From Bathymodiolus thermophilus thioautotrophic gill symbiont (GTDB lineage: Bacteria > Pseudomonadota > Gammaproteobacteria > PS1 > Pseudothioglobaceae): 64,000 nucleotides of DNA. How positions within the stretch are numbered: the first letter of the stretch is position 1; each line of letters starts with the position of its first letter. The notes beneath the pieces were generated by a model. It was not told the DNA's origin. It searched no databases and saw only the letters and a list, made by a program, of their open reading frames with translations. This document shows, piece after piece, positions 1 to 64,000 of the stretch. Where the stretch lies: assembly GCF_003711265.1 (NCBI RefSeq), contig NZ_CP024634.1, forward strand, positions 682,001 through 746,000, written 5' to 3'. The translations under genes were made by a program, and so were the position numbers.

Positions 1-486
1 TCTTCCATGGTTTCCCCTTTTTATAACAAACGATTATTATAGGGACATATTCCCCTATTGAGAGATTAAAAACAACCCCTTGTCTTTATTGTAAGATAAA
101 AGTTAAAGACTAGGTTGAATACAATTTAGATTGGATTTTAGCAAAATACGACAACAGAAAGTAGGTTAATTATTTAGTAAATGCGTGAAATAATTGGCAT
201 TATGGGTAATGGGAACGAGGCACAACGCTATAACGAGGATACGATGTGTGCTAACTAGTCTAAGTTTTACAAAAAAATACTTTAATTGCCATTTTTAAAA
301 ACCATCAGATTTGTCGAAAAAGTTTACATAGAGTTCAACAAACACGCAAAAAAATAAACCACTAGTTGAGGCAGTTAATGACAGAACAAAGGCATTTATT
401 ATCGCCCAAAAACATCTACGACATCAATCACACCTTTTACCTCTAAATAAAACTTGAAATGAAATGCGAGCACCCTGTTGGGTGCA
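1..486. other. Gene-poor left edge with relic sequence
   Basis: I see no intact gene here. About 355-456 on the plus strand holds a short open stretch that begins KPLVEAVNDRTKAF and ends in TGA, with no start codon or ribosome site, so it looks like a gene relic that I cannot name. The segment also carries the left copy of a roughly 120-bp direct repeat (see 91-212). Confidence 0.4.
91..212. repeat. Direct repeat, left copy, flanking the PIN cassette
   Basis: This segment starts GTAAGATAAAAGTTAAA, continues with CAACAGAAAG and ends around ATGCGTGAAATAATT. It matches 2334-2450 in the same orientation with scattered substitutions and small indels. The two copies bracket both accessory genes at 487-2249. 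I infer either a mobile cassette boundary or an old duplication; the repeat is not an inverted terminal repeat. Confidence 0.6.
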
Positions 487-996
487 TTAGTACTTTCTAT
501 AATTATCAAGTGGCAAACCATGTCCACCAGATATTTTAAGTATGTTACAAATTATCTCAAAATATTGAGGCTGAATACCCTCTATTTCCTTATACTCTCT
601 GTGGTCATTTAACGAGCGAATTGTTCTAAATTGATTCCAAATGCTCCTTTGGGTTATTATTTTATTGACCTCATGATGCTTTTCACAGTCACAAGCTCTA
701 TATATTTCGATATAATCACTAATTTCTCGGGATTCATCACTGGTAAGTGCTTTGCCATTTATAGTAGATTCAGAGATTACCTTTTTGCTAGAATATTCTC
801 GGTATAGTAAAACCCTTTTTGAAAATCCATCAGTGCCGATTGAAATCAATAACTGTAATTCATGCCACCGTAATTTTATGATATTCGTTATATGAATATC
901 ACTCATTATTCCTTTTCTATTTGTGACTCTCACAATTTCGTTAATTTTAAAGTTTGCTATTTCTTTGTATAGGTTATTATCATATTCAATTTTCAA
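487..996 (-). CDS. Hypothetical protein, 169 aa
   Basis: The family is not recognised. The start is TTG at 996-994, supported by a strong Shine-Dalgarno sequence (AGGAGGA on the minus strand, 1001-1007) four bases upstream, which argues that this is a real gene. The protein is polar, with no signal peptide or membrane segment. It has a basic and aromatic C-terminal part and a CDCEKHH cluster near residue 103 that could bind metal, which is speculation. It lies downstream of the PIN-domain gene on the same strand with a 143-bp gap, inside a cassette framed by direct repeats, so a joint accessory or defence role is possible. Nothing in the sequence fixes a function. Confidence 0.6.
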   Translation of the reverse strand: MKIEYDNNLYKEIANFKINEIVRVTNRKGIMSDIHITNIIKLRWHELQLLISIGTDGFSKRVLLYREYSSKKVISESTINGKALTSDESREISDYIEIYRACDCEKHHEVNKIITQRSIWNQFRTIRSLNDHREYKEIEGIQPQYFEIICNILKISGGHGLPLDNYRKY

Positions 997-1070
997 AAAA
1001 TCCTCCTATTATCTAAGAACCCAACGCCGTATAAATGCCAAAAGTTGCAAAGTGAAGCAGTGTAACTTTA

Positions 1071-1107
1071 CTCGTTTCCAAGCAGAGCTTTAGAGATGAG
1101 GAACAAG
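1071..1107. repeat. Degenerate TTCCCAAGC palindrome
   Basis: CTCGTTTCCAAGCAGAGCTT followed by a degenerate right arm resembles the clearer palindromes at 2464-2487 and 11167-11197. It sits between the two genes of the cassette. Confidence 0.4.
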
Positions 1108-1139
1108 TGATGTTTTAAATTATCTATTAGATCTATTTG

Positions 1140-2249
1140 TTAATACTTTTCTATATCTGTAATTTCATCAATATTATATTTAGTTATGTATTCTGATATA
1201 TTCTCTAAGTTGATGTTGTTAATGTTGAGAGAGATTGATGCCAAACCAACGACATTTAATTTGAATTCATCCTCAGCTTCAAAATAATGGTCATTATGGT
1301 CTGTAACTGACGGAGGAGCGTGCTCTTCATCAGAAATCATATAATAATCTGATTTGAATATATAATAATAAGCCGACACTGTTATTGTTAAGTTGAATGG
1401 AATTCCAAATTGACCGTTTCCATAATATCTTATTTCTGAAAAGTCTAGATCAATATGTTCCACCTCTTCATAGCCACTTATAGTGGCTTCATTATTATCA
1501 TCGGGTATTGATTGATCGGTAAATGTTTTCCACATAATAGTTTCGCCAATATTATTTGAAATAAAGTTTGTAATTTCTCTACATTTCTTTTCATGTTGCC
1601 TTATCGCTTCTATCAGTTGACTAATAATAAAATCTGTATCTTTCAGTTCTGCTTGTATGAGATCAGATTTTATAAAGTCCGAAAGACTGTTATAAGTAGT
1701 AATCTCCCCTTCGTTTGAGAATGTATCTTTTATCTTGTTATCTCCTGAAACAACATGAATGTCATTATTTTCTTTATTGAGTTTAAATATTGATTGCACA
1801 ATAAAGCTGTCAGGAATATCTTCTCGTTTTTTGATTGATTTTAAAGGTGGGGTACCTTGAAAATAAGCTTCCAATGCAGCGTTAGCTTGTTCTAAGCAAA
1901 GTGGATATAAATTTGCACCTATATTATTAGCCCAGTTAGTTATTTGATTCTCAGTATTAGACAGTGTGTTTTCTAATTCATCCTCAAGAAGATCCTTCAA
2001 TATTTCTAATTTATTTAATATATCTGTATTTAATTGCTTTTCAGATAGTTTTGATAATCCCGATATTACCTTGGAATGAGCCTTTAAATATATTTCTTTT
2101 TGCTGTGTTTGAAATTCACGTAGTACCACATACGGAATATGAAGGCGAATGCTATTTGCCTTCGCAAGTTCTTCAAGGGCTTTGAAATCTAGATTTTCTC
2201 TGTTTGGATTTTTACGATATATATTTGTATCTAAAATTACATGAATCAA
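1140..2249 (-). CDS. PIN-domain protein (putative ribonuclease)
   Basis: The N-terminal half reads as a PIN nuclease fold. Acidic residues fall where the family needs them: D7 in the LDTN motif, E45 in VLREF, D147 in DIPDSF and D170 in SGDNK, which would form the metal-binding tetrad of an RNase. Residues 171-369 are an acidic extension that I cannot assign. The protein is 369 residues, much longer than a VapC toxin (about 130), and closer to the large stand-alone PIN proteins found in defence or toxin contexts. The start is TTG at 2249-2247, with AAGGAGG seven bases upstream. No antitoxin-like gene overlaps it; the only partner is the unknown gene at 487-996. RNase activity is inferred from the motif alone. 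Confidence 0.75.
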   Translation of the reverse strand: MIHVILDTNIYRKNPNRENLDFKALEELAKANSIRLHIPYVVLREFQTQQKEIYLKAHSKVISGLSKLSEKQLNTDILNKLEILKDLLEDELENTLSNTENQITNWANNIGANLYPLCLEQANAALEAYFQGTPPLKSIKKREDIPDSFIVQSIFKLNKENNDIHVVSGDNKIKDTFSNEGEITTYNSLSDFIKSDLIQAELKDTDFIISQLIEAIRQHEKKCREITNFISNNIGETIMWKTFTDQSIPDDNNEATISGYEEVEHIDLDFSEIRYYGNGQFGIPFNLTITVSAYYYIFKSDYYMISDEEHAPPSVTDHNDHYFEAEDEFKLNVVGLASISLNINNINLENISEYITKYNIDEITDIEKY

Positions 2250-2333
2250 GTTTCAACCTCCTTTGTAATAATTATTTTTATGAAAAATATATTTTACTAT
2301 ATTGCAATATTAAAAATATTTCTTGTTTTTTTT

Positions 2334-2450
2334 GTAAGATAAAAGTTAAAAACTAAGTGCAATTTAAATTTAATATTAGCGAAATATGATAACAGAAAGC
2401 AGTCAACCATTCAATAAATGCGTGAAATAATTAGCGTTATAGGTAACAGG
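2334..2450. repeat. Direct repeat, right copy, flanking the PIN cassette
   Basis: This is the counterpart of 91-212: GTAAGATAAAAGTTAAA, then AACAGAAAGC, then AATGCGTGAAATAATTAGC. It lies just upstream of the PIN gene start. Confidence 0.6.
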
Positions 2451-2463
2451 AGCAATGTATCCG

Positions 2464-2487
2464 CGTTCCCGAGCAGAACTTGGGAAC
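2464..2487. repeat. TTCCC...GGGAA palindrome
   Basis: CGTTCCCGAGC and its partner CTTGGGAAC form a short hairpin. The same palindrome recurs at 11167, 13026 and 63789 and always lies next to accessory genes in this window. Confidence 0.55.
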
Positions 2488-2551
2488 AAAAAGGGCTATG
2501 TGGGTTGTCTAAACAGCTTGAGAGTGAGGGATTACTCATTTTGGCTTTTGA

Positions 2552-4834
2552 TTAATAACATTGTCGAAGGTAGTAGCGTTTGGCATCTTTACGATATTCT
2601 TTGATGTTTATGTCGTGAGTGAAGAGGAGGTCGATTTGTCCAGAGCATTGGGTTTGGAGGGTTTGGATGTTGTTGGCTTGGTAGCGTTGTAGAATGGTTT
2701 TATGGGGGTGGTGGAAGCGGTTTTGAAAGCCGCTGGAGATGATGACTAGGGTGGGGGATACGGCGGTGAGGAATGCTTGGGTGGAGGAGGTTTTGCTGCC
2801 GTGGTGGGGTGAGATTAGGACGGTGCTTTTGAGTTTTTTTGTAAAGTTTTGTACGAGGTGGCGTTCGGTTGCTTTTTCGATGTCGCCGGTGAGTAGGATA
2901 CTGTATTTTTGGTTGGAGACTTTTAGGACGCAGGAGGCGTTGTTGTCTGTGAGTTTGGATTTTTTGTTGGGGCTGAGGATTTCGAAGAGGACGCCGTCCC
3001 ATGTCCAGTTTTGCCCTGCTTGGCAATTTGTGGCTTTGGTTGGGATTTTTTCGGGTACGGAGCTGAGTATTTCGGTGATGTCGAAGTTTTGTAAAATGTT
3101 GTTAAGTCCGCCAATGTGGTCGTTATCATCGTGGGAAATAATCACTTTGTCTAAGTGCTGAATGTGTTTTGCTCGAAGGTAGGGGGTAATGACGCTATCG
3201 CCAAGATCAAAGCCAGAGGCGTATCTTGCGCCAGTGTCAAATAATAAAATATGGTTACGGGTTTGTATGACATGTGCCAATCCTTGTCCAACATCCAGTG
3301 TAGTCACGAGCATTGAATTGTGTTTTATCGTGTGGTTTGGTGTTAAGAATAGCAGTCCTAAAATGGGGATGGATAGCCAGCGTAGTTTGAGCCCTTTAGG
3401 CGATAGGGCGATAAACATTGCTAGGATGAAGAGGGTTAAATCAACCAGTGAAGTCTGTGAATAATGCCATTGATTAAATTCAAATTGTTGTAGTTGTTCT
3501 AATATTTTTGTTAAATAAAGCAAGATTTGATTGGCAATTGAAAAAACCATGACCGACAAATAAGCCAATCCAGTAAAGTGCAATAACGCCCCGATTAGAG
3601 CAAGTGGGATAACGGCAAAACTGAAGATTGGAATAGCAATTAAGTTGGCAATGGGGGAGACTATAGAGCCTGCTGAAAAGAACCAGATGGTGAGTGGCAG
3701 GGTGGCAAGATTGATCAATAATTGTAGGTAAATGAGGCGATAAAGCCAAGATTTATCCTGATGTTGGTGACTGCCATAGATAATCACGGCAACCACATAA
3801 AAGGACAACCAAAACCCGACACTAAAAATATTTAGCGGGTCGTTGGCCAATACCAAGAACAATGCTATGCCATATAATTGCCAAGTATTGTGATGGCGTC
3901 TAAAAATAATTGCCAGAAAAAGCACACTTGCCATAATAAAAGCACGACCTGTTGGGACAGAAAATCCAGCAATCAATGCATATACAAATGCCGACCCAAG
4001 GCCAAAAAATGCAGCAGCAACTTGCGAAGGCATTACCCTGCTTAAGCGCATAGAATATCGCCACAAAAATTGTATCAACAAGAACATAAAGCCAGAAATA
4101 AGCCCAATATGTAAGCCAGAAATAACGCTCAAGTGCGTGGTATTAGTGGCTTTAAATAACGCCCAATGCTTGGTGGAAATCAAAGAACGGTCGCCAATAA
4201 TCAGTGCATTGATAATGCCACCGAATTCTTGTTGTTGCAGAATAGGGGCGAGAGAATGGCGGATGGCTTGCCTAATTTGGTCTATGGATAGCGTTTGATT
4301 GGCATCATCAATGCGCTGATTGGAGGGCGAAGCTCGCACATATCCAGTGACATCAATGCGTTTGTAAAACAACCATTTTTCATAATCAAATCCCCCTAGA
4401 TTTTGATAACTGTTATTGTGTTTGATTTTGACGAGCAATTGCCAAGCATCGCCTGTGCGTAAATTGGGAGAGTGGTGATACCAAGCCAGTTTTAATTTCC
4501 CTTGAAAAGGACTGTGTGCTTTAAAGATAAACTTGGTATTGCGGGTGGTATTTTTAGGCAATTCGACAACTTTACCGGTTACTAAAATGGGTTTGTTAAG
4601 GTAAGATTCTTTGATTTGAGTGCTTAGGGTTTGTGCTGATATAATGCCCATCCAGGTAAAACCAAGCAAGAAAAATCCCAAACTTAAAGCCACGACTTTG
4701 TGGCGCTTAAAACTGAGCAAAATCGTCAAAATTATGACAAACAATGCCGACCACTCTAGCACCGTTATCAACAAGGCATTTTTCAGCGAAAACAGCAGGA
4801 TTCCAAAGAGAAAATTTAAGGCATAAATAAACAT
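2552..4834 (-). CDS. comEC: ComEC/Rec2 DNA-uptake channel
   Basis: This inner-membrane protein is predicted to carry single-stranded DNA into the cell during natural transformation. Helices at residues 1-65 precede a soluble N-terminal region (about 80-180). The multi-pass Competence domain spans about 205-480 and includes the signature HLSVISGLH near 234. A metallo-beta-lactamase-like domain runs from about 510 to the end, with LDVGQG near 513 and the metal motif SHDDNDH at 567-573. At 760 residues it is full length for the family. The start ATG at 4834 lacks a clear ribosome site. It stands alone, with 344 bp to coaBC upstream. No other competence gene is in the window, so uptake ability cannot be judged. 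Confidence 0.93.
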   Translation of the reverse strand: MFIYALNFLFGILLFSLKNALLITVLEWSALFVIILTILLSFKRHKVVALSLGFFLLGFTWMGIISAQTLSTQIKESYLNKPILVTGKVVELPKNTTRNTKFIFKAHSPFQGKLKLAWYHHSPNLRTGDAWQLLVKIKHNNSYQNLGGFDYEKWLFYKRIDVTGYVRASPSNQRIDDANQTLSIDQIRQAIRHSLAPILQQQEFGGIINALIIGDRSLISTKHWALFKATNTTHLSVISGLHIGLISGFMFLLIQFLWRYSMRLSRVMPSQVAAAFFGLGSAFVYALIAGFSVPTGRAFIMASVLFLAIIFRRHHNTWQLYGIALFLVLANDPLNIFSVGFWLSFYVVAVIIYGSHQHQDKSWLYRLIYLQLLINLATLPLTIWFFSAGSIVSPIANLIAIPIFSFAVIPLALIGALLHFTGLAYLSVMVFSIANQILLYLTKILEQLQQFEFNQWHYSQTSLVDLTLFILAMFIALSPKGLKLRWLSIPILGLLFLTPNHTIKHNSMLVTTLDVGQGLAHVIQTRNHILLFDTGARYASGFDLGDSVITPYLRAKHIQHLDKVIISHDDNDHIGGLNNILQNFDITEILSSVPEKIPTKATNCQAGQNWTWDGVLFEILSPNKKSKLTDNNASCVLKVSNQKYSILLTGDIEKATERHLVQNFTKKLKSTVLISPHHGSKTSSTQAFLTAVSPTLVIISSGFQNRFHHPHKTILQRYQANNIQTLQTQCSGQIDLLFTHDINIKEYRKDAKRYYLRQCY

Positions 4835-5178
4835 AAATAAGGGTAATAAAGTTGCGACATAATTAAGTTGGAATTAAATGAGTTTATCATTTGCTAATAT
4901 ACTGTGAAACACCTGTTTTAATGCGTGAAACAGTAAAAGTTTTCCCCCATAATAAAATAAAAGTTAAATTGTTTCATTATTGAATAATATTGTTTTTATA
5001 AATTTTTACAAGTCATTGATTTTTAATCAAAAAAAATATATGATTACTTTTTATTCAAAACCATAAGAAAGTGCAATATAACAACACTTTCTCTTATTTT
5101 TACGAAGATATCAACAGAGTTATCCACAGTTTTGTGGGTAACTCTATTGAGTGTTGATTTAACAAGGTTTTTGATTGT
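4835..5178. other. AT-rich spacer with paired DnaA-type boxes
   Basis: No gene is visible. About 4980-5060 is extremely AT-rich. It is followed by a perfect DnaA box TTATCCACA (5120-5128) facing TGTGGGTAA (5133-5141), together forming a hairpin with 13-bp arms and one mismatch, framed by ATCAACA and TGTTGAT. It lies just downstream of coaBC, so a transcription-end role is possible, but no T-run follows on the minus strand. Confidence 0.5.
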
Positions 5179-6369
5179 TTATAAAAAATTTTCACTCAGT
5201 GTTTCAACAATTTTTCGGGCAATCTTTTGCTTGCTGTTTTTTTCAATTTTTAGGCTACTTTTTGAGGTTAAAAATACCACCTCATTTTCCTCACTTTTAA
5301 AGCCAAAATCAGTACCAGAAACATCGTTTAGAATAATGGCATCACACCCTTTGTTTTTCAGCTTATTTTCAGCATTTTCCATCAAATTCTGTGTTTCTGC
5401 GGCAAAGCCAATGCAAATGGGTTTGTGTGTTAATTGGCACACATCTTTTAAAATATCTGCTGTGGGTATTAACTCTAAAATTAAAGCTTGATTGGATTTT
5501 TTAATTTTATTTTTTTCCACATTTTTGACACGGTAATCACTCACCGCCGCACAAGCAATAAAAAAATCTTGTGTGGCAATATTCGCCATCACCGCTTGGT
5601 ACATTTCTTCAGCACTTGTTGCGGAAATTGCGGTAGCTTTTTGGTTAAGAGGGACGCTGATATTGCCATACACAAGGGTTACTTTTGCACCTGCTTCAAT
5701 GCAAGCATCAGCAAGTGCCGACCCCATTTTGCCACTAGAATGGTTGGATAAATATCTCACGGGGTCTATGGCCTCAATGGTTGCACCCAAAGTAATCAAT
5801 ATTTTTTTGCCACTCAGTTTGGTGTGTTGAAAAAGTGCGCCGACTTGTTGGGCGATATCCGTGGCATCAGCCAAACGACCTGCGCCAATATCGCCACAAG
5901 CTTGTTTGCCATTGTCAGGTTGAATGATGGTTATTTGGCGTTCCAACAAGGTTTTTAAATTTTCTTGCACGCTATCAGCAGCATACATTTGTTGATTCAT
6001 TGCCGGTGCAATTAAGAGGGGGCAATTGCTTGCTAGAATGATATTGCCAAGCAAATCGCTTGCCTTGCCTGAGGTCAAATTGGCAATTGTGTTAGCGCTA
6101 GCAGGGGCGATTAAAACCACATCTGCCCATTTTGCCAATTCAATATGCCCCATGGACAATGCCATTTCTGGATCCCATAAATTATGATGAACTTTGTTTT
6201 TAGAAGTTACTTGGAGTGACAATTCCGTGACGAATTGCGCACCATTTTGCGTTAGCACAACACGCACCTCAGCCCCTAGATCTTGCAATCGACGCACAAT
6301 ATCGGGTGCTTTGTAAGCGGCAATTGAGCCACTGACGCCAAGAATAATGTTTTTATTGGTTAAAGTCAT
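5179..6369 (-). CDS. coaBC: Bifunctional CoaBC, coenzyme A synthesis
   Basis: This enzyme joins cysteine to 4'-phosphopantothenate (CoaB) and decarboxylates the product (CoaC), giving 4'-phosphopantetheine for CoA. The N-terminal flavoprotein domain starts with GVSGSIAAYK, and the substrate-clamp motif PAMNQQMY lies near 124. ACGDIGAGRLA near residue 155 holds the decarboxylase cysteine. The CoaB synthetase domain begins near 188 and contains the NHSSGKMG loop. At 396 residues it is normal length. It overlaps the ribD stop by four bases (ATGA), so translation is probably coupled. The pairing with ribD joins two cofactor pathways in one operon. Confidence 0.95.
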   Translation of the reverse strand: MTLTNKNIILGVSGSIAAYKAPDIVRRLQDLGAEVRVVLTQNGAQFVTELSLQVTSKNKVHHNLWDPEMALSMGHIELAKWADVVLIAPASANTIANLTSGKASDLLGNIILASNCPLLIAPAMNQQMYAADSVQENLKTLLERQITIIQPDNGKQACGDIGAGRLADATDIAQQVGALFQHTKLSGKKILITLGATIEAIDPVRYLSNHSSGKMGSALADACIEAGAKVTLVYGNISVPLNQKATAISATSAEEMYQAVMANIATQDFFIACAAVSDYRVKNVEKNKIKKSNQALILELIPTADILKDVCQLTHKPICIGFAAETQNLMENAENKLKNKGCDAIILNDVSGTDFGFKSEENEVVFLTSKSSLKIEKNSKQKIARKIVETLSENFL

Positions 6370-7412
6370 TTTAAGGTTGCGGTTGTTTTAATATCTTTAC
6401 CGACCATTCTAATGTCTTGAATGTTGAGTTCTAACTTATTATTCATTTTTTGAATGGAGAGATTCATCATAGAATTAGCATCACTGCCCATTAGTATTGG
6501 TGCTGTGTAGATGACAAATTCATCAATCAGCCTAGTTGTCACCATGGCACCAATTAAACCGGGCCCTGCCTCAAGCAAAACACTGTTAATATCTTGTGTG
6601 GCTAATTGTGTAAGAATGTCGTGTAAATCTAATTTGCCAGTGTCATTGATTTTGGTATTTTCAGGGTTAAATACTTGGGTGCTGGCATCTGTTGAAAAAA
6701 TATTAAGATGGGGGCTGGTAATTTGATTTTTGCCATCCACCACCACACGAAGTGGCGTGTTGCTTATATTGTCAAGTCGCACCGTCATTGATGGATTGTC
6801 TGCCAATATTGTGCCAGAACCCGTCATAATTGCTTGATTTTTAGCGCGTAATTTTTGCACATCAAGTCTCGCTGCCTCTCCTGTGATCCACTTGCTTTCG
6901 CCAGATGCCATGGCGGTTTTTCCATCCAAACTCATGGCGATTTTACAAGTAACAAAAGGCAATCCCGTTTCCATACGCTTTATAAAAGCACGGTTAAGTT
7001 GCTTGGCTTCATTTTCAAGCAGTCCAATGGCAACTTCAATGCCAGCAGTTTCCAGCATTGTTACCCCCTTGCCACCGACTAAGGGATTGGGGTCAAGTGT
7101 GGCGACAATTACTTTTTTAACCCCCGCATCAATAATGGCTTGCACACATGGCGGTGTTTTGCCTTGGTGGGCGCAGGGCTCTAAGGTTACATATAAAGTA
7201 GTATCGTTTGCCTGATGATTAATTTGTGCCAGCGCATTAACTTCTGCATGGGCGGCGCCAAAAGTTTGATGATAGCCTCGGGCAATAATGTCATTATTCT
7301 TAGTAATAACACAGCCTACCATAGGATTAGATTTCACACCGTATTGACCCTTATGCGCCAGTTTGAGCGCCAGCGACATACAATGTATATCATTTTTTGA
7401 AAAAGTTGCCAC
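6366..7412 (-). CDS. ribD: Bifunctional riboflavin deaminase/reductase RibD
   Basis: RibD performs the second and third steps of riboflavin synthesis: deamination of the diaminopyrimidine and NADPH reduction of the ribose side chain. The zinc deaminase motifs are HAEVNAL near 51-57 and EPCAHQGKTPPC near 78-89. The reductase domain begins at about 148 (TCKIAMSLDGKTA). The protein has 348 residues, slightly shorter than E. coli RibD, with both domains complete. It is first in the ribD-coaBC operon. Only 53 bp separate its start from the divergent recA start, so the two promoters must be packed into or overlap this gap. Confidence 0.95.
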   Translation of the reverse strand: MATFSKNDIHCMSLALKLAHKGQYGVKSNPMVGCVITKNNDIIARGYHQTFGAAHAEVNALAQINHQANDTTLYVTLEPCAHQGKTPPCVQAIIDAGVKKVIVATLDPNPLVGGKGVTMLETAGIEVAIGLLENEAKQLNRAFIKRMETGLPFVTCKIAMSLDGKTAMASGESKWITGEAARLDVQKLRAKNQAIMTGSGTILADNPSMTVRLDNISNTPLRVVVDGKNQITSPHLNIFSTDASTQVFNPENTKINDTGKLDLHDILTQLATQDINSVLLEAGPGLIGAMVTTRLIDEFVIYTAPILMGSDANSMMNLSIQKMNNKLELNIQDIRMVGKDIKTTATLK

Positions 7413-7465
7413 AATAGTTTAATTGCTCGTAAAATTAAATCCTATTTTACCTAAGGAGAAACACT

Positions 7466-8491
7466 GTGGACGAGCAGAAAAAACAGGCCCTAAAAGCCGC
7501 ATTGGCGCAAATTGACAAGCAGTTCGGCAAAGGCTCTGTTATGTTTTTGGGCGATGAGGGAGCGCAAACAGATATTGAGGCGGTTTCTACTGGTAGTTTG
7601 AGTTTGGATATTGCACTCGGCATTGGCGGATTGCCTCGTGGGCGTGTGGTTGAAATTTATGGCCCCGAATCATCTGGTAAAACCACCTTAACCCTACATG
7701 TTATTGCAGAAATGCAAAAACTTGGCGGTACAGCCGCATTCATTGACGCAGAACACGCACTTGATCCACAATATGCCAAAAAACTTGGCGTCAATACAGA
7801 CGAATTACTAATTTCCCAACCCGACACAGGCGAGCAAGCATTAGAAATCACCGATATGTTAGTGCGTTCAGGTGGCGTTGATATCGTAGTCGTAGATTCG
7901 GTAGCCGCATTGACACCCAAGGCTGAGATTGAAGGCGAAATGGGTGCATCACACATGGGTTTGCAAGCGCGTTTAATGTCTCAAGCGCTGAGAAAACTCA
8001 CTTCCAATATTAAGAAAACCAACACCATGGTGATTTTCATCAACCAATTGCGAATGAAAATTGGCGTTATGTTCGGCAACCCCGAGACCACCACAGGTGG
8101 CAATGCCCTAAAATTTTATGCCTCAGTGCGTTTAGACATTCGTCGCATCGGCGCCATTAAAAAAGGCGATGAAATCTTAGGCAACGAAACCCGTGTCAAA
8201 GTATTAAAAAACAAAGTAGCAGCCCCATTCAAACAAGCAGAATTTCAAATTCTTTACAACGAAGGTATTTCTCGTGAAAGTGAAATTATTGATTTGGGTG
8301 TCAAACACGGATTTGTCGAAAAAGCAGGCGCATGGTATAGCATTGGCAGTGAGAGAATTGGACAAGGCAAAGACAACGCCAGAGATTACCTCAAACAAAA
8401 CATCGAACTGAGTCAAAAAATTGAAGGCCAAATCCGTGAAAAACTCATGGCCAAAGATGACGATTTAAATCAGGAGACAGATTCTGAATAA
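7466..8491 (+). CDS. recA: Recombinase RecA
   Basis: RecA forms ATP-dependent filaments on single-stranded DNA for homologous recombination and triggers LexA-type self-cleavage. Walker A is GPESSGKTT at residues 66-74, and the L2-loop region ([11 protein letters not shown]) is intact. The start is GTG at 7466, seven bases after AAGGAGA. The protein is 341 residues, slightly short of the E. coli enzyme because of a shorter acidic tail. I see no CTG-N10-CAG LexA site in the 53-bp upstream gap, so SOS control is not evident. recX follows directly. Confidence 0.98.
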
Positions 8492-8516
8492 GTCAGCTTA
8501 CAACAGCGCATTAGAA

Positions 8517-8897
8517 ATGCTCGCTAAACGCGAGCATTCTTGTCTTGAGCTCACGAGAAAACTCGCACAACATTATGCAGAAGACATAATAGCGCAAGTC
8601 TTAGAAACACTTAAAAATCAAAATCATCAATCCGACGAACGCTTTACCAATGAATTCATCCAAATGCGCTTTAACCAAGGCAAAGGCTCCATCAAAATAG
8701 CCATTGACTTAAAGCAACGAGGCATTGAAGATTTTGATTTATCCGCATACGACTTTTTTGCCCTAGCAAAAGAAGTTAGAGTATCAAAATACGGCGAAGC
8801 AGCCCCAAGTAATTACAAAGAAAAAGCCAAGCAACAACGCTTTTTACAATCTCGTGGATTTGACTTTGATGAAATTAATCTTTCTTTTGAACCATGA
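8517..8897 (+). CDS. recX: Regulatory protein RecX
   Basis: RecX binds RecA filaments and limits their growth. The sequence shows the family's helical repeats, beginning MLAKREHSCLELTRKL and later FIQMRFNQGKGSIKIAIDL. The ATG at 8517 probably cuts off real residues: the frame is open further upstream and encodes [10 protein letters not shown], which matches the usual RecX N-terminus. A good AGGAG site at 8472-8476 sits four to seven bases before ATT (8481) or CTG (8484) in this frame, with no ATG, GTG or TTG available there. The true start may therefore be a rare codon overlapping the recA stop. Coupling to recA is typical. Confidence 0.88.
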   Translation: MLAKREHSCLELTRKLAQHYAEDIIAQVLETLKNQNHQSDERFTNEFIQMRFNQGKGSIKIAIDLKQRGIEDFDLSAYDFFALAKEVRVSKYGEAAPSNYKEKAKQQRFLQSRGFDFDEINLSFEP

Positions 8898-9419
8898 TTG
8901 TAAGCCACACAAGAAAACGCCCATCAGAGATAGGCATCGGGTCAAACGCATTTAATACCATTTTCAAAAATAAAATAAACAATCTGCCGTCTATCCTCAC
9001 CCCAAGTATTAATCGTAAAAATCTCTGTGTTATCAATCTGTAAAGCACCTGAAATAAAAGACTCTGAAACAGAACCAATTAAAGTTGTAATGGACTAACA
9101 AACTTAGACACAAAGATAGCCTTATAATAGTTACATAGAGGTCAAATACATTAAGGGCTGTTTTAAGTAAAATAGCACAAGATTGGTAATATAGCGCATT
9201 AGTAGAAAGAGTTTTCAAGAATCTAACATTATTACACCAGTTTTATCTATAACCTTATGATTGGGTGAATTATGTAAATATGTCAATTTATCAAAAATAA
9301 TTGGATAAAATTAGAGGCAATCAACAGATAGGCACCACTTGACAATAAGAACTGGACTGCAAATATAGTAAATAAATGCGGTTTATTATCAACTTTAAAC
9401 TCAAGAGGAAGACCGAAAA
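8898..9419. other. Gene-poor spacer with repeat fragments
   Basis: No credible gene is seen; all frames are broken. About 8953-9015 (ATACCATTTTCAAAAATAAA ... CCAAGTATT) matches repeats at 35601-35665 and 51322-51412. The remainder may be decayed insertion-sequence DNA, but I could not name it. At the right end, AAGAGGAAG (9402-9410) is the ribosome site of the disrupted methyltransferase gene. Confidence 0.4.
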
Positions 9420-9452
9420 ATGAAAAATATATATGATAAGACCTTTGCATAA
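9420..9452 (+). pseudogene. Original start of the methyltransferase, cut off by a repeat
   Basis: ATG at 9420 follows the ribosome site AAGAGGAAG and reads MKNIYDK before running into the inserted element, which gives TFA and a TAA stop at 9450. The second copy of TATGATA after the element (9519-9525) restores YDKSS in the same frame. The insertion plus duplication totals 87 bp, a multiple of three. The ancestral N-terminus was thus MKNIYDKSSL. Confidence 0.75.
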
Positions 9453-9519
9453 ATATGAATAATCATCAAGTGGGCAAAAATTGAATTTTGCCAATCATCC
9501 ATATTCATGCAAAGGTCTT
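9438..9519. mobile_element. Short miniature element (82 bp) inside a gene start
   Basis: Ends AAGACCTTTGCAT and ATGCAAAGGTCTT form the terminal inverted repeat of the family complete at 23505-23665. The central hairpin segment is missing: the sequence jumps from ATCATC straight to AAGTGGGC. Target duplication ATGAT (extended TATGATA) flanks both ends, so the insertion history is clear. Confidence 0.85.
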
Positions 9520-10421
9520 ATGATAAAAGTAGCTTACCTCCATTATCTCTTATACAAAAAGTAGAAAAAAAAATGAAACACGAAGACAACCCAAAAAGTA
9601 TTAAATATTATATGAAACAGTTTTTTTTACGAGAAAAACTACGCTTTAAAGGAAAGAGAATATTAGATTTCCCTGCAGGAAGTGGTGTTACATCAAATAT
9701 ACTCAAATCTATAGGAGCAATACCTTTGCCATATGATTTGTTTCCTGAATTTTTCAAAGTTAAAAATTTAACATGTTTAAAAGCTGATATAAATAAAGGT
9801 ATTCCACTTGAAAATCAAAGTGTAGATGCTATTGTTTCTCAAGAAGGAATTGAACACTTTGAAAATCAACTAAAAGCTTTACATGAATTTAATCGAGTTC
9901 TAAAAGTAGGCGGAAGCTTAATTATTACTACTCCAAATTATTCAAACATGGTGGGAAGGTTGAGCTATTTTTTGTCTGAAAATGAACTGTTTAATAAACA
10001 AATGCCTCAAAATGAGTTAAATGATATTTGGGTCACTAAACAAGAAACATCGACAGATATTTACTATGGACACTTGTTTTTAATTGGAATTAATAAATTA
10101 AGGTTATTGGCTAAAATTTCTGGGTTCAGAATTAAAAATATTGAAAATACGCGGGTTAAAACATCGGCAGTTATATTGCTTGTATTGTTTTATCCTTTTA
10201 TCCTTTTATCAAACTGGAGAAGTTATAAACGGTGCTTAAGAAGAAACAAGAAAGTGTCTATGAAAATAAAAAAGGAAGTATATGGGGAAATTTTTAAATT
10301 GGCGACCACTCCAAGGCTACTAGTTAATAGCCATATATTTGTTGAATTTGAAAAAGAATTTAGCACTGAAGATGCTAAATGCAATTTAACGGGTTCACAA
10401 CAAGAATTAAACGCAACATAA
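9507..10421 (+). CDS. Class I SAM-dependent methyltransferase (5' end rearranged)
   Basis: This is a SAM-binding Rossmann-fold methyltransferase with motif I RILDFPAGSG near residue 50, followed by SQEGIEHFENQLKALHEFNRVLKVGG, which fits the Methyltransf_11 type. The C-terminal third has one probable membrane-associating helix (SAVILLVLFYPFILLS), as in methyltransferases linked to polysaccharide or lipid pathways. The substrate is unknown. The only ATG in frame (9507) lies inside the inserted miniature element and lacks a ribosome site. The original ATG at 9420 is separated from the gene by a stop. The gene may be silent or poorly translated. Its neighbours are relics, so no pathway can be read from context. 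Confidence 0.75.
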   Translation: MQRSYDKSSLPPLSLIQKVEKKMKHEDNPKSIKYYMKQFFLREKLRFKGKRILDFPAGSGVTSNILKSIGAIPLPYDLFPEFFKVKNLTCLKADINKGIPLENQSVDAIVSQEGIEHFENQLKALHEFNRVLKVGGSLIITTPNYSNMVGRLSYFLSENELFNKQMPQNELNDIWVTKQETSTDIYYGHLFLIGINKLRLLAKISGFRIKNIENTRVKTSAVILLVLFYPFILLSNWRSYKRCLRRNKKVSMKIKKEVYGEIFKLATTPRLLVNSHIFVEFEKEFSTEDAKCNLTGSQQELNAT

Positions 10422-10641
10422 ATTATAACAAATCGTTCCAGTTAACTGCTAACTCAAGTGTTGGGCGTATAAAAACATCGCTGATATTATGGCACTATAA
10501 AGTGTATAAAATTTAATGTAAGTGATTTTCTATCTTGTTTGAATTTACATCATAAGGGCGATACTCAATTAGTTGGTCAAAGGGTATATTGACCACTCCT
10601 TAATCCGACAAGAAAAAAAGTGAAACATATAAAAATATACA

Positions 10642-10945
10642 CAATTGACTTGCGAACAAAGATATCATAATTTCCCTACTGAACAAACAAGGATACAATC
10701 AAACTTTTATCGCCAAATCAATAGGCAGAAGCATGCCAACTATTTCTAGGGAATTATCTCGTAATACTGGTAAAAGAGGTTATCGCCACAAGCAAGCCTG
10801 CGAAAGGCACAAAGAGAAAGATAAAACTATAAAGCTCACTGTTGCAGCTAGAAACCATCTAGCGTTTGCCTTGCAAGGCAAAGCGGTAGGTGGGGCGTTT
10901 TATAAATACCTACGCCACCAGTATAAAAGAATGCAAAGGATTTAA
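10642..10945 (+). pseudogene. IS30-family transposase fragment (frameshifted)
   Basis: LTCEQRYH in one frame, then SLLNKQGYNQTFIAKSIGRS and MPTISRELSRNTGKRGYRHK in another, reproduce the helix-turn-helix N-terminus of IS30 transposases. The frame changes near 10665-10675. After about residue 35 of the open part the similarity fades, and a stop comes at 10945. The catalytic DDE region is absent. This is a dead remnant marking past insertion activity. Confidence 0.7.
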
Positions 10946-11166
10946 AATTTTTCATAATGACATAAAAAGTGATTTTTTATAGACAGCATTATGCCCAATA
11001 TTGGTAGCATAAATGAATGCTTGATATTTATAGTTTATAATGTCAAAAACCCAGTTAGCAATCAAGGACTTGGTCTTTGTATTTTCATTTAATAAACGAA
11101 AGTTTTTTGTTGAAATAGTTATGCTAGTAGGGTTTTTCATTTTTTCATTTCTGGACTAAGGTGCAT

Positions 11167-11197
11167 CCTCGCTCCCAAGCGGGGCTTGGGAACGAGG
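11167..11197. repeat. CTCCCAAGC/GCTTGGGA palindrome
   Basis: CCTCGCTCCCAAGC, GGG and GCTTGGGAACGAGG form an almost perfect hairpin about 105 bp upstream of the AIPR gene. A related palindrome follows that gene at 13026-13075. Confidence 0.65.
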
Positions 11198-11302
11198 ACA
11201 AAAATGGATTACAAGGATCAGATTTAGAGAATATATTCTATAATTTAAATCCCTTTATCTTGTTGAACAAATAGATTAAATTAATTATATTAGGAATATT
11301 TT

Positions 11303-12991
11303 ATGAACCAAAAATTATTTATAGATGGTTATCTTGAGCGAATAGAAAAAAAATTTTCACTTAGCGACGGTTTTGCATTTGAAATTTTAGCTATTACCGC
11401 TCTATTAGACCAAAGTTTTGATGAAGTTTATCAAAATATTAGCACCATTGTTAATGGTAATGGCGAGCATGATGGAGGTATGGATGGAATATTTATTGAC
11501 GAAAATGACAATGAATGCACTATGCATGTTTTTCAAATGAAAAATGGAAAAGGCTTGGGGGACAATATCCTTTCAAAGTTTATCAATGATTATAGAAATA
11601 TTTTTGTGTATGGAAATAGTACGAGCATCCCATTAAATTCAAAAGTAAGTTCGTTTCTTCAGAGATACACCGATATTGTCTCTTCAGGAAAAATTGTAGA
11701 TGTTAAATTATATTTTGTATTCTCTGGAGAAAAAGAGAAGAACGATCAATCTATAATAGAAAGACATCAAAGAGAAAATAGCGAACTTACGATATATGAC
11801 ATAAACGATTTATACGATAGAATAGATAATCTAGTTTCCGAAAGCAAGAAACGAGAAAATATTGATTTTAGTTTTATGGCAGCAAAATCTAACATATCTT
11901 TAAGAAGAGACCCCCAAGCATTAATATCATTTCAAATACAAAATATCAAAGCAATAAATTTTAGGTTGAAAGCACTTGATTTATGTAAATTATTAGATCA
12001 AGAAATAGCAGTTAATCAAAGAATAGATACAGTATTTAGTGATAATATAAGAGGATTTTTAAAATATAATAAAGCTAATAAAAACATTAAAGAAACGCTT
12101 GAAAGTGACTATTCGGAATATTTTCCATTTCTTAACAATGGAATAACCATCATATCTGAAAAAGTAAAAATACCAAATGATATGCAAGCTGGATATTATC
12201 CAATTGAAACAAAAAATCCAATTATTGTGAATGGACTACAAACAACAAATGTAATTTATGATATTTATAAAGAAGATTCTACAAAATTAGATGGAGTATA
12301 TGTTTTAATAAGGTTATATGAGACTAGCGATCCTGATATTGTAGATAAAATTACAGATGCTACAAATACACAATCCCCTATAGGTTATAGGGATAAAATG
12401 AGCAATAAGAATTTCATTAGATATACAAAAGTTATATTTGAATCAAATGAAATAGGCTTTCTTGCTAAACGAGGAGATACTTTTGAAAATAGTTTAAGTA
12501 AGCAATTGAAAGAATCTATACAAAGCGATACAGTTTTTAAATTTTGGTATGCGACATTCCAAGAATTGCCAGAGTTTTCTAAAAATTCAAAGTCAAAACT
12601 TTTAGAAGAGATTTTTGAAGCAAGTAATGACGATACCCATAGGTTACATAGCCTATTTAACGGTTCAAAAGATTCCGCTATATATGATCAACTCCTTAAA
12701 TCGTATAAAATATATAAATTTATTGTACAAAAACGCAATGAAAATATTAAAGATGATTTTATCAACTATACTGATGAACTTATATCATATGGGATGTACA
12801 AATTAGGAGGAACATTTGAAGATTCATATGAAAAAATTTGCTCCTCAATAAGCAGTATAGTTGATAACGAAAAAAAATTCTTAGAAGAGAAAAACTTAAC
12901 ATATTCACACAATGGATATTTTAAATCTGCCAAATCAAGATATGACCTTAACAAAAAAATGAGTTTCGTTGAAAAAAATGAAACCATATAG
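11303..12991 (+). CDS. AIPR-family abortive-infection protein
   Basis: The central part matches AIPR-type phage-resistance proteins: FPFLNNGITII at about 274-284 and PIIVNGLQTTN at about 306-316 are their hallmark motifs. The N-terminus looks like a restriction-type PD-(D/E)xK nuclease, with E27, D57/D61 in HDGGMDG and Q78-x-K80 in HVFQMK. The protein has 562 residues with no signal or membrane segment, so it should be cytoplasmic. A short GGA site precedes the ATG. It is flanked on both sides by the TTCCCAAGC palindrome and lies in a strip of relics, suggesting horizontal gain. The predicted role is cleavage of nucleic acid upon phage infection; this is from family knowledge and untested here. 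Confidence 0.8.
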   Translation: MNQKLFIDGYLERIEKKFSLSDGFAFEILAITALLDQSFDEVYQNISTIVNGNGEHDGGMDGIFIDENDNECTMHVFQMKNGKGLGDNILSKFINDYRNIFVYGNSTSIPLNSKVSSFLQRYTDIVSSGKIVDVKLYFVFSGEKEKNDQSIIERHQRENSELTIYDINDLYDRIDNLVSESKKRENIDFSFMAAKSNISLRRDPQALISFQIQNIKAINFRLKALDLCKLLDQEIAVNQRIDTVFSDNIRGFLKYNKANKNIKETLESDYSEYFPFLNNGITIISEKVKIPNDMQAGYYPIETKNPIIVNGLQTTNVIYDIYKEDSTKLDGVYVLIRLYETSDPDIVDKITDATNTQSPIGYRDKMSNKNFIRYTKVIFESNEIGFLAKRGDTFENSLSKQLKESIQSDTVFKFWYATFQELPEFSKNSKSKLLEEIFEASNDDTHRLHSLFNGSKDSAIYDQLLKSYKIYKFIVQKRNENIKDDFINYTDELISYGMYKLGGTFEDSYEKICSSISSIVDNEKKFLEEKNLTYSHNGYFKSAKSRYDLNKKMSFVEKNETI

Positions 12992-13025
12992 GCGAGTATT
13001 CTAACTATAAAATCCCAACAATTTT

Positions 13026-13075
13026 CTCGTTCCCAAGCTTTACCTGGGAATGCATACTTGGGTTTGGGAGCGAAG
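13026..13075. repeat. Compound TTCCCAAGC palindrome
   Basis: CTCGTTCCCAAGC, CTGGGAATGCA and TTGGGTTTGGGAGCGAAG make two overlapping hairpins in the 104-bp spacer between the AIPR and RhuM genes. Confidence 0.55.
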
Positions 13076-13095
13076 ATATTACCTGAAAATACAAG

Positions 13096-14130
13096 ATGAC
13101 TAAAAACTTAACCATTAAAAACTCAACGGCAGAATTTCTAATTTTTACCACGCAAGCAGGTAAAGATAACATTAGCGTGCGTGTTGAGAATGAAACGGTT
13201 TGGCTGACGCAAAAATTAGTAGCGCAATTGTTTGAATGTTCAGCAGATAATATTTCATTGCATTTAAAAAATATTTTTCAAACGGGTGAATTGGATAAAA
13301 ATTCAGTTACCGAGGATTTCTCGGTAACTGCTACTGATGGCAAAAATTACAACACCAAACATTACAATTTAAAGGCAGTGATTGCGCTTGGTTATCGTAT
13401 TAATTCACAAAAAGCGACGGATTTTAGAAAATGGGCGACGCAGGTTTTGGAGCGCTATAGTGTTCGTGGGTATGTTTTGGATGATGTGCGATTGAAGAAT
13501 GGGGCGTATTTAAATCCGCAGTATTTTAAAGACTTAATTTTAGAAATTCGTGATATTCGTGAAAGTGAGCGCAATTTTTATCAGCAAATTACGGATATTT
13601 ATGCCACGGCGATGGATTATGATTTGGATTCGAATGTGACTAAGGATTTTTTTACAACGGTACAAAATAAATTGCATTGTGCTACGCATGGCAATACAGC
13701 GGCAGAATTAATGACCAAAAGAGCGGATCATCAAAAAGATTTTATGGGGCTAGTTACTTGGAAAAAGGCACCGAATGGCAAAATCTTAAAATCAGATGTG
13801 GTGGTGGCAAAAAATTATTTGGGTCGAAATGAAATTAAAACACTTAATCGAGTGGTAACGATGTATTTGGATTATGCCGAAGACCAGGCGGAAAAAGGTG
13901 TGCCGATGACGATGTATGATTGGTCGGAGAAACTAAATGCTTTTTTGAGGTTTAATGATAGGGAGGTTTTAGAAGAGTGTGGGCAAATCACTGCTGCCAT
14001 TGCTAAATCGTTTGCACACAGTGAATTTGAAAAATATCGCCCTATTCAGGACAAACTTTTTGAATCTGATTTTGACAAAGTGCTAAAAAAACTGTTTAAA
14101 AGCCAAAAACAAAACAACGAAAATGAATAA
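13096..14130 (+). CDS. RhuM-family protein
   Basis: This matches the RhuM (virulence RhuM) family, first named from a Salmonella pathogenicity island. An N-terminal DNA-binding-like segment reads VWLTQKLVAQLFECSADNIS. The family core KHYNLKAVIALGYRINS and RKWATQVLERYSVRGYVLDD follows at about 95-137, and a helical C-terminal half contains YLDYAEDQAEKG. At 344 residues it is complete. Members are common in mobile and defence-related DNA, but the molecular activity is not established. It overlaps the next gene by eight bases, which suggests co-transcription towards the ABC exporter. The start has no strong ribosome site. Confidence 0.85.
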   Translation: MTKNLTIKNSTAEFLIFTTQAGKDNISVRVENETVWLTQKLVAQLFECSADNISLHLKNIFQTGELDKNSVTEDFSVTATDGKNYNTKHYNLKAVIALGYRINSQKATDFRKWATQVLERYSVRGYVLDDVRLKNGAYLNPQYFKDLILEIRDIRESERNFYQQITDIYATAMDYDLDSNVTKDFFTTVQNKLHCATHGNTAAELMTKRADHQKDFMGLVTWKKAPNGKILKSDVVVAKNYLGRNEIKTLNRVVTMYLDYAEDQAEKGVPMTMYDWSEKLNAFLRFNDREVLEECGQITAAIAKSFAHSEFEKYRPIQDKLFESDFDKVLKKLFKSQKQNNENE

Positions 14131-14500
14131 AATATTTACCCTCAGATCGCCCTTATATATCAAATATCCGAATGGTGAAACTCGGGTGATTGAGGAGATT
14201 TTCCAGCATTCAAAAGGCATTTTGTATTTTGAATTGTTTTGGGAAAAAGACCCGAAATATAGCATTCATTTGATTGAAGGTGAGATTACGGGCGATGGGC
14301 CTTGGCGAGTGGGTGAATGTAGTTTTCATGTGTTGGGATGTAATCATACGCATCCGCAAATGTGTGAAATGCACAGTTTTTGGCAGCAGCAGTTGTTGCA
14401 AGATTCTGGTCAATTTAGGGCTGATGATGTGGTAAAAATTGCTTTAGAGAAAGGGGCTATTTTGCCTGATGATTATCCAATAAACGACAAGAGGTTTTAG
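14123..14500 (+). CDS. Hypothetical protein, 125 aa
   Basis: The family is not recognised. It is a small soluble protein with several Cys and His residues in VLGCNHTHPQMCEMH (about 73-87), a spacing that could bind a metal ion. It overlaps the RhuM gene by eight bases and ends three bases before the ABC exporter, so it is probably translated in a coupled series. If the Atm1-like exporter is involved in metal or thiol handling, a metal-binding partner would make sense; that is inference. Confidence 0.7.
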   Translation: MNKIFTLRSPLYIKYPNGETRVIEEIFQHSKGILYFELFWEKDPKYSIHLIEGEITGDGPWRVGECSFHVLGCNHTHPQMCEMHSFWQQQLLQDSGQFRADDVVKIALEKGAILPDDYPINDKRF

Positions 14501-14503
14501 ACA

Positions 14504-17730
<3,227 letters not shown>

Positions 17731-17742
<12 letters not shown>

Positions 17743-19572
17743 GGATTGCTTTTCAAAATAAACATCCAACAATTTTTTAGCAAGTGGTGCTGCCTTTGAG
17801 CTGCCACTACCTGCATTTTCTACAATGACGGCAATGGCAATTTTAGGGTTTTTAATGGGTGCAAAGCCGGTAAATAGCGCATGGTCACGCAAGCGCTCAT
17901 CTAAGTTTGCGGCAATGTATTGCTCTTCTGCGTCTAAGCCAAATACTTGTGCTGTGCCTGTTTTTCCTGCCAAAGTGTATTTTAAGTTTTTGTTTAGTTT
18001 TCTGGCGGTGCCTCGTGGCGAATAAATGGTTTGCTTCATGCCTTGAATGACTTCTTCCCAGTTGTGAATATCTTTAATAGGAATTTGCTTCCGAATGCCT
18101 TTTTTTGCTTCTTTAATGGACTCGCCGTGGGCATGTGTACTTTTTAGTATTTTGGGTTGAATAACCACTCCTTTATTCGCCAAAGCTGCTGTGGCAACTG
18201 CTAACTGCAAGGGGCTGGCAGTTATAAATCCTTGTCCAATACCTGCAATTAAAGTTTCTCCTCGATACCAAGGTTCTTTTTTGTTGATTTTTTTCCAGGC
18301 TTTTGAGGGCAGAATACCGCCACGCTCTCCGGGGAGATCAATGCCTGTTTTTTCACCAAAATTAAAAGGTTTTAAGCCATCGTGTAAGCTGTCAATGCCC
18401 ATCTTGTTTGCGAGTTTGTAAAAGAACACATCGCAAGATTGAGCAATAGAACTTCTGACATTGACCTGCCCATGCCCACTGCGTTTCCAGTCATTAAATT
18501 TGCGTTTAACATTTTTCAATTTAAAATACCCTGGGCAATAAGTTTTGGTGTGAGAGGTAATTGTGCCTTGTTCAAGGCCGATTAATGCCACCATTGGCTT
18601 TATGGTTGACCCAGGTGGATACAAGCCTTGAATGGTGCGATTAAGTTGTGGAATGTCTTTTGAGGTTCGAAGTTTTTTATAATTTTTATGTGAAATGCCG
18701 TTAACAAACCAATTGGGATTGTAAATAGGCATGCTCACCATTGCCAGCACTTCGCCATTCTGAACATCAATTGCCACAATTGCACCACGCTTGCCTTCAA
18801 GTAAAGATTCTGCTTTTTTTTGCAAATCCAAGTCAATACTCAGGTATAAATCTGTGCCTTTTGTTGCTTTTTGAATAATTTTCGTATTGATAACTCTGCC
18901 TGTTACATTGCGTTCAATTTGTTTTTTTCCATTTTTTCCATGCAATAACGATTCGTATTGTTTTTCAATGCCTGTTTTGCCAACAAAAGAAGTGCCTAAA
19001 TAATCTTCTTTGTTATAAAGCGCCTTGTCTTTTTTGTTCATTCTGGAAACATAGCCAGTTACATGGACGCTGGAGGCGTTGTAAGGGTAAATTCTTTGAA
19101 AATAAGACTCAATATCAACCCCAATAAACTGGTTGCTAACTAGGAATCTTGCCACTTGTTTTTCATTCAGTTTGTATTTGAGTGGTATGCTGTGGAATTT
19201 TTTATAACGCTTTTTGTTTTTATTAAAAATTTCAATATCTTTGTCGTTAATAAAGTTATATTTTTTAAGCAACAACAATGTTTCAGAGACATTGTTGGTT
19301 TTTTCAGGTGTGAGTGTGAGTTTATAAGCGAATTGATTGCCAGCAATCATTTTTCCATTGCGGTCAAAGATTTTTCCACGAATTGGGGTAATTGGCAGCA
19401 TACGCATTTGATTGCCTAAAGATTCTTCAATGTAATAGTCGTAATTGCTAATTTGCAGGCTGTAAAGTCTTGAAATTAAGATAAAAACCAAAACAAAGAT
19501 AAAGACGAGTGCGAGCATTAATCGAGTAGAAAAAATCTTATTTTCTGACGCAGCGTTGCTAATTTTATCCAT
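17731..19572 (-). CDS. mrdA: Penicillin-binding protein 2, elongation transpeptidase
   Basis: This is the cell-wall transpeptidase of the elongasome. One N-terminal membrane helix (about 17-37) is followed by the dimerisation domain and the transpeptidase domain. The catalytic motifs are S322-TI-K325 (PGSTIKP), S379-C-D381 and K537-T-G. At 613 residues it is full length. It follows mreD by nine bases, completing mreBCD-mrdA. The usual next gene rodA is absent, and the operon ends at a convergent gene. Confidence 0.96.
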
Positions 19573-19581
19573 CAGTTTTTA

Positions 19582-20052
19582 TTAATGTTTGCATTTTGAG
19601 AGTGCCAATTGCACCAAGGGCCAAAATAGCGCACTTGTTAGTGGCGTGAACAATAAATAGTAATTAAAATCAAAGCTTTGAGTAGATAGACCGTGTACCA
19701 ATAATAAGACCCCTAGGTAAATACCAGACGCAGACAATATATAAATTTGTTGCGTGGTAATGTTAGAGACAGAAAAAGATTGCCTTATTTTGGTAATAAA
19801 AACAATGCTTAAAATGAGTGCCAATGCATTTTGACCTAAGATATCTCCATGCAATATATCAATTAAGACACCTAAAAATAGGGCGATAAAAAATCGTCCT
19901 TGTGTGGTGAAATAAGTCAACCAATAAGTAAAAAATAGCAACATCCAAAAAGGAGCAATATTCAAAGCCACCTCAGGCAAAGGCAGTGCACCAATAATCA
20001 GGGTAAACATCGTGATTTTAGCAAGAAAAACATAAGGTCTTTGGGTGCGCAT
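19582..20052 (-). CDS. mreD: Rod-shape protein MreD
   Basis: This is a small, very hydrophobic inner-membrane protein of 156 residues with about five membrane segments, including the conserved FFIALFLGVLIDILHG stretch. It links MreC to the elongation machinery. Its ATG lies one base after the mreC stop, so translation is coupled. Confidence 0.92.
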   Translation of the reverse strand: MRTQRPYVFLAKITMFTLIIGALPLPEVALNIAPFWMLLFFTYWLTYFTTQGRFFIALFLGVLIDILHGDILGQNALALILSIVFITKIRQSFSVSNITTQQIYILSASGIYLGVLLLVHGLSTQSFDFNYYLLFTPLTSALFWPLVQLALSKCKH

Positions 20053-20053
20053 T

Positions 20054-20854
20054 CTAATTGTCTCTTGTATTGATTAAAATAAATTCCAACTGTTGGGTGG
20101 TTTGAGCTGGTGCCAATTCAACATATAAAAACGGGTCGTTCGCTCGATTTTCTACCCGAGTAACACGACCCACGGGATAGCCTGCTGGGAATTTTGAGAC
20201 AATAGCACTGGTTAAAAAGACATCTCCAACTTTTATATCAAGTCCGGATTCAATAAAACGCACCATTAATTTATCTTGGTTTGAGGCAATGCCTTTGCCA
20301 ACACCACGAATACCATTGCGTTGATTTTTAACAGGTATGTGTTGGGTCGGGTCGGTAATTAGCAATATGGTGGCGTAGAATGGCGTTACTTGACTAACTT
20401 GCCCGAGTACGCCATCAGCACCGAGTGCAATTTGCCCCACTTTAATGTCATCCCTGCTGCCTTTATTGATGACAATTTGTTTTTTCAGTCGTGATTGATT
20501 GATGGTGCTAACACGAGCCAATACGAATACGCCTTTGTCAATTTGATAGCGTGATTTTAATAATTTACTGAGCTTTTGGTTGTCTGATAATAAAGCGTTA
20601 TGACGCTGTAATTTGACTTTTAAGCGAATTAATTCTGCGTTAAGTCGCTTGTTTTGATTTAACAAAAACTGCCTGTCTGCACCTTGTTCATTGACCCAAA
20701 GATAGAGTTGAGAGGGTAAGTTAACCAGCAAGTACACTGGCGATGTAAGTTTGGTAATTAATTGCTTAAAGTTATCTAAGTACGAAAATTTGTAATCTGA
20801 AAAGATTAAAAAAATTGCAATTAAAATGGGGGCAAAAAGTTTTAAAAATTGCAT
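20054..20854 (-). CDS. mreC: Rod-shape protein MreC
   Basis: MreC is a periplasmic scaffold that organises PBP2 along the cell side wall. An N-terminal membrane anchor (about 5-22) and a coiled-coil segment (about 65-100, LLNQNKRLNAELIRLKVKLQ) precede two beta domains containing GQIALGADGVLGQVSQVTPFYATILLITDP. At 266 residues it is shorter than E. coli MreC (367), lacking the long C-terminal tail. It sits 34 bp after mreB in the operon. Confidence 0.94.
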   Translation of the reverse strand: MQFLKLFAPILIAIFLIFSDYKFSYLDNFKQLITKLTSPVYLLVNLPSQLYLWVNEQGADRQFLLNQNKRLNAELIRLKVKLQRHNALLSDNQKLSKLLKSRYQIDKGVFVLARVSTINQSRLKKQIVINKGSRDDIKVGQIALGADGVLGQVSQVTPFYATILLITDPTQHIPVKNQRNGIRGVGKGIASNQDKLMVRFIESGLDIKVGDVFLTSAIVSKFPAGYPVGRVTRVENRANDPFLYVELAPAQTTQQLEFILINTRDN

Positions 20855-20888
20855 GATTCAGCATTTTACCCTAGTTGTGTAAAGAAAC

Positions 20889-21920
20889 TTACTCTGCTGA
20901 CAAAAATCCTATGTTGTGCCGACTAATCATCTCTAAAGCAACACCACCACCACGAGCCACACAAGTTAAAGGATCATCAGCAACACGCACTGGCAATCTG
21001 GTTTCTTTTTTGATGAGTTCATCCAAGCCTTCTAACAACGCACCCCCACCTGTTAACACCAAGCCGTTTTCTGCAATATCAGAACTCAATTCTGGTGGCG
21101 TTTGTTCTAATGCTATTCTAATGGCACCAACAATAGCGGTTAACGGCTCCTGCAAGGAAGATCTAATTTCGGTATTGGTCACTTCAAAAGACACGGGAAT
21201 ACCTTTGGCAACATCTCTACCTCTGAATTTGACTTTCTTAACAACGCTTTCTTTGAATGCTGACCCTACCTCTTTTTTGATTTTCTCAGAAGTAGATTCA
21301 CCGATAATAATGCCGTGTGCTTTACGCACAAATTTAATAATATTATCATCAAATACATCGCCACCTATGCGCAGTGAATCAGAATAAACAATGCCGTTAA
21401 GTGACATAATCGCAATTTCCGTAGTGCCACCACCAATATCAACCACCATGGTGCCCGAAGCTTCGTTAATTGCCATTCCTGCACCTAGTGCTGCTGCCAT
21501 TGGCTCTTCAATCAAATACACATCTCGTGCGCCAGCGCCAACGGCACTTTCTTTAATTGCACGCCGTTCCACTTGAGTTGCACCACAAGGTACACAAATA
21601 AGCACCTTGGGGCTGGGTGAGAAAAATCCGGAGTGCAATACTTTTTTAATAAAATGTTGCAACATTTTTTCAGTGATTTTAAAGTCAGCAATAACGCCGT
21701 CCTTCATTGGGCGAATCGCCTCAATTGAACCGGGTGTTCTACCTAACATACTTTTAGCGTCTTGACCTACGGCAATGATAGTTGCTTCTGTAGCGCCTTT
21801 TTCATGGTGAATGGCAACAACAGAGGGTTCATCTAATACAATTTCATTATCCATAAAAATTAATGTATTTGCTGTGCCAAGATCAATAGAAAGACTTTGA
21901 GGTTTGAAAAAATTAAACAT
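20889..21920 (-). CDS. mreB: Actin-like protein MreB
   Basis: MreB forms membrane-bound filaments that direct lateral wall growth. The phosphate-binding motif [12 protein letters not shown] begins at residue 11, with [12 protein letters not shown] near 160 and the adenosine motif [11 protein letters not shown] near 290. The length, 343 residues, matches the family. A GGAG ribosome site precedes the ATG. It is the first gene of the mreBCD-mrdA operon, divergent from the fumarase gene with a 93-bp gap that should hold both promoters. Confidence 0.97.
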
Positions 21921-22013
21921 AAAAAACTCCGCTTAGACATTAGATAAAATAAATAGCGGATATAATACTATAAAATCCAATAGTATCTTAATAGAATTCA
22001 TTTAATAGACAAT

Positions 22014-23504
22014 ATGAAAATCCAACAAAAACATATTATTGAGAGTATTGCCAACGCTTTACAATATATTTCTTATTACCACAGTCCCGATTTTATTCAA
22101 GCAATGACCAATGCTTACGAGAAAGAAACTCAGCAAGCCGCCAAAAATGCCATGGCACAAATTTTAATTAATTCCAAATTGTCCGCTATTGGTCAACGCC
22201 CTTTGTGTCAAGATACGGGTATTGTTAATGTTTTTGTTGAGGTGGGCATGGCAGTTGAATGGGCGGCAGATTTATCTTTAGAAGATATGATCAACGAAGG
22301 TGTTCGCCAGGCTTATACTAAGGCGCAAAACCCCCTTCGTGCTTCAATTGTCAAAGACCCATTGTTTGGTCGAGTTAACACCAAAGACAACACGCCAGCT
22401 GTTATTCATATGAAAGTAGTTAAAGGCAATCAACTTAAATTTATTGTTGCTGCGAAAGGCTGTGGTTCAGAAAATAAAGCAAAATTCGCCGTTCTGCAAC
22501 CCGATGACAATGTGGTTGAATGGATATTAAAAATGGTACCAACAATGGGGGCAGGTTGGTGTCCACCAGGTGTGCTAGGCATTGGTGTTGGCGGCACTGC
22601 TGAAAAAGCGATGTTGATGGCAAAAGAAAGTTTAATGGAACCAATTGATATTCAAGACATCGCCCAAAAAACAAACCTCAGTAATCTCGAAAAACTGCGT
22701 TTAGAATTAAGAGAAAAAATTAATAACCTTGGTATCGGCGCCCAAGGCTTAGGTGGCTTAACCACCGTGCTGGATGTTAAAATTAAGGACTACCCAACTC
22801 ACGCTGCCTCGCAAGCCGTGGCAATGATTCCCAATTGCGCTGCCACTCGCCACTTACATTTTTCACTGGATGGATCAGGGGTTGCGATATTGCCAGAGGT
22901 AGATTTAAGTGTTTATCCTGATTTAGCAATGGACACTTCAAACTACCAGAAAATTGATTTAAACACACTCACAAAATCGCAAATGAATGCATGGCAAGTG
23001 GGCGATACTTTGTTGCTTACCGGCACAATTATTACTGGCAGAGATGCTGCACATGCACGCCTTAAAAAAATGTTAGACAATGGCGAAGGACTGCCAAAAG
23101 GTGTGAATTTTAAAAATAAATTCATTTATTATGTTGGCCCTGTAGATGCTGTTGATGATGAAGTGATTGGTCCTGCAGGTCCAACGACCGCAACAAGAAT
23201 GGATAAATTCACCGATATGATGTTAGAAAACACAGGCATTCTAGGGATGATTGGCAAAGCTGAGCGTGGTGAAGCGACCATTAAAAGTATTAAAAAACAC
23301 CAAGCCAGTTATCTAATCGCTGTAGGTGGCGCTGCTTACTTAATTTCCAAATCCATTAAAAAAGCCAAAAAAATAGCGTTTGCAGAAATGGGCATGGAAG
23401 CCATTTATGAATTTGAAGTTAAAGATATGCCTGTTGCTGTTGCTGTTGATTCTCAGGGTGAGAATATCCATGCTATTTTTAAGAATTTATTAGAAAATCA
23501 ATAA
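22014..23504 (+). CDS. Class I fumarate hydratase (4Fe-4S)
   Basis: This enzyme interconverts fumarate and malate in the TCA cycle with an oxygen-sensitive iron-sulfur cluster. It joins the alpha-type domain (about 1-290) and the beta-type domain (about 310-496) in one chain. The three probable cluster cysteines are in LCQDTG near 63, KGCGSENKAK near 149 and IPNCAATRH near 274. The beta domain shows VGPVDAVDDEVIGPAGPTTATRMD. A miniature element follows with no gap after the stop codon, so the gene probably lacks its original terminator. Confidence 0.93.
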   Translation: MKIQQKHIIESIANALQYISYYHSPDFIQAMTNAYEKETQQAAKNAMAQILINSKLSAIGQRPLCQDTGIVNVFVEVGMAVEWAADLSLEDMINEGVRQAYTKAQNPLRASIVKDPLFGRVNTKDNTPAVIHMKVVKGNQLKFIVAAKGCGSENKAKFAVLQPDDNVVEWILKMVPTMGAGWCPPGVLGIGVGGTAEKAMLMAKESLMEPIDIQDIAQKTNLSNLEKLRLELREKINNLGIGAQGLGGLTTVLDVKIKDYPTHAASQAVAMIPNCAATRHLHFSLDGSGVAILPEVDLSVYPDLAMDTSNYQKIDLNTLTKSQMNAWQVGDTLLLTGTIITGRDAAHARLKKMLDNGEGLPKGVNFKNKFIYYVGPVDAVDDEVIGPAGPTTATRMDKFTDMMLENTGILGMIGKAERGEATIKSIKKHQASYLIAVGGAAYLISKSIKKAKKIAFAEMGMEAIYEFEVKDMPVAVAVDSQGENIHAIFKNLLENQ

Positions 23505-23665
23505 GAGACCTTTGCATAAATATAAATAATCATCAACAATCCACTTTTCACCCACTTGGTAATTTTTTAAACCCAGCCTTAGCCCTGCTAGGACAAGGTT
23601 TAAGAAAATCACCAAGTGGGCAAAAATTGAATTTTGCTAATCACCCATATTTATGCAAAGGTCTC
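23505..23665. mobile_element. Complete 161-bp palindromic miniature element
   Basis: This is the reference copy of the family. The outer inverted repeats are GAGACCTTTGCATAAATAT and its complement. An inner inverted repeat CCACTTGGTAATTTT / AAAATCACCAAGTGGG encloses AACCCAGCCTTAGCCCTGCT. The target duplication AATAA (23500-23504 and 23666-23670) includes the fumarase stop codon. It has no coding capacity and would need a transposase elsewhere. Its ends resemble those of some IS5-type elements as I remember them, although a 5-bp duplication is unusual for that group. Confidence 0.88.
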
Positions 23666-23674
23666 AATAAGTTT

Positions 23675-24019
23675 CTAAAAATCTTCATCACCCCATATTT
23701 TTCTTTGTTGCCGAGCTTTCCAAACAGCGTTGTGTTCGAAATCAATGCCCCATACAATGCGATTATTTATAATCATAGTTGCTTTTTTGCAATAAATAAA
23801 CTTGCCAGTTTTAATGCCCCACTGTATCTTTTTGTAACACTCAAGTCTGGTTTTGCAAGTGGTAACAAAAGACTTTAGCCCACTGTCTTTATATCTTTCA
23901 ATACTTAAAAAGATAGTTCCCTGTTGAGTATTATCGTACTTTTTGTCAAAAAATTTAGAATCTGAGAGAGTAACGCTAGAAAACGCCAAAAATAACAAAA
24001 ATAGAATATTTTTTTTCAT
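23675..24019 (-). CDS. Small exported hypothetical protein, 114 aa
   Basis: The family is not recognised. A clear signal peptide (MKKNILFLLFLAFSSVTLS) is followed by a mature part of about 95 residues with two cysteines (TTCKTRLECYKK) that could form a disulfide in the periplasm, and a third in FIYCKK. AGGTG precedes the ATG by about five bases. It converges on the fumarase gene and is separated from it only by the miniature element. Confidence 0.65.
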   Translation of the reverse strand: MKKNILFLLFLAFSSVTLSDSKFFDKKYDNTQQGTIFLSIERYKDSGLKSFVTTCKTRLECYKKIQWGIKTGKFIYCKKATMIINNRIVWGIDFEHNAVWKARQQRKIWGDEDF

Positions 24020-24279
24020 AATGCACCTGTTTTTAAATTTATATTATTTCTAGATAGTAACGACACTAATTAAGAACCCACTTTTATCGGCGTATTAAGC
24101 AAAGGACGAATGCCACAAATTTATTATACACTTCATTTTTGAAAAATAGCAACCTTTGATTTTTATGTAATCGGTAGAATATTTTTCTTCTAATTTATGA
24201 CAGTTTCCAGTATTTTTTTTGGATTGTGACAGCGCCCCCTATATTAAATATGGATGTTGAATAAAGGGTAAATTTTATT

Positions 24280-24397
24280 CCATTGTCATTTTTTATAAAG
24301 TCTATTATAGCAGGGCTAAGACAGGCTTTATAAAAGTTTACAAATGTGTAAATATTGCTCTTTAGTTAATATTTATACTTAATGGCAAGGGTCTCAA
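24280..24397. mobile_element. Decayed miniature-element copy upstream of rnpB
   Basis: GCAGGGCTAAGACAGGC and the right end ATTTATACTTAATGGCAAGGGTCTC resemble the 161-bp element in reverse order, but many bases have drifted and the left end is not recognisable. It ends six bases before the rnpB -10 box. Confidence 0.4.
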
Positions 24398-24402
24398 TAG
24401 GT

Positions 24403-24408
24403 TATAAT
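24403..24408 (+). promoter_or_regulatory. -10 box of rnpB
   Basis: A perfect TATAAT lies eight bases before the predicted 5' end of the RNase P RNA. No consensus -35 box is found 17 bp upstream; that stretch lies in the tail of the decayed miniature element. Confidence 0.6.
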
Positions 24409-24415
24409 ATCCAGC

Positions 24416-24754
24416 GAAGTTGGTCGGATGGTCGCTGGTAGGTTTTACCTATCAGAGGAAAGTCCGGGCTCCATAGAGCAAAGTGCTAGTTAACGGCTAG
24501 GTATGGCGACATAACGGAAAGTGCTGCAGAAAATAAACTACCCAATTATTGGGAAAAGGTGAGAAGGTGCGGTAAGAGCGCACCGCGCGGAAGGTAACAA
24601 CCGTGGCAAGGTAAACCCCACTTGGAGCAAGCTCAAATAGGCTACCCATGGTGTGGCTCGCACAAGGTAGCGGGTAGAGTGCTAAAGAATTTTGGTGACA
24701 AAATTTGTAGATGAATGACCGTTTATTACAGAACCCGGCTTATAGACTAACTTC
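24416..24754 (+). ncRNA. rnpB: RNase P RNA, bacterial type A
   Basis: This is the catalytic RNA that cuts the 5' leader from tRNA precursors. The near-universal core GAGGAAAGTCCGGGCTCC is at 24455-24472, and the 3' core ATGAATGACC ... ACAGAACCCGGCTTAT is at about 24712-24743. The 5' end GAAGTTGGTC pairs with GACTAACTTC at the 3' end to form helix P1, which sets both ends. Its length of about 339 nt is typical. Confidence 0.96.
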
Positions 24755-24866
24755 CCTTTTTACACCCTTGAATTTTTCCAATATCCATTTTCCAATATTG
24801 AATGACGCAGAGACCTGTATGGAAAAAATTCGCCTTGCAAACAAGGGAAATATTAGCAAAACAACA

Positions 24867-26162
24867 CTAAGACCCGTTAAACCCATACCACTGTGGAAAC
24901 ACGATAAGGCTGATTAATAGGGTAACTTGGATAGCGATAAAAGGCATTACCCCTTTGTAAATGTCAGTGGTTTGAATGGATTTTGGGGCGACACCTTTTA
25001 GATAAAACAAGCTAAAGCCGAATGGGGGCGTTAAGAATGAGGTTTGTAAGTTCATGGCAATCAAAATGGCAAACCATTGCATATCAATGCCAAGCGATAG
25101 GGCGGTTGGGTAGAAAATTGGCACAATAATGAGTGAAATTTCCACAAAATCAATAAAAAACCCAAGAATGAAAATAACCAGCATTGAGATAAGAATAAAA
25201 CTCATTTCTTTGGCTGGTAAACTGTGAATAAAATCCTCTACGACAACATCCCCACCACTATAAGTAAATACCATTGAGAAAGCCGTGGCACCAACCAAAA
25301 TAGCGAATACCATAGCGGTAACTTTCACTGTTTCAACGCTGGATTGGCGTAACATTTCCCAGTTTAATCGTTGGTAGAAAAATGCCAATACCAAAGAGCC
25401 AACTGCACCAATAGAGGCGGATTCTGTTGGCGTGGCAATGCCTGAAAAAATCGAGCCAAGTACCGCAATAATAAGAGTAATAGGTGGCACAATGGCTTTG
25501 GCAACCGCCTTGTATTTTTCTATTTTTTTCAAGTCGTGATTTTTACTTTTAAACGCTGGTGCTACCTCTGGGTCCAGGTAAGAGATAACGAGTACATAGG
25601 CAATATAGCCCCCAACTAAAATAAGAGAGGGCATGACTGCCGCTTTAAATAAATCCCCTGTTGACACCCCCAAGACATCTGCCAAAATAATCAATACAAT
25701 GGAAGGGGGGATGATTTGCCCTAAAGTGCCTGAGGCGCAAATAACCCCCGTGGATAGTGTTTTTTTATAATTATGTTTAAGCATAACGGGAAGAGAAATC
25801 ACACCCATGGCAACAACACTTGCCCCTACCACGCCTGTGGATGCTGCAAGTAGCGAGCCCACTAAAATAGTAGAAACTGCCAAGCCACCACGCACATTGC
25901 CAAACAAATCACCCATGGCTTCTAGTAGTTGTTCAGCAAGTTTGGTTTTTTGCAAGACAATACCCATAAAAACGAATAACGGCACAGCCATAAGAATGGT
26001 GTTTTGCATTATGCTCATAATACGATACGGCATAAAGGCGAACAAATCAACACCTTGGGTTAAAACACCAAAAATAACTGCCACACCAGCAAAGGTAAAT
26101 GCCACAGGAAAACCAACCATTAGCAATATTAAAGTAATGGCAAACATAATTAAACCGATCAT
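24867..26162 (-). CDS. dctM: TRAP transporter large permease DctM
   Basis: This is the Na+-coupled membrane transport subunit of a TRAP system for organic acids. It has 431 residues and about 12 membrane helices, with characteristic stretches FMGIVLQKTKLAEQLLEAMG and ASGTLGQIIPPSIVLIILAD. Its start overlaps dctQ by four bases. It is the last gene of the minus-strand run and converges on rnpB. Confidence 0.95.
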   Translation of the reverse strand: MIGLIMFAITLILLMVGFPVAFTFAGVAVIFGVLTQGVDLFAFMPYRIMSIMQNTILMAVPLFVFMGIVLQKTKLAEQLLEAMGDLFGNVRGGLAVSTILVGSLLAASTGVVGASVVAMGVISLPVMLKHNYKKTLSTGVICASGTLGQIIPPSIVLIILADVLGVSTGDLFKAAVMPSLILVGGYIAYVLVISYLDPEVAPAFKSKNHDLKKIEKYKAVAKAIVPPITLIIAVLGSIFSGIATPTESASIGAVGSLVLAFFYQRLNWEMLRQSSVETVKVTAMVFAILVGATAFSMVFTYSGGDVVVEDFIHSLPAKEMSFILISMLVIFILGFFIDFVEISLIIVPIFYPTALSLGIDMQWFAILIAMNLQTSFLTPPFGFSLFYLKGVAPKSIQTTDIYKGVMPFIAIQVTLLISLIVFPQWYGFNGS

Positions 26163-26632
26163 TGTTTTAGCACCTCGTAGTTATTTTTAGCAAACAATAT
26201 GCCAGAAATAATAACCAAAATAAAACTAATTGGAATGATGCTTTTAATAATAAAGCGGTGAGTTAGCCCACCAGGAGCGTCACTTTGTTCGTTGATGGCA
26301 TAAGCCGAATAGGCGAAGTCAATGCCATCATAAGCAATTAGCAGACTGATTGGTAAGATGAATATAGCGAAACCAATAAGGTTAATGAGGGCTTGTCTTT
26401 GCGGGGAGAATTTGGCATAGAAAACATCAACCCTAACATGTGCATCTTTTTGCAAAGTGTAGGAAATGCCCAATAAGAACATGGCTGAAAATAGGTGCCA
26501 TTCCATTTCTTGTAGAGCGATGGAGGAATTGTTAAAAGCGTAACGAAGTACAACATCAAGAAAGACATTAAAAATCGTAAGCAATAACAACCCAACAACG
26601 AGACGCTCTAGCCACTGGGTGTAACGATCCAA
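26159..26632 (-). CDS. dctQ: TRAP transporter small permease DctQ
   Basis: This four-helix small membrane subunit of 157 residues contains EMEWHLFSAMFLLGISYTLQKDAHVRVDVFY, the typical DctQ signature. It pairs with DctM and overlaps it by four bases. It begins six bases after dctP. Confidence 0.94.
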   Translation of the reverse strand: MDRYTQWLERLVVGLLLLTIFNVFLDVVLRYAFNNSSIALQEMEWHLFSAMFLLGISYTLQKDAHVRVDVFYAKFSPQRQALINLIGFAIFILPISLLIAYDGIDFAYSAYAINEQSDAPGGLTHRFIIKSIIPISFILVIISGILFAKNNYEVLKQ

Positions 26633-26638
26633 TTTTTT

Positions 26639-27736
26639 TTATTTGGATTGAGAGTTTAAGTAGGCTTGGTCTGAAATGGCTGTCCAAGCGCGTATTTTCC
26701 GTAGATAGTTAGTTTGAGATTCAATAATTTCTTTAGAAAGTGGGTTGCTTGCAGCCAGTTTTTTAAGAAGTTTGTCGTTTGCGGCTCTGAGTGCGTCAAA
26801 CACGGGTTTAGGGAAGGTTCTAATTTTGATATTGGGGTAGTCTTTTTTCATAGTTGCCCAGTTTTTGGCGCTTTCGTGTTCAGATTGATCGTACATCTGG
26901 TAAGCAGATAACTTCATTGCTGAGATTAAAATGGTTTGTAAATCCTTGGGTAAACTGTTGTATTTTTTAAGATTGACTAAGAATTGTAATTCAGAACCAG
27001 GTTCATGCCAACCAGTGTAATAATAAGGCGCAATTTTGTGAAAACCCATTCTCAAATCTAGTGATGGACCAATCCATTCTAATGCGTCAATCGTGCCACG
27101 GTCTAGTGCAGTGTAGAGTTCACCGGGTGAGATATTGATAGGTTTGGCACCAACTTCTGCCATGATTTCACCTGCAAAGCCAGGGATGCGCATTTTTAAG
27201 CCTTTTAAATCGGCAATTGAGTTAATTTCTTTTTGAAACCAACCACCCATTTGGTTGCCGGAACTACCGCCAATGATGGATTTGAGTCCATATTTGGCAT
27301 ACACTTTGTCCATTAATTCTTGACCGCCACCATATTCAAACCAAGCGTGTTGCTCGAATGTAGTCATACCAAAGGGCATGGAGGTAAAAAATAGGGTGTT
27401 AATGTCTTTGCCTTTCCAGTAATATGAGGCAGAGTGCCCGAGGTCGTATTGTCCTGATTTAACGAAATCAAAGATACCGAAAGGGGCTTTGTGTTTGTTC
27501 TTTGAGTCAATTCTAATTTTTAATCTGCCATTTGACATGGTTTCTGCTAATTTTTTAAATTTTTTGGGTGTGTCGCCAAAAATAGGGAAATTACTCGGCC
27601 AAGTTTCAGCCAATTTAAGTGTGTAAGTTTTTTGCTCTTGTTGTTGAGTTGGCTTTTGTTTATCGTCATTAAACCAGTTAGCAGTAGCAGATATGCTGAA
27701 TGTTAATAGAATGATTGCTTGAATTGTTTTTTTCAT
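26639..27736 (-). CDS. dctP: TRAP solute-binding protein DctP
   Basis: This periplasmic binding protein delivers substrate to DctQM. The signal peptide is MKKTIQAIILLTFSISATA. The family core LKGLKMRIPGFAGEIMAEVGAKPINISPGELYTALDRGTIDALEW lies near 170-215, and its Arg in MRIPG contacts carboxylates in this family. The length, 365 residues, and the WIGPSLDLRMGFHKIAPYYYTGWHEPG region fit the subgroup annotated for mannitol, chloroaromatic or 2-oxo acids. The substrate cannot be fixed from sequence. Confidence 0.93.
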   Translation of the reverse strand: MKKTIQAIILLTFSISATANWFNDDKQKPTQQQEQKTYTLKLAETWPSNFPIFGDTPKKFKKLAETMSNGRLKIRIDSKNKHKAPFGIFDFVKSGQYDLGHSASYYWKGKDINTLFFTSMPFGMTTFEQHAWFEYGGGQELMDKVYAKYGLKSIIGGSSGNQMGGWFQKEINSIADLKGLKMRIPGFAGEIMAEVGAKPINISPGELYTALDRGTIDALEWIGPSLDLRMGFHKIAPYYYTGWHEPGSELQFLVNLKKYNSLPKDLQTILISAMKLSAYQMYDQSEHESAKNWATMKKDYPNIKIRTFPKPVFDALRAANDKLLKKLAASNPLSKEIIESQTNYLRKIRAWTAISDQAYLNSQSK

Positions 27737-27744
27737 TTTGCCCC

Positions 27745-28530
27745 TTAAAATTTGAGTTGTGCCAAGATGGCACGGTTTTGAAGATTATAGTCATTAAATT
27801 TGTGAATATTGAGAAAATTATCTTTTAATAATTGTGTGATTTGTTGTTGTTGGTTGTAGCCGTGTTCTAGCAAAAGGTAGCCTTGTTTGTTAAGGTGTTT
27901 TGGTGCATTTTTAATAATAAGGCGAATGTCGTCCAAACCATCTTTACCAGCAACCAATGCACTTTGTGGCTCATGACTTAAGTCTTTTAAATAAAGGTCA
28001 TTTTGTTCAATGTAAGGGGGGTTGGAAATGATTAAATCAAAGGTTTGATTGGGCACAGCATCGAACCAATTGCCTTGTTGAAAATTGATGTCTTGGCGGG
28101 CGTTTTGTTTTGCCACTGCCAGTGCTTTGTCACAAAAATCTGTGGCACTGACTTGCCAATGTGGATTTTTATCCGCCAAGGTAATGGCAATAATGCCACT
28201 ACCTGTGCCTAAATCTAATAAACGACAAGGCTTTTTTTTGAATAAATCCAGTGCAATGTCAATTAAAAGTTCGGTTTCTGGGCGCGGAATAAGCGTATCA
28301 GGTGTTACTTTGAAATCTAAGTGGTAAAAGCCTTTTGTGCCACTTAAATAGGCGAAAGGAACGCCTTTTTGTCGTTGCTCTATCAGATGCGCTAGCGTGT
28401 GTTTTTCTTGGGCGTTGAGAATGTAATCGTTATGTGTAATCAACCAAGTGTGATCTCTTTTTAACGCCAATCCTAAAAGTGGAGCGCTATCAATAACACG
28501 ACTATTTAGATAGTGATGAACGCTATGCAT
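27745..28530 (-). CDS. prmC: Release-factor glutamine methyltransferase PrmC
   Basis: PrmC methylates the Gln of the GGQ motif in release factors 1 and 2. It has motif [17 protein letters not shown] and the catalytic NPPYIE. I choose ATG 28530 (MHSVHHYLN), which overlaps the rnfE stop by eight bases, over the upstream ATG at 28554, which would overlap by 32 bases. It has 261 residues from this start. The usual partner prfA is absent; here the gene lies between rnfE and a TRAP operon. Confidence 0.93.
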
Positions 28531-29149
28531 CAATCCAATTTTTGAGGGCAACAATCAAACCTAAACCGATAAAAGCACCAGGTGGCAGAACAGCAAGCAA
28601 TGTACCTTGATAATCTTCAAATACGGTAACGCTGAGTGTGTCACCCAAACTGCCTAGCAATAAAGCAGATTGGTCAAATAAAGTGCCAGCACCAATTAAT
28701 TCACGCATAGCACCGAGAATAACCAATACAATTGAAAATCCAATACCCATCATTAAGCCATCTAATGCGGATTTACCCCAAGTATTTTTACTGGCAAATG
28801 CCTCCGCTCTACCCAAAATGGCGCAATTAGTCACAATTAATGGCACAAAAATACCCAGTATCAAATACAAGTCATAAAAATAGGATTGCATTAACAATTC
28901 GACAATAGTAACAAACGAGGCAATGAGCAAAACAAAAATAGGGATGCGAACTTCTCTTGAAATTTGGTGACGAAAAATAGAAACAGTGGTATTTGAAGCC
29001 ACCAAAACAAAGGTAGTTGCTAACCCAAGTCCGATTGCATTGGTAATATTATTAGTTACCGCTAGCAATGGACACAAGCCTAAAAGCGCCACTAAGGCTT
29101 GGTTGTTGCTCCACAGTCCGTTTTTTGCGATTTTAATATAATCTTCCAT
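28523..29149 (-). CDS. rsxE: Rnf/Rsx electron-transport complex subunit E
   Basis: This integral membrane subunit belongs to the ion-pumping ferredoxin:NAD oxidoreductase (Rnf). It has six helices in 208 residues and the conserved [23 protein letters not shown] near the N-terminus and [17 protein letters not shown] near 105. Other rnf genes usually stand directly upstream, but here clpB does, so the cluster has been split or lies elsewhere. Confidence 0.93.
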
Positions 29150-29176
29150 AGAGGCTGATTATATCAAGTTATACCT

Positions 29177-31735
29177 TTAAATAAATACAATCTCATCATT
29201 TGACACGCTGCCACGAATGACCGAACCTGGAGGAAATTCGCCAGCCAATATTTTTTGTGATAACGGGTTTTCTAACAATCTTTGAATGGTGCGTTTGAGT
29301 GGTCTGGCGCCAAATATGGGGTCGTAGCCTCTGTCGATAATGGTTGTTATTGCCTCATCATCTAACTCAAGTTTGAGATCCATTTTAGCCAAACGAGATT
29401 GTAAAATCTCAATTTGCAAGGTGGCAATGCCTTTAATTTGCGCTTTCTCAAGGTTGTTGAAAATGACAATTTCATCAATACGATTGACAAATTCTGGACG
29501 AAAATGTTCACCAACAATTTGTGTCAGTTCAGCGGTCATATCTTTGCCAGGATTTTCCTGGATAAGATGTGAGCCGAGATTAGAAGTCATTACAATCACG
29601 GTGTTTTTAAAATCCACAGTGCGACCTTGACCATCGGTTAAACGACCATCATCTAGCACTTGAAGTAAGATATTAAACACATCAGGGTGGGCTTTTTCTA
29701 CTTCATCAAGCAAAATAATAGAATACGGCTTGCGTCTAACGGCCTCGGTTAAAACACCACCTTGCTCATAACCAACATAACCAGGAGGTGCGCCAATCAA
29801 TCGTGCAACTGAATGTTTTTCCATAAATTCGCTCATATCCACTCGAATAATGGCTTGCTCGGTATCAAATAAAAAGTCTGCCAAGGCTTTGGTAAGCTCG
29901 GTTTTGCCTACACCTGTTGGCCCCATAAACATAAATGAGCCATCAGGGCGATTGGGATCAGACAATCCTGCACGAGAGCGGCGAACTGCATCGGAAATAA
30001 CTTTAACAGCCTTGTCTTGACCGACCAATCGCTGATGGATAATTGACTCCATTTGCAGGAGTTTATCGCGTTCACCTTCCATCATTTTGTCTACAGGAAT
30101 ACCTGTCCAGCGGGCGACAATATGGGCAATTTCATCTTCGGTAACTTTGTTGCGAAGGAGGGTCATTTCTTCTACAGTAGCAGATTCAGACTCGGATATT
30201 TTGGCTTCAAGTGCTGGAATTTTTCCGTATTGGAGTTCACTCATTTTTGCCAAATCGTTGTTACGAGTGGCAGATTCAAGGTCAGTTTTTGCTTGTTCAA
30301 GTTCTTCTTTGAGGTGTTGAGCGCCTTGTACCACGGATTTTTCTTTTTTCCAGATTTCTTCTAAATCAGCATATTCTTTTTCCAATGATTGAATCAGTTC
30401 AACCAATTCTTTGAGTCGGGCTTTAGAGGCTTTGTCTTTCTCTTTTTTAAGCGCCATTCGCTCAATTTTGAGTTGCACCAATTTACGGTCAAGTTTGTCC
30501 ATTGATTCTGGCTTTGAATCAATTTCCATGCGAATTTGTGATGCTGCTTCATCGATTAAATCAATGGCTTTGTCAGGTAGTTGCCTATCGGTAATGTATC
30601 TGATTGAATAAGTAACAGCGGCGATAATTGCAGGGTCGGTAATTTCTACACCGTGATGCACCTCGTATTTTTCCTTCAATCCACGCAAAATGGCTATGGT
30701 GTCTTGCTCGGTTGGCTCGTCTACCAATACTTTTTGAAAACGGCGTTCTAAAGCAGCATCTTTTTCAATGTATTGGCGGTATTCATCTAAGGTGGTTGCG
30801 CCCATACAATGTAGGTCGCCACGAGCCAGTGCAGGTTTTAGCATATTTCCTGCATCCATTGCACCATCGGCTTTTCCTGCGCCAACCATGGTGTGTAATT
30901 CATCAATAAATAAAATCACTTGACCTTGCTCGGCTTCCAATTCTTTTAGAACAGCTTTAAGGCGTTCTTCAAATTCACCTCGGTATTTTGCCCCTGCCAC
31001 TAATGCTGCCATATCAAGTGATAACAGGCGTTTTCCTTTAATGCCTTCTGGTACTTCATTGTTGATAATACGCTGTGCCAAGCCTTCGGCAATTGCGGTT
31101 TTACCAACGCCCGGTTCGCCAATTAACACAGGGTTATTTTTGGTGCGGCGTTGTAAGACTTGAATGGCACGGCGGATTTCACTGTCTCGCCCAATCACGG
31201 GGTCAAGCTTTCCTTCTTGCGCACGCTGGGTAAGGTCAAGGGTGTATTTATTTAACGCATCTCTTTGGGTTTCTGCATTTTGGTCGTTCACGGTTTCTCC
31301 TCCTCTAAGGTTGTCTATGGCAGTTGATAAATTTTGTTTATTAACGCCTAATGCCTTTAATAATGTTGTTGTTGTATCGTTGCCTTCAATAATTGCCAAC
31401 AAAAATAATTCGGTAGATAAGTAACTATCGCCTTTATCTGTTGCCAGTTTTTCGGTGGTATTTAGCAATCTTAATAAACTTTGTGAAACACCTATGTCGC
31501 CATTTGGATTGCCTACCACTGCCAAATTGTCAATGGCTTTGTCCACATCAACTTTGAGTTGTTTGGTCTCTATTTTGAGTGTTCTAATTACATTGCTCAC
31601 GCTAGAAGCATAATCGTTGAGCATTGCACTTAGTACATGTACACCTTCGATGGCAGTATGATTTTTGTTAATCGCAATAGATTGTGCGGCGTTTAAATCT
31701 TGTTGGAATTGCGAAGTTAGTTTGTTAATATCCAT
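29177..31735 (-). CDS. clpB: Disaggregase ClpB
   Basis: ClpB is a hexameric AAA+ chaperone that resolves protein aggregates with DnaK. It has an N-terminal Clp repeat domain (1-145) and two ATPase modules with Walker A motifs GEPGVGKT (near 206) and GPTGVGKT (near 603). The coiled-coil middle domain (about 405-525) distinguishes ClpB from ClpA. At 852 residues it is complete. It is the first gene of a minus-strand run clpB-rsxE-prmC-dctPQM. No heat-shock promoter is obvious in the 78-bp gap to trmL. Confidence 0.97.
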
Positions 31736-31813
31736 TTCATTTTATTTTTTTTTAATTGCTTAAAGATTATTTATGGGATGATTAGCCACTTATCAAGTCA
31801 AAAATAAAATATT

Positions 31814-32272
31814 ATGTTGAATTTAGTGTTATTTGAGCCAGAAATACCTAATAATACGGGCGCTATTATTCGTTTGTGTGCCAATATGGGTGCAAATTTA
31901 CACCTTATTAAGCCGTATGGTTTTGACATGGAGGATAAGAAATTACGCAGAGCAGGACTGGATTACAAAGAGTTAGCGTGTGTGCGGGAATACGATAATT
32001 TTGAGGATTATCTGGACAAAGCAAAACCTGAAAGGTTGTTTGCAGTAAGTTCAAAGGTTAAAACCATTTATACAGAAGTTAACTATCAAGCCAATGATTC
32101 GCTACTTTTGGGCCCAGAGACACGAGGACTTCCTGAAGATATATTAAGTCAATATCAGGGTATTACCCTGCCCATGCAAGCAGGTTCTCGTAGTTTAAAT
32201 TTATCAAATTGTGCCTCTATTGTGGCTTACGAGGCATGGCGGCAAATTGCGTTTATGGGGGCAAAAAAATGA
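31814..32272 (+). CDS. trmL: tRNA (Cm34/Um34) 2'-O-methyltransferase TrmL
   Basis: This is a SPOUT-fold enzyme that methylates the wobble ribose of tRNA-Leu. It begins LNLVLFEPEIPNNTGAIIRLCAN and has the knotted SAM site GPETRGLP and LPMQAGSRSLNLSNCASIVAYEAWRQ near the C-terminus. At 152 residues it is a minimal family member. Its stop overlaps the deacetylase start as ATGA. Confidence 0.95.
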   Translation: MLNLVLFEPEIPNNTGAIIRLCANMGANLHLIKPYGFDMEDKKLRRAGLDYKELACVREYDNFEDYLDKAKPERLFAVSSKVKTIYTEVNYQANDSLLLGPETRGLPEDILSQYQGITLPMQAGSRSLNLSNCASIVAYEAWRQIAFMGAKK

Positions 32273-33282
32273 ATGTCGTTTTATATAGAGGTCTTATTGC
32301 GTTATTGTTATTGTTTGCTTCAACAGCAAATGCAGGCAGTTGCGTGGTTTTAATGTATCATCATTTTTCTGACACCAAGCCCAAATCAACCAGTGTTAGT
32401 CCTGAATTATTTGAGCAGCATTTACAGTATTTGCAAGACAATCATTTTAAAGTGCTTAAACTTAAAACCATGTTGGCACATTTAAAAGAGGGTAATTTAC
32501 CCAATAAATGCGTGGTATTAACGGCTGATGATGCTTATCAATCTATTGCTGAAAACGCCTATCCTTTACTGGAAAAATATCAAATGCCAATGAGTGTATT
32601 TGTTGCCACTGAACCAATGGATAAAAAATATCCAGCAATGATGTCATGGCAAAAAATGCGTGATATTCAAGGTGAAATTATGCAATTTTATAACCACACT
32701 AGCACGCATTCACATTTATTAGATTTAAATAAAGAGCAAGTTAAAGTGAAAATTACCCAAGCACAAAATCGATTGGAGCAGCAATTAGGCAAACGCGAAA
32801 AAATTCTTGCTTATCCTTACGGTGAGGCGAGTTTAGCAATATTAAATCAAGTTAAAAATATGGGTTATAGTGCTTTTGGACAGCATTCTGGCGTGGTATC
32901 TGAGACAAGCAATCGACAAAATTTACCGCGTTTCCCGATGGCAACACGCTACGCCAAAATGTCCAGTTTTAAAACCAAAGTTAATGCCTTGCCAATGCCA
33001 ATTAAAGCCAAAACCACCAATCCGATATTCACCCAAAACCCACCAACTTTAACACTGGAATTTTCCAAACCTCTCAACAAATACCAGCAAAACAATTTTA
33101 ATTGTTTTGCTAGTGGTGGTGTAAATATGACATGGGAAGGCAATCAAAGTGTTGCCATTACTGCCAATAACCCTTTGGACTATCGCCGTAATAAATACAA
33201 TTGCACTATGCCCAGTGGACAAAAAGGCAGGTATTATTGGTATAGTGTTCAATGGGTTAATCTAAAAATCAAAGAGCAATAA
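32269..33282 (+). CDS. Exported polysaccharide deacetylase
   Basis: I choose ATG 32269, overlapping the trmL stop by four bases, because it opens directly with a signal peptide (MNVVLYRGLIALLLLFASTANA). The NodB-type domain shows VVLMYHHFSD, the metal and catalytic Asp pair in LTADDAYQ, the His motif NHTSTHSH and AYPYGE. The C-terminal 90 residues are a separate unassigned domain. It probably removes N-acetyl groups from a periplasmic or surface polysaccharide; the substrate is unknown. The protein has 337 residues from this start. Confidence 0.88.
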   Translation: MNVVLYRGLIALLLLFASTANAGSCVVLMYHHFSDTKPKSTSVSPELFEQHLQYLQDNHFKVLKLKTMLAHLKEGNLPNKCVVLTADDAYQSIAENAYPLLEKYQMPMSVFVATEPMDKKYPAMMSWQKMRDIQGEIMQFYNHTSTHSHLLDLNKEQVKVKITQAQNRLEQQLGKREKILAYPYGEASLAILNQVKNMGYSAFGQHSGVVSETSNRQNLPRFPMATRYAKMSSFKTKVNALPMPIKAKTTNPIFTQNPPTLTLEFSKPLNKYQQNNFNCFASGGVNMTWEGNQSVAITANNPLDYRRNKYNCTMPSGQKGRYYWYSVQWVNLKIKEQ

Positions 33283-33327
33283 AAGCCAACCAATTGGCAA
33301 TAATTTAACTATCAGGTTTTTTATAAT

Positions 33328-33371
33328 GAGACCTTAGCCCTGGCAGGACAAGGTTTAAAAAAATAGGTCTC
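33328..33371. mobile_element. 44-bp deletion derivative of the miniature element
   Basis: GAGACC is joined directly to TTAGCCCTGGCAGGACAAGG and then GGTCTC, so both tips and the centre remain while the arms are gone. It lies between two convergent genes. No target duplication is clear. Confidence 0.6.
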
Positions 33372-33383
33372 GCAATAATTTTT

Positions 33384-33935
33384 TTAATTTTTTCCCAGCA
33401 TTCTTCTTAAAGTATTGTCTTTATTAATAAAATGATGCTTTAAAGCGCCAAAAAAATGTAGCACAATAGCGACAATCATAGTCCATCCCGCTATTTCATG
33501 GACTTCTGCCATAAAGCCAGCAAGTGCTGCATTATGCGGAATGGCTTCTTTGGCAATAGGGTCAAATTGTGCTGCAATAATCTCCAAGCCAAAAACTGAC
33601 ACACCATAACCACCTGCACCAGACATAATAAAACCTGAAATTGGCATGACAACAATGGCAATGATTAGCACCCAATGTATTATTTTCGCTAGATTGTGTT
33701 CAATTGCTTTGTAGGTAGAAACAGGCTCAAGCCAACCATTAACAAAACGCCAGTAAACTCTAGCAATAATGACTGCAAAAATCAAAACGCCTATTGATTT
33801 GTGAATAGGATAAAGTTCAAACGCTTCGTTTTCACTCATATAAACCCCAATAACTGCTAATGCAATAACGCTTAAACCAACTATCCAATGTAGTGTTATT
33901 GTTAAAGCAGATAATTTTTCTCTTGTGTCCCGCAT
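33384..33935 (-). CDS. Cytochrome b561 family protein
   Basis: This four-helix di-heme membrane protein of 183 residues has probable heme ligands H16 (TLHW), H45 (YPIHKS), H146 and H160. Proteins of this type pass electrons between quinol and periplasmic partners. A good AGGAG site lies six bases before the ATG. No partner gene adjoins it, so its electron acceptor is unknown. Confidence 0.9.
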   Translation of the reverse strand: MRDTREKLSALTITLHWIVGLSVIALAVIGVYMSENEAFELYPIHKSIGVLIFAVIIARVYWRFVNGWLEPVSTYKAIEHNLAKIIHWVLIIAIVVMPISGFIMSGAGGYGVSVFGLEIIAAQFDPIAKEAIPHNAALAGFMAEVHEIAGWTMIVAIVLHFFGALKHHFINKDNTLRRMLGKN

Positions 33936-33971
33936 GTTTTTCTCCTATTTTTTTGAAATTTTAAATATTAT

Positions 33972-34111
33972 AAGATCTTTACATAAGTATAAATGATTAG
34001 CAAAATTCAATTTTTGCCCTTTTAAGAGGACTGCTGGGGGTGTTGGAAAAAAATTGTCAAGTGGGCGAAAAATGGATTCTTGATGGTTATTCATATTTAT
34101 GCAAAACTCTC
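33972..34111. mobile_element. Diverged miniature element (140 bp)
   Basis: This is a reverse-orientation, mutated copy: AAGATCTTTACATAAGTAT at the left and TTCATATTTATGCAAAACTCTC at the right. Target duplication ATTAT is still intact (33967-33971 and 34112-34116). It lies in the 401-bp spacer upstream of cytochrome b561, which otherwise shows nothing recognisable. Confidence 0.7.
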
Positions 34112-34336
34112 ATTATAAAGTAGATATTTATTTTTTGTGGATTTAACACACAACCTTATTAATAAAAAGTGACTTCACACGAGCACTTTTTGATTTTTTT
34201 TAACTACTAGATAAATGCCTCATTTAAAGGTCTTAAGTTAAAGCGCCATACAAATGGTATTATTTCCTATCTTTAGACTAGATAAGTAATTACTTAAATC
34301 AAGTGTATATTTGGATGTATAATAACAAATTTACCG

Positions 34337-35044
34337 TTGTCTAGAACTTCTCTTGTATTTAGTATGATTTATCAATTTTTAAAAAGAATCAATATAGATA
34401 GGCCGTATGTGTTTTACACATTGGTATTTGTGATATTTGTATTACCGTTAACATATGTTAATAATTTTTACTACTATAAAAGTATAGCCAAAGTAGAAAA
34501 GACAGCAATGCTCAATATGGCCAATACACTGAATAAATTTTCTGAAATGTGTGTTAAGTTACCCAATAACAATACCACGCAATGTATCGATAAACTGAAG
34601 CGGTTTCTAAGTAGCAATAAAGATTCCTATGGAAGTCTTGTTATTATAACCGCCAAAAATAAACTTTTACTTAAGCATGATAACCGATGGTATGTCCATA
34701 GTAGGTTACCTATAAATTTGAAAGATGTTGAAGGCGCAGTAACAACAATCCGTTCATTAGATGCAAATATTGCTATTACTAAAAATTCTATACCTAATAT
34801 ATGGTACAGCGTATATAAAAGTGTTACATTTTCGATTGCAGATATAATACAAAAAGACGGCATTCGTAAAAAATGGAGTTATATTAAAAGAGTGGCTATT
34901 CCGCGTAGCACGCCATTCTTTTCTTTTTTACTTATTGCGTTGTTAATTATGTATTTTGTGAAAAAATCAATAATTGCTCAGATAGAATTTATTAATGAGT
35001 TTGAAGATCTTGAAGATCCTAAAGGCGTTGGTTCAATTTTTTAG
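34337..35044 (+). CDS. Hypothetical two-helix membrane protein
   Basis: The family is not recognised. A membrane helix (about 27-44, VFYTLVFVIFVLPLTYV) and a second near the C-terminus (about 195-212, FFSFLLIALLIMYFV) enclose a loop of about 150 residues that is probably periplasmic. This is the topology of a sensor input domain, but no kinase or cyclase module follows. The start may be TTG 34337 or ATG 34364; neither has a ribosome site. Its composition is more AT-rich than the flanking core genes. A small basic protein follows after 14 bp. Confidence 0.6.
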   Translation: MSRTSLVFSMIYQFLKRINIDRPYVFYTLVFVIFVLPLTYVNNFYYYKSIAKVEKTAMLNMANTLNKFSEMCVKLPNNNTTQCIDKLKRFLSSNKDSYGSLVIITAKNKLLLKHDNRWYVHSRLPINLKDVEGAVTTIRSLDANIAITKNSIPNIWYSVYKSVTFSIADIIQKDGIRKKWSYIKRVAIPRSTPFFSFLLIALLIMYFVKKSIIAQIEFINEFEDLEDPKGVGSIF

Positions 35045-35058
35045 TCAGATCATTCATT

Positions 35059-35406
35059 ATGAGCAAAAAAAACCAAAAGTGGCTTACTAAAAAAACCAAA
35101 GAAGAGAGAGCCAAAAAATACAAGAAAAGTGATTTTTACAAGGCAATCATTCGTCCATCCTTAAGAAAAAATAGGGAGGATAGAGAAGTTCAAGAGAATG
35201 GATTTGCTATTACAGATCATGCTGTTTTCCGTTATTATGAGCGTGTTAAAGAGATAGACATGGAGTCATTAAAAAAAGAAATTGTTCCCGAGAGTGTGCA
35301 AGCTTTTATTTGCGCTCAGAAAAATGGAGAAATTTCTGTCTATAGCGGCGGAGAAAAGTATCGATTAAAGTTTGCGAATAAAAAAGTTATAACAATAAAA
35401 AGATAA
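35059..35406 (+). CDS. Small basic hypothetical protein, 115 aa
   Basis: The family is not recognised. The N-terminus is strongly basic (KKNQKWLTKKTKEERAKKYKK), then FAITDHAVFRYYERV and a small beta-rich C-terminal part follow. The DHAVFRYYERV stretch recalls short motifs in phage-related hypotheticals, but I cannot name a family. It lies 14 bp after the membrane protein gene and is probably co-transcribed with it. Confidence 0.6.
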   Translation: MSKKNQKWLTKKTKEERAKKYKKSDFYKAIIRPSLRKNREDREVQENGFAITDHAVFRYYERVKEIDMESLKKEIVPESVQAFICAQKNGEISVYSGGEKYRLKFANKKVITIKR

Positions 35407-35821
35407 TTAATATACAAAATTATTAAGGTTTTTTGAAAAATTTAATTATTGGCTAATGTTGCGCTATTATTCCAAAACAAACCAAGTAACCCTAAATCAT
35501 CATCAAAAAATCCACTTTTCACTAATTTTGTGAACCTTAGTCTTGTTAAGACAAGGTTGACAGAAGTCACCAATTTGGTAAAAATTGAATTTTTTCAATT
35601 ATACCATTTGCAAATATAAACCAAGCAATCTAGCGACCATCCTTATTAAGCACTATATTATTTATATTTACACACAAGCCCTGTTGTTTATTTTTGAACT
35701 TTACTAATATCAAGGCTACCATTGAATTGCACTTAATCCGCAGTAATGGGTGGAAAAATAACGCATTTAGTTATTTTTTTTAGAGTGTGGGCAATCCCAA
35801 TAAAAGGCAATTCAAATGCAA
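35407..35821. other. Spacer with decayed repeats
   Basis: No gene is visible. About 35477-35601 is a decayed copy of the miniature element (CCACTTTTCACTAATTTTGT ... GTCACCAATTTGGTAAAAAT). It adjoins a copy of a second repeat family at 35601-35665 (ATACCATTTGCAAATATAAA, CAATCTAGCGACCATCCTTA), which recurs inverted at 51322-51412. Confidence 0.5.
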
Positions 35822-36751
35822 TTATTTGAGTGTTGTGAGTGTATAAGCATTGCTAAAATCTTTGATATTGAGTGCTTTTTTTCCTGAGAGTTGCACAGTT
35901 TTTAAACTGAGTGTGCCATCGCCTGTGGCAACAAGGCATTCTTTCTTATCGTGTTTGATGATTTCACCGGGTTGGTGATTGTGGTTGTTGTTTATCACGG
36001 TGGCAGATAGAATGCGTAATGTTTTGTCGTTAAATTTATCGCTTGTTGCATTGGTTTGGGCGATGGGATAGGGATTGAAGGCTCGGATTTGGCGGTTGAT
36101 TTGTGTGGCAGATTGTGTCCAGTTGATCCACGCTTCGTCTTTTTTTAGTTTTTTGGCGTAGGTTATGTTGGCTTCATTTTGTGGTGTGGGTGATAAATTT
36201 TCTAACTCTTTTAAGGCTGTAATAATGGCATTTGCGCCTAATGAAGCAAGTTTATCATGTAGCGATTGTGCGGTATCGGTATCGGTGATTTCACAGGTTT
36301 CTTCAAGCAAAATAGCACCCGTGTCCAGGCCTTCGTTCATTTGCATAATACCAATGCCTGTGGTTTTATCGCCTGCGAAAATAGCCCGTTGAATGGGGGC
36401 AGCGCCGCGCCAGCGAGGCAATAAGGAGGCATGGATATTTAAACAACCATATTTTGGCATTTGCAACACTTCTTTGGGTAGGATTTGACCATAAGCCACA
36501 ACTATCATGATGGCAGCGTTTAAGTTCTTGAGTTCAGTTTGTGCGTCTTTGTCTTTGAAGCTTTCTGGTTGCAGAATAAGTAAATTGTGTTCCAATGCTT
36601 TTACTTTGACAGGGCAGGGGGTTAGTGTCCTACCACGGCCTTTGGGGCGGTCAGGTTGGCAGTAAACGCCAACAATGTTATGTCCAGCTTTGATAAGCGC
36701 TGTTAAAACGCCGACTGAAAATTCAGGTGTACCTGCAAAAATTATTTTCAT
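35822..36751 (-). CDS. fmt: Methionyl-tRNA formyltransferase
   Basis: Fmt formylates initiator Met-tRNA. The N-terminal formyltransferase domain has [20 protein letters not shown] near 110 and the invariant [11 protein letters not shown] loop, and a smaller C-terminal domain follows. The length of 309 residues is normal. Its start overlaps the argH stop by four bases. The usual neighbours def and rsmB are absent. Confidence 0.96.
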
Positions 36752-38130
36752 TTAAGGGCTTTTCGTGCGTTATTAATGGCTTGTTTGACTTGATTTGGTG
36801 CGGTGCCGCCTAAGTGGTTGCGTGCGTTAAGTGAGCCTTCTAGGGAAAGAATATCAAAGACATCGTTTTCAATGTCTGCATTAAATGCTTGTAATTCTTT
36901 TAGGCTTAATTCACTCAAGTCTTTTTGTTTTTGAATGCCGTAAGCCACTGATTTACCTACCACTTCGTGTGCATCACGGAATGGCAAGCCTTTTTTAACC
37001 AAATAATCAGCTAAATCTGTGGCAGTGGTGTAGCCTTTTTTGGCAGCGTTATACATATTATTGCGTTTGCTTTCAATGGTTGGCACCATATCTGCAAATA
37101 CACGCAAGCACGCTTTGAGCGTATTAACGGTATCAAATAATGGCTCTTTGTCCTCTTGATTGTCTTTGTTATAAGCCAATGGTTGGGATTTCATAATGGT
37201 AAGCAACGAGGTTAAATGACCATACACACGACCTGTTTTGCCACGAACCAATTCGGGCACATCGGGGTTTTTCTTTTGTGGCATAATGGAAGAGCCTGTG
37301 CAAAAACTGTCAGGCAATTCAATAAAATCAAATTGTGCACTTGACCATAAAATTAATTCTTCTGAAAAGCGTGAAAGGTGCATCATGATAATACTGGCAG
37401 CATTTAAAAACTCAATGGCAAAATCACGATCACTAACACCATCTAGCGAATTATTACAAATGCGTTCAAAACCCAGTAATTCAGCAGTACGAACTCGATT
37501 AATTGGGTAAGTTGTGCCCGCTAATGCGGCGCTACCAAGTGGCATTGAATTGAGTCGTTTGCGACAATCAATGAGGCGCTCAGCATCACGAGACAGCATT
37601 TCAAAATACGCCATCATATGATGACCAAAACTTATGGGCTGTGCGGCTTGCAAGTGCGTGAAGCCGGGTAAAATAGTGTCAACCTCTTGTTCTGCCAAAT
37701 CAAGCAATGCGCTTTGTAGGCGCTTAATTTCATTGTTAATGTCATCCACTTGATTGCGCAAGTATAAGCGAATATCAGTTGCCACTTGGTCGTTGCGAGA
37801 GCGCCCAGTGTGTAATTTCTTACCTGCATTGCCAATCATGTTCACCAAGCGCGCTTCAATATTCATATGCACATCTTCTAAATCAATTGACCATTCAAAT
37901 TTATCGGCTTCAATGTCAGCAAGAATGGTATTTAAACCATCGATAATTTGTGATTTTTCCTCATCAGTCAACAATCCGACTTCGCACAACATTGTGGCGT
38001 GTGCAATTGAGCCAGCAATGTCATACGGGGCGAGAATTTTATCAAAAAATACTGAAGCGCCAAAAATCTTCACAAATTCGTCAGTTGGTTGGTTGAAGCG
38101 TCCGCCCCAAGATTGGTTAGTGGTTGTCAT
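36748..38130 (-). CDS. argH: Argininosuccinate lyase
   Basis: ArgH performs the last step of arginine synthesis, splitting argininosuccinate into arginine and fumarate. The signature loop [15 protein letters not shown] near 280 carries the catalytic serine, and [13 protein letters not shown] lies near 105. It has 460 residues and is complete. It is the middle gene of a tightly overlapping trio (thioredoxin-like, argH, fmt). Confidence 0.97.
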
Positions 38131-38531
38131 AGTATTGCCTTAAGTTGTTTGGTTGCTTGTGTAATCAGGGTATCTAATTCAGTCCAATAGGTCTCAATTA
38201 AAGTAACGCCAATTTTTTTCTCCAGCACATTGCCATGATTATCAAACAGCATTAATGTAGGATAAAACTTGGTATTGTACTTAAAACTAAATTGAGAATG
38301 GTTACTGCGTTGCCCTGAAAAATCAATAATTTCTTCTAACGAAGAATAAAAAATATGGCGTAAGATTATTTTATCTTGGTATTCTTTTAATTCACTCATT
38401 GGCCTGATTACTTCCTGTTTAACCAATTCACAATAGGGGCAATTAGGCGCTGAGAACATAACTAAGATGGGTATTTGCTTATGTTTTGCCATTCTCCCAT
38501 CGATAAAAAAATCTTTTGCGTCTACTAACAT
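38127..38531 (-). CDS. Thioredoxin-like protein (CPYC)
   Basis: This short thioredoxin-fold protein of 134 residues has a redox pair C31-P-Y-C34 in FSAPNCPYC and the cis-proline position in [10 protein letters not shown]. It has no signal peptide, so it is probably cytoplasmic unless the N-terminus is misplaced. It resembles SoxW-like or DsbE-like single-domain oxidoreductases; the client is unknown. Its stop overlaps the argH start as ATGA. Confidence 0.82.
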
Positions 38532-38569
38532 CAGTAAAATAGTTTATTCTTTAAAAGTCAGTATTTTAT

Positions 38570-39478
38570 ATGAAAACGCTAAAAATCGCTACACGCAAAA
38601 GCCCACTCGCACTATGGCAGGCTGAATATGTAAAATCTAAGTTGGCATATCATCATCCTGATTTGACGATTGAGCTGGTAAAAATGACAACCAAAGGTGA
38701 CCAAATTTTAAACTCTCCACTGTCTAAAATTGGCGGAAAAGGTTTGTTTATCAAGGAATTGGAAATAGGTATGTTAGCAGGCGAAGCAGATATTGCTGTG
38801 CATTCAATGAAAGATGTGCCGTATGAAATCCCCGAAGCATTCGAACTGGGTGCGATTTTAAAACGAGAAAACCCATTTGATGCTTTTGTTTCTAATTATT
38901 TTGACAGTATTGATGACTTACCACAAAACGCCAAAGTAGGCACTTGTTCAATGCGCCGTATCGTACAACTTAAAGCCATCCGTCCTGATTTAGAAATTTT
39001 AGATTTGCGTGGTAATGTTAATACTCGCTTGCAAAAATTAGATGATGGTGAATTTGATGCGATTATTTTGGCATGTGCAGGACTTATCCGCCTTGGCTTT
39101 AAAGACAGAATTAAACAACAAATATCCGCCGAACAATCGTTACCTGCTGTTGGACAAGGAGCAGTTGGTATTGAAATTCGTAAAAATGATACTCAGGTTC
39201 TGACTTTAATTAAGCCTTTAATTGATGCTGAAACCACCTATAGAGTCAACGCTGAACGAGCAATGAATGCCCGTTTAGAAGGGGGCTGTTCTGTGCCAAT
39301 TGCAGGCTATTCGACCATTGATAGCAAGCAAATCACACTGTCAGGCTTGGTGGGTAATGTGGACTCTGGAGTGATATTAAAACATCAGGTATTTGGCAAC
39401 ATTGATGATGCTGAAGTATTAGGCACACAATTAGCCGATAAATTAATTGCCATGGGTGCGCGAGATATTTTAAAATAA
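38570..39478 (+). CDS. hemC: Porphobilinogen deaminase
   Basis: HemC joins four porphobilinogens into hydroxymethylbilane for heme and siroheme. The cofactor-attaching cysteine is C240 in LEGGCSVPIAGY, and the substrate loop begins ATRKSPLALWQA. At 302 residues it is normal. The hemD gene that usually follows is absent; the downstream gene encodes an unrelated membrane protein. Confidence 0.97.
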   Translation: MKTLKIATRKSPLALWQAEYVKSKLAYHHPDLTIELVKMTTKGDQILNSPLSKIGGKGLFIKELEIGMLAGEADIAVHSMKDVPYEIPEAFELGAILKRENPFDAFVSNYFDSIDDLPQNAKVGTCSMRRIVQLKAIRPDLEILDLRGNVNTRLQKLDDGEFDAIILACAGLIRLGFKDRIKQQISAEQSLPAVGQGAVGIEIRKNDTQVLTLIKPLIDAETTYRVNAERAMNARLEGGCSVPIAGYSTIDSKQITLSGLVGNVDSGVILKHQVFGNIDDAEVLGTQLADKLIAMGARDILK

Positions 39479-39509
39479 ATATTATTATTATTCAAAAAAA
39501 GGCCATATC

Positions 39510-40142
39510 ATGTTAAGAATTATCGAAAAAAGTTTCCTTAGAATTACACAAGTTGTAGGTTTAGTATTTGCCATTATTGCATTAGTTATGGCGGTTACCA
39601 TAGGTTATAACAAAATCAATGTTAAAGTTGACGGCAAAGTGGATGCACCCAATATTAAACTTGCTGATTATCAAAAATTAATACGCACTCAAGAAGTAAA
39701 GATTGGCAAAAATCTAAACAATAATCAATATTTTAATCAAGAATTTGATGCGTATATTAACGATATTGTTGGCGCACTAAGTAACCTTCCGAATGGTGTG
39801 ATTAACAAAATCGACCTCAAGCAAAAAGTTAAAATCTCAACCAAGGTCAAGCTCAATCAATACCCTCAAGCATTGCAGTTGGCGTATGTTAAATCTTTGG
39901 CAAAATTAACCAGACAAGTTGCAAATGTTGGGGGTGAAATCAATGTGGATAACTTTGTCAAATGGCACGACCAAGCCTTTTTTCAAAAAATGAAGGCACA
40001 AGACGCGCGCAATTTTTTACAAATTGGGTCGTTGAAAATAGAAAAATCAGCCTATTTTGCCATTTGGAAAGCGCTGGCTATATTTGTAATGTTAGTGATT
40101 ATGCTCGCCGTGTTGCGTATTGAGAAAAATACCAGAAATTAA
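39510..40142 (+). CDS. Hypothetical membrane protein, 210 aa
   Basis: The family is not recognised. Membrane helices at about 14-33 and 184-202 enclose a mainly helical loop of about 150 residues, rich in Lys, Asn and Gln, that is probably periplasmic. It follows hemC by 31 bp on the same strand, and its end overlaps the convergent alkC end by four bases. In other gammaproteobacteria the position after hemC holds hemD-hemX; HemX is also anchored by a helix, but I see no convincing similarity. Confidence 0.65.
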   Translation: MLRIIEKSFLRITQVVGLVFAIIALVMAVTIGYNKINVKVDGKVDAPNIKLADYQKLIRTQEVKIGKNLNNNQYFNQEFDAYINDIVGALSNLPNGVINKIDLKQKVKISTKVKLNQYPQALQLAYVKSLAKLTRQVANVGGEINVDNFVKWHDQAFFQKMKAQDARNFLQIGSLKIEKSAYFAIWKALAIFVMLVIMLAVLRIEKNTRN

Positions 40143-41266
40143 AAAATCAGAGTGAAATCGCCTTTGTCATACAGTGTGCCATTAATTTGCAGTTGTATTT
40201 GATGATTGCCTGGATAAAGTTTTTTGGTGCTCATATGCTTAAATAAATGCTTTTTTTCGATAACAACAGGCACATTGCTTTTCAGTGACAGTTGTTTAAT
40301 TTTAAACACTTTTTCACAGAGTCTTGTACTTGGGTTTGAGTAAGTAATTTTATAATCTAACATTAATTTCATTTCTTTTGTGGATGAAATTTTGAATGAA
40401 AAATCTAGGTATTCGCCCAAATTTATTTGTTTATTTTTAACCTGAAAGGCGTTAATTTTAATATCAGGATTGGCGTTAAATCCCAGTAAGCCAAGTGCTT
40501 GAATATTGCCCTTTTTTACCAAAGTTCGTAATGCATGCTTGATTAAAAAATCCAATTCTTTTGGGTTGCTCTGCCTACCTTCTATTTGCCATCTTGTTAG
40601 CGTGTGAATGACTAAATCAGGGTCTATTTTAGCAATGTCATTCAGATGGTTGGCAACCGAACGCACAACATAGCGAGTGTTGTCAGAATACAATCCATCC
40701 AAGACAGTCAGTGCTTTTTTGTAATCAAAATCAATACCAATACACCAGGGTAATTTTGGTCGCAAACCCTCCGATGCTAAGCGTCGTTGATGGTAATTGT
40801 CTGAGTGTGCCATGGTTTGCATAAAGGCAAAACTTTCTTTGGGGCAGTGGTTAATGAAGTATCGAATTGCATCTTCGCAACTAAAGCGTTTGGTGATTTC
40901 TGCTAAGGCGTTAAATGACAAGTTTAGAAATTGATTTTGCAAGCCATTTTTTGCCACAAAATCAGACAAAGGGGCGAAAATAAAATCACCAAAATCTTGG
41001 TCAACTTTATTTGGATCAAGTTCACAAGGTAAGGCACTTATAATAATTTTCAAAGCACTTGGATAATCATTGGGCAAATAGATTTCTAACTGTTCTCGAA
41101 TGCAAACAATGCGTTGTTTTAGTTCTAATTTTGGAAATTGTGCAATGATTTTTTGAGTAAACTCAGTGTCTTTAAAATCGGGGTTGGTACCTTTAATCAA
41201 TGTAGCCAAATAAGTTACTTTTTTTGGGTTAAAAAGTTCATCCTTAAGGGAAAATTTTTCAGTCAT
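40139..41266 (-). CDS. alkC: AlkC-like DNA alkylation repair glycosylase
   Basis: The N-terminal two thirds consist of HEAT-like helical repeats typical of the AlkC/AlkD DNA glycosylases, which excise N3-alkyl purines. Motifs include RLASEGLRPKLPW and TRYVVRSVANHLNDIAKIDPDLV. The last 95 residues form a beta-rich domain (INLGEYLDFSFKI ... LYPGNHQIQLQINGT), as in AlkC proteins that carry an Ig-like C-terminal domain. It has 375 residues. Its start overlaps ada by eight bases, and both genes serve alkylation repair. Confidence 0.87.
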   Translation of the reverse strand: MTEKFSLKDELFNPKKVTYLATLIKGTNPDFKDTEFTQKIIAQFPKLELKQRIVCIREQLEIYLPNDYPSALKIIISALPCELDPNKVDQDFGDFIFAPLSDFVAKNGLQNQFLNLSFNALAEITKRFSCEDAIRYFINHCPKESFAFMQTMAHSDNYHQRRLASEGLRPKLPWCIGIDFDYKKALTVLDGLYSDNTRYVVRSVANHLNDIAKIDPDLVIHTLTRWQIEGRQSNPKELDFLIKHALRTLVKKGNIQALGLLGFNANPDIKINAFQVKNKQINLGEYLDFSFKISSTKEMKLMLDYKITYSNPSTRLCEKVFKIKQLSLKSNVPVVIEKKHLFKHMSTKKLYPGNHQIQLQINGTLYDKGDFTLIF

Positions 41267-42287
41267 TTTTTTCTAAATCCAGTAAAAATTGTTTTCTATC
41301 TAATCCGCCACCATAGCCACCAAGCGAGCCATCCGTGGCAATGACACGATGACAAGGCACCATTAAGCCAATTTTGTTGCAACCATTCGCACTGGCGACC
41401 GCACGAATGGCATTTGGCTTGCCTAAAATTTTAGCTTCGTATTTGTAACTCCAGGTTTTGCCATACGGAATTTTAAGTAGCGTATGCCAAACCTGTTGTT
41501 GAAAATCAGTACCCACCATGTGTAAATCAAGGTCAAATTTTTTGCGCCTTCCATCCAAATATTCTGTAACTTGCGTTTGTACCAAGTCTAAATATTGGTT
41601 ACTCCCTGGCAAAATCACTCCATTTAATCGATTGCACAAATCCTTAAATTCAGTTTCTAACATTCGTCTATCACTAAATTCCAACAAACACAATCCCTGT
41701 GTAGTGGCACAGGCAAACATAGTGCCAATTTTGGTGGGAAAGCGAATAATGTTAATCACAGTTTTTTCAGTATGCTTATCACTGCTTCCAAAGATATTTT
41801 TCCAGCCTTGATTAAAGCCACTTAAACTCTCGTAACCCAGCCCAAAAGCGGTATTGGTGATAGAATTACCGCCTTTAATTTGATTGTAGGCCTTGTTAAT
41901 TCTAAGCATTCTCTGATAAGCGTGAAAAGTCATATTGTGATTAACCTTAAACCAGCGACGAATTCTATTGGGTTCAATGCCTTGTTTTCTCAAATCATAA
42001 TCTTTGATTTTTAAATACGGGTCATTTTGTAATTGCCAGATAATTTTTTCAATATAATCAGGCGTTTTTCCCTGAACCTCCATCGGCTTACAAATTTTAC
42101 AAGGACGAAACCCCGCCTTAATCGCATCATTCGGCGTGTCATAAAACACCACATTTTCCGCTTTCGGTTTTTTTGCCCGACAAAACGCCCGACAAAAAAT
42201 ACCCGTAGTAACAACAGCCGTTATATATGACGACAGTGAGTTTGGTTGAATAAGTGTATATTTCTCATTAAAAGTTAATTGTTTCAT
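41259..42287 (-). CDS. ada: Ada, methyltransferase and adaptive-response activator
   Basis: This protein both repairs alkylated DNA and activates its own regulon. The N-terminal zinc domain has C32, C36, C63 and C66 (GIFCRAFC ... FRPCKIC), one of which accepts methyl from phosphotriesters. An AraC-type helix-turn-helix follows (about 90-185), then the O6-methylguanine methyltransferase domain with the acceptor cysteine in PCHRVI. At 342 residues it is near the usual length. It heads an ada-alkC operon that it may itself control. Confidence 0.94.
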   Translation of the reverse strand: MKQLTFNEKYTLIQPNSLSSYITAVVTTGIFCRAFCRAKKPKAENVVFYDTPNDAIKAGFRPCKICKPMEVQGKTPDYIEKIIWQLQNDPYLKIKDYDLRKQGIEPNRIRRWFKVNHNMTFHAYQRMLRINKAYNQIKGGNSITNTAFGLGYESLSGFNQGWKNIFGSSDKHTEKTVINIIRFPTKIGTMFACATTQGLCLLEFSDRRMLETEFKDLCNRLNGVILPGSNQYLDLVQTQVTEYLDGRRKKFDLDLHMVGTDFQQQVWHTLLKIPYGKTWSYKYEAKILGKPNAIRAVASANGCNKIGLMVPCHRVIATDGSLGGYGGGLDRKQFLLDLEKND

Positions 42288-42491
42288 TGCGCTATTTTAT
42301 AAGCACTAAAAGGCAACATGTTGACAAAAACTTAACAAGTTCATTTCCTTTTATTTAACACTGGCGTTAGGTGCAAGTCTGGTTGGTGTGATTTGGCGTT
42401 TGTTTAAGTGTGATTTTTTTTGTGTAGGTAAATTTTAATGATATAATGCCGCTGGTCACCGAAATACTTAAATGCTATTATTTAAATACTT

Positions 42492-42570
42492 AAGACCTTT
42501 GCATAAATATGAATAATCACCAAGTGGGCAAAAATTGAATTTTGCTAATCATTATTTACGCAAAGGTCTC
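42492..42570. mobile_element. Short miniature element upstream of the Bap-like gene
   Basis: AAGACCTTTGCATAAATATG and TTTACGCAAAGGTCTC are the element tips. The middle is the same short form as at 9438-9519 (AATCACCAAGTGGGC). It ends 52 bp before the giant gene's start, so it lies in the promoter or leader. No clean target duplication remains. Confidence 0.78.
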
Positions 42571-42622
42571 ATTTAGATATAGTTTGATAGATACCTATAA
42601 CTTAATAAATTAAGGAGTAATT

Positions 42623-45600
42623 ATGCAAGTCAAAACACAGAAACAAATTACAGTATTACAAGCCAAAGCACAAAAGATTAGTAACAAGCTCAGTGAGGAA
42701 ATTGTTATTATTACTAAAGGGGTTCAACATATTCAAGTTCAAGCAGGGGTAACTTATCAATTAAATACTCAGGATTTTGATATTAATAAGTTGAATTTAA
42801 TTGCCAAAAAAGTCGGTGATGATTTAGAAGTAGCCTCAGAAGATGGTGTGATTATTTTTGACAACTATTTTGAAGTTTGTGCCAGTGATTTATCTTGCTT
42901 AGTTTCTCTACCTGCTAAAGACGGTGGACTTTATCATGTTATTGCTGACATCTTCTTTACTTTAGAAGATGGTACGCAAGTTGTTTATTTTTATGGTGAC
43001 CAATCTATTGTGTCTACTGAGTCTAGTGCGACAGATGAAACAACGCAAAGTTTTGGTGAGTTTATTGATTCAAATATTGGCAGTATAGCAGTATTTATGG
43101 TGGCAGTACTTGCGATTGCTAGTAGCGGTAGTAATAGTAGTAATAACGACAACGATAATAATACTGAATTCTCACTAAATGGCGTTTTTTCAGCAGGTAT
43201 GTACACAGGTGGTAAAGTTAGTAATGCGATTTTCATTTATGACAAAGACGGCAATCAAATGGCCAATGTTGACCTTAAGGAAGGAGGCGCTTATACTGTT
43301 TCTGTAAATGACTTAGGGTTAGGCTACAGAGCTTACACGGGTACAATTTACATTCGACTTAAAGCCTCTAATGAAATAACATTCTTAGACGAAGTGCGTA
43401 ATGCTGAAGCAACCTTGCAGAATGATCTGTATTCCATTGCTACATTTATTTCAGATTCAGTAACAGCGCATATTAATGTGCAAACTACCATTGCAACACA
43501 AGTTATTGTTGGTGCTTATATCACTGCTAGTAACGATGACAAAAAATTGATTATTGGTGCTGAGGGTTCTTTTGTCGGCATTGACAAAGAAAAAATAGAA
43601 AGACTTGAAGAAGTAACACGAAACGCACTTGATTTGGAAAGCAATATTTTTACAACAAAGGTTGATACAATTAATAGTGTCGGCGATGAAGAGGGCAATA
43701 TAAAAGCAGGCCAAGTAGCCGCCTCACTTTCAGGTGCAGTTTCAGATGGCACCAGTCTCCAAGATGTTATTGATAGTGTTGCTTATAGTATTGATAAAGT
43801 CGGCGCCTTAACAGCTGTAATAGCAGGCAAACTTACTGCTGGCTTGATCGAAGTTAAAAATAAAATGAAAACCGATGCAAGCACCAATGCTGACAATAAA
43901 GTTGCCGCAGAAGTTGCTGCTCAAAATGCAATCACCGGTATCGGTAAAAATGATTACGATAATGGTACTGCTGAATTTAAGGAGGCTAAAGATAATGCAC
44001 TTGCTAGCGCTAAAGTAGCAAAAGCAAAAGCCCTTGCCGATAAATTAAAAGTTGACGCAGCTGCCGATGCACTTGTTGCTGACACAACATTTGATGTATC
44101 GCCAATTACCAATGCAGGTTTAACTTTCTCTGCTGATACAGGAGTCAACAATGATCTTATTACCCAAACAAAGATACAAAATATTTCAACAACTCTAAAC
44201 GACTCACTTGAGACCAATGAAAGCGTTTGGCTTTCAGTTAATAACGGCAACTGGCAAAAAGGCAATGCTGTCAACAACTCCAAAGTCATTGTTTGGGACA
44301 ATGTTGATTTAGGCAGTGAAGGCATCAATATTATACGAGTAGTTGTTTCAAAAGCAAACGACGGAACCCAAGTTGACGCTAAAAAAATCAGTGCGATTGC
44401 TGCAAAAGAATACACGCTTGATGCTACAGGTTCAGCCGTAGCAAGTGTGACTATAAGTGCTACCGACAGTTCAGATGTGATCAAAACAGGTTCACTCACA
44501 GTGGGCGATAAAGTCATTGTTAGCATCGTTATGAGCGAAGCAGTAATTGTTACTGCCAATACAGATATAGATAAACCCGTCTATAAAGTTATGATTGGCG
44601 ATACCGAAAAAGAAGCAACTTATGTATCAGGCTCAGGCACAAACACATTAAAATTTTCTTACACCATCGTCGCTAATGAGACAGACAATGTTGATGGCAT
44701 TACTGCCAACGCTAACAAATTGGTATTAATGGGCTCAGGCACCATTACCGACATCGCTGGCAATGTGGCAAATCTTGCCAGTCCAGTGGCTGCTACCAAT
44801 ACGATTATTATTGACACCAAAGCCCCGAATGCACCAGCTAATTTGAAATTAGCAACTGATGATGACACAGGTTCTAATAATCATGACAATGAAACCAGCA
44901 AAACCTTCGTAACCATCATGGGCGAAGCCGAGGCAAATTCCACTGTAAAATTATTCAATGGTGATACTTTGTTGGGCTCAACTACTACTGATAACAGTGG
45001 TAATTTCAGCCAAAATATCACTTTAGCAGCAGATTTAACAAATATCACTGCAAAGGCAATTGATGCTTCAGGCAATCAAAGCATTGCCTCCGCTGTTTTG
45101 TCAATTACATTAGACACCCTGGCACCAGTACTCAGCAATGAAGTTGTAGTCAATGTTGCTACTAAAGTAGAAACCAGTGTTCAGGTTTATGATGCACAAG
45201 CAACCGATGGGGGTGACAAAGATGAGGGTGTTACTTATTCGGTTACAGGGGGTGCGAATAAAAATTTATTTGAGTTCAAAGATGATGTGGCAAAAGCAAC
45301 AGGTATTCTTACTTACAAAGATAAGCAAATGACTGAAGCTGATCATACGGTTATTATCACCGCAACTGATGTTGCTGGTAATACTAAAGAACAAACGGTA
45401 ATTGTTCATGCTAAAAACCTCTTTACCAGTGTTAACTGGACAGGTGCAACGGATGACAATTACATCGGTGCTGCTGAAAAATCAGCCGTCACCTTGTCAG
45501 GAACAATTGTAGGTGGCGAAAATACGGTTGTTATTGAAAAAATTGAGATTTTCAAGGATGGTATTCAAGTAGGCGACGATATTACCACAGGCATAATTGT

Positions 45601-47770
45601 TGACAGTTCTAGTAAAACTTGGTCATTAAATAGCCAAGTTAGCACTTCAAACTTTGCTAATTTGGCAGATGGCACTTACATCGCCAAAGTAACTATAAAA
45701 GATGGTAGCAATGCGCCTATTACTTTATCTAGTACAAGCATCACTTATGATACCTCCGCACCAATTTTAGACATTACCAGTAACAAAGCCATGGGCGTAG
45801 CCAAAGCAGATGAAGAAGTTACTTATACCTTTACCTTTAACGAAAAAGTAGTGGATTTTACACTCAGTGATATTACCATCGACAATGGCGTTATTAAATC
45901 TGGCGCTAACTTAGTGGCAGCCACAGGTACTGATGTAGGTAAAAAATGGACACTTGTTGTTATTCCTGATGCCGACAAAGGCTTGGGTACAAATATGACA
46001 GTCTCTGTTGATGCCAATAAAGTTAGAGACCTTGCAGGTAATGGTGTTGTCGAATCAAGCAACAATCAAGCCATTGACACCATGGCGCCAACTTTAATCA
46101 TTAGTGATGATAATGTAGGTGCCGTTAAAGCAGGTACAGAAGTTACCTACACCTTTATTTTTAGCGAAAAAGTAACTGGCTTTACCAAAGCAAGTATTGC
46201 TATTACCAATGGTACAATTAAAAGTAATGCGGTTTTAGTAGAAGCCACAGGTGTCGATGCAGATAAAAAATGGACACTCGTTATCACCCCTAACACTGGT
46301 ACAGATGCCGGTAGCAAATTAATAGTTTCAGTGCCAACCAGCAATAGTGGCATTACAGATATTGCAGGTAATGCTTACAGTGTCAAGGCGGCAAACAATG
46401 AGCAAGATATTGACTCTGAATCTCCAGATGCTTTCGTCAATACCATTAGTGAAATCGCTGGTACAGACTTTGTTATTAATGCCAGCGAAAAAACCAATGG
46501 CTTTACGGTTAAAGGCACCATTAGTAATGCATCAGATGGCAACAAAGTCATTATTAGTCTTAATGGAAAAAACTATGAGTCTGCTGAATTTACCTCAGGT
46601 GGAAAGGCTTGGGAAATCAATGTACCTGCAACAGATTCGGTTTCAATCACTGCAGGCAATGTGGTTGCTAAATTGATTAATTTAGCAGGCAAATCTTCTG
46701 CAGAAAAAGAACACAGTTTTGCTATTAATACTACCCTTCCAATCATTGTTGATTTCACCTCAACTACAAGCGATGGCATTTATAAAATTGGCGATACAAT
46801 CGACATCGTTGCCACTGCCAGCGAAACCTTGAAAGCGAACAGTGAAATAATATTAACCCTGAACACAGGCGCCATAGTCGCATTAACAACCTCCTCAAAT
46901 AGCACCACTTTAACGGGTACTTACATAATTGCTACCAATCAAAACAGTGAAGATCTTAGTGTTAGTAGTTTTGCACTTAGTGCAAACACGCCAGAAGATA
47001 TGGCAGGTAATGTCATGATCGCTACGGAAATCCCTATTGGCGATCATAATATTGCAAATTTCAAAGCTATTGTTATTGACACTATGTTGCCAACCTTAGA
47101 CATTGCCTTTACCGGTCTTAATATTGCCAAAATAGGCGATGAAGTTTCTTGCACCTTTACCTTTAGTGAGGTAGTAACAGGTCTTACTGAAGACGATATT
47201 GCCATTGTCAATGGCGCAGTTAAAGCCAACAGTTTAGTGGCAGCAACAGATGCTAATGCAGGCAAGGTATGGACATTTATTATTACCCCTGAAGCCAACA
47301 AGGATACAGGTACAAATATGACAGCCTCTCTTAAGGCTAACACAGTCAAAGACTCTGCAAATAATTATGTTGTTGAAACAACAAGTGGGAATCAGGCCAT
47401 TGATACCAAGGCGCCAACTAAGGCGGTCACAGGCAGTATCCTTATCAAGGATAACGATACCAACAGTGTTTATAATGAAGGCGACGAATTAATTTTTAAA
47501 TTTTCAGAAAACCTTTCTGCTAACACATTTGTTCCTACTGTTGACAATAATCATTCTTTTGGCATTGGAGTTGGTGTCTCGATATCAAACGATACTGTTG
47601 TAATAATTTTAGGCAATAATTCAAACCTAGAAATTGGTGATGTTATCTCACTACCTAGTGATGCAATTATTGATATAGCTGGTAATGCAGCAGGTGCATC
47701 AGGCAGTAATATTGAATTTACCCTCCCAAGTTTTCCAACGCCCCCGCCTGTTGATGGAACAATAATATAG
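42623..47770 (+). CDS. Giant Bap-like surface protein with Ig-like repeats, 1715 aa
   Basis: Residues 1-130 resemble the prefix domain of BapA/LapF-type biofilm proteins (EIVIITKGVQHIQVQAGV ... GVIIFDNYFE). A hydrophobic stretch (about 153-167) and a Ser/Asn/Asp linker follow. An Ala/Lys-rich helical segment lies at about 405-485. From about 610 there are bacterial Ig-like repeats, with recurring VTYTFTFSEKVTGFT, DIAGN and ID(T)KAPT motifs in at least four related copies. The C-terminus ends at PPPVDGTII with no GGxGxD calcium repeats, no LPxTG and no secretion signal visible, so export by a type I system is unproven and the gene may be 3'-truncated. AAGGAGT precedes the ATG. It probably serves adhesion or biofilm formation. 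Confidence 0.8.
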   Translation: MQVKTQKQITVLQAKAQKISNKLSEEIVIITKGVQHIQVQAGVTYQLNTQDFDINKLNLIAKKVGDDLEVASEDGVIIFDNYFEVCASDLSCLVSLPAKDGGLYHVIADIFFTLEDGTQVVYFYGDQSIVSTESSATDETTQSFGEFIDSNIGSIAVFMVAVLAIASSGSNSSNNDNDNNTEFSLNGVFSAGMYTGGKVSNAIFIYDKDGNQMANVDLKEGGAYTVSVNDLGLGYRAYTGTIYIRLKASNEITFLDEVRNAEATLQNDLYSIATFISDSVTAHINVQTTIATQVIVGAYITASNDDKKLIIGAEGSFVGIDKEKIERLEEVTRNALDLESNIFTTKVDTINSVGDEEGNIKAGQVAASLSGAVSDGTSLQDVIDSVAYSIDKVGALTAVIAGKLTAGLIEVKNKMKTDASTNADNKVAAEVAAQNAITGIGKNDYDNGTAEFKEAKDNALASAKVAKAKALADKLKVDAAADALVADTTFDVSPITNAGLTFSADTGVNNDLITQTKIQNISTTLNDSLETNESVWLSVNNGNWQKGNAVNNSKVIVWDNVDLGSEGINIIRVVVSKANDGTQVDAKKISAIAAKEYTLDATGSAVASVTISATDSSDVIKTGSLTVGDKVIVSIVMSEAVIVTANTDIDKPVYKVMIGDTEKEATYVSGSGTNTLKFSYTIVANETDNVDGITANANKLVLMGSGTITDIAGNVANLASPVAATNTIIIDTKAPNAPANLKLATDDDTGSNNHDNETSKTFVTIMGEAEANSTVKLFNGDTLLGSTTTDNSGNFSQNITLAADLTNITAKAIDASGNQSIASAVLSITLDTLAPVLSNEVVVNVATKVETSVQVYDAQATDGGDKDEGVTYSVTGGANKNLFEFKDDVAKATGILTYKDKQMTEADHTVIITATDVAGNTKEQTVIVHAKNLFTSVNWTGATDDNYIGAAEKSAVTLSGTIVGGENTVVIEKIEIFKDGIQVGDDITTGIIVDSSSKTWSLNSQVSTSNFANLADGTYIAKVTIKDGSNAPITLSSTSITYDTSAPILDITSNKAMGVAKADEEVTYTFTFNEKVVDFTLSDITIDNGVIKSGANLVAATGTDVGKKWTLVVIPDADKGLGTNMTVSVDANKVRDLAGNGVVESSNNQAIDTMAPTLIISDDNVGAVKAGTEVTYTFIFSEKVTGFTKASIAITNGTIKSNAVLVEATGVDADKKWTLVITPNTGTDAGSKLIVSVPTSNSGITDIAGNAYSVKAANNEQDIDSESPDAFVNTISEIAGTDFVINASEKTNGFTVKGTISNASDGNKVIISLNGKNYESAEFTSGGKAWEINVPATDSVSITAGNVVAKLINLAGKSSAEKEHSFAINTTLPIIVDFTSTTSDGIYKIGDTIDIVATASETLKANSEIILTLNTGAIVALTTSSNSTTLTGTYIIATNQNSEDLSVSSFALSANTPEDMAGNVMIATEIPIGDHNIANFKAIVIDTMLPTLDIAFTGLNIAKIGDEVSCTFTFSEVVTGLTEDDIAIVNGAVKANSLVAATDANAGKVWTFIITPEANKDTGTNMTASLKANTVKDSANNYVVETTSGNQAIDTKAPTKAVTGSILIKDNDTNSVYNEGDELIFKFSENLSANTFVPTVDNNHSFGIGVGVSISNDTVVIILGNNSNLEIGDVISLPSDAIIDIAGNAAGASGSNIEFTLPSFPTPPPVDGTII

Positions 47771-47813
47771 TTTCTATACTGGACAGTAGCCTTAAGGGGA
47801 TTATATTGCTCTT

Positions 47814-47844
47814 ATACCATTTTATTTTTGAAAATGGTATAAAA
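47814..47844. terminator. Hairpin between convergent genes
   Basis: TTATACCATTTT and AAAATGGTATAA form a 12-bp stem around ATTTTTG, between the convergent ends of the Bap-like gene and ftsY. It could end transcription both ways. The sequence belongs to the second dispersed repeat family. Confidence 0.5.
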
Positions 47845-47864
47845 GAAGGGTAAAGCGTGTGTTT

Positions 47865-48809
47865 TTAATCGAACAAAGCCTCAATAAATTCTTTTGGCTC
47901 AAACGGTTTTAAATCATCAATTCCTTCGCCGACGCCAATGTAGCGAATAGGGAGATTGAGTTCGTCAGCAATGGCGAATAAAACGCCACCTTTGGCGGTG
48001 CCATCAAGTTTGGTGATACTGATACCGTTAAGGGTAATGGCTTTGTTGAATGCTTTGGCTTGGTTGATAGCGTTTTGACCTGAGCTACCGTCAATAACTA
48101 GCATTGTTTCGTGTGGCGCAGTGGCATTTTGTTTGGCAATGACGCGTTTGATTTTAGCCAATTCTTGCATAAGATTGTCTTGGGTATGTAGTCGTCCTGC
48201 AGTGTCAGCGATTAAAATGTCAATATTTTTGGCTTGAGCAGACTGATAGGCATCAAAAATTACAGAAGCAGCGTCAGCACCTGTGTCTTGTGCGATGACA
48301 GGTATTTTATTGCGTTGCCCCCAAACTTTGAGTTGCTCTACAGCAGCAGCACGAAAAGTATCGCCTGCTGCTAGCATCACTGATTTCCCTTGATTTTGAA
48401 AAGATTTGGCAAGTTTGCCGATGGTAGTCGTTTTACCAGCACCATTTACACCAACCACCAAAATCACAAAAGTTTCTTGCCTCTCAATATTCAATTGGTT
48501 ATCCTCAAGAAGCAATTTCGCCAACTCATTTTTTAAAAAATCATACAAAGCATCAGAGTCTTTGAGAATTTTCCTAGAAGCATTTTTACGCACAGATTCT
48601 AAAATTTTATCGGTAGTATTGATACCAATATCAGCCGTGATAAGCAATATTTCAAGCTCTTCCAGCAAATCTTCATCAATAGATTTTTTACCCAATAGTA
48701 AGGACGACAAACCAGAACCCAGTTTTTTCCTGGATTTAATTAGTCGCTCTTTTAAAGAGGCTGAATTTTTTTCTGAATTGGTTTTATTTTTTTTAAAAAT
48801 ATTAAACAC
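47865..48809 (-). CDS. ftsY: Signal-recognition-particle receptor FtsY
   Basis: FtsY is the GTPase that receives SRP-ribosome complexes at the membrane. It has the NG domain with the P-loop GVNGAGKTTT at 120-129, DTAGRLHTQ near 205 and TKLDGTAKGG near 265. The start is GTG at 48809. At 314 residues it lacks the long acidic N-terminal domain of E. coli FtsY (497 residues) and begins with only about 20 residues before the NG core. Such short forms are known. The usual partner genes ftsE and ftsX are absent. Confidence 0.95.
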   Translation of the reverse strand: MFNIFKKNKTNSEKNSASLKERLIKSRKKLGSGLSSLLLGKKSIDEDLLEELEILLITADIGINTTDKILESVRKNASRKILKDSDALYDFLKNELAKLLLEDNQLNIERQETFVILVVGVNGAGKTTTIGKLAKSFQNQGKSVMLAAGDTFRAAAVEQLKVWGQRNKIPVIAQDTGADAASVIFDAYQSAQAKNIDILIADTAGRLHTQDNLMQELAKIKRVIAKQNATAPHETMLVIDGSSGQNAINQAKAFNKAITLNGISITKLDGTAKGGVLFAIADELNLPIRYIGVGEGIDDLKPFEPKEFIEALFD

Positions 48810-48914
48810 TATTTCTCTCTATAATTAGTAAATCTATAAAGGTGTTGATTTTACTATTCTTTACTTCGCCTTATTTCAACAATTTAAGATTACTTATTGT
48901 GTGGATAGGTTAAA

Positions 48915-49032
48915 TTAAACCAGCAATCCTCTATGGGGCAAGCCCAGTCTTAATTTTGCAACAATGTTTAATAAAATCACCAATTTGGCAAAGTTGAATT
49001 TTGCTAATCATCTATATTTATGCAAAGATCTC
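48915..49032. mobile_element. Decayed miniature element
   Basis: The right tip TATATTTATGCAAAGATCTC and the internal AAAATCACCAATTTGGC match the family. The left half is eroded. Confidence 0.55.
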
Positions 49033-49498
49033 AATTCAAAAAATAATTTATGAAAAAGATAAGGCGAGTGATTTTATTTTTGATCTTAACAAATAGAAAA
49101 AACCTATGGGAGTGTTGGAATGATTTGAAGCTAAAACTTTCAATAGAAGACAGTTGTCCGAAAAAACCGAGCAATTGAAAATAAAATTTGTTGATTAAGT
49201 TTTATAAAGCTGATATTTTAGAGACTAAAAATATTTTAAGATTAATTTAATCTGCCCTCCAAAAGCAGAGTCTTTTAAATTATGACTTACAAAAGTCAGT
49301 TAGAGAAAAATTATTTTTATGATATAATTTTGAATTGCTAACTTTTTTTATTTTTTTAAAACTTTTTTCTGATTTTTGCAGTTAAGAGGAAGATGATATA
49401 ATTTAAAACAGCATTTTAATGGCTGTACTTTATGAAGCATAGGCTTTATGGAAATTATTATAATCAAAGGTTAGCACTCTAATTTATTAAAAAATATC
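49033..49498 (+). other. Leader region of the reverse-transcriptase gene
   Basis: There is no ORF of note. Two TATAAT-like boxes occur at 49323-49328 and 49397-49402; the second has TTGCAG 15 bp upstream. Downstream of it are two hairpins: ACAGC/GCTGT at 49408-49426 and AAGC/GCTT at 49435-49446. A further hairpin TGACTT/AAGTCA lies at about 49285-49301. This leaves about 90 nt of structured leader before the ATG, which could be a non-coding RNA used by the enzyme. Confidence 0.4.
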
Positions 49499-50710
49499 AT
49501 GAATTTCTTGGAAGCATTAGAATTTGTTTTAACAAGCAAAAATCAAGCAAAAATCAAATATTCGAGTGCTAGGGGAGTCGATGGAATTAACGGTAAAAAA
49601 TTCATTGAAATGATAGACAATGAAAAGAAGTTAATTCAAAAAAAAGTTAAAAATAATAATTATAAATTTTCAAATTATAAAGAAAATTTATTGATAAAAA
49701 ATCACAATGTCACCAGACAAGTTTCGATTCCAACTCAGAGAGATAGGCTTGTTTTGCAAGTTTTATTGAAAATCTTAAGAAATAACTTTGCACTTAATGA
49801 TAACAATATAAAGAGAAAAATTATTGACATTAAAAAGAATGTTGGTAATTTTGATTCGTTTATTAAGGTTGATATTATAGAATTTTACCCTTCGATAACT
49901 CATGAAAAATTATTATTTATTCTTAGTAATAAAATAAAAGATGATTCTGCTTTAGAAATGATTAGATTAGCAATTACACAACCGACTATATCTTTAAAGG
50001 TTCCCAAGAAAAAAAGAAAATTAAAGATTAATGAAAAAGGTATTCCCCAGGGGCTTCCAATTTCTAGTTTTTTAGCAGATATTTATTTAGATAAAATAGA
50101 TAAAAAACATTTAAATGATAAAAACATTAAATATTATAGATTTGTGGATGATATTTTAATCCTTTGTAATCAGAGTAATATAGAATCCATTAAAGACAAT
50201 ATATCCAATGATTTTAAAGAAATTGAATTAAAGATTCATGAATTTACAAATAATCAAGATAAATCTCATTCTGGAAAGATTGAAGATGGATTTCAATATT
50301 TGGGATATAAGTTTACAGATACGCTTGTGAGTGTTAGAGCCTCATCAGTACAAAGGTTTTATGATAGCATAACTAAATTGTTTCACAGTTATAAGGATGA
50401 AGGCCCATCTAATGAGTTTGTTTTTGATTTAAATGCAAAAATAACTGGCATTCGTTATCAAGAAAAAACATACGGCTGGATTAATTTTTTCTCAGAAATA
50501 AATGACCATACATTATTATTTAAACTTGATGCTCATGTAAAAAAAATGCTAAATAAATATTTACAAGGTAGCAATATTGAAGTTAAGAAGTTTTCAAAAG
50601 CTATTTTTGAAATACGAAAGAAAAGTAGCAATTACATCACTAAAGATAATGTAAATAAAGAAGCCTATAAAACTATCAGATCACTAGAGGATGATATTGA
50701 TTTTTATTGA
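49499..50710 (+). CDS. Reverse transcriptase, possibly defence-associated
   Basis: The polymerase core is intact: RQVSIPTQRDRL at 73-84, D125 in KVDIIEFYPSI, GIPQGLPISS at 181-190 and YRFVDD at 213-218 with D217 and D218 as catalytic acids. FQYLGYKF at 265-272 ends the palm. The C-terminal part carries LNAKITGIRYQEKTYGWINF (311-330). There is no maturase or HNH domain as in group II introns, and I find no NAxxH or VTG retron motif. The SQ motif typical of diversity-generating elements is absent. The FVDD box and QGLPISS loop fit the abortive-infection or defence-associated (DRT) groups better; the subgroup is open. It has 403 residues and no ribosome site. Confidence 0.82.
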   Translation: MNFLEALEFVLTSKNQAKIKYSSARGVDGINGKKFIEMIDNEKKLIQKKVKNNNYKFSNYKENLLIKNHNVTRQVSIPTQRDRLVLQVLLKILRNNFALNDNNIKRKIIDIKKNVGNFDSFIKVDIIEFYPSITHEKLLFILSNKIKDDSALEMIRLAITQPTISLKVPKKKRKLKINEKGIPQGLPISSFLADIYLDKIDKKHLNDKNIKYYRFVDDILILCNQSNIESIKDNISNDFKEIELKIHEFTNNQDKSHSGKIEDGFQYLGYKFTDTLVSVRASSVQRFYDSITKLFHSYKDEGPSNEFVFDLNAKITGIRYQEKTYGWINFFSEINDHTLLFKLDAHVKKMLNKYLQGSNIEVKKFSKAIFEIRKKSSNYITKDNVNKEAYKTIRSLEDDIDFY

Positions 50711-51465
50711 TTTTTATGAAAATACAAGTAGATAAAAAATATAAATTAACAAATGGACAGTTTAAACAAAAACTCCAGCAATTTCAAACAACAATTTAAT
50801 CTTTCTTATTTTAAACCCGTTAAACTAAACAAAAAAAATCAGAGTAAAAAAAACGAACCAAATATGCATCTGCATTCAAGGCCAAATTTGTGCTTGAACT
50901 ATTGCAAAGCGAACAAATCTTAGTTCGGATTGCCAGCAAGTATAGCTCTCTTTCTCAGGAAATAAAACCGTAGAAATTATCATGGAACCCCCTAAGTCCG
51001 TTAAAGAATACAAAGAAGAACTTGTTTTTAAGTGCAGCAACAGAATATTACCCTAGTAGGTAAAGTAATAGTGGAGAAGGAGTGATTGGTAAAAAAGTTA
51101 AAAAACTTGGGTTTATCTAATCTCAAACAGTTAGTTAAACTTAAGTCATTTTCATTTTTATCTTCTTTATTCGTTAATTATCAATGTCAATTGTTAGACA
51201 TTAACAGAAAAAAACAACACTAAGTAAACCATCAAAAACCATATTGCTAAAGTGTTTGAGCGCATACTGCACTAACAACTTTTTAACACTTCTTGTATAG
51301 TTCAATTTATGAAGCCTTCACTTTTTCAAAAATAAAATGAACAATATAGTGCCAATACTTGGAATAAGAATGATCGCTAGATTGTTTGGTTTATTTTTTG
51401 AAAATGGTATAAGTGCAAAAAAAGGCCGATGAAATAGCGACCCTTGTTGTTTTTTGGTGAAAAAG
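50711..51465. other. Spacer with IS relic and repeats
   Basis: A 27-codon ORF starts at ATG 50716 (MKIQVDKKYKLTNGQ), six bases after the RT stop; whether it is translated is unknown. An IS3-type OrfA relic follows (50850-51142). At 51322-51412 lies a copy of the second repeat family, with CTTTTTCAAAAATAAAATGA and TTTATTTTTTGAAAATGG as imperfect inverted ends. Confidence 0.5.
50850..51142 (+). pseudogene. IS3-type transposase OrfA relic
   Basis: KYASAFKAKFVLELLQSEQI and VRIASKYSSLSQEI, then EPPKSVKEYKEEL and finally VGKVIVEKE-stop-LVKKVKKLGLSNLKQLV, follow the order of an IS3-family OrfA (helix-turn-helix then leucine zipper). Several stops and frame changes break it. OrfB is absent. Confidence 0.65.
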
Positions 51466-53187
51466 TTAATGATTAAAACAGCGTCTTCTTCTGATTAAAT
51501 AATAAGCGCTTAATGTCATTAACAGAATAAAGCCCATATCAAATCTAGCAGGTGCATTGGGATTGTAAACACAACCACCACCACTGTTATTGTTATTGTT
51601 ACTGTTGCTAGCAGCAGGTATTGCGATTGAAATGGTGCTTTCAACAACACCGTTAACTTGACCTTTGCCGTTGTTTTGGTCGCCGTCTGTGTCGTTTTCG
51701 CTGCCGTCTTTAATGGTGAGTTTAAGGCAGGTTGCACCTGTGGTTAGTCCAGTTTGCCAATGAGTATCGTCGGTGCAGGTGTTGCTTGTTTTGGATTGTA
51801 TGTTGTTGTCATTGATGACAAAATTAGCCCAGCCAGTTGCGGGTGAGTATTTGCGTAAGATTGCATTTGCAGGGATTGGGCTGGTGAGTTCAATGATGAC
51901 TTGGGTGGTGGCAGTGGCACTGAAGTTTTCAACAACATAGTTGTAAATGTCACCAGTGGTTAAGGTGTCTTCGGTGTTGTCGGAGAGATTGTTGTCTGTT
52001 CTGTATTTTTTCATTTGGGCAAGGGTTAGGTGGGCGGTGTCTTCGCTCATGATGCCGAGTAGTAGTCTGGTGTTTATTGGACTGGTGATTTTCTTATTTT
52101 CTCCTACAAGTAATTCGTTGTTATGGCGTCCTATTTCTTTGCTGTCGTTGATGCCGTTGTTGTTTTTATCTTTCCAATCGGTGGGATGGCTTTCAACCAA
52201 TTTGAGTTTTAGAACTCTTTCTGAAGAGTAGTCGCCTATTGTTACTTTTAATTTAATTGTTCGAGTGCCGACATCTGCATTGGGGATGAAAGTAACAAAT
52301 GCACCGCTACCAATGACGGAAAAATCAGAACTGCTCCAAGTGTAAGATGATCCCCCACTTGCTTCAGCGTAAACAGTAACACTTGTGTCTGTTTTGATAA
52401 TCAGCCGACCTTGATTTACACCTTGGGAGATAGTGAATCGCCTAATCACTGGAGCAGTATCAGTAACATCCTTAATGTTAACAGTAAGGGTTTGCTCGGT
52501 GTTTTCATTAGTGTCATTGCCAGTGGTGGCTTTGATTTTGACGGTGTAGGATTTTGTGGTGCTTTCGTAGTCGGTGTTGGTGCCGTCAAAACTTAGGGTT
52601 GCGTTGTTGGCGCCACTGAGACTGAATAAACCGCTGGTGTTTTCAATAATGCTGAAAGTGGCGGCGGTGTCGCTGGCGATGAGAGTGTGTTCGAGGTTGG
52701 TGCCTTCGTTGGTGTCAAGGGTGTTGATAGAAGTTATGGAAAGATCATGTTGCCAAATGAGGTTGAGAGTGTTTATGTAATCTAGAGAAGAGTGGCCAAT
52801 ATCATTTTCAAAATCAGAATGATAAGCATTCAAATTGATAGTAATTTCACTCAGTCCGTCGTTATCTGTAGCAGTTAATGTTGGCTCTTCCCATTGCCAT
52901 TGTGTGGCGAAACCATTGTCATTAGGATTAACTGCGGTTGGAGTACGGACTATAAGGCTGTTAGGCGAGCCTAAATAATAAGTGGTACTAGTATATAGTT
53001 TCACACTAAACTCACCCTCAATTGGCACATCAAAGTGTGAAACTGGCTTAATGCCTTGATCAAAGGTAACAAGGATAGTATTTACATTTATTCTTTCAAT
53101 TTTTGTAATTATTGGCGAAGTGGCAAACGCCTTTGAGGTAAACAAAACCAATAGAGCAGTGACAATAAAGCGATTAAATATGTTCAT
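51466..53187 (-). CDS. Secreted repeat protein with GGGC sorting tail (array unit 1)
   Basis: The signal peptide is MNIFNRFIVTALLVLFTSKAFA. An N-terminal domain (about 23-150, ITKIERINVNTILVTFDQG) is shared with unit 4. One cadherin-like repeat follows (about 160-245), then an Ig/PKD-like domain (WSSSDFS), a calcium-type loop DKNNNGINDSKE, a choice-of-anchor-U-like region and the tail GGGCVYNPNAPARFD, helix, RRRR. It has 573 residues and is the shortest unit, with fewer cadherin repeats. Such tails are cut and attached by dedicated membrane enzymes, none of which is in this window. It is the most diverged of the four units. Confidence 0.8.
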   Translation of the reverse strand: MNIFNRFIVTALLVLFTSKAFATSPIITKIERINVNTILVTFDQGIKPVSHFDVPIEGEFSVKLYTSTTYYLGSPNSLIVRTPTAVNPNDNGFATQWQWEEPTLTATDNDGLSEITINLNAYHSDFENDIGHSSLDYINTLNLIWQHDLSITSINTLDTNEGTNLEHTLIASDTAATFSIIENTSGLFSLSGANNATLSFDGTNTDYESTTKSYTVKIKATTGNDTNENTEQTLTVNIKDVTDTAPVIRRFTISQGVNQGRLIIKTDTSVTVYAEASGGSSYTWSSSDFSVIGSGAFVTFIPNADVGTRTIKLKVTIGDYSSERVLKLKLVESHPTDWKDKNNNGINDSKEIGRHNNELLVGENKKITSPINTRLLLGIMSEDTAHLTLAQMKKYRTDNNLSDNTEDTLTTGDIYNYVVENFSATATTQVIIELTSPIPANAILRKYSPATGWANFVINDNNIQSKTSNTCTDDTHWQTGLTTGATCLKLTIKDGSENDTDGDQNNGKGQVNGVVESTISIAIPAASNSNNNNNSGGGCVYNPNAPARFDMGFILLMTLSAYYLIRRRRCFNH

Positions 53188-53209
53188 AATAAACTTCCTA
53201 AGTTGATAA

Positions 53210-53374
53210 TTAATGGTATTTGTTATTTCTAAGCAACGATGAGTGAAAGTGGTGTACTGTAAGCGTCAACTTCGCTGTTGTTAATATCGTAGCGGGCGGT
53301 AATGGCAGAATTGACCTGTTTGGTTGAGGGTCAATTTGAGGGCTTTGTGTTCGATTGCAATGCAATGTATTCAT
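53210..53374 (-). pseudogene. Shortened copy of the array upstream ORF (unit 1)
   Basis: MNTLHC at the start and LLRNNKYH at the end match the ends of the 131-147 aa ORFs in the other units, but the central part is deleted. It ends 22 bp before the unit 1 gene, in the same position as its paralogs. Confidence 0.45.
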
Positions 53375-53602
53375 AGATTTTAAAATTAAGCAACGCAAAA
53401 TGAGTTTTAAATTATTCCATAAAAAATCATATTTGTGCGAGTTTTTTTTAATTGTGGGTGGGTAATTTTTGACTTTTTTCATTCTTGTGGGTAATTGATT
53501 GTGCTATTTTCAAAAAATAAATGAAACAACCTGGCATGCATTCTCATTTCAAATATTGGTAAAAATATCTATGCTGTCAATAAGTAACAAGTGTTGTTAC
53601 TA

Positions 53603-53763
53603 GAGACCTTTGCATAAATATGGATGATTAGAAAAATTCAATTTTTGCCCACTTGGTGATTTTCTTAAACCTTGTCCTAGTAGAGCTAAGGCTGGGTTTA
53701 AAAAATTACCAAGTGGGTGAAACGAGGATTCTTGATGATTATTTATATTTATGCAAAAGTCTC
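53603..53763. mobile_element. Complete 161-bp miniature element, reverse orientation
   Basis: GAGACCTTTGCATAAATATG to TTTATGCAAAAGTCTC, flanked by a perfect 5-bp duplication TACTA (53598-53602 and 53764-53768). It is inserted about 30 bp away from the site used in units 2 and 3. Confidence 0.88.
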
Positions 53764-53864
53764 TACTAGTAATACTTAGGCGATTATAAATCTACAGCAT
53801 TCATTTTGTTTTTGAAAATGCTATAACTCATTCTTTTGCTTTATTCCTACGCCGTTTTAGGTAG

Positions 53865-53885
53865 GGATGGGTTTGCAACCCATCC
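53865..53885. repeat. GGATGGGTT/AACCCATCC palindrome
   Basis: A nine-bp stem around TGC. It recurs with variation after units 3 and 4 (about 57150 and 60660), where a second hairpin TCACTCTCA/TGAGAGTGA follows. Confidence 0.6.
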
Positions 53886-53947
53886 TCTTTGCCTCATCCT
53901 CATACTCTGCGTGAGACTGAAAAAAATTATTATCATAAATCAGGCAT

Positions 53948-53978
53948 AAAAAAAGTCCCGTTTCCACAGGACTTTTTT
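53948..53978 (-). terminator. Terminator of array unit 2
   Basis: AAAAAAGTCC and GGACTTTTTT form a stem with A/T tails on both sides, 28 bp past the unit 2 stop. It is suited to stopping transcription from either strand. Confidence 0.8.
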
Positions 53979-54005
53979 ATCAGTATTCTTACTTGAATTG
54001 TTTGC

Positions 54006-56243
54006 TTAATGAGGAAATCGGCGTCTTCTTCTAATTAAATAATAAGCACTCAATGTCATTAACAGAATAAAAACTGTATCAAATCTAGCAGGTGCATTGG
54101 GATTGTAAACACAACCACCACCGCTACTACTGTTACTGCTACTATCATCATTACCACCAACAACAGGCGTTGCTATTGAAACAGTGCTTTCAATCACACC
54201 ATTAGCCTGATTACCATCAGCATCATTTTCGCCACCATCTTTAAGGGTTAGTTTAAGGCAGGTTGCACCGGTAATTAATCCAGTTTGCCAAGTGCCATCG
54301 GTGTTGTCGCAGGTATTGCTTGTGTTGACTTTAGATTGTATGTTGTTGTTACCAACCACAAAATTACGCCAGCCAGTCGCTAGTGAGTATTGACGCAATA
54401 CTGCATTTGCAGGGATTGGGGTGGCGAGTTGAATGATTACTTGGGTAGAGGCACCAGTGGCGCTTAGGCCTTCGATTATATAGTCGTAGATATCGCCAGT
54501 GGCTAAGGTGTCTTTGGTGTAGTCAGATAGGTGGTTGGCCACTCTGTATTGTTTTAGTTGATCGAGGGTTAGTTGTCCAGAATCTTCGCCCATGATGCCG
54601 GGTAATATTCTAGTACTTCCTGGACTGGTGATTTTTTTGTTTGTGCCTGCGGGTAATTCATTGTCGCTATTTCCTGATTCTTTGCTGTCGGAAATGCCGT
54701 TGCCGTTTGTGTCTGTTCGCCCATTGGGGTAGGTGTCAACTAATTTAAGTTTTAACACTCTTTCTGATGAAAAATCGCCAGCCGTTACTTTTAGTGTGAT
54801 TGTTCGGGTGCCGATGTTGGCACTTTGGGGATTGAAAACAAAAGTCTTACTGGTGCTTGTGTTAGAAAAATCGGCACTACTCCAAGTGTAAGATCCTGTG
54901 CCTGCTGAGGCGCTAACGGTAACTTCTCCACCGTCTTTGCTGATTAAAGGACCTTTGTTTTCACCTTGGGTTACGGTGAATTTGTCGATTACTGGGGCGG
55001 CGATGTAAATGGTAGTAATGGTAATGGTAAAGGGTTGTGGAGCGGAGTCGTTAGTATTGTCGCTGGCGGTGATGTTAATATTGATCGTATTTCCAAGGGC
55101 GGTAGTGATGGATTTATTGGTTCTAAGTTCATTGCCGTTGACGATTTTGAAGTTGGCGGTGTCGTTGACGGTAAAGGTAAGGGGAGTGTTGGTATCTACA
55201 TCACTGGCACTGAGGGTGCCGACTAGGGTATTGGCAGGCTGGTCTTTGATCAAGTTTACATTGCTAAGTAGAATGTTAGTTGGGGCGGTGTCGTCTATGT
55301 CGCTAACTGTGAAGTTAAAGGTTTTGTCGAATGTGTGACTGTTGGCATCGGTTACGGTAATGGTGGTGCTAAGACTGGTGGCGTTCTCGTAGTCTAGGGT
55401 GGCGTTGAGTTTGAGTTTGTCATTGTCAATGGTAAATTTGGCGTTGCTACTGGTGTAAGTGAAAGTATCGTTGGCATCGGCGTCGGTGGCGGAGAGTGTG
55501 CCTAATTCAGTGCCAGTGTTTGTATTTTCAGCAATGGTGCGGTTGCCTGTGAGGGTGATAGCGGTGGGGGTTTCGTCGTTGAGATCAACAAGGGTAACGG
55601 TGATGGTTTGAGTGGTGTTTTTATCGTCGCCATCTCCGATGGTGGCTTTGACTTTGACGGTGTAGGATTTTGTGGCACTCTCAAAGTCGGTGGTGGTACC
55701 ATTAAAGGTTAGGGTTGCGTTGTTGGTGCCACTGAGACTGAATAGATTGCTGGTGTTTTCGATAATGCTGAAAGTGGTGGCGGTATCGTTGGCGGTGAGA
55801 GTATGGGTGGTGCTTGCTGCTTTTTCATTGGCGGGGAATGTGTTGGTGGAGGTGATGGCGAGACCGGCTATACAATTGCCGTCAACACAGAGTGTGTAAT
55901 CATAAAAATCACTATAAGCTAAAAAAGTTATATTAACTTTGTCACCTGCAATCAAGATAGATGGGATGAAACTAGAGAGAGAATGTGTACAAGTACTCAT
56001 TGTATGGGTAAATTCACCATTTTGTTCAGTGGGTAAATTTAATAAACAGGTTGTTCGAATATTGTTATTGCCATTAATATTAAAACCGGAGTTTCTTGAA
56101 TCTGTTGTAATGAGTTTAAAGGTATTATTAATAAGACTTACATGAAACTCTTTGGTAGCAGGATTAGGGTTAAGTGTTGCAAACACCTGAGAAGCAAACA
56201 AAACTAATAAAGTGGTAATAATAAAGCGATTAAATGTATTCAT
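54006..56243 (-). CDS. Secreted cadherin-repeat protein with GGGC sorting tail (array unit 2)
   Basis: The signal peptide spans 1-22. The N-terminal domain (about 23-125), with four cysteines, is unique to this unit. Three cadherin-like repeats follow (about 131-222, 226-318 and 320-412, with ATDADANDTF and LDYENATS), then an Ig/PKD-like domain (415-502), the calcium-type loop DTNGNGISDSKE (511-522), a choice-of-anchor-U-like domain (523-695) and the tail GGGC (708-711), a helix (about 723-737) and RRRRR. An AGGAG site precedes the ATG. From the first cadherin repeat onward it is nearly identical to units 3 and 4. The predicted location is the cell surface or outer envelope. Confidence 0.83.
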   Translation of the reverse strand: MNTFNRFIITTLLVLFASQVFATLNPNPATKEFHVSLINNTFKLITTDSRNSGFNINGNNNIRTTCLLNLPTEQNGEFTHTMSTCTHSLSSFIPSILIAGDKVNITFLAYSDFYDYTLCVDGNCIAGLAITSTNTFPANEKAASTTHTLTANDTATTFSIIENTSNLFSLSGTNNATLTFNGTTTDFESATKSYTVKVKATIGDGDDKNTTQTITVTLVDLNDETPTAITLTGNRTIAENTNTGTELGTLSATDADANDTFTYTSSNAKFTIDNDKLKLNATLDYENATSLSTTITVTDANSHTFDKTFNFTVSDIDDTAPTNILLSNVNLIKDQPANTLVGTLSASDVDTNTPLTFTVNDTANFKIVNGNELRTNKSITTALGNTININITASDNTNDSAPQPFTITITTIYIAAPVIDKFTVTQGENKGPLISKDGGEVTVSASAGTGSYTWSSADFSNTSTSKTFVFNPQSANIGTRTITLKVTAGDFSSERVLKLKLVDTYPNGRTDTNGNGISDSKESGNSDNELPAGTNKKITSPGSTRILPGIMGEDSGQLTLDQLKQYRVANHLSDYTKDTLATGDIYDYIIEGLSATGASTQVIIQLATPIPANAVLRQYSLATGWRNFVVGNNNIQSKVNTSNTCDNTDGTWQTGLITGATCLKLTLKDGGENDADGNQANGVIESTVSIATPVVGGNDDSSSNSSSGGGCVYNPNAPARFDTVFILLMTLSAYYLIRRRRRFPH

Positions 56244-56265
56244 AATAAAACTCCTAGGCTGATAA

Positions 56266-56667
56266 TTAATGGTTACTCTTCTGTGTTGTTTCTAAGTAAT
56301 GGTGAATGAGAGTAATGGTAAGATATTGGTTTATAGCCTCTAATTCGTTGCTAAAGTTGTTGTATTTTTTGTTACCCACCGAGATTACTTTTGTTGCTTG
56401 AAAGGATAAAAATGCTTTAATGATAAGAGAGAAATGTTTGAATTTTTTTTTGGCGCAGGTGTTACTAGTTTTATGGTGTAGCGGGGCGATGGGGAGAGGC
56501 GTGGAGGAAATGGTTTTGAATATAGAATATTTTTTTTCAACGATTGCAATGCAGGTAATAAAAGCAACGAGGCGAATAATTAGGGTGGAGAAATAAGCGG
56601 TCGTTTGGTTTGGATTAAGCCCAGATGTTGCTAAAATTGCGGTGCTATTGTAATGCAATATATTCAT
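56266..56667 (-). CDS. Conserved upstream ORF of array unit 2, 133 aa
   Basis: The family is not recognised. Close copies precede units 3 and 4. It has one hydrophobic stretch (about 29-43, LIIRLVAFITCIAIV), a basic middle (AKKKFKHF) and a conserved end NKKYNNFSNELEAINQYL. It stops 22 bp before the surface-protein start, with only the AGGAG site between them. No ribosome site precedes its own ATG, so it may be a translated partner or just a conserved transcript leader. Confidence 0.45.
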   Translation of the reverse strand: MNILHYNSTAILATSGLNPNQTTAYFSTLIIRLVAFITCIAIVEKKYSIFKTISSTPLPIAPLHHKTSNTCAKKKFKHFSLIIKAFLSFQATKVISVGNKKYNNFSNELEAINQYLTITLIHHYLETTQKSNH

Positions 56668-56913
56668 AGTCTAAAATTAAGTAATGCTCTGAATTATTCC
56701 ATAAAAAATAATATTTGTGTGAGTTTTGAATTGTGGGTGGATGGGTAATTTTGATTTTTTTATTTGTTCTTGCAGGTGATTCGTTATACTTTTTTCAAAA
56801 ATAAACGAATAATCTGGCGTGCATTCTCATTTTAAATATAGGTAAAAATATCTATGCTATCAATAATTAGCAGATGTTTTTACTAGTAACATTTAGGCGA
56901 TTACAAACACTGT

Positions 56914-57074
56914 GAGACCTTTGCATAAATATGAATAATCATCAAGAATCCTCGTTTTACCCACTTAGTAATTTTTTAAACCCAGCCTTAGCCCCGCTAG
57001 AACAAGGTTTAAGAAAATCACCAAGTGGGCAAAAATTGAATCTTGCCAATCATCCATATTTACGCAAAGGCCTC
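56914..57074. mobile_element. Complete 161-bp miniature element (unit 2/3 spacer)
   Basis: GAGACCTTTGCATAAATATG to TTTACGCAAAGGCCTC with target duplication ACTGT (56909-56913 and 57075-57079). The same element with the same flanks recurs at 60427-60587. Confidence 0.88.
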
Positions 57075-57231
57075 ACTGTATTATTTATTTTATTTTTGAA
57101 AATTCTATAACTCACCCCTTTACTTTATCCTCAAGCTGTTTTAAGTAGGGGTGGGTTTATAACCCATCCTCTTGCCTCACTCTCATACCCTGCGTGAGAG
57201 TGAAAAAAAATTATTACAATAAATCAGGCGC

Positions 57232-57260
57232 AAAAAAGCCCCATTTTCACGGGGCTTTTG
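57232..57260 (-). terminator. Terminator of array unit 3
   Basis: AAAAAAGCCCC and GGGGCTTTTG form a strong stem 28 bp past the unit 3 stop. Confidence 0.8.
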
Positions 57261-57288
57261 TTGTCAGTATTTTACTTGATTTGTTTGC

Positions 57289-59853
57289 TTAATGAGAAAA
57301 TCGGCGTCTTCTTCTGATTAAATAATAAGCACTTAATGTCATTAACAGAATAAAAACTGTATCAAATCTAGCAAGTGCATTGGGATTGTAAACACAACCA
57401 CCACCACTGCTACTATCACCATTATCATTACTATCATCATTGCCACCGACAACAACAGGCGTTGCTATTGAAACAGTGCTTTCAACCGCACCATTAGCTT
57501 GATTGCCATCAGCATCATTTTCACCACCATCTTTAAGAGTTAGTTTAAGGCAAGTTGCGCCGGTGATTAATCCAGTTTGCCAAGTGCCATCGGTATTGTC
57601 GCAGGTATTGCTTGTGTTGGCTTTAGATTGTATGTTGTTGTTACCAACCACAAAATTACGCCAACCAGTTGCTAGTGAGTATTGACGCAATACTGCATTT
57701 GCAGGGATTGGGGTGGCGAGTTGAATGATTACTTGGGTGGAGTCACCAGTGGCGCTTAGGCCTTCGATTATATAGTCGTAGATATCGCCAGTGGCTAAGG
57801 TGTCTTTAGTGTAGTCGGATAGGTGGTTGGCTACTCTGTATTGTTTTAGTTGATCAAGGGTTAGTTGCCCAGAATCTTCGCCCATGATGCCGGGTAATAT
57901 TCTAGTACTTCCTGGACTGGTGATTTTTTTGTTTGTGCCTGCGGGTAATTCATTGTCGCTATTTCCTGATTCTTTGCTGTCGGAAATGCCATTGCCGTTT
58001 GTGTCTGTTCGTCCATTGGGGTAGGTGTCAACTAATTTAAGTTTCAATACTCTTTCTGATGAAAAATTTCCGGCTGTTACTTTTAGTGTGATTGTTCGGG
58101 TACCGATGTTGGCACTTTGGGGATTAAAAACAAAAGTCTTGCTGGTGCTTGTGTTAGAAAAATCGGCACTACTCCAAGTGTAAGTTCCTGTGCCTGCTGA
58201 GGCACTGACAGTAACTTCTCCACCATCTTTGCTGATTAAAGGACCTTTGTTTTCACCTTGGGTTACACTAAATTGGGCGATTACTGGGGCGGCGATGTAA
58301 GTGGCAGTGATGGTAATGGTAAAGGGTTGTGGGATGGAGTCGTGAGTGCCGTCTTTGGCGGTGATGTTAATATTGATCGTGTTTCCGAGGGCAGTGGTGA
58401 TGGATTTATTGGTTCTAAGTTCATTGCCGTTGACGATTTTGAAGTTGGTGGTGTCGTTGACGGTAAAGGTAAGGGGAGTGTTGGTATCTACATCACTGGC
58501 ACTGAGGGTGCCGACTAAGGTATTGGCGGGTTGGCCTTTGATCAAGTTTACATTACTAAGTAGAATGTTAGTTGGGGCGGTGTCGTCTATGTCGCTAACT
58601 GTGAAATTAAAGATTTTGTCTAATGTGTGATTACTGCCATCGGTTACGGTAATGGTGGTGTTAAGACTGGTGGCGTTCTCGTAGTCAAGGGTGGCGTTGA
58701 GTTTGAGTTTGTCATTGTCAATGGTAAATTTGGTGTTGCTACTGGTGTAGACAAAGGTATCGTTGGTATCGGCATCGGTGGTGGAGAGTGTGCCTAATTC
58801 AGTGCCAGTTCTTGTGTTTTCAGCGATGGTGCGGTTGCCTGTGAGGGTGATGGCGGTAGGGAGTTCGTCGTTGAGGTCAACAAGGGTAACGGTGATGGTT
58901 TGAGTGGTGTTTTTATCGTCGCCATCTCCAGTGGTGGCTTTAACTTTGACGGTGTAGGATTTTGTGGTGCTTTCGTAGTCGGTGTTGGTGCCGTTGAAGG
59001 TTAGGATGTTGTTGTGGGTGCCTCTGAGACTGAATAAGCCGCTGGTGTCTTCGGTGATGCTGAAAGTGGCGGCGGGGTTGTTGGCGGTAAGGGTGTGTTC
59101 GAGGTTGGTGCCTTCGTTAGTGTTAAGGATGTTGGTGGAGGTGATGTTAAAATTGGTGCTATCAAATGCGAAACTTGAGTAAGTAAAAATACCTTTGGTG
59201 CCGTAGATATTTGTAGCACAGAGTATATATCTCCCTGCAGGATCGTTTCGACAACTAACATTAGAATCGTTTATTTTTGGTTGCAAAACCCCTATAATTG
59301 TCTGGATTGAATCGGCGCCTGTGGAGGTATGGGTATAGTTGATGCCGTTGATGGTCATTTTGTAAACGATGCCTGCTTTGCTGGCAGGGGTTGGCGTGAA
59401 GTATATTGATTGAGCTTGTTCCGATAATCCAGTTATGCCACCAATCAAGTTGGCTTTTTCTAATAAGACATCGCTATCCAGTGCTGTTGCGCTACCACCT
59501 GTTGCGTTGAAACCGATTGCTGAATCAACGGCATCCACTAGATTTTGTTTGGTAGAGGTGCCTCCATGAATAGGAATACCGCAAGTTGCCACAAGATAGG
59601 AAGAAAACCTCCCTGATGATAAACTACACCCTGTGGAGTTGTTGCCTAGTATGGTAATGGTGTTAGAATTACCACTCGCTCCAATAAGAATGCTAGTGAA
59701 TGTCATAGATTGATGGGTTAAAGAGGCTTGTGTGTTAAGCGTGCCGTCTTGAGCATGTTGGTTTGTAGTAGTAATAAAGGTGTCTGTGGCAAACACCTGA
59801 GAAGCAAACAAAACCAATAAAGTGGTAACAATAAAGCGATTAAATGTATTCAT
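57289..59853 (-). CDS. Secreted cadherin-repeat protein with GGGC sorting tail (array unit 3)
   Basis: The largest unit, 854 residues. The signal peptide MNTFNRFIVTTLLVLFASQVFA is followed by a private N-terminal domain of about 210 residues (TILGNNSTGCS, CGIPIHGG, KMTINGINYTHTSTGADSIQ). Its linker NILNTNEGTNLEHTL matches unit 1, not units 2 or 4. Three cadherin-like repeats, an Ig/PKD-like domain, DTNGNGISDSKE, the choice-of-anchor-U-like region and the GGGC tail are almost identical to unit 2. The mosaic of shared and private parts points to recombination between units. Confidence 0.83.
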   Translation of the reverse strand: MNTFNRFIVTTLLVLFASQVFATDTFITTTNQHAQDGTLNTQASLTHQSMTFTSILIGASGNSNTITILGNNSTGCSLSSGRFSSYLVATCGIPIHGGTSTKQNLVDAVDSAIGFNATGGSATALDSDVLLEKANLIGGITGLSEQAQSIYFTPTPASKAGIVYKMTINGINYTHTSTGADSIQTIIGVLQPKINDSNVSCRNDPAGRYILCATNIYGTKGIFTYSSFAFDSTNFNITSTNILNTNEGTNLEHTLTANNPAATFSITEDTSGLFSLRGTHNNILTFNGTNTDYESTTKSYTVKVKATTGDGDDKNTTQTITVTLVDLNDELPTAITLTGNRTIAENTRTGTELGTLSTTDADTNDTFVYTSSNTKFTIDNDKLKLNATLDYENATSLNTTITVTDGSNHTLDKIFNFTVSDIDDTAPTNILLSNVNLIKGQPANTLVGTLSASDVDTNTPLTFTVNDTTNFKIVNGNELRTNKSITTALGNTININITAKDGTHDSIPQPFTITITATYIAAPVIAQFSVTQGENKGPLISKDGGEVTVSASAGTGTYTWSSADFSNTSTSKTFVFNPQSANIGTRTITLKVTAGNFSSERVLKLKLVDTYPNGRTDTNGNGISDSKESGNSDNELPAGTNKKITSPGSTRILPGIMGEDSGQLTLDQLKQYRVANHLSDYTKDTLATGDIYDYIIEGLSATGDSTQVIIQLATPIPANAVLRQYSLATGWRNFVVGNNNIQSKANTSNTCDNTDGTWQTGLITGATCLKLTLKDGGENDADGNQANGAVESTVSIATPVVVGGNDDSNDNGDSSSGGGCVYNPNALARFDTVFILLMTLSAYYLIRRRRRFSH

Positions 59854-59882
59854 AATAAAATTCCTAGGTTGGTAATTAATGG

Positions 59883-60278
59883 TTATTTTTCTATGTTATT
59901 TTTTAAGTAGTAACGAATGAGCGTGGTGGCGAGGTATTGATTGACAATCTCTAATTCGTTGCTAAAGTTGTTGTATTTTTTGTTGCCCACTGGGATCACT
60001 TCTGTTGTTTGAAAAAATAAAAATGCTTTAGTGGCAAGAGAGAAATATTTGATTTTTTTTTTGGCGCAGGTGTTGCTAGTTTTATGGTGTAGCGGAGCGA
60101 TGGGGAGAGGTGTGGAAGAAATGGTTTTAAATATAGAGTATTTTTTTTCAACGATTACAATGCAGGTAATAAAAGCAACGAGGCGAATAATTAGGGTGGG
60201 GAAATAAGCGGTCATTTGGCTTGAATTAAGCCCAGATGTTGCTAAAATTGCGGTGTTATTGTAATGCAATGTATTCAT
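59883..60278 (-). CDS. Conserved upstream ORF of array unit 3, 131 aa
   Basis: This is a paralog of the ORF before unit 2. The frame is open across the whole length despite many substitutions, and the hydrophobic stretch LIIRLVAFITCIVIV and NKKYNNFSNELE are kept. Its last residues (NNIEK) differ by a local shift. It ends 29 bp before the unit 3 start. Function unknown. Confidence 0.45.
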   Translation of the reverse strand: MNTLHYNNTAILATSGLNSSQMTAYFPTLIIRLVAFITCIVIVEKKYSIFKTISSTPLPIAPLHHKTSNTCAKKKIKYFSLATKAFLFFQTTEVIPVGNKKYNNFSNELEIVNQYLATTLIRYYLKNNIEK

Positions 60279-60426
60279 AGTCTAAAATTAAGTAATGCAA
60301 CATGAACTCTGAATTATTCCATAAAAAATAATATTTGTGTGAGTTTTTATATAGGTAAAAATATCTATGCTATCAATAATTAGCAGATGTTTTTACTGGT
60401 AACATTTAGGCGATTACAAACACTGT

Positions 60427-60587
60427 GAGACCTTTGCATAAATATGAATAATCATCAAGAATCCTCGTTTTACCCACTTAGTAATTTTTTAAACCCAGCC
60501 TTAGCCCCGCTAGAACAAGGTTTAAGAAAATCACCAAGTGGGCAAAAATTGAATCTTGCCAATCATCCATATTTACGCAAAGGCCTC
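60427..60587. mobile_element. 161-bp miniature element copied with the array unit
   Basis: Same sequence and same flanking ACTGT as at 56914-57074, with near-identical DNA for several hundred bases around. It was therefore multiplied by tandem duplication of the unit, not by a new insertion. Confidence 0.88.
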
Positions 60588-60744
60588 ACTGTATTATTTA
60601 TTTTATTTTTGAAAATTCTATAACTCACCCCTTTACTTTATCCTCAAGCTGTTTTAGGTAGGGATGGGTTTATAACCCATCCTCTTGCCTCACTCTCATA
60701 CCCTGCGTGAGAGTGAAAAAAAATTATTACAATAAATCAGGCGC

Positions 60745-60772
60745 AAAAAAGCCCCATTTTCACGGGACTTTT
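60745..60772 (-). terminator. Terminator of array unit 4
   Basis: AAAAAAGCCCC and GGGACTTTTG, one mismatch away from the unit 3 terminator, 30 bp past the unit 4 stop. Confidence 0.75.
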
Positions 60773-60802
60773 GTTGTCAGTATTTTTACTTGATTTGTTT
60801 GC

Positions 60803-63106
60803 TTAATAAGAAAATCGACGCCTTCTTCTGATTAAATAATAAGCACTCAATGTCATTAATAGGATGAAAACTGTATCAAATCTAGCAGGTGCATTGGGAT
60901 TGTAAACACAACCACCGCCACTGCTACTACTATCACCATTATCATCATTACCAACAACAGGCGTTGCTATTGAAATAGTGCTTTCAACCACACCATTAGC
61001 TTGATTGCCATCAGCATCGTTTTCACCACCATCTTTAAGGGTTAGTTTAAGACAGGTTGCGCCTGTGATTAATCCAGTTTGCCAAGTGCCACTGGTGTCG
61101 GTGCAGATATTACTTGTGTTGGTTTTGGATTGTATGCTGTTATTATTATCAACCACAAAATTACGCCAGCCAGTTGCTAGTGAGTATTGACGCAATACTG
61201 CATTTGCAGGGATTAGGGTGGCGAGTTGAATGATTACTTGGGTAGAGTCACCAGTGGCTCTTAGTCCTTCAACGATATAGTCGTAGATATCGCCAGTGGC
61301 TAAGGTGTCTTTGGTGTAGTCAGATAGGTGGTTGGCTACTCTGTATTGTTTTAGTTGATCAAGGGTTAGTTGTCCAGAATCTTCACCCATGATGCCGGGT
61401 AATATTCTAGTACTTCCTGGACTGGTGATTTTTTTGTTTGTGCCTGCGGGTAATTCATTGTCGCTATTTCCTGATTCTTTGCTGTCGGAAATGCCGTTGC
61501 CGTTTGTGTCTGTTCGTCCATTGGGGTAGGTGTCAACTAATTTAAGTTTCAATACTCTTTCTGATGAAAAATTTCCGGCTGTTACTTTTAGTGTGATTGT
61601 TCGGGTGCCAATGTTGGCACTTTGGGGATTAAAAACAAAAGTCTTGCTGGTGCTTGTGTTAGAAAAATCGTCACTGCTCCAAGTGTAAGTTCCTGTGCCT
61701 GCTGAGGCTCTGACGGTAACTTCTCCACCGTCTTTGCTGATTAAAGGACCTTTGTTTTCACCTTGAGTTACGATGAATTGGGCGATTACTGGGGCGGCGA
61801 TGTAAGTGGTAGTAATGGCAATGGTAAAGGGTTGTGGAGCGGAGTCGTTAGTATTGTCGCTGGCGGTGATGTTAATATTGATCGTGTTTCCGAGGGCAGT
61901 GGTGATGGATTTATTGGTTCTGAGTTCATTGCCGTTGACGATTTTGAAGTTGGTGGTGTCGTTGACGGTAAAGGTAAGGGGAGTGTTGGTATCTACATCA
62001 CTGGCACTGAGGGTGCCGACTAGGGTATTGGCGGGTTGGTCTTTGATCAAGTTTACATTACTAAGTAGAATGTTAGTTGGGGCAGTGTCGTCTATGTTGC
62101 CAACTGTGAAATTAAAGATTTTGTCGAATGTGTGATTGTTGCCATCGGTTACGATAATGGTGGTGTTAAGACTGTTGGCGTTCTCGTAGTCTAGGGTGGT
62201 GTTGAGTTTGAGTTTGTTGTTGTCAATGGTAAATTTGGTGTTGCTACTGGTGTAAGTAAAAGTGTCGTTGGCATCGGCGTCGGTGGCGGAGAGTGTGCCT
62301 AATTCAGTGCCAGTGTTTGTGTTTTCAGCAATGGTGCGGTTGCCTGTGAGGGTGATAGCGGTGGGGGTTTCGTCGTTGAGGTCATTAAGGGTAACGGTGA
62401 TGGTTTGGGTGGTGTTTTTATCGTCGCCATCTCCAGTGGTGGCTTTGATTTTGACGGTGTAGGATTTTGTGGTGCTTTCGTAGTCGGTGTTGGTGCCGCT
62501 GAAGGTTAGGGTGTTGTTGTTGGTGCCACTGAGGCTGAAGAAGCTGCTGGTGTCTTCGGTGATGCTGAAAGTGGCGGCGGGGTCGTTGGCGGTGAGGGTG
62601 TGGGTGGTGCTTGCTGCTTTTTCATTGGCGGGGAATGTGTTGGTGGAGGTAATGGTGAGTCCATGTTGCCATATGAGGCTAAAAGTGTTTATGTAATAAT
62701 TCTGAGGAGTGGTGCCATCACTACTTGCAAAATCAGAATAACTAGAATTCAAATTGATAGTAATTTCATTTAGCCTATCGTTATCTATAGTAGTTAATGT
62801 TGATTCTTCCCATTGCCATTGTGTGGCGAAACCATTGTCATTAGGATTAACTGGGGTTGGTGTGCGATTTATATGTTCATTAGGTGATCCTAGATAATAA
62901 GTAGTGCCGACATATAGTCTTATATAAAGCTGACCATCAATTGGGTCGCGAGGGTCTGGCGATGGCTTAATACCTTGGTCATAGGTAACAGTGATAGTAG
63001 TTACATTTGTTCTTTCAATTTTTGTAACCGTTGGTTGGGTAGCAAACGCCTGAGAAGCAAACAAAACCAATAAAGTGGTAACAATAAAGCGATTAAATGT
63101 ATTCAT
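60803..63106 (-). CDS. Secreted cadherin-repeat protein with GGGC sorting tail (array unit 4)
   Basis: 767 residues. The signal peptide (1-22) is followed by an N-terminal domain (about 23-150, VTKIERTNVTTITVTYDQGIKPS, NDNGFATQWQWEE) clearly homologous to unit 1. The linker NTFPANEKAASTTHTL is that of unit 2. Three cadherin-like repeats, an Ig/PKD-like domain, the calcium-type loop, the choice-of-anchor-U-like domain and the tail GGGCVYNPNAPARFD-helix-RRRRR follow, nearly identical to units 2 and 3. It combines parts of two other units. It is the first unit of the array in the transcription direction. Confidence 0.83.
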   Translation of the reverse strand: MNTFNRFIVTTLLVLFASQAFATQPTVTKIERTNVTTITVTYDQGIKPSPDPRDPIDGQLYIRLYVGTTYYLGSPNEHINRTPTPVNPNDNGFATQWQWEESTLTTIDNDRLNEITINLNSSYSDFASSDGTTPQNYYINTFSLIWQHGLTITSTNTFPANEKAASTTHTLTANDPAATFSITEDTSSFFSLSGTNNNTLTFSGTNTDYESTTKSYTVKIKATTGDGDDKNTTQTITVTLNDLNDETPTAITLTGNRTIAENTNTGTELGTLSATDADANDTFTYTSSNTKFTIDNNKLKLNTTLDYENANSLNTTIIVTDGNNHTFDKIFNFTVGNIDDTAPTNILLSNVNLIKDQPANTLVGTLSASDVDTNTPLTFTVNDTTNFKIVNGNELRTNKSITTALGNTININITASDNTNDSAPQPFTIAITTTYIAAPVIAQFIVTQGENKGPLISKDGGEVTVRASAGTGTYTWSSDDFSNTSTSKTFVFNPQSANIGTRTITLKVTAGNFSSERVLKLKLVDTYPNGRTDTNGNGISDSKESGNSDNELPAGTNKKITSPGSTRILPGIMGEDSGQLTLDQLKQYRVANHLSDYTKDTLATGDIYDYIVEGLRATGDSTQVIIQLATLIPANAVLRQYSLATGWRNFVVDNNNSIQSKTNTSNICTDTSGTWQTGLITGATCLKLTLKDGGENDADGNQANGVVESTISIATPVVGNDDNGDSSSSGGGCVYNPNAPARFDTVFILLMTLSAYYLIRRRRRFSY

Positions 63107-63128
63107 AATAAAACTCCTAGGCTGATAA

Positions 63129-63572
63129 TTAATGGTTATTCTTCTGTGTTGTTTCTAAGTAATGGCGAATGAGAGTAGTGGCAAGATATTGGTTTATAGC
63201 CTCTAATTCGTTGCTGAAGTTGTTGTATTTTTTGTTACCCACCGAGATTACTTTTGTTGCTTGAAAAGATAAAAATGCTTTAATGATAAGAGACAAATGT
63301 TTGATTTTTTTTGGTGTAAGCGTTGCTAGTTTTGCGGTGTATGGGAAAATTTTGCGGTATAGCGGAGTGATAGAAGGAAGTGTGGAAGAAATGGTTTTAA
63401 ATATAGAATATTTTTTCTCAACGATTGCAATAAAGGCGATAAAAGCCAAAAAACCTCGGTTGACGAGGCAAGTAATTAGGGTAGAGAAATAAGAGGCTGG
63501 TTGGCTTGAATTAAGCCTAGGTGTCGCTAAATTGCGGTGCGATGCTGTCGTAATGTAATGCAATGTATTCAT
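63129..63572 (-). CDS. Conserved upstream ORF of array unit 4, 147 aa
   Basis: The longest copy of the upstream ORF family, with in-frame insertions (NRGFLAFIAF and IFPYTAKLATL) relative to the others. That the frame stays open through insertions favours a coding role, but no ribosome site precedes the ATG. It ends 22 bp before the unit 4 start. Function unknown. Confidence 0.45.
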   Translation of the reverse strand: MNTLHYITTASHRNLATPRLNSSQPASYFSTLITCLVNRGFLAFIAFIAIVEKKYSIFKTISSTLPSITPLYRKIFPYTAKLATLTPKKIKHLSLIIKAFLSFQATKVISVGNKKYNNFSNELEAINQYLATTLIRHYLETTQKNNH

Positions 63573-64000
63573 AAGTGACTAAATTATTCCATACAAATGA
63601 ATAATTGTGTGGGTTTTATTGTTGAATTGAATCTTTGTTGTTCGTTGTGTGAGAATGAAGGCTTGTTTGTGTGGGTTTTGCGCTTCGTTCCCAAGTGTGT
63701 AGTTGGTTTTGAAGATAAAAATATGACAAAAAGATTGGGCAGGGCACTTGAATAAAGATAAAAATGTTGTTAATTGTTGGCACATGTATTTCCAAGCAGG
63801 ACTTGGGAATGAAGGTGGAAATAACACCCTTTTCTTGCTCGTCTTATTTAAGAACACCTCCAGAAACTCTAATACAATGAGACCTTTGCATAAATATGAA
63901 TAATTATCAAGAATCCTCGTTTTACCCACTTGGTAATTTTTTAAACCCAGCCTTAGCCCTGTTAGGATAAGGTTTAATAAAATTACCAAGTGGGCAAAAA
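63573..64000. other. Right edge with repeats only
   Basis: I see no credible gene. It holds a TTCCAAGC/CTTGGGAA palindrome at about 63789-63815, a half-copy near 63685, and a miniature element from 63879 that is cut by the window end. Confidence 0.5.
63879..64000. mobile_element. Miniature element, truncated by the window end
   Basis: GAGACCTTTGCATAAATATG and the central AAACCCAGCCTTAGCCC match the complete copies. About 40 bp of its right end should lie beyond the window. Confidence 0.82.

What the first reader, a model, noticed from the sequence alone, without database searches (positions are those of the whole stretch)
49033..50710. Solitary reverse transcriptase with a structured, promoter-linked leader
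The RT has all catalytic residues but none of the group II intron, retron or DGR hallmarks I looked for. A TATAAT box is followed by two hairpins and about 90 nt before an ATG that lacks a ribosome site. Defence-associated RTs often use an upstream non-coding RNA as template or cofactor. The conserved C-terminal block YGWINFFSEIND may define a subgroup; a two-RT system that lost its partner is possible, since the downstream flank is IS debris.
Basis: partly seen in the sequence, partly recalled or inferred. Interest (0 to 1): 0.65.

Follow-up and report, generated by a model that had tools for sequence, protein, structure and literature searches.

The report
Partnerless telomerase-like bacterial reverse transcriptase
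This gene is a relative of a newly described bacterial anti-virus enzyme that copies a short RNA template over and over, as telomerase does, but it belongs to a small branch that seems to have kept its RNA and lost the membrane protein so far thought essential.

Summary
The RT is real and intact. It scores 1.5e-115 against RT_UG17, the RT of DRT10, published as a tripartite system: ncRNA, SLATT membrane protein, RT. The window RT groups with five homologues in one clade (100/98 support). No SLATT was seen beside any of the six (L019's contig ends inside its RT, so only one side was visible), and none of the six genome assemblies has SLATT_5 over cut-off (6 of 6 control genomes ring). Of 106 fetched DRT10 loci 99 have adjacent SLATT. 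The leader is best read as the DRT10-type ncRNA, 49336-49476: a long closing stem plus hairpins, 23 nt before the ATG. A covariance model built without the window ranks exactly that interval first in 64 kb, but weakly (E 0.4); an earlier model missed it. The RNA is well supported in relatives. Tyr403, the last residue, matches the known protein primer's position. A close relative has only 164 nt at the insertion site. Likely mechanism: protein-primed, ncRNA-templated tandem-repeat cDNA synthesis, with the cDNA or another factor replacing SLATT. Template, activity and defence are untested.

The parts
49301..49328 (+). promoter-like site: TAGAGA, 16 nt, TATAAT with TG before it; 7 nt before the ncRNA 5' end
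   Evidence: 10 of 12 matches; such sites are as frequent in shuffles; inference from position
49336..49476 (+). putative DRT10-type ncRNA, 141 nt, ends 23 nt before the RT start
   Evidence: closing stem; z -3.3 and -3.0; 1 of 200 shuffles each; model R2, built without the window, best hit exactly 49336-49476; E 0.031 in 5 kb, 0.4 in 64 kb; not found by model R1
49336..49346 (+). P1 closing stem, 5' arm (11 bp with 49466-49476, one G-U)
   Evidence: p 0.028; p 0.0065 with span 126-150 and distance 9-26, bounds set from the relatives but wide enough to include the window; best of 44 ORF leaders examined in the window
49466..49476 (+). P1 closing stem, 3' arm
49408..49426 (+). internal hairpin ACAGC/GCTGT
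   Evidence: -4.3 kcal/mol, z -2.0
49429..49452 (+). hairpin in the position of SL5 (10 bp, loop ATAG); overlaps the direct repeat CTTTATG 49428-49434 / 49444-49450
   Evidence: -8.9 kcal/mol, z -4.1, 0 of 200; repeat p 0.085
49453..49465 (+). candidate template loop between the SL5-like hairpin and P1 (template assignment is a hypothesis)
   Evidence: position by analogy with PMC12632851; repeats not significant
49499..50710 (+). UG17/DRT10-clade reverse transcriptase, 403 aa
   Evidence: RT_UG17 1.5e-115; trees; model pLDDT 93
50147..50152 (+). catalytic D217-D218 of the VDD motif
   Evidence: invariant in 60 sequences
50705..50707 (+). C-terminal Tyr403, candidate protein primer
   Evidence: 99 of 100 DRT10 RTs have Ser/Tyr in the last 3 residues; primer role recorded for S456/Y444 in PMC12632851
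48961..49035 (.). dispersed short repeat, left flank of the cassette
   Evidence: many further matches in the window
50769..51267 (.). multi-copy IS debris, right flank of the cassette
   Evidence: matches elsewhere in the genome; IS nature judged by eye and from the copy number

Best explanation
49336-50710 is a horizontally acquired two-part cassette: a DRT10-type ncRNA followed directly by its UG17-clade reverse transcriptase, belonging to a clade that has lost the SLATT membrane protein. Most likely the RT binds the ncRNA, starts DNA synthesis from its own C-terminal tyrosine (Tyr403), copies a short template in the ncRNA loop next to the last hairpin, slips back by short homology and repeats, giving single-stranded tandem-repeat DNA joined to the protein, as DRT10 does. 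With no SLATT to act on, the repeat DNA itself (compare DRT9, whose homopolymers are described as toxic) or an unlinked host factor probably carries out or triggers the defence. Shown here by sequence: RT family, clade, missing SLATT, intact active site, ncRNA architecture in relatives, insertion site. Moderately supported: the window's own ncRNA. Inferred: template, priming, product, defence, effector.
For: RT_UG17 1.5e-115, next model 5.4e-34; all six clade members hit RT_UG17 best. One clade: 100/98 in a 36-row tree, SH-aLRT 99 in the 108-row tree. SLATT adjacent in 99 of 106 fetched DRT10 loci; the 7 without are 5 clade members and 2 cut by contig edges. No SLATT_5 at E 0.01 in 5 of 5 relatives' genomes, none over cut-off in the own genome, 6 of 6 control genomes ring. 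P1 stem ending 9-23 nt before the RT start in window, L019, L020, L022, L025. Model R1, built from 4 ncRNAs, also finds L019 (sister of the window RT) and L031 at the places predicted from stems. On those six RNAs 28 of 45 pairs have double changes, 0 of 500 shuffles reach it. R2, built from these six without the window, ranks 49336-49476 first in the window. Terminal Tyr in window, L020, L022, L025. The closest relative by ftsY has 164 nt where the window has 2,577 nt between ftsY and the next ORF. The RT is in 1 of 83 genomes of the order. ExoI gene present.
Against: R1 does not find the window's ncRNA, and R2's score there is weak (E 0.4 over 64 kb; next hit 17.6 against 18.3 bits). The A-B-A' repeats are not above chance in the window, nor with the same test in canonical DRT10 RNAs. 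L052 lacks a terminal Ser/Tyr, and neither model finds an RNA before its RT. L019's contig ends inside the RT gene, so a SLATT after it cannot be excluded locally; the relatives' assemblies may be incomplete. SLATT was essential in the E. coli DRT10 systems tested in the paper, so loss could mean loss of defence. No expression or activity data.
Confidence: 0.72

Rival explanations
1. Decaying remnant: a DRT10 locus in a genome full of insertion sequences that is no longer functional; the leader is a decaying ncRNA.
For: IS debris and repeats on both flanks; the window's RNA is AT-rich and matches the covariance models poorly; the RT tail is the shortest of the set (78 aa after GW, median 113).
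Against: RT frame open with all invariant residues; SLATT is missing across the clade, not only here; the tail is also short in L022 and L025 (87 aa), and all three keep the terminal [DE]FY.
Confidence: 0.15
2. Functional system with SLATT replaced by another partner, unlinked or differing from genome to genome (for example single-strand binding protein, which lies beside the RT in the two Sulfurimonas loci and nearby in L020).
For: SSB gene directly upstream of the RT in L022 (Pfam 3.1e-33); SSB-like frames upstream in L025 and an SSB-like ORF in L020 at 6429-6863, both recognised by eye and not scanned.
Against: No SSB-like ORF seen by eye beside the RT in the window, L019 or L052 among the ORFs listed; no shared neighbour among the ten proteins scanned and no shared small hydrophobic ORF; SSB is common on mobile elements (general knowledge).
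Confidence: 0.25
3. The leader is only an untranslated region that regulates RT expression, not an RT-bound template RNA.
For: It is directly upstream of the ATG; no template could be fixed statistically.
Against: In the sister L041 an RNA that aligns and covaries with those of L020, L022 and L025 lies before SLATT, not before the RT; in canonical loci the same architecture lies upstream of SLATT, where the published ncRNA is.
Confidence: 0.1
4. One reading: a two-RT defence system (like DRT3) that lost its second RT.
For: Drt3a model matches at 4.1e-29; an AbiP2-like RT lies elsewhere in the genome.
Against: RT_UG17 is better by 86 orders of magnitude; relatives have SLATT beside the RT. Second RTs beside the relatives were not searched for.
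Confidence: 0.02

Closest known systems
DRT10 (UG17), PMC12632851
   Same: RT family; ncRNA with long closing stem and small hairpins, 141 nt against 137; Ser/Tyr at the C-terminus; intact active site
   Different: no SLATT gene beside the RT or, by SLATT_5 search, in the genome; ncRNA directly before the RT; shortened C-terminal region; template repeat not established
DRT9 (UG28), PMC12483538
   Same: ncRNA plus RT with SLATT only occasional (passage); similar RNA architecture according to PMC12632851; RT fold Z 22.8, rmsd 3.6 over 353 residues to 9vma
   Different: RT matches Drt9 at only 1.2e-15 against 1.5e-115 for UG17; no poly-U in the window's predicted template loop
DRT3a (UG3), PMC13174585
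   Same: class 2 RT with ncRNA-templated repeats, described there as related to DRT10 (passages)
   Different: no second RT seen beside it; RT model E 4.1e-29
Group II intron RT/maturase
   Same: nearest solved fold: 6ar3_A Z 31.2, rmsd 2.3 over 350 residues
   Different: no maturase domain over cut-off, no intron RNA, RT inside the DRT10 tree

Membership tests
UG17 / DRT10 reverse transcriptase clade | RT sequence family UG17 | tested here: met
   PADLOC RT_UG17 1.5e-115; nested in the DRT10 tree
DRT10 system (tripartite, PMC12632851) | SLATT-domain protein encoded with the RT | tested here: not met
   no SLATT in the window, no SLATT_5 over cut-off in the genome, no SLATT remnant in the flanks by tblastn of 100 SLATT frames (best E 0.10); so filed as a SLATT-less variant, not as a DRT10 system
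DRT10 system (tripartite, PMC12632851) | ncRNA of about 137 nt: central stem with smaller stem-loops (in relatives L019, L020, L022, L025, L041) | tested here: met
   folds and stems, models and covariation; not found for L052
DRT10 system (tripartite, PMC12632851) | the same ncRNA in the window | tested here: inconclusive
   leans to met: stem p 0.028, fold z -3, exact interval ranks first with R2 but E 0.4 in 64 kb; not found by R1
DRT10 system (tripartite, PMC12632851) | A-B-A' template in the loop after the last hairpin | tested here: inconclusive
   repeats present, not above shuffles here or in canonical RNAs with this test
DRT10 system (tripartite, PMC12632851) | C-terminal Ser/Tyr protein primer | tested here: met
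   Tyr403 is the last residue; priming itself not testable here
DRT10 system (tripartite, PMC12632851) | tandem-repeat cDNA and phage defence | not testable with these tools
   needs expression
DRT9 | UG28 RT | tested here: not met
   Drt9 model 1.2e-15 against UG17 1.5e-115
Group II intron | maturase domain and intron RNA around the RT | tested here: not met
   GIIM 13.8 of 23 bits; no Rfam intron hit at E 1 in 47500-53000
Retron | retron RT family | tested here: not met
   retron_St85 53 of 235 bits; no retron RT among the best 25 PADLOC models
Diversity-generating retroelement | template/variable repeat pair and accessory gene | not tested
   family excluded only indirectly by the RT match

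The most novel reading that the evidence does not exclude
A natural two-component branch of DRT10, found in genomes labelled Gammaproteobacteria and Campylobacterota (one further member is labelled Bacteroidota), works with no SLATT effector: a protein-primed, telomerase-like polymerase with only its ncRNA, whose repeat DNA is itself the active agent or serves a purpose other than SLATT-mediated defence.
Probability: 0.4. Interest if true: 0.8.

Novelty: new variant of a known kind. Interest (0 to 1): 0.62.

Why it matters
The role of DRT10's repeat DNA is an open question in the paper that described the system; it proposes that the DNA controls the SLATT pore. A clade that has dispensed with SLATT but kept RT and RNA is a natural test of that idea: if ncRNA plus RT alone protects or harms a laboratory host, the DNA can act without SLATT. 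It is also a smaller telomerase-like machine (403 aa plus about 141 nt) than the published 456-aa Eco3 enzyme. Co-occurrence of UG17 with SLATT_5 was earlier given as 82%, 81% and 76% in different sets (PMC8934634, passages), so SLATT-free UG17 RTs had been counted, but I found no description of them as one clade with a retained ncRNA (searches; supplementary files not seen).

Tried and rejected
Close homologue scans with the window RT alone found nothing in genome contigs or viral contigs; the alignment-based scans did, and a clade-specific scan of viral contigs found none. Two-RT, group II and retron readings: rejected by family models. SLATT remnant in the flanks: none (best E 0.10; the script stopped with a file error after printing this, so its intended positive control did not run). 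Common small hydrophobic ORF beside the RTs: none seen. MAFFT alignment of whole upstream regions, and of all SLATT-less RNAs together, misplaced the P1 stem, so models were built from better-aligned subsets. Model R1 missed the window RNA. Template repeats: not above chance. Promoters: as many as in shuffles. The first fold of the L019 leader used wrong ends and looked unstructured (z +0.16); with the stem-based ends z is -3.9. An automatic choice of stems by fold energy picked other stems for the window and L025 than the ones used here. L052: no reliable RNA.

Sampling: genome contigs kept only the best 80 of 161 confirmed relatives, so the 106 loci are those nearest the window RT, not a random sample. 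Of 79 viral loci I used 20: left out were 22 of L107-L135 that looked like near-copies by position and identity (not checked further) and 37 weak ones from L140 on. Of 228 plasmid records 6 were fetched. In the 108-row tree 4 look-alike loci (L044, L100, L102, L104) and 2 with broken RT frames (L063, L139) were dropped; the 36 rows were my choice. One search used six loci and an E limit of 0.03 chosen, four of the six had built the model, and L099 was left out because a false short hairpin would have passed; several such false hairpins scored as high as true places, and L050 was matched on the wrong strand.

Full report
WHAT IS THERE. The RT frame at 49499-50710 (+) is intact, 403 aa. Against PADLOC it matches RT_UG17 at 1.5e-115; the next model is at 5.4e-34. 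Group II and retron models match only below their cut-offs. UG17 is the RT of DRT10, described in PMC12632851 (I read parts 1-4 of 8, which hold abstract to discussion, and passages; not the supplement): a 137-nt ncRNA, a SLATT membrane protein and the RT; the RT primes DNA synthesis from its own C-terminal Ser or Tyr and makes tandem repeats from an A-B-A' template, much as telomerase does; all three parts were needed for defence in E. coli.

THE CLADE. Alignment-based scans of genome contigs and viral contigs gave DRT10 homologues; genome contigs kept the 80 nearest of 161. For 106 fetched loci (80 genome, 20 viral, 6 plasmid) I located the RT frame and searched all stop-to-stop frames of 50 aa or more with an HMM built from five SLATT_5 proteins of plasmid DRT10 loci and refined once. 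99 of 106 have SLATT beside the RT, 91 before it and 8 after it. The seven without are L019, L020, L022, L025, L052, and L054 and L076. L054 and L076 are cut by contig edges on one side. L019's contig also ends, inside the RT gene, so its downstream side is unseen; L020, L022, L025 and L052 are seen on both sides. L022 has only a weak distant match (E 2.4e-3), not beside the RT. The window's 64 kb has none. In an IQ-TREE tree of 36 chosen RTs the window, L019, L020, L022, L025 and L052 form one clade (ultrafast bootstrap 100, SH-aLRT 98; one change of the SLATT label in 100% of 200 bootstrap trees), sister to L041, a Sulfurimonas locus with SLATT (99/98). The 108-row quick tree with distant RTs as outgroup holds the same six rows (SH-aLRT 99) nested among SLATT-bearing lineages, so loss is the simpler reading. 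SLATT_5 is not found at E 0.01 in any of the five relatives' genomes nor over cut-off in the window's genome (best 13.2 of 29.5 bits); the same search rings in 6 of 6 genomes that hold canonical DRT10. The assemblies may be incomplete, and only the SLATT_5 family was searched genome-wide.

NEIGHBOURS. I saw no shared partner. L022 has SSB before and MYG1 after the RT; L025 has SSB-like frames (by eye) before and a DarT1 toxin with its NADAR antitoxin after it; L020 has a PcfJ-like gene and an SSB-like ORF (by eye) after it; L052 stands next to a lipid A acyltransferase gene. A scan for hydrophobic small ORFs showed nothing in common.

THE RNA. In L022, L025, L020 and the SLATT-bearing sister L041 the region before the operon folds into a long closing stem (P1) with internal hairpins; on their four-sequence alignment 12 of 25 predicted pairs have changes on both sides. 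P1 ends 9 to 23 nt before the RT start in window, L019, L020, L022 and L025, with sequences that differ except between L022 and L025, which share much of it. Shuffle p: window 0.028, L019 0.005, L020 0.006, L022 0.001, L025 0.035, and 0.043 for a candidate stem in L052 that I do not trust. In the window P1 is 49336-49346 with 49466-49476. With span 126-150 and distance 9-26, bounds set from the relatives but widened to include the window, p is 0.0065; the stem is the best of 44 ORF leaders examined, and 64 of 4000 random positions (3 of 496 AT-rich ones) do as well. A covariance model R1 from four RNAs (L022, L025, L041, L020) was run on ten other loci: it matched L031 (E 0.0011) and L019 (E 0.029) at the places predicted from stems, L099, L032 and L050 likewise with weaker scores, L048 at a plausible place, along with several short false hairpins of similar score. 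On six loci, four of them its own, with a limit chosen after that, it gave the six expected hits. On this six-sequence alignment 28 of 45 pairs have changes on both sides, 10 of 12 in P1, and no shuffle of 500 reaches the observed values; the alignment was fitted to the structure, which leans the count upward. R1 did not find the window's RNA (17.9 bits elsewhere, 10.6 bits for an overlapping but different interval). R2, built from those six without the window, gave exactly 49336-49476 as the best hit of 47000-52000 (18.3 bits, E 0.031) and of the whole window (E 0.4, next 17.6 bits). On ten further loci R2 gave mixed results. I had named the window's interval earlier from the stem alone, so the coincidence of both ends counts for more than the E-value; still, the window's RNA is less well supported than those of L019, L020, L022 and L025, and I put it at about 0.8.

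TEMPLATE. The last hairpin is 49429-49452 and the loop before P1 is 49453-49465. By analogy this loop would be copied. A 7-nt direct repeat (CTTTATG, 16-nt unit) overlaps the hairpin. Neither this nor the repeats of other DRT10 RNAs stand out from shuffles in my test, so the template is open.

THE PROTEIN. AlphaFold2 gives mean pLDDT 93 and pTM 0.89. Nearest solved folds are group II intron RTs (6ar3_A Z 31.2, rmsd 2.3 over 350 residues), then G2L4 (9d4s_A Z 28.5, 3.3 over 346), DGR (8ub7_A Z 25.1, 2.5 over 304), DRT2 (9c0i_A Z 23.1, 3.0 over 325) and DRT9 (9vma_A Z 22.8, 3.6 over 353); a shared RT fold says little about function. 99 of 100 DRT10 RTs have Ser or Tyr within the last three residues; window, L020, L022 and L025 end in [DE]FY; L052 is the exception and L019, cut by its contig, was left out of that count. 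The segment from the GW motif to the end is shortest in the window (78 aa) and short in L022 and L025 (87), median 113.

WHERE IT CAME FROM. In the closest relative by ftsY (96% identity, L184) the ftsY match and the match to the window's next ORF are 164 nt apart; in the window they are 2,577 nt apart. That ORF (68.5% DNA identity) belongs to a family with several copies in the window by its look, so its orthology rests on position. The extra DNA holds a dispersed repeat (48961-49035), leader and RT, and multi-copy IS debris (50769-51267). The RT occurs in 1 of 83 genomes of the order at E 1e-40; at E 1e-50 in 3 of 398 Pseudomonadota (the window's own and two not further classified; the phylum's name is my inference) and 2 of 397 genomes of L022's phylum (L022's and L041's). 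So lateral acquisition is likely. I think, from recall and not from a call, that the host is a thiotrophic mussel symbiont of the Bathymodiolus type; PMC5581435 (passages only) describes such a genome as rich in surface proteins and phage-defence genes.

MECHANISM. Best reading: ncRNA-guided, protein-primed tandem-repeat DNA synthesis as in DRT10, with the DNA acting without SLATT. DRT9, which has SLATT only occasionally (PMC12483538, passages), is a precedent for an RT plus ncRNA system without it. The host keeps an ExoI gene; the same passages report that ExoI is needed in strains with UG17 (citing earlier work) or DRT9. The steps from RNA binding to defence are inferred.

Noticed in passing
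L002 (G000 C1:912467-915991), ORF 1162-2751 +: A second defence RT in the same genome: AbiP2-like, PADLOC 2e-168.
   Followed up: partly
L003 (G000 C1:834791-838129), 1360-1917 and 1911-2393 on the minus strand: A short RT frame, best PADLOC match retron RT type I-B (2.9e-41) over part of the profile, with another frame next to it: looks like a broken retron RT.
   Followed up: partly
window 48961-49035 and other places (23593, 53603, 57001, 60514, 42515, 9461, 34014): Short dispersed repeat of about 60-75 bp with copies in both orientations; matches also lie near ftsY in two other genomes of the genus (L186, L188); MITE-like.
   Followed up: no
L025 5248-6463: DarT1-type ssDNA ADP-ribosyltransferase with its NADAR antitoxin directly after the SLATT-less RT in Sulfurimonas.
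   Followed up: no
L074, L036, L083, L095, L085, L094, L084, L064: DRT10 loci with reversed gene order: RT first, SLATT after it, so the ncRNA would directly precede the RT.
   Followed up: partly
window 42623-47770 +, 51466-53187 -, 54006-56243 -, 57289-59853 -: Large surface-type proteins, three with bacterial Ig-like or cadherin domains, around the insertion (51466-53187 has no Pfam match).
   Followed up: no
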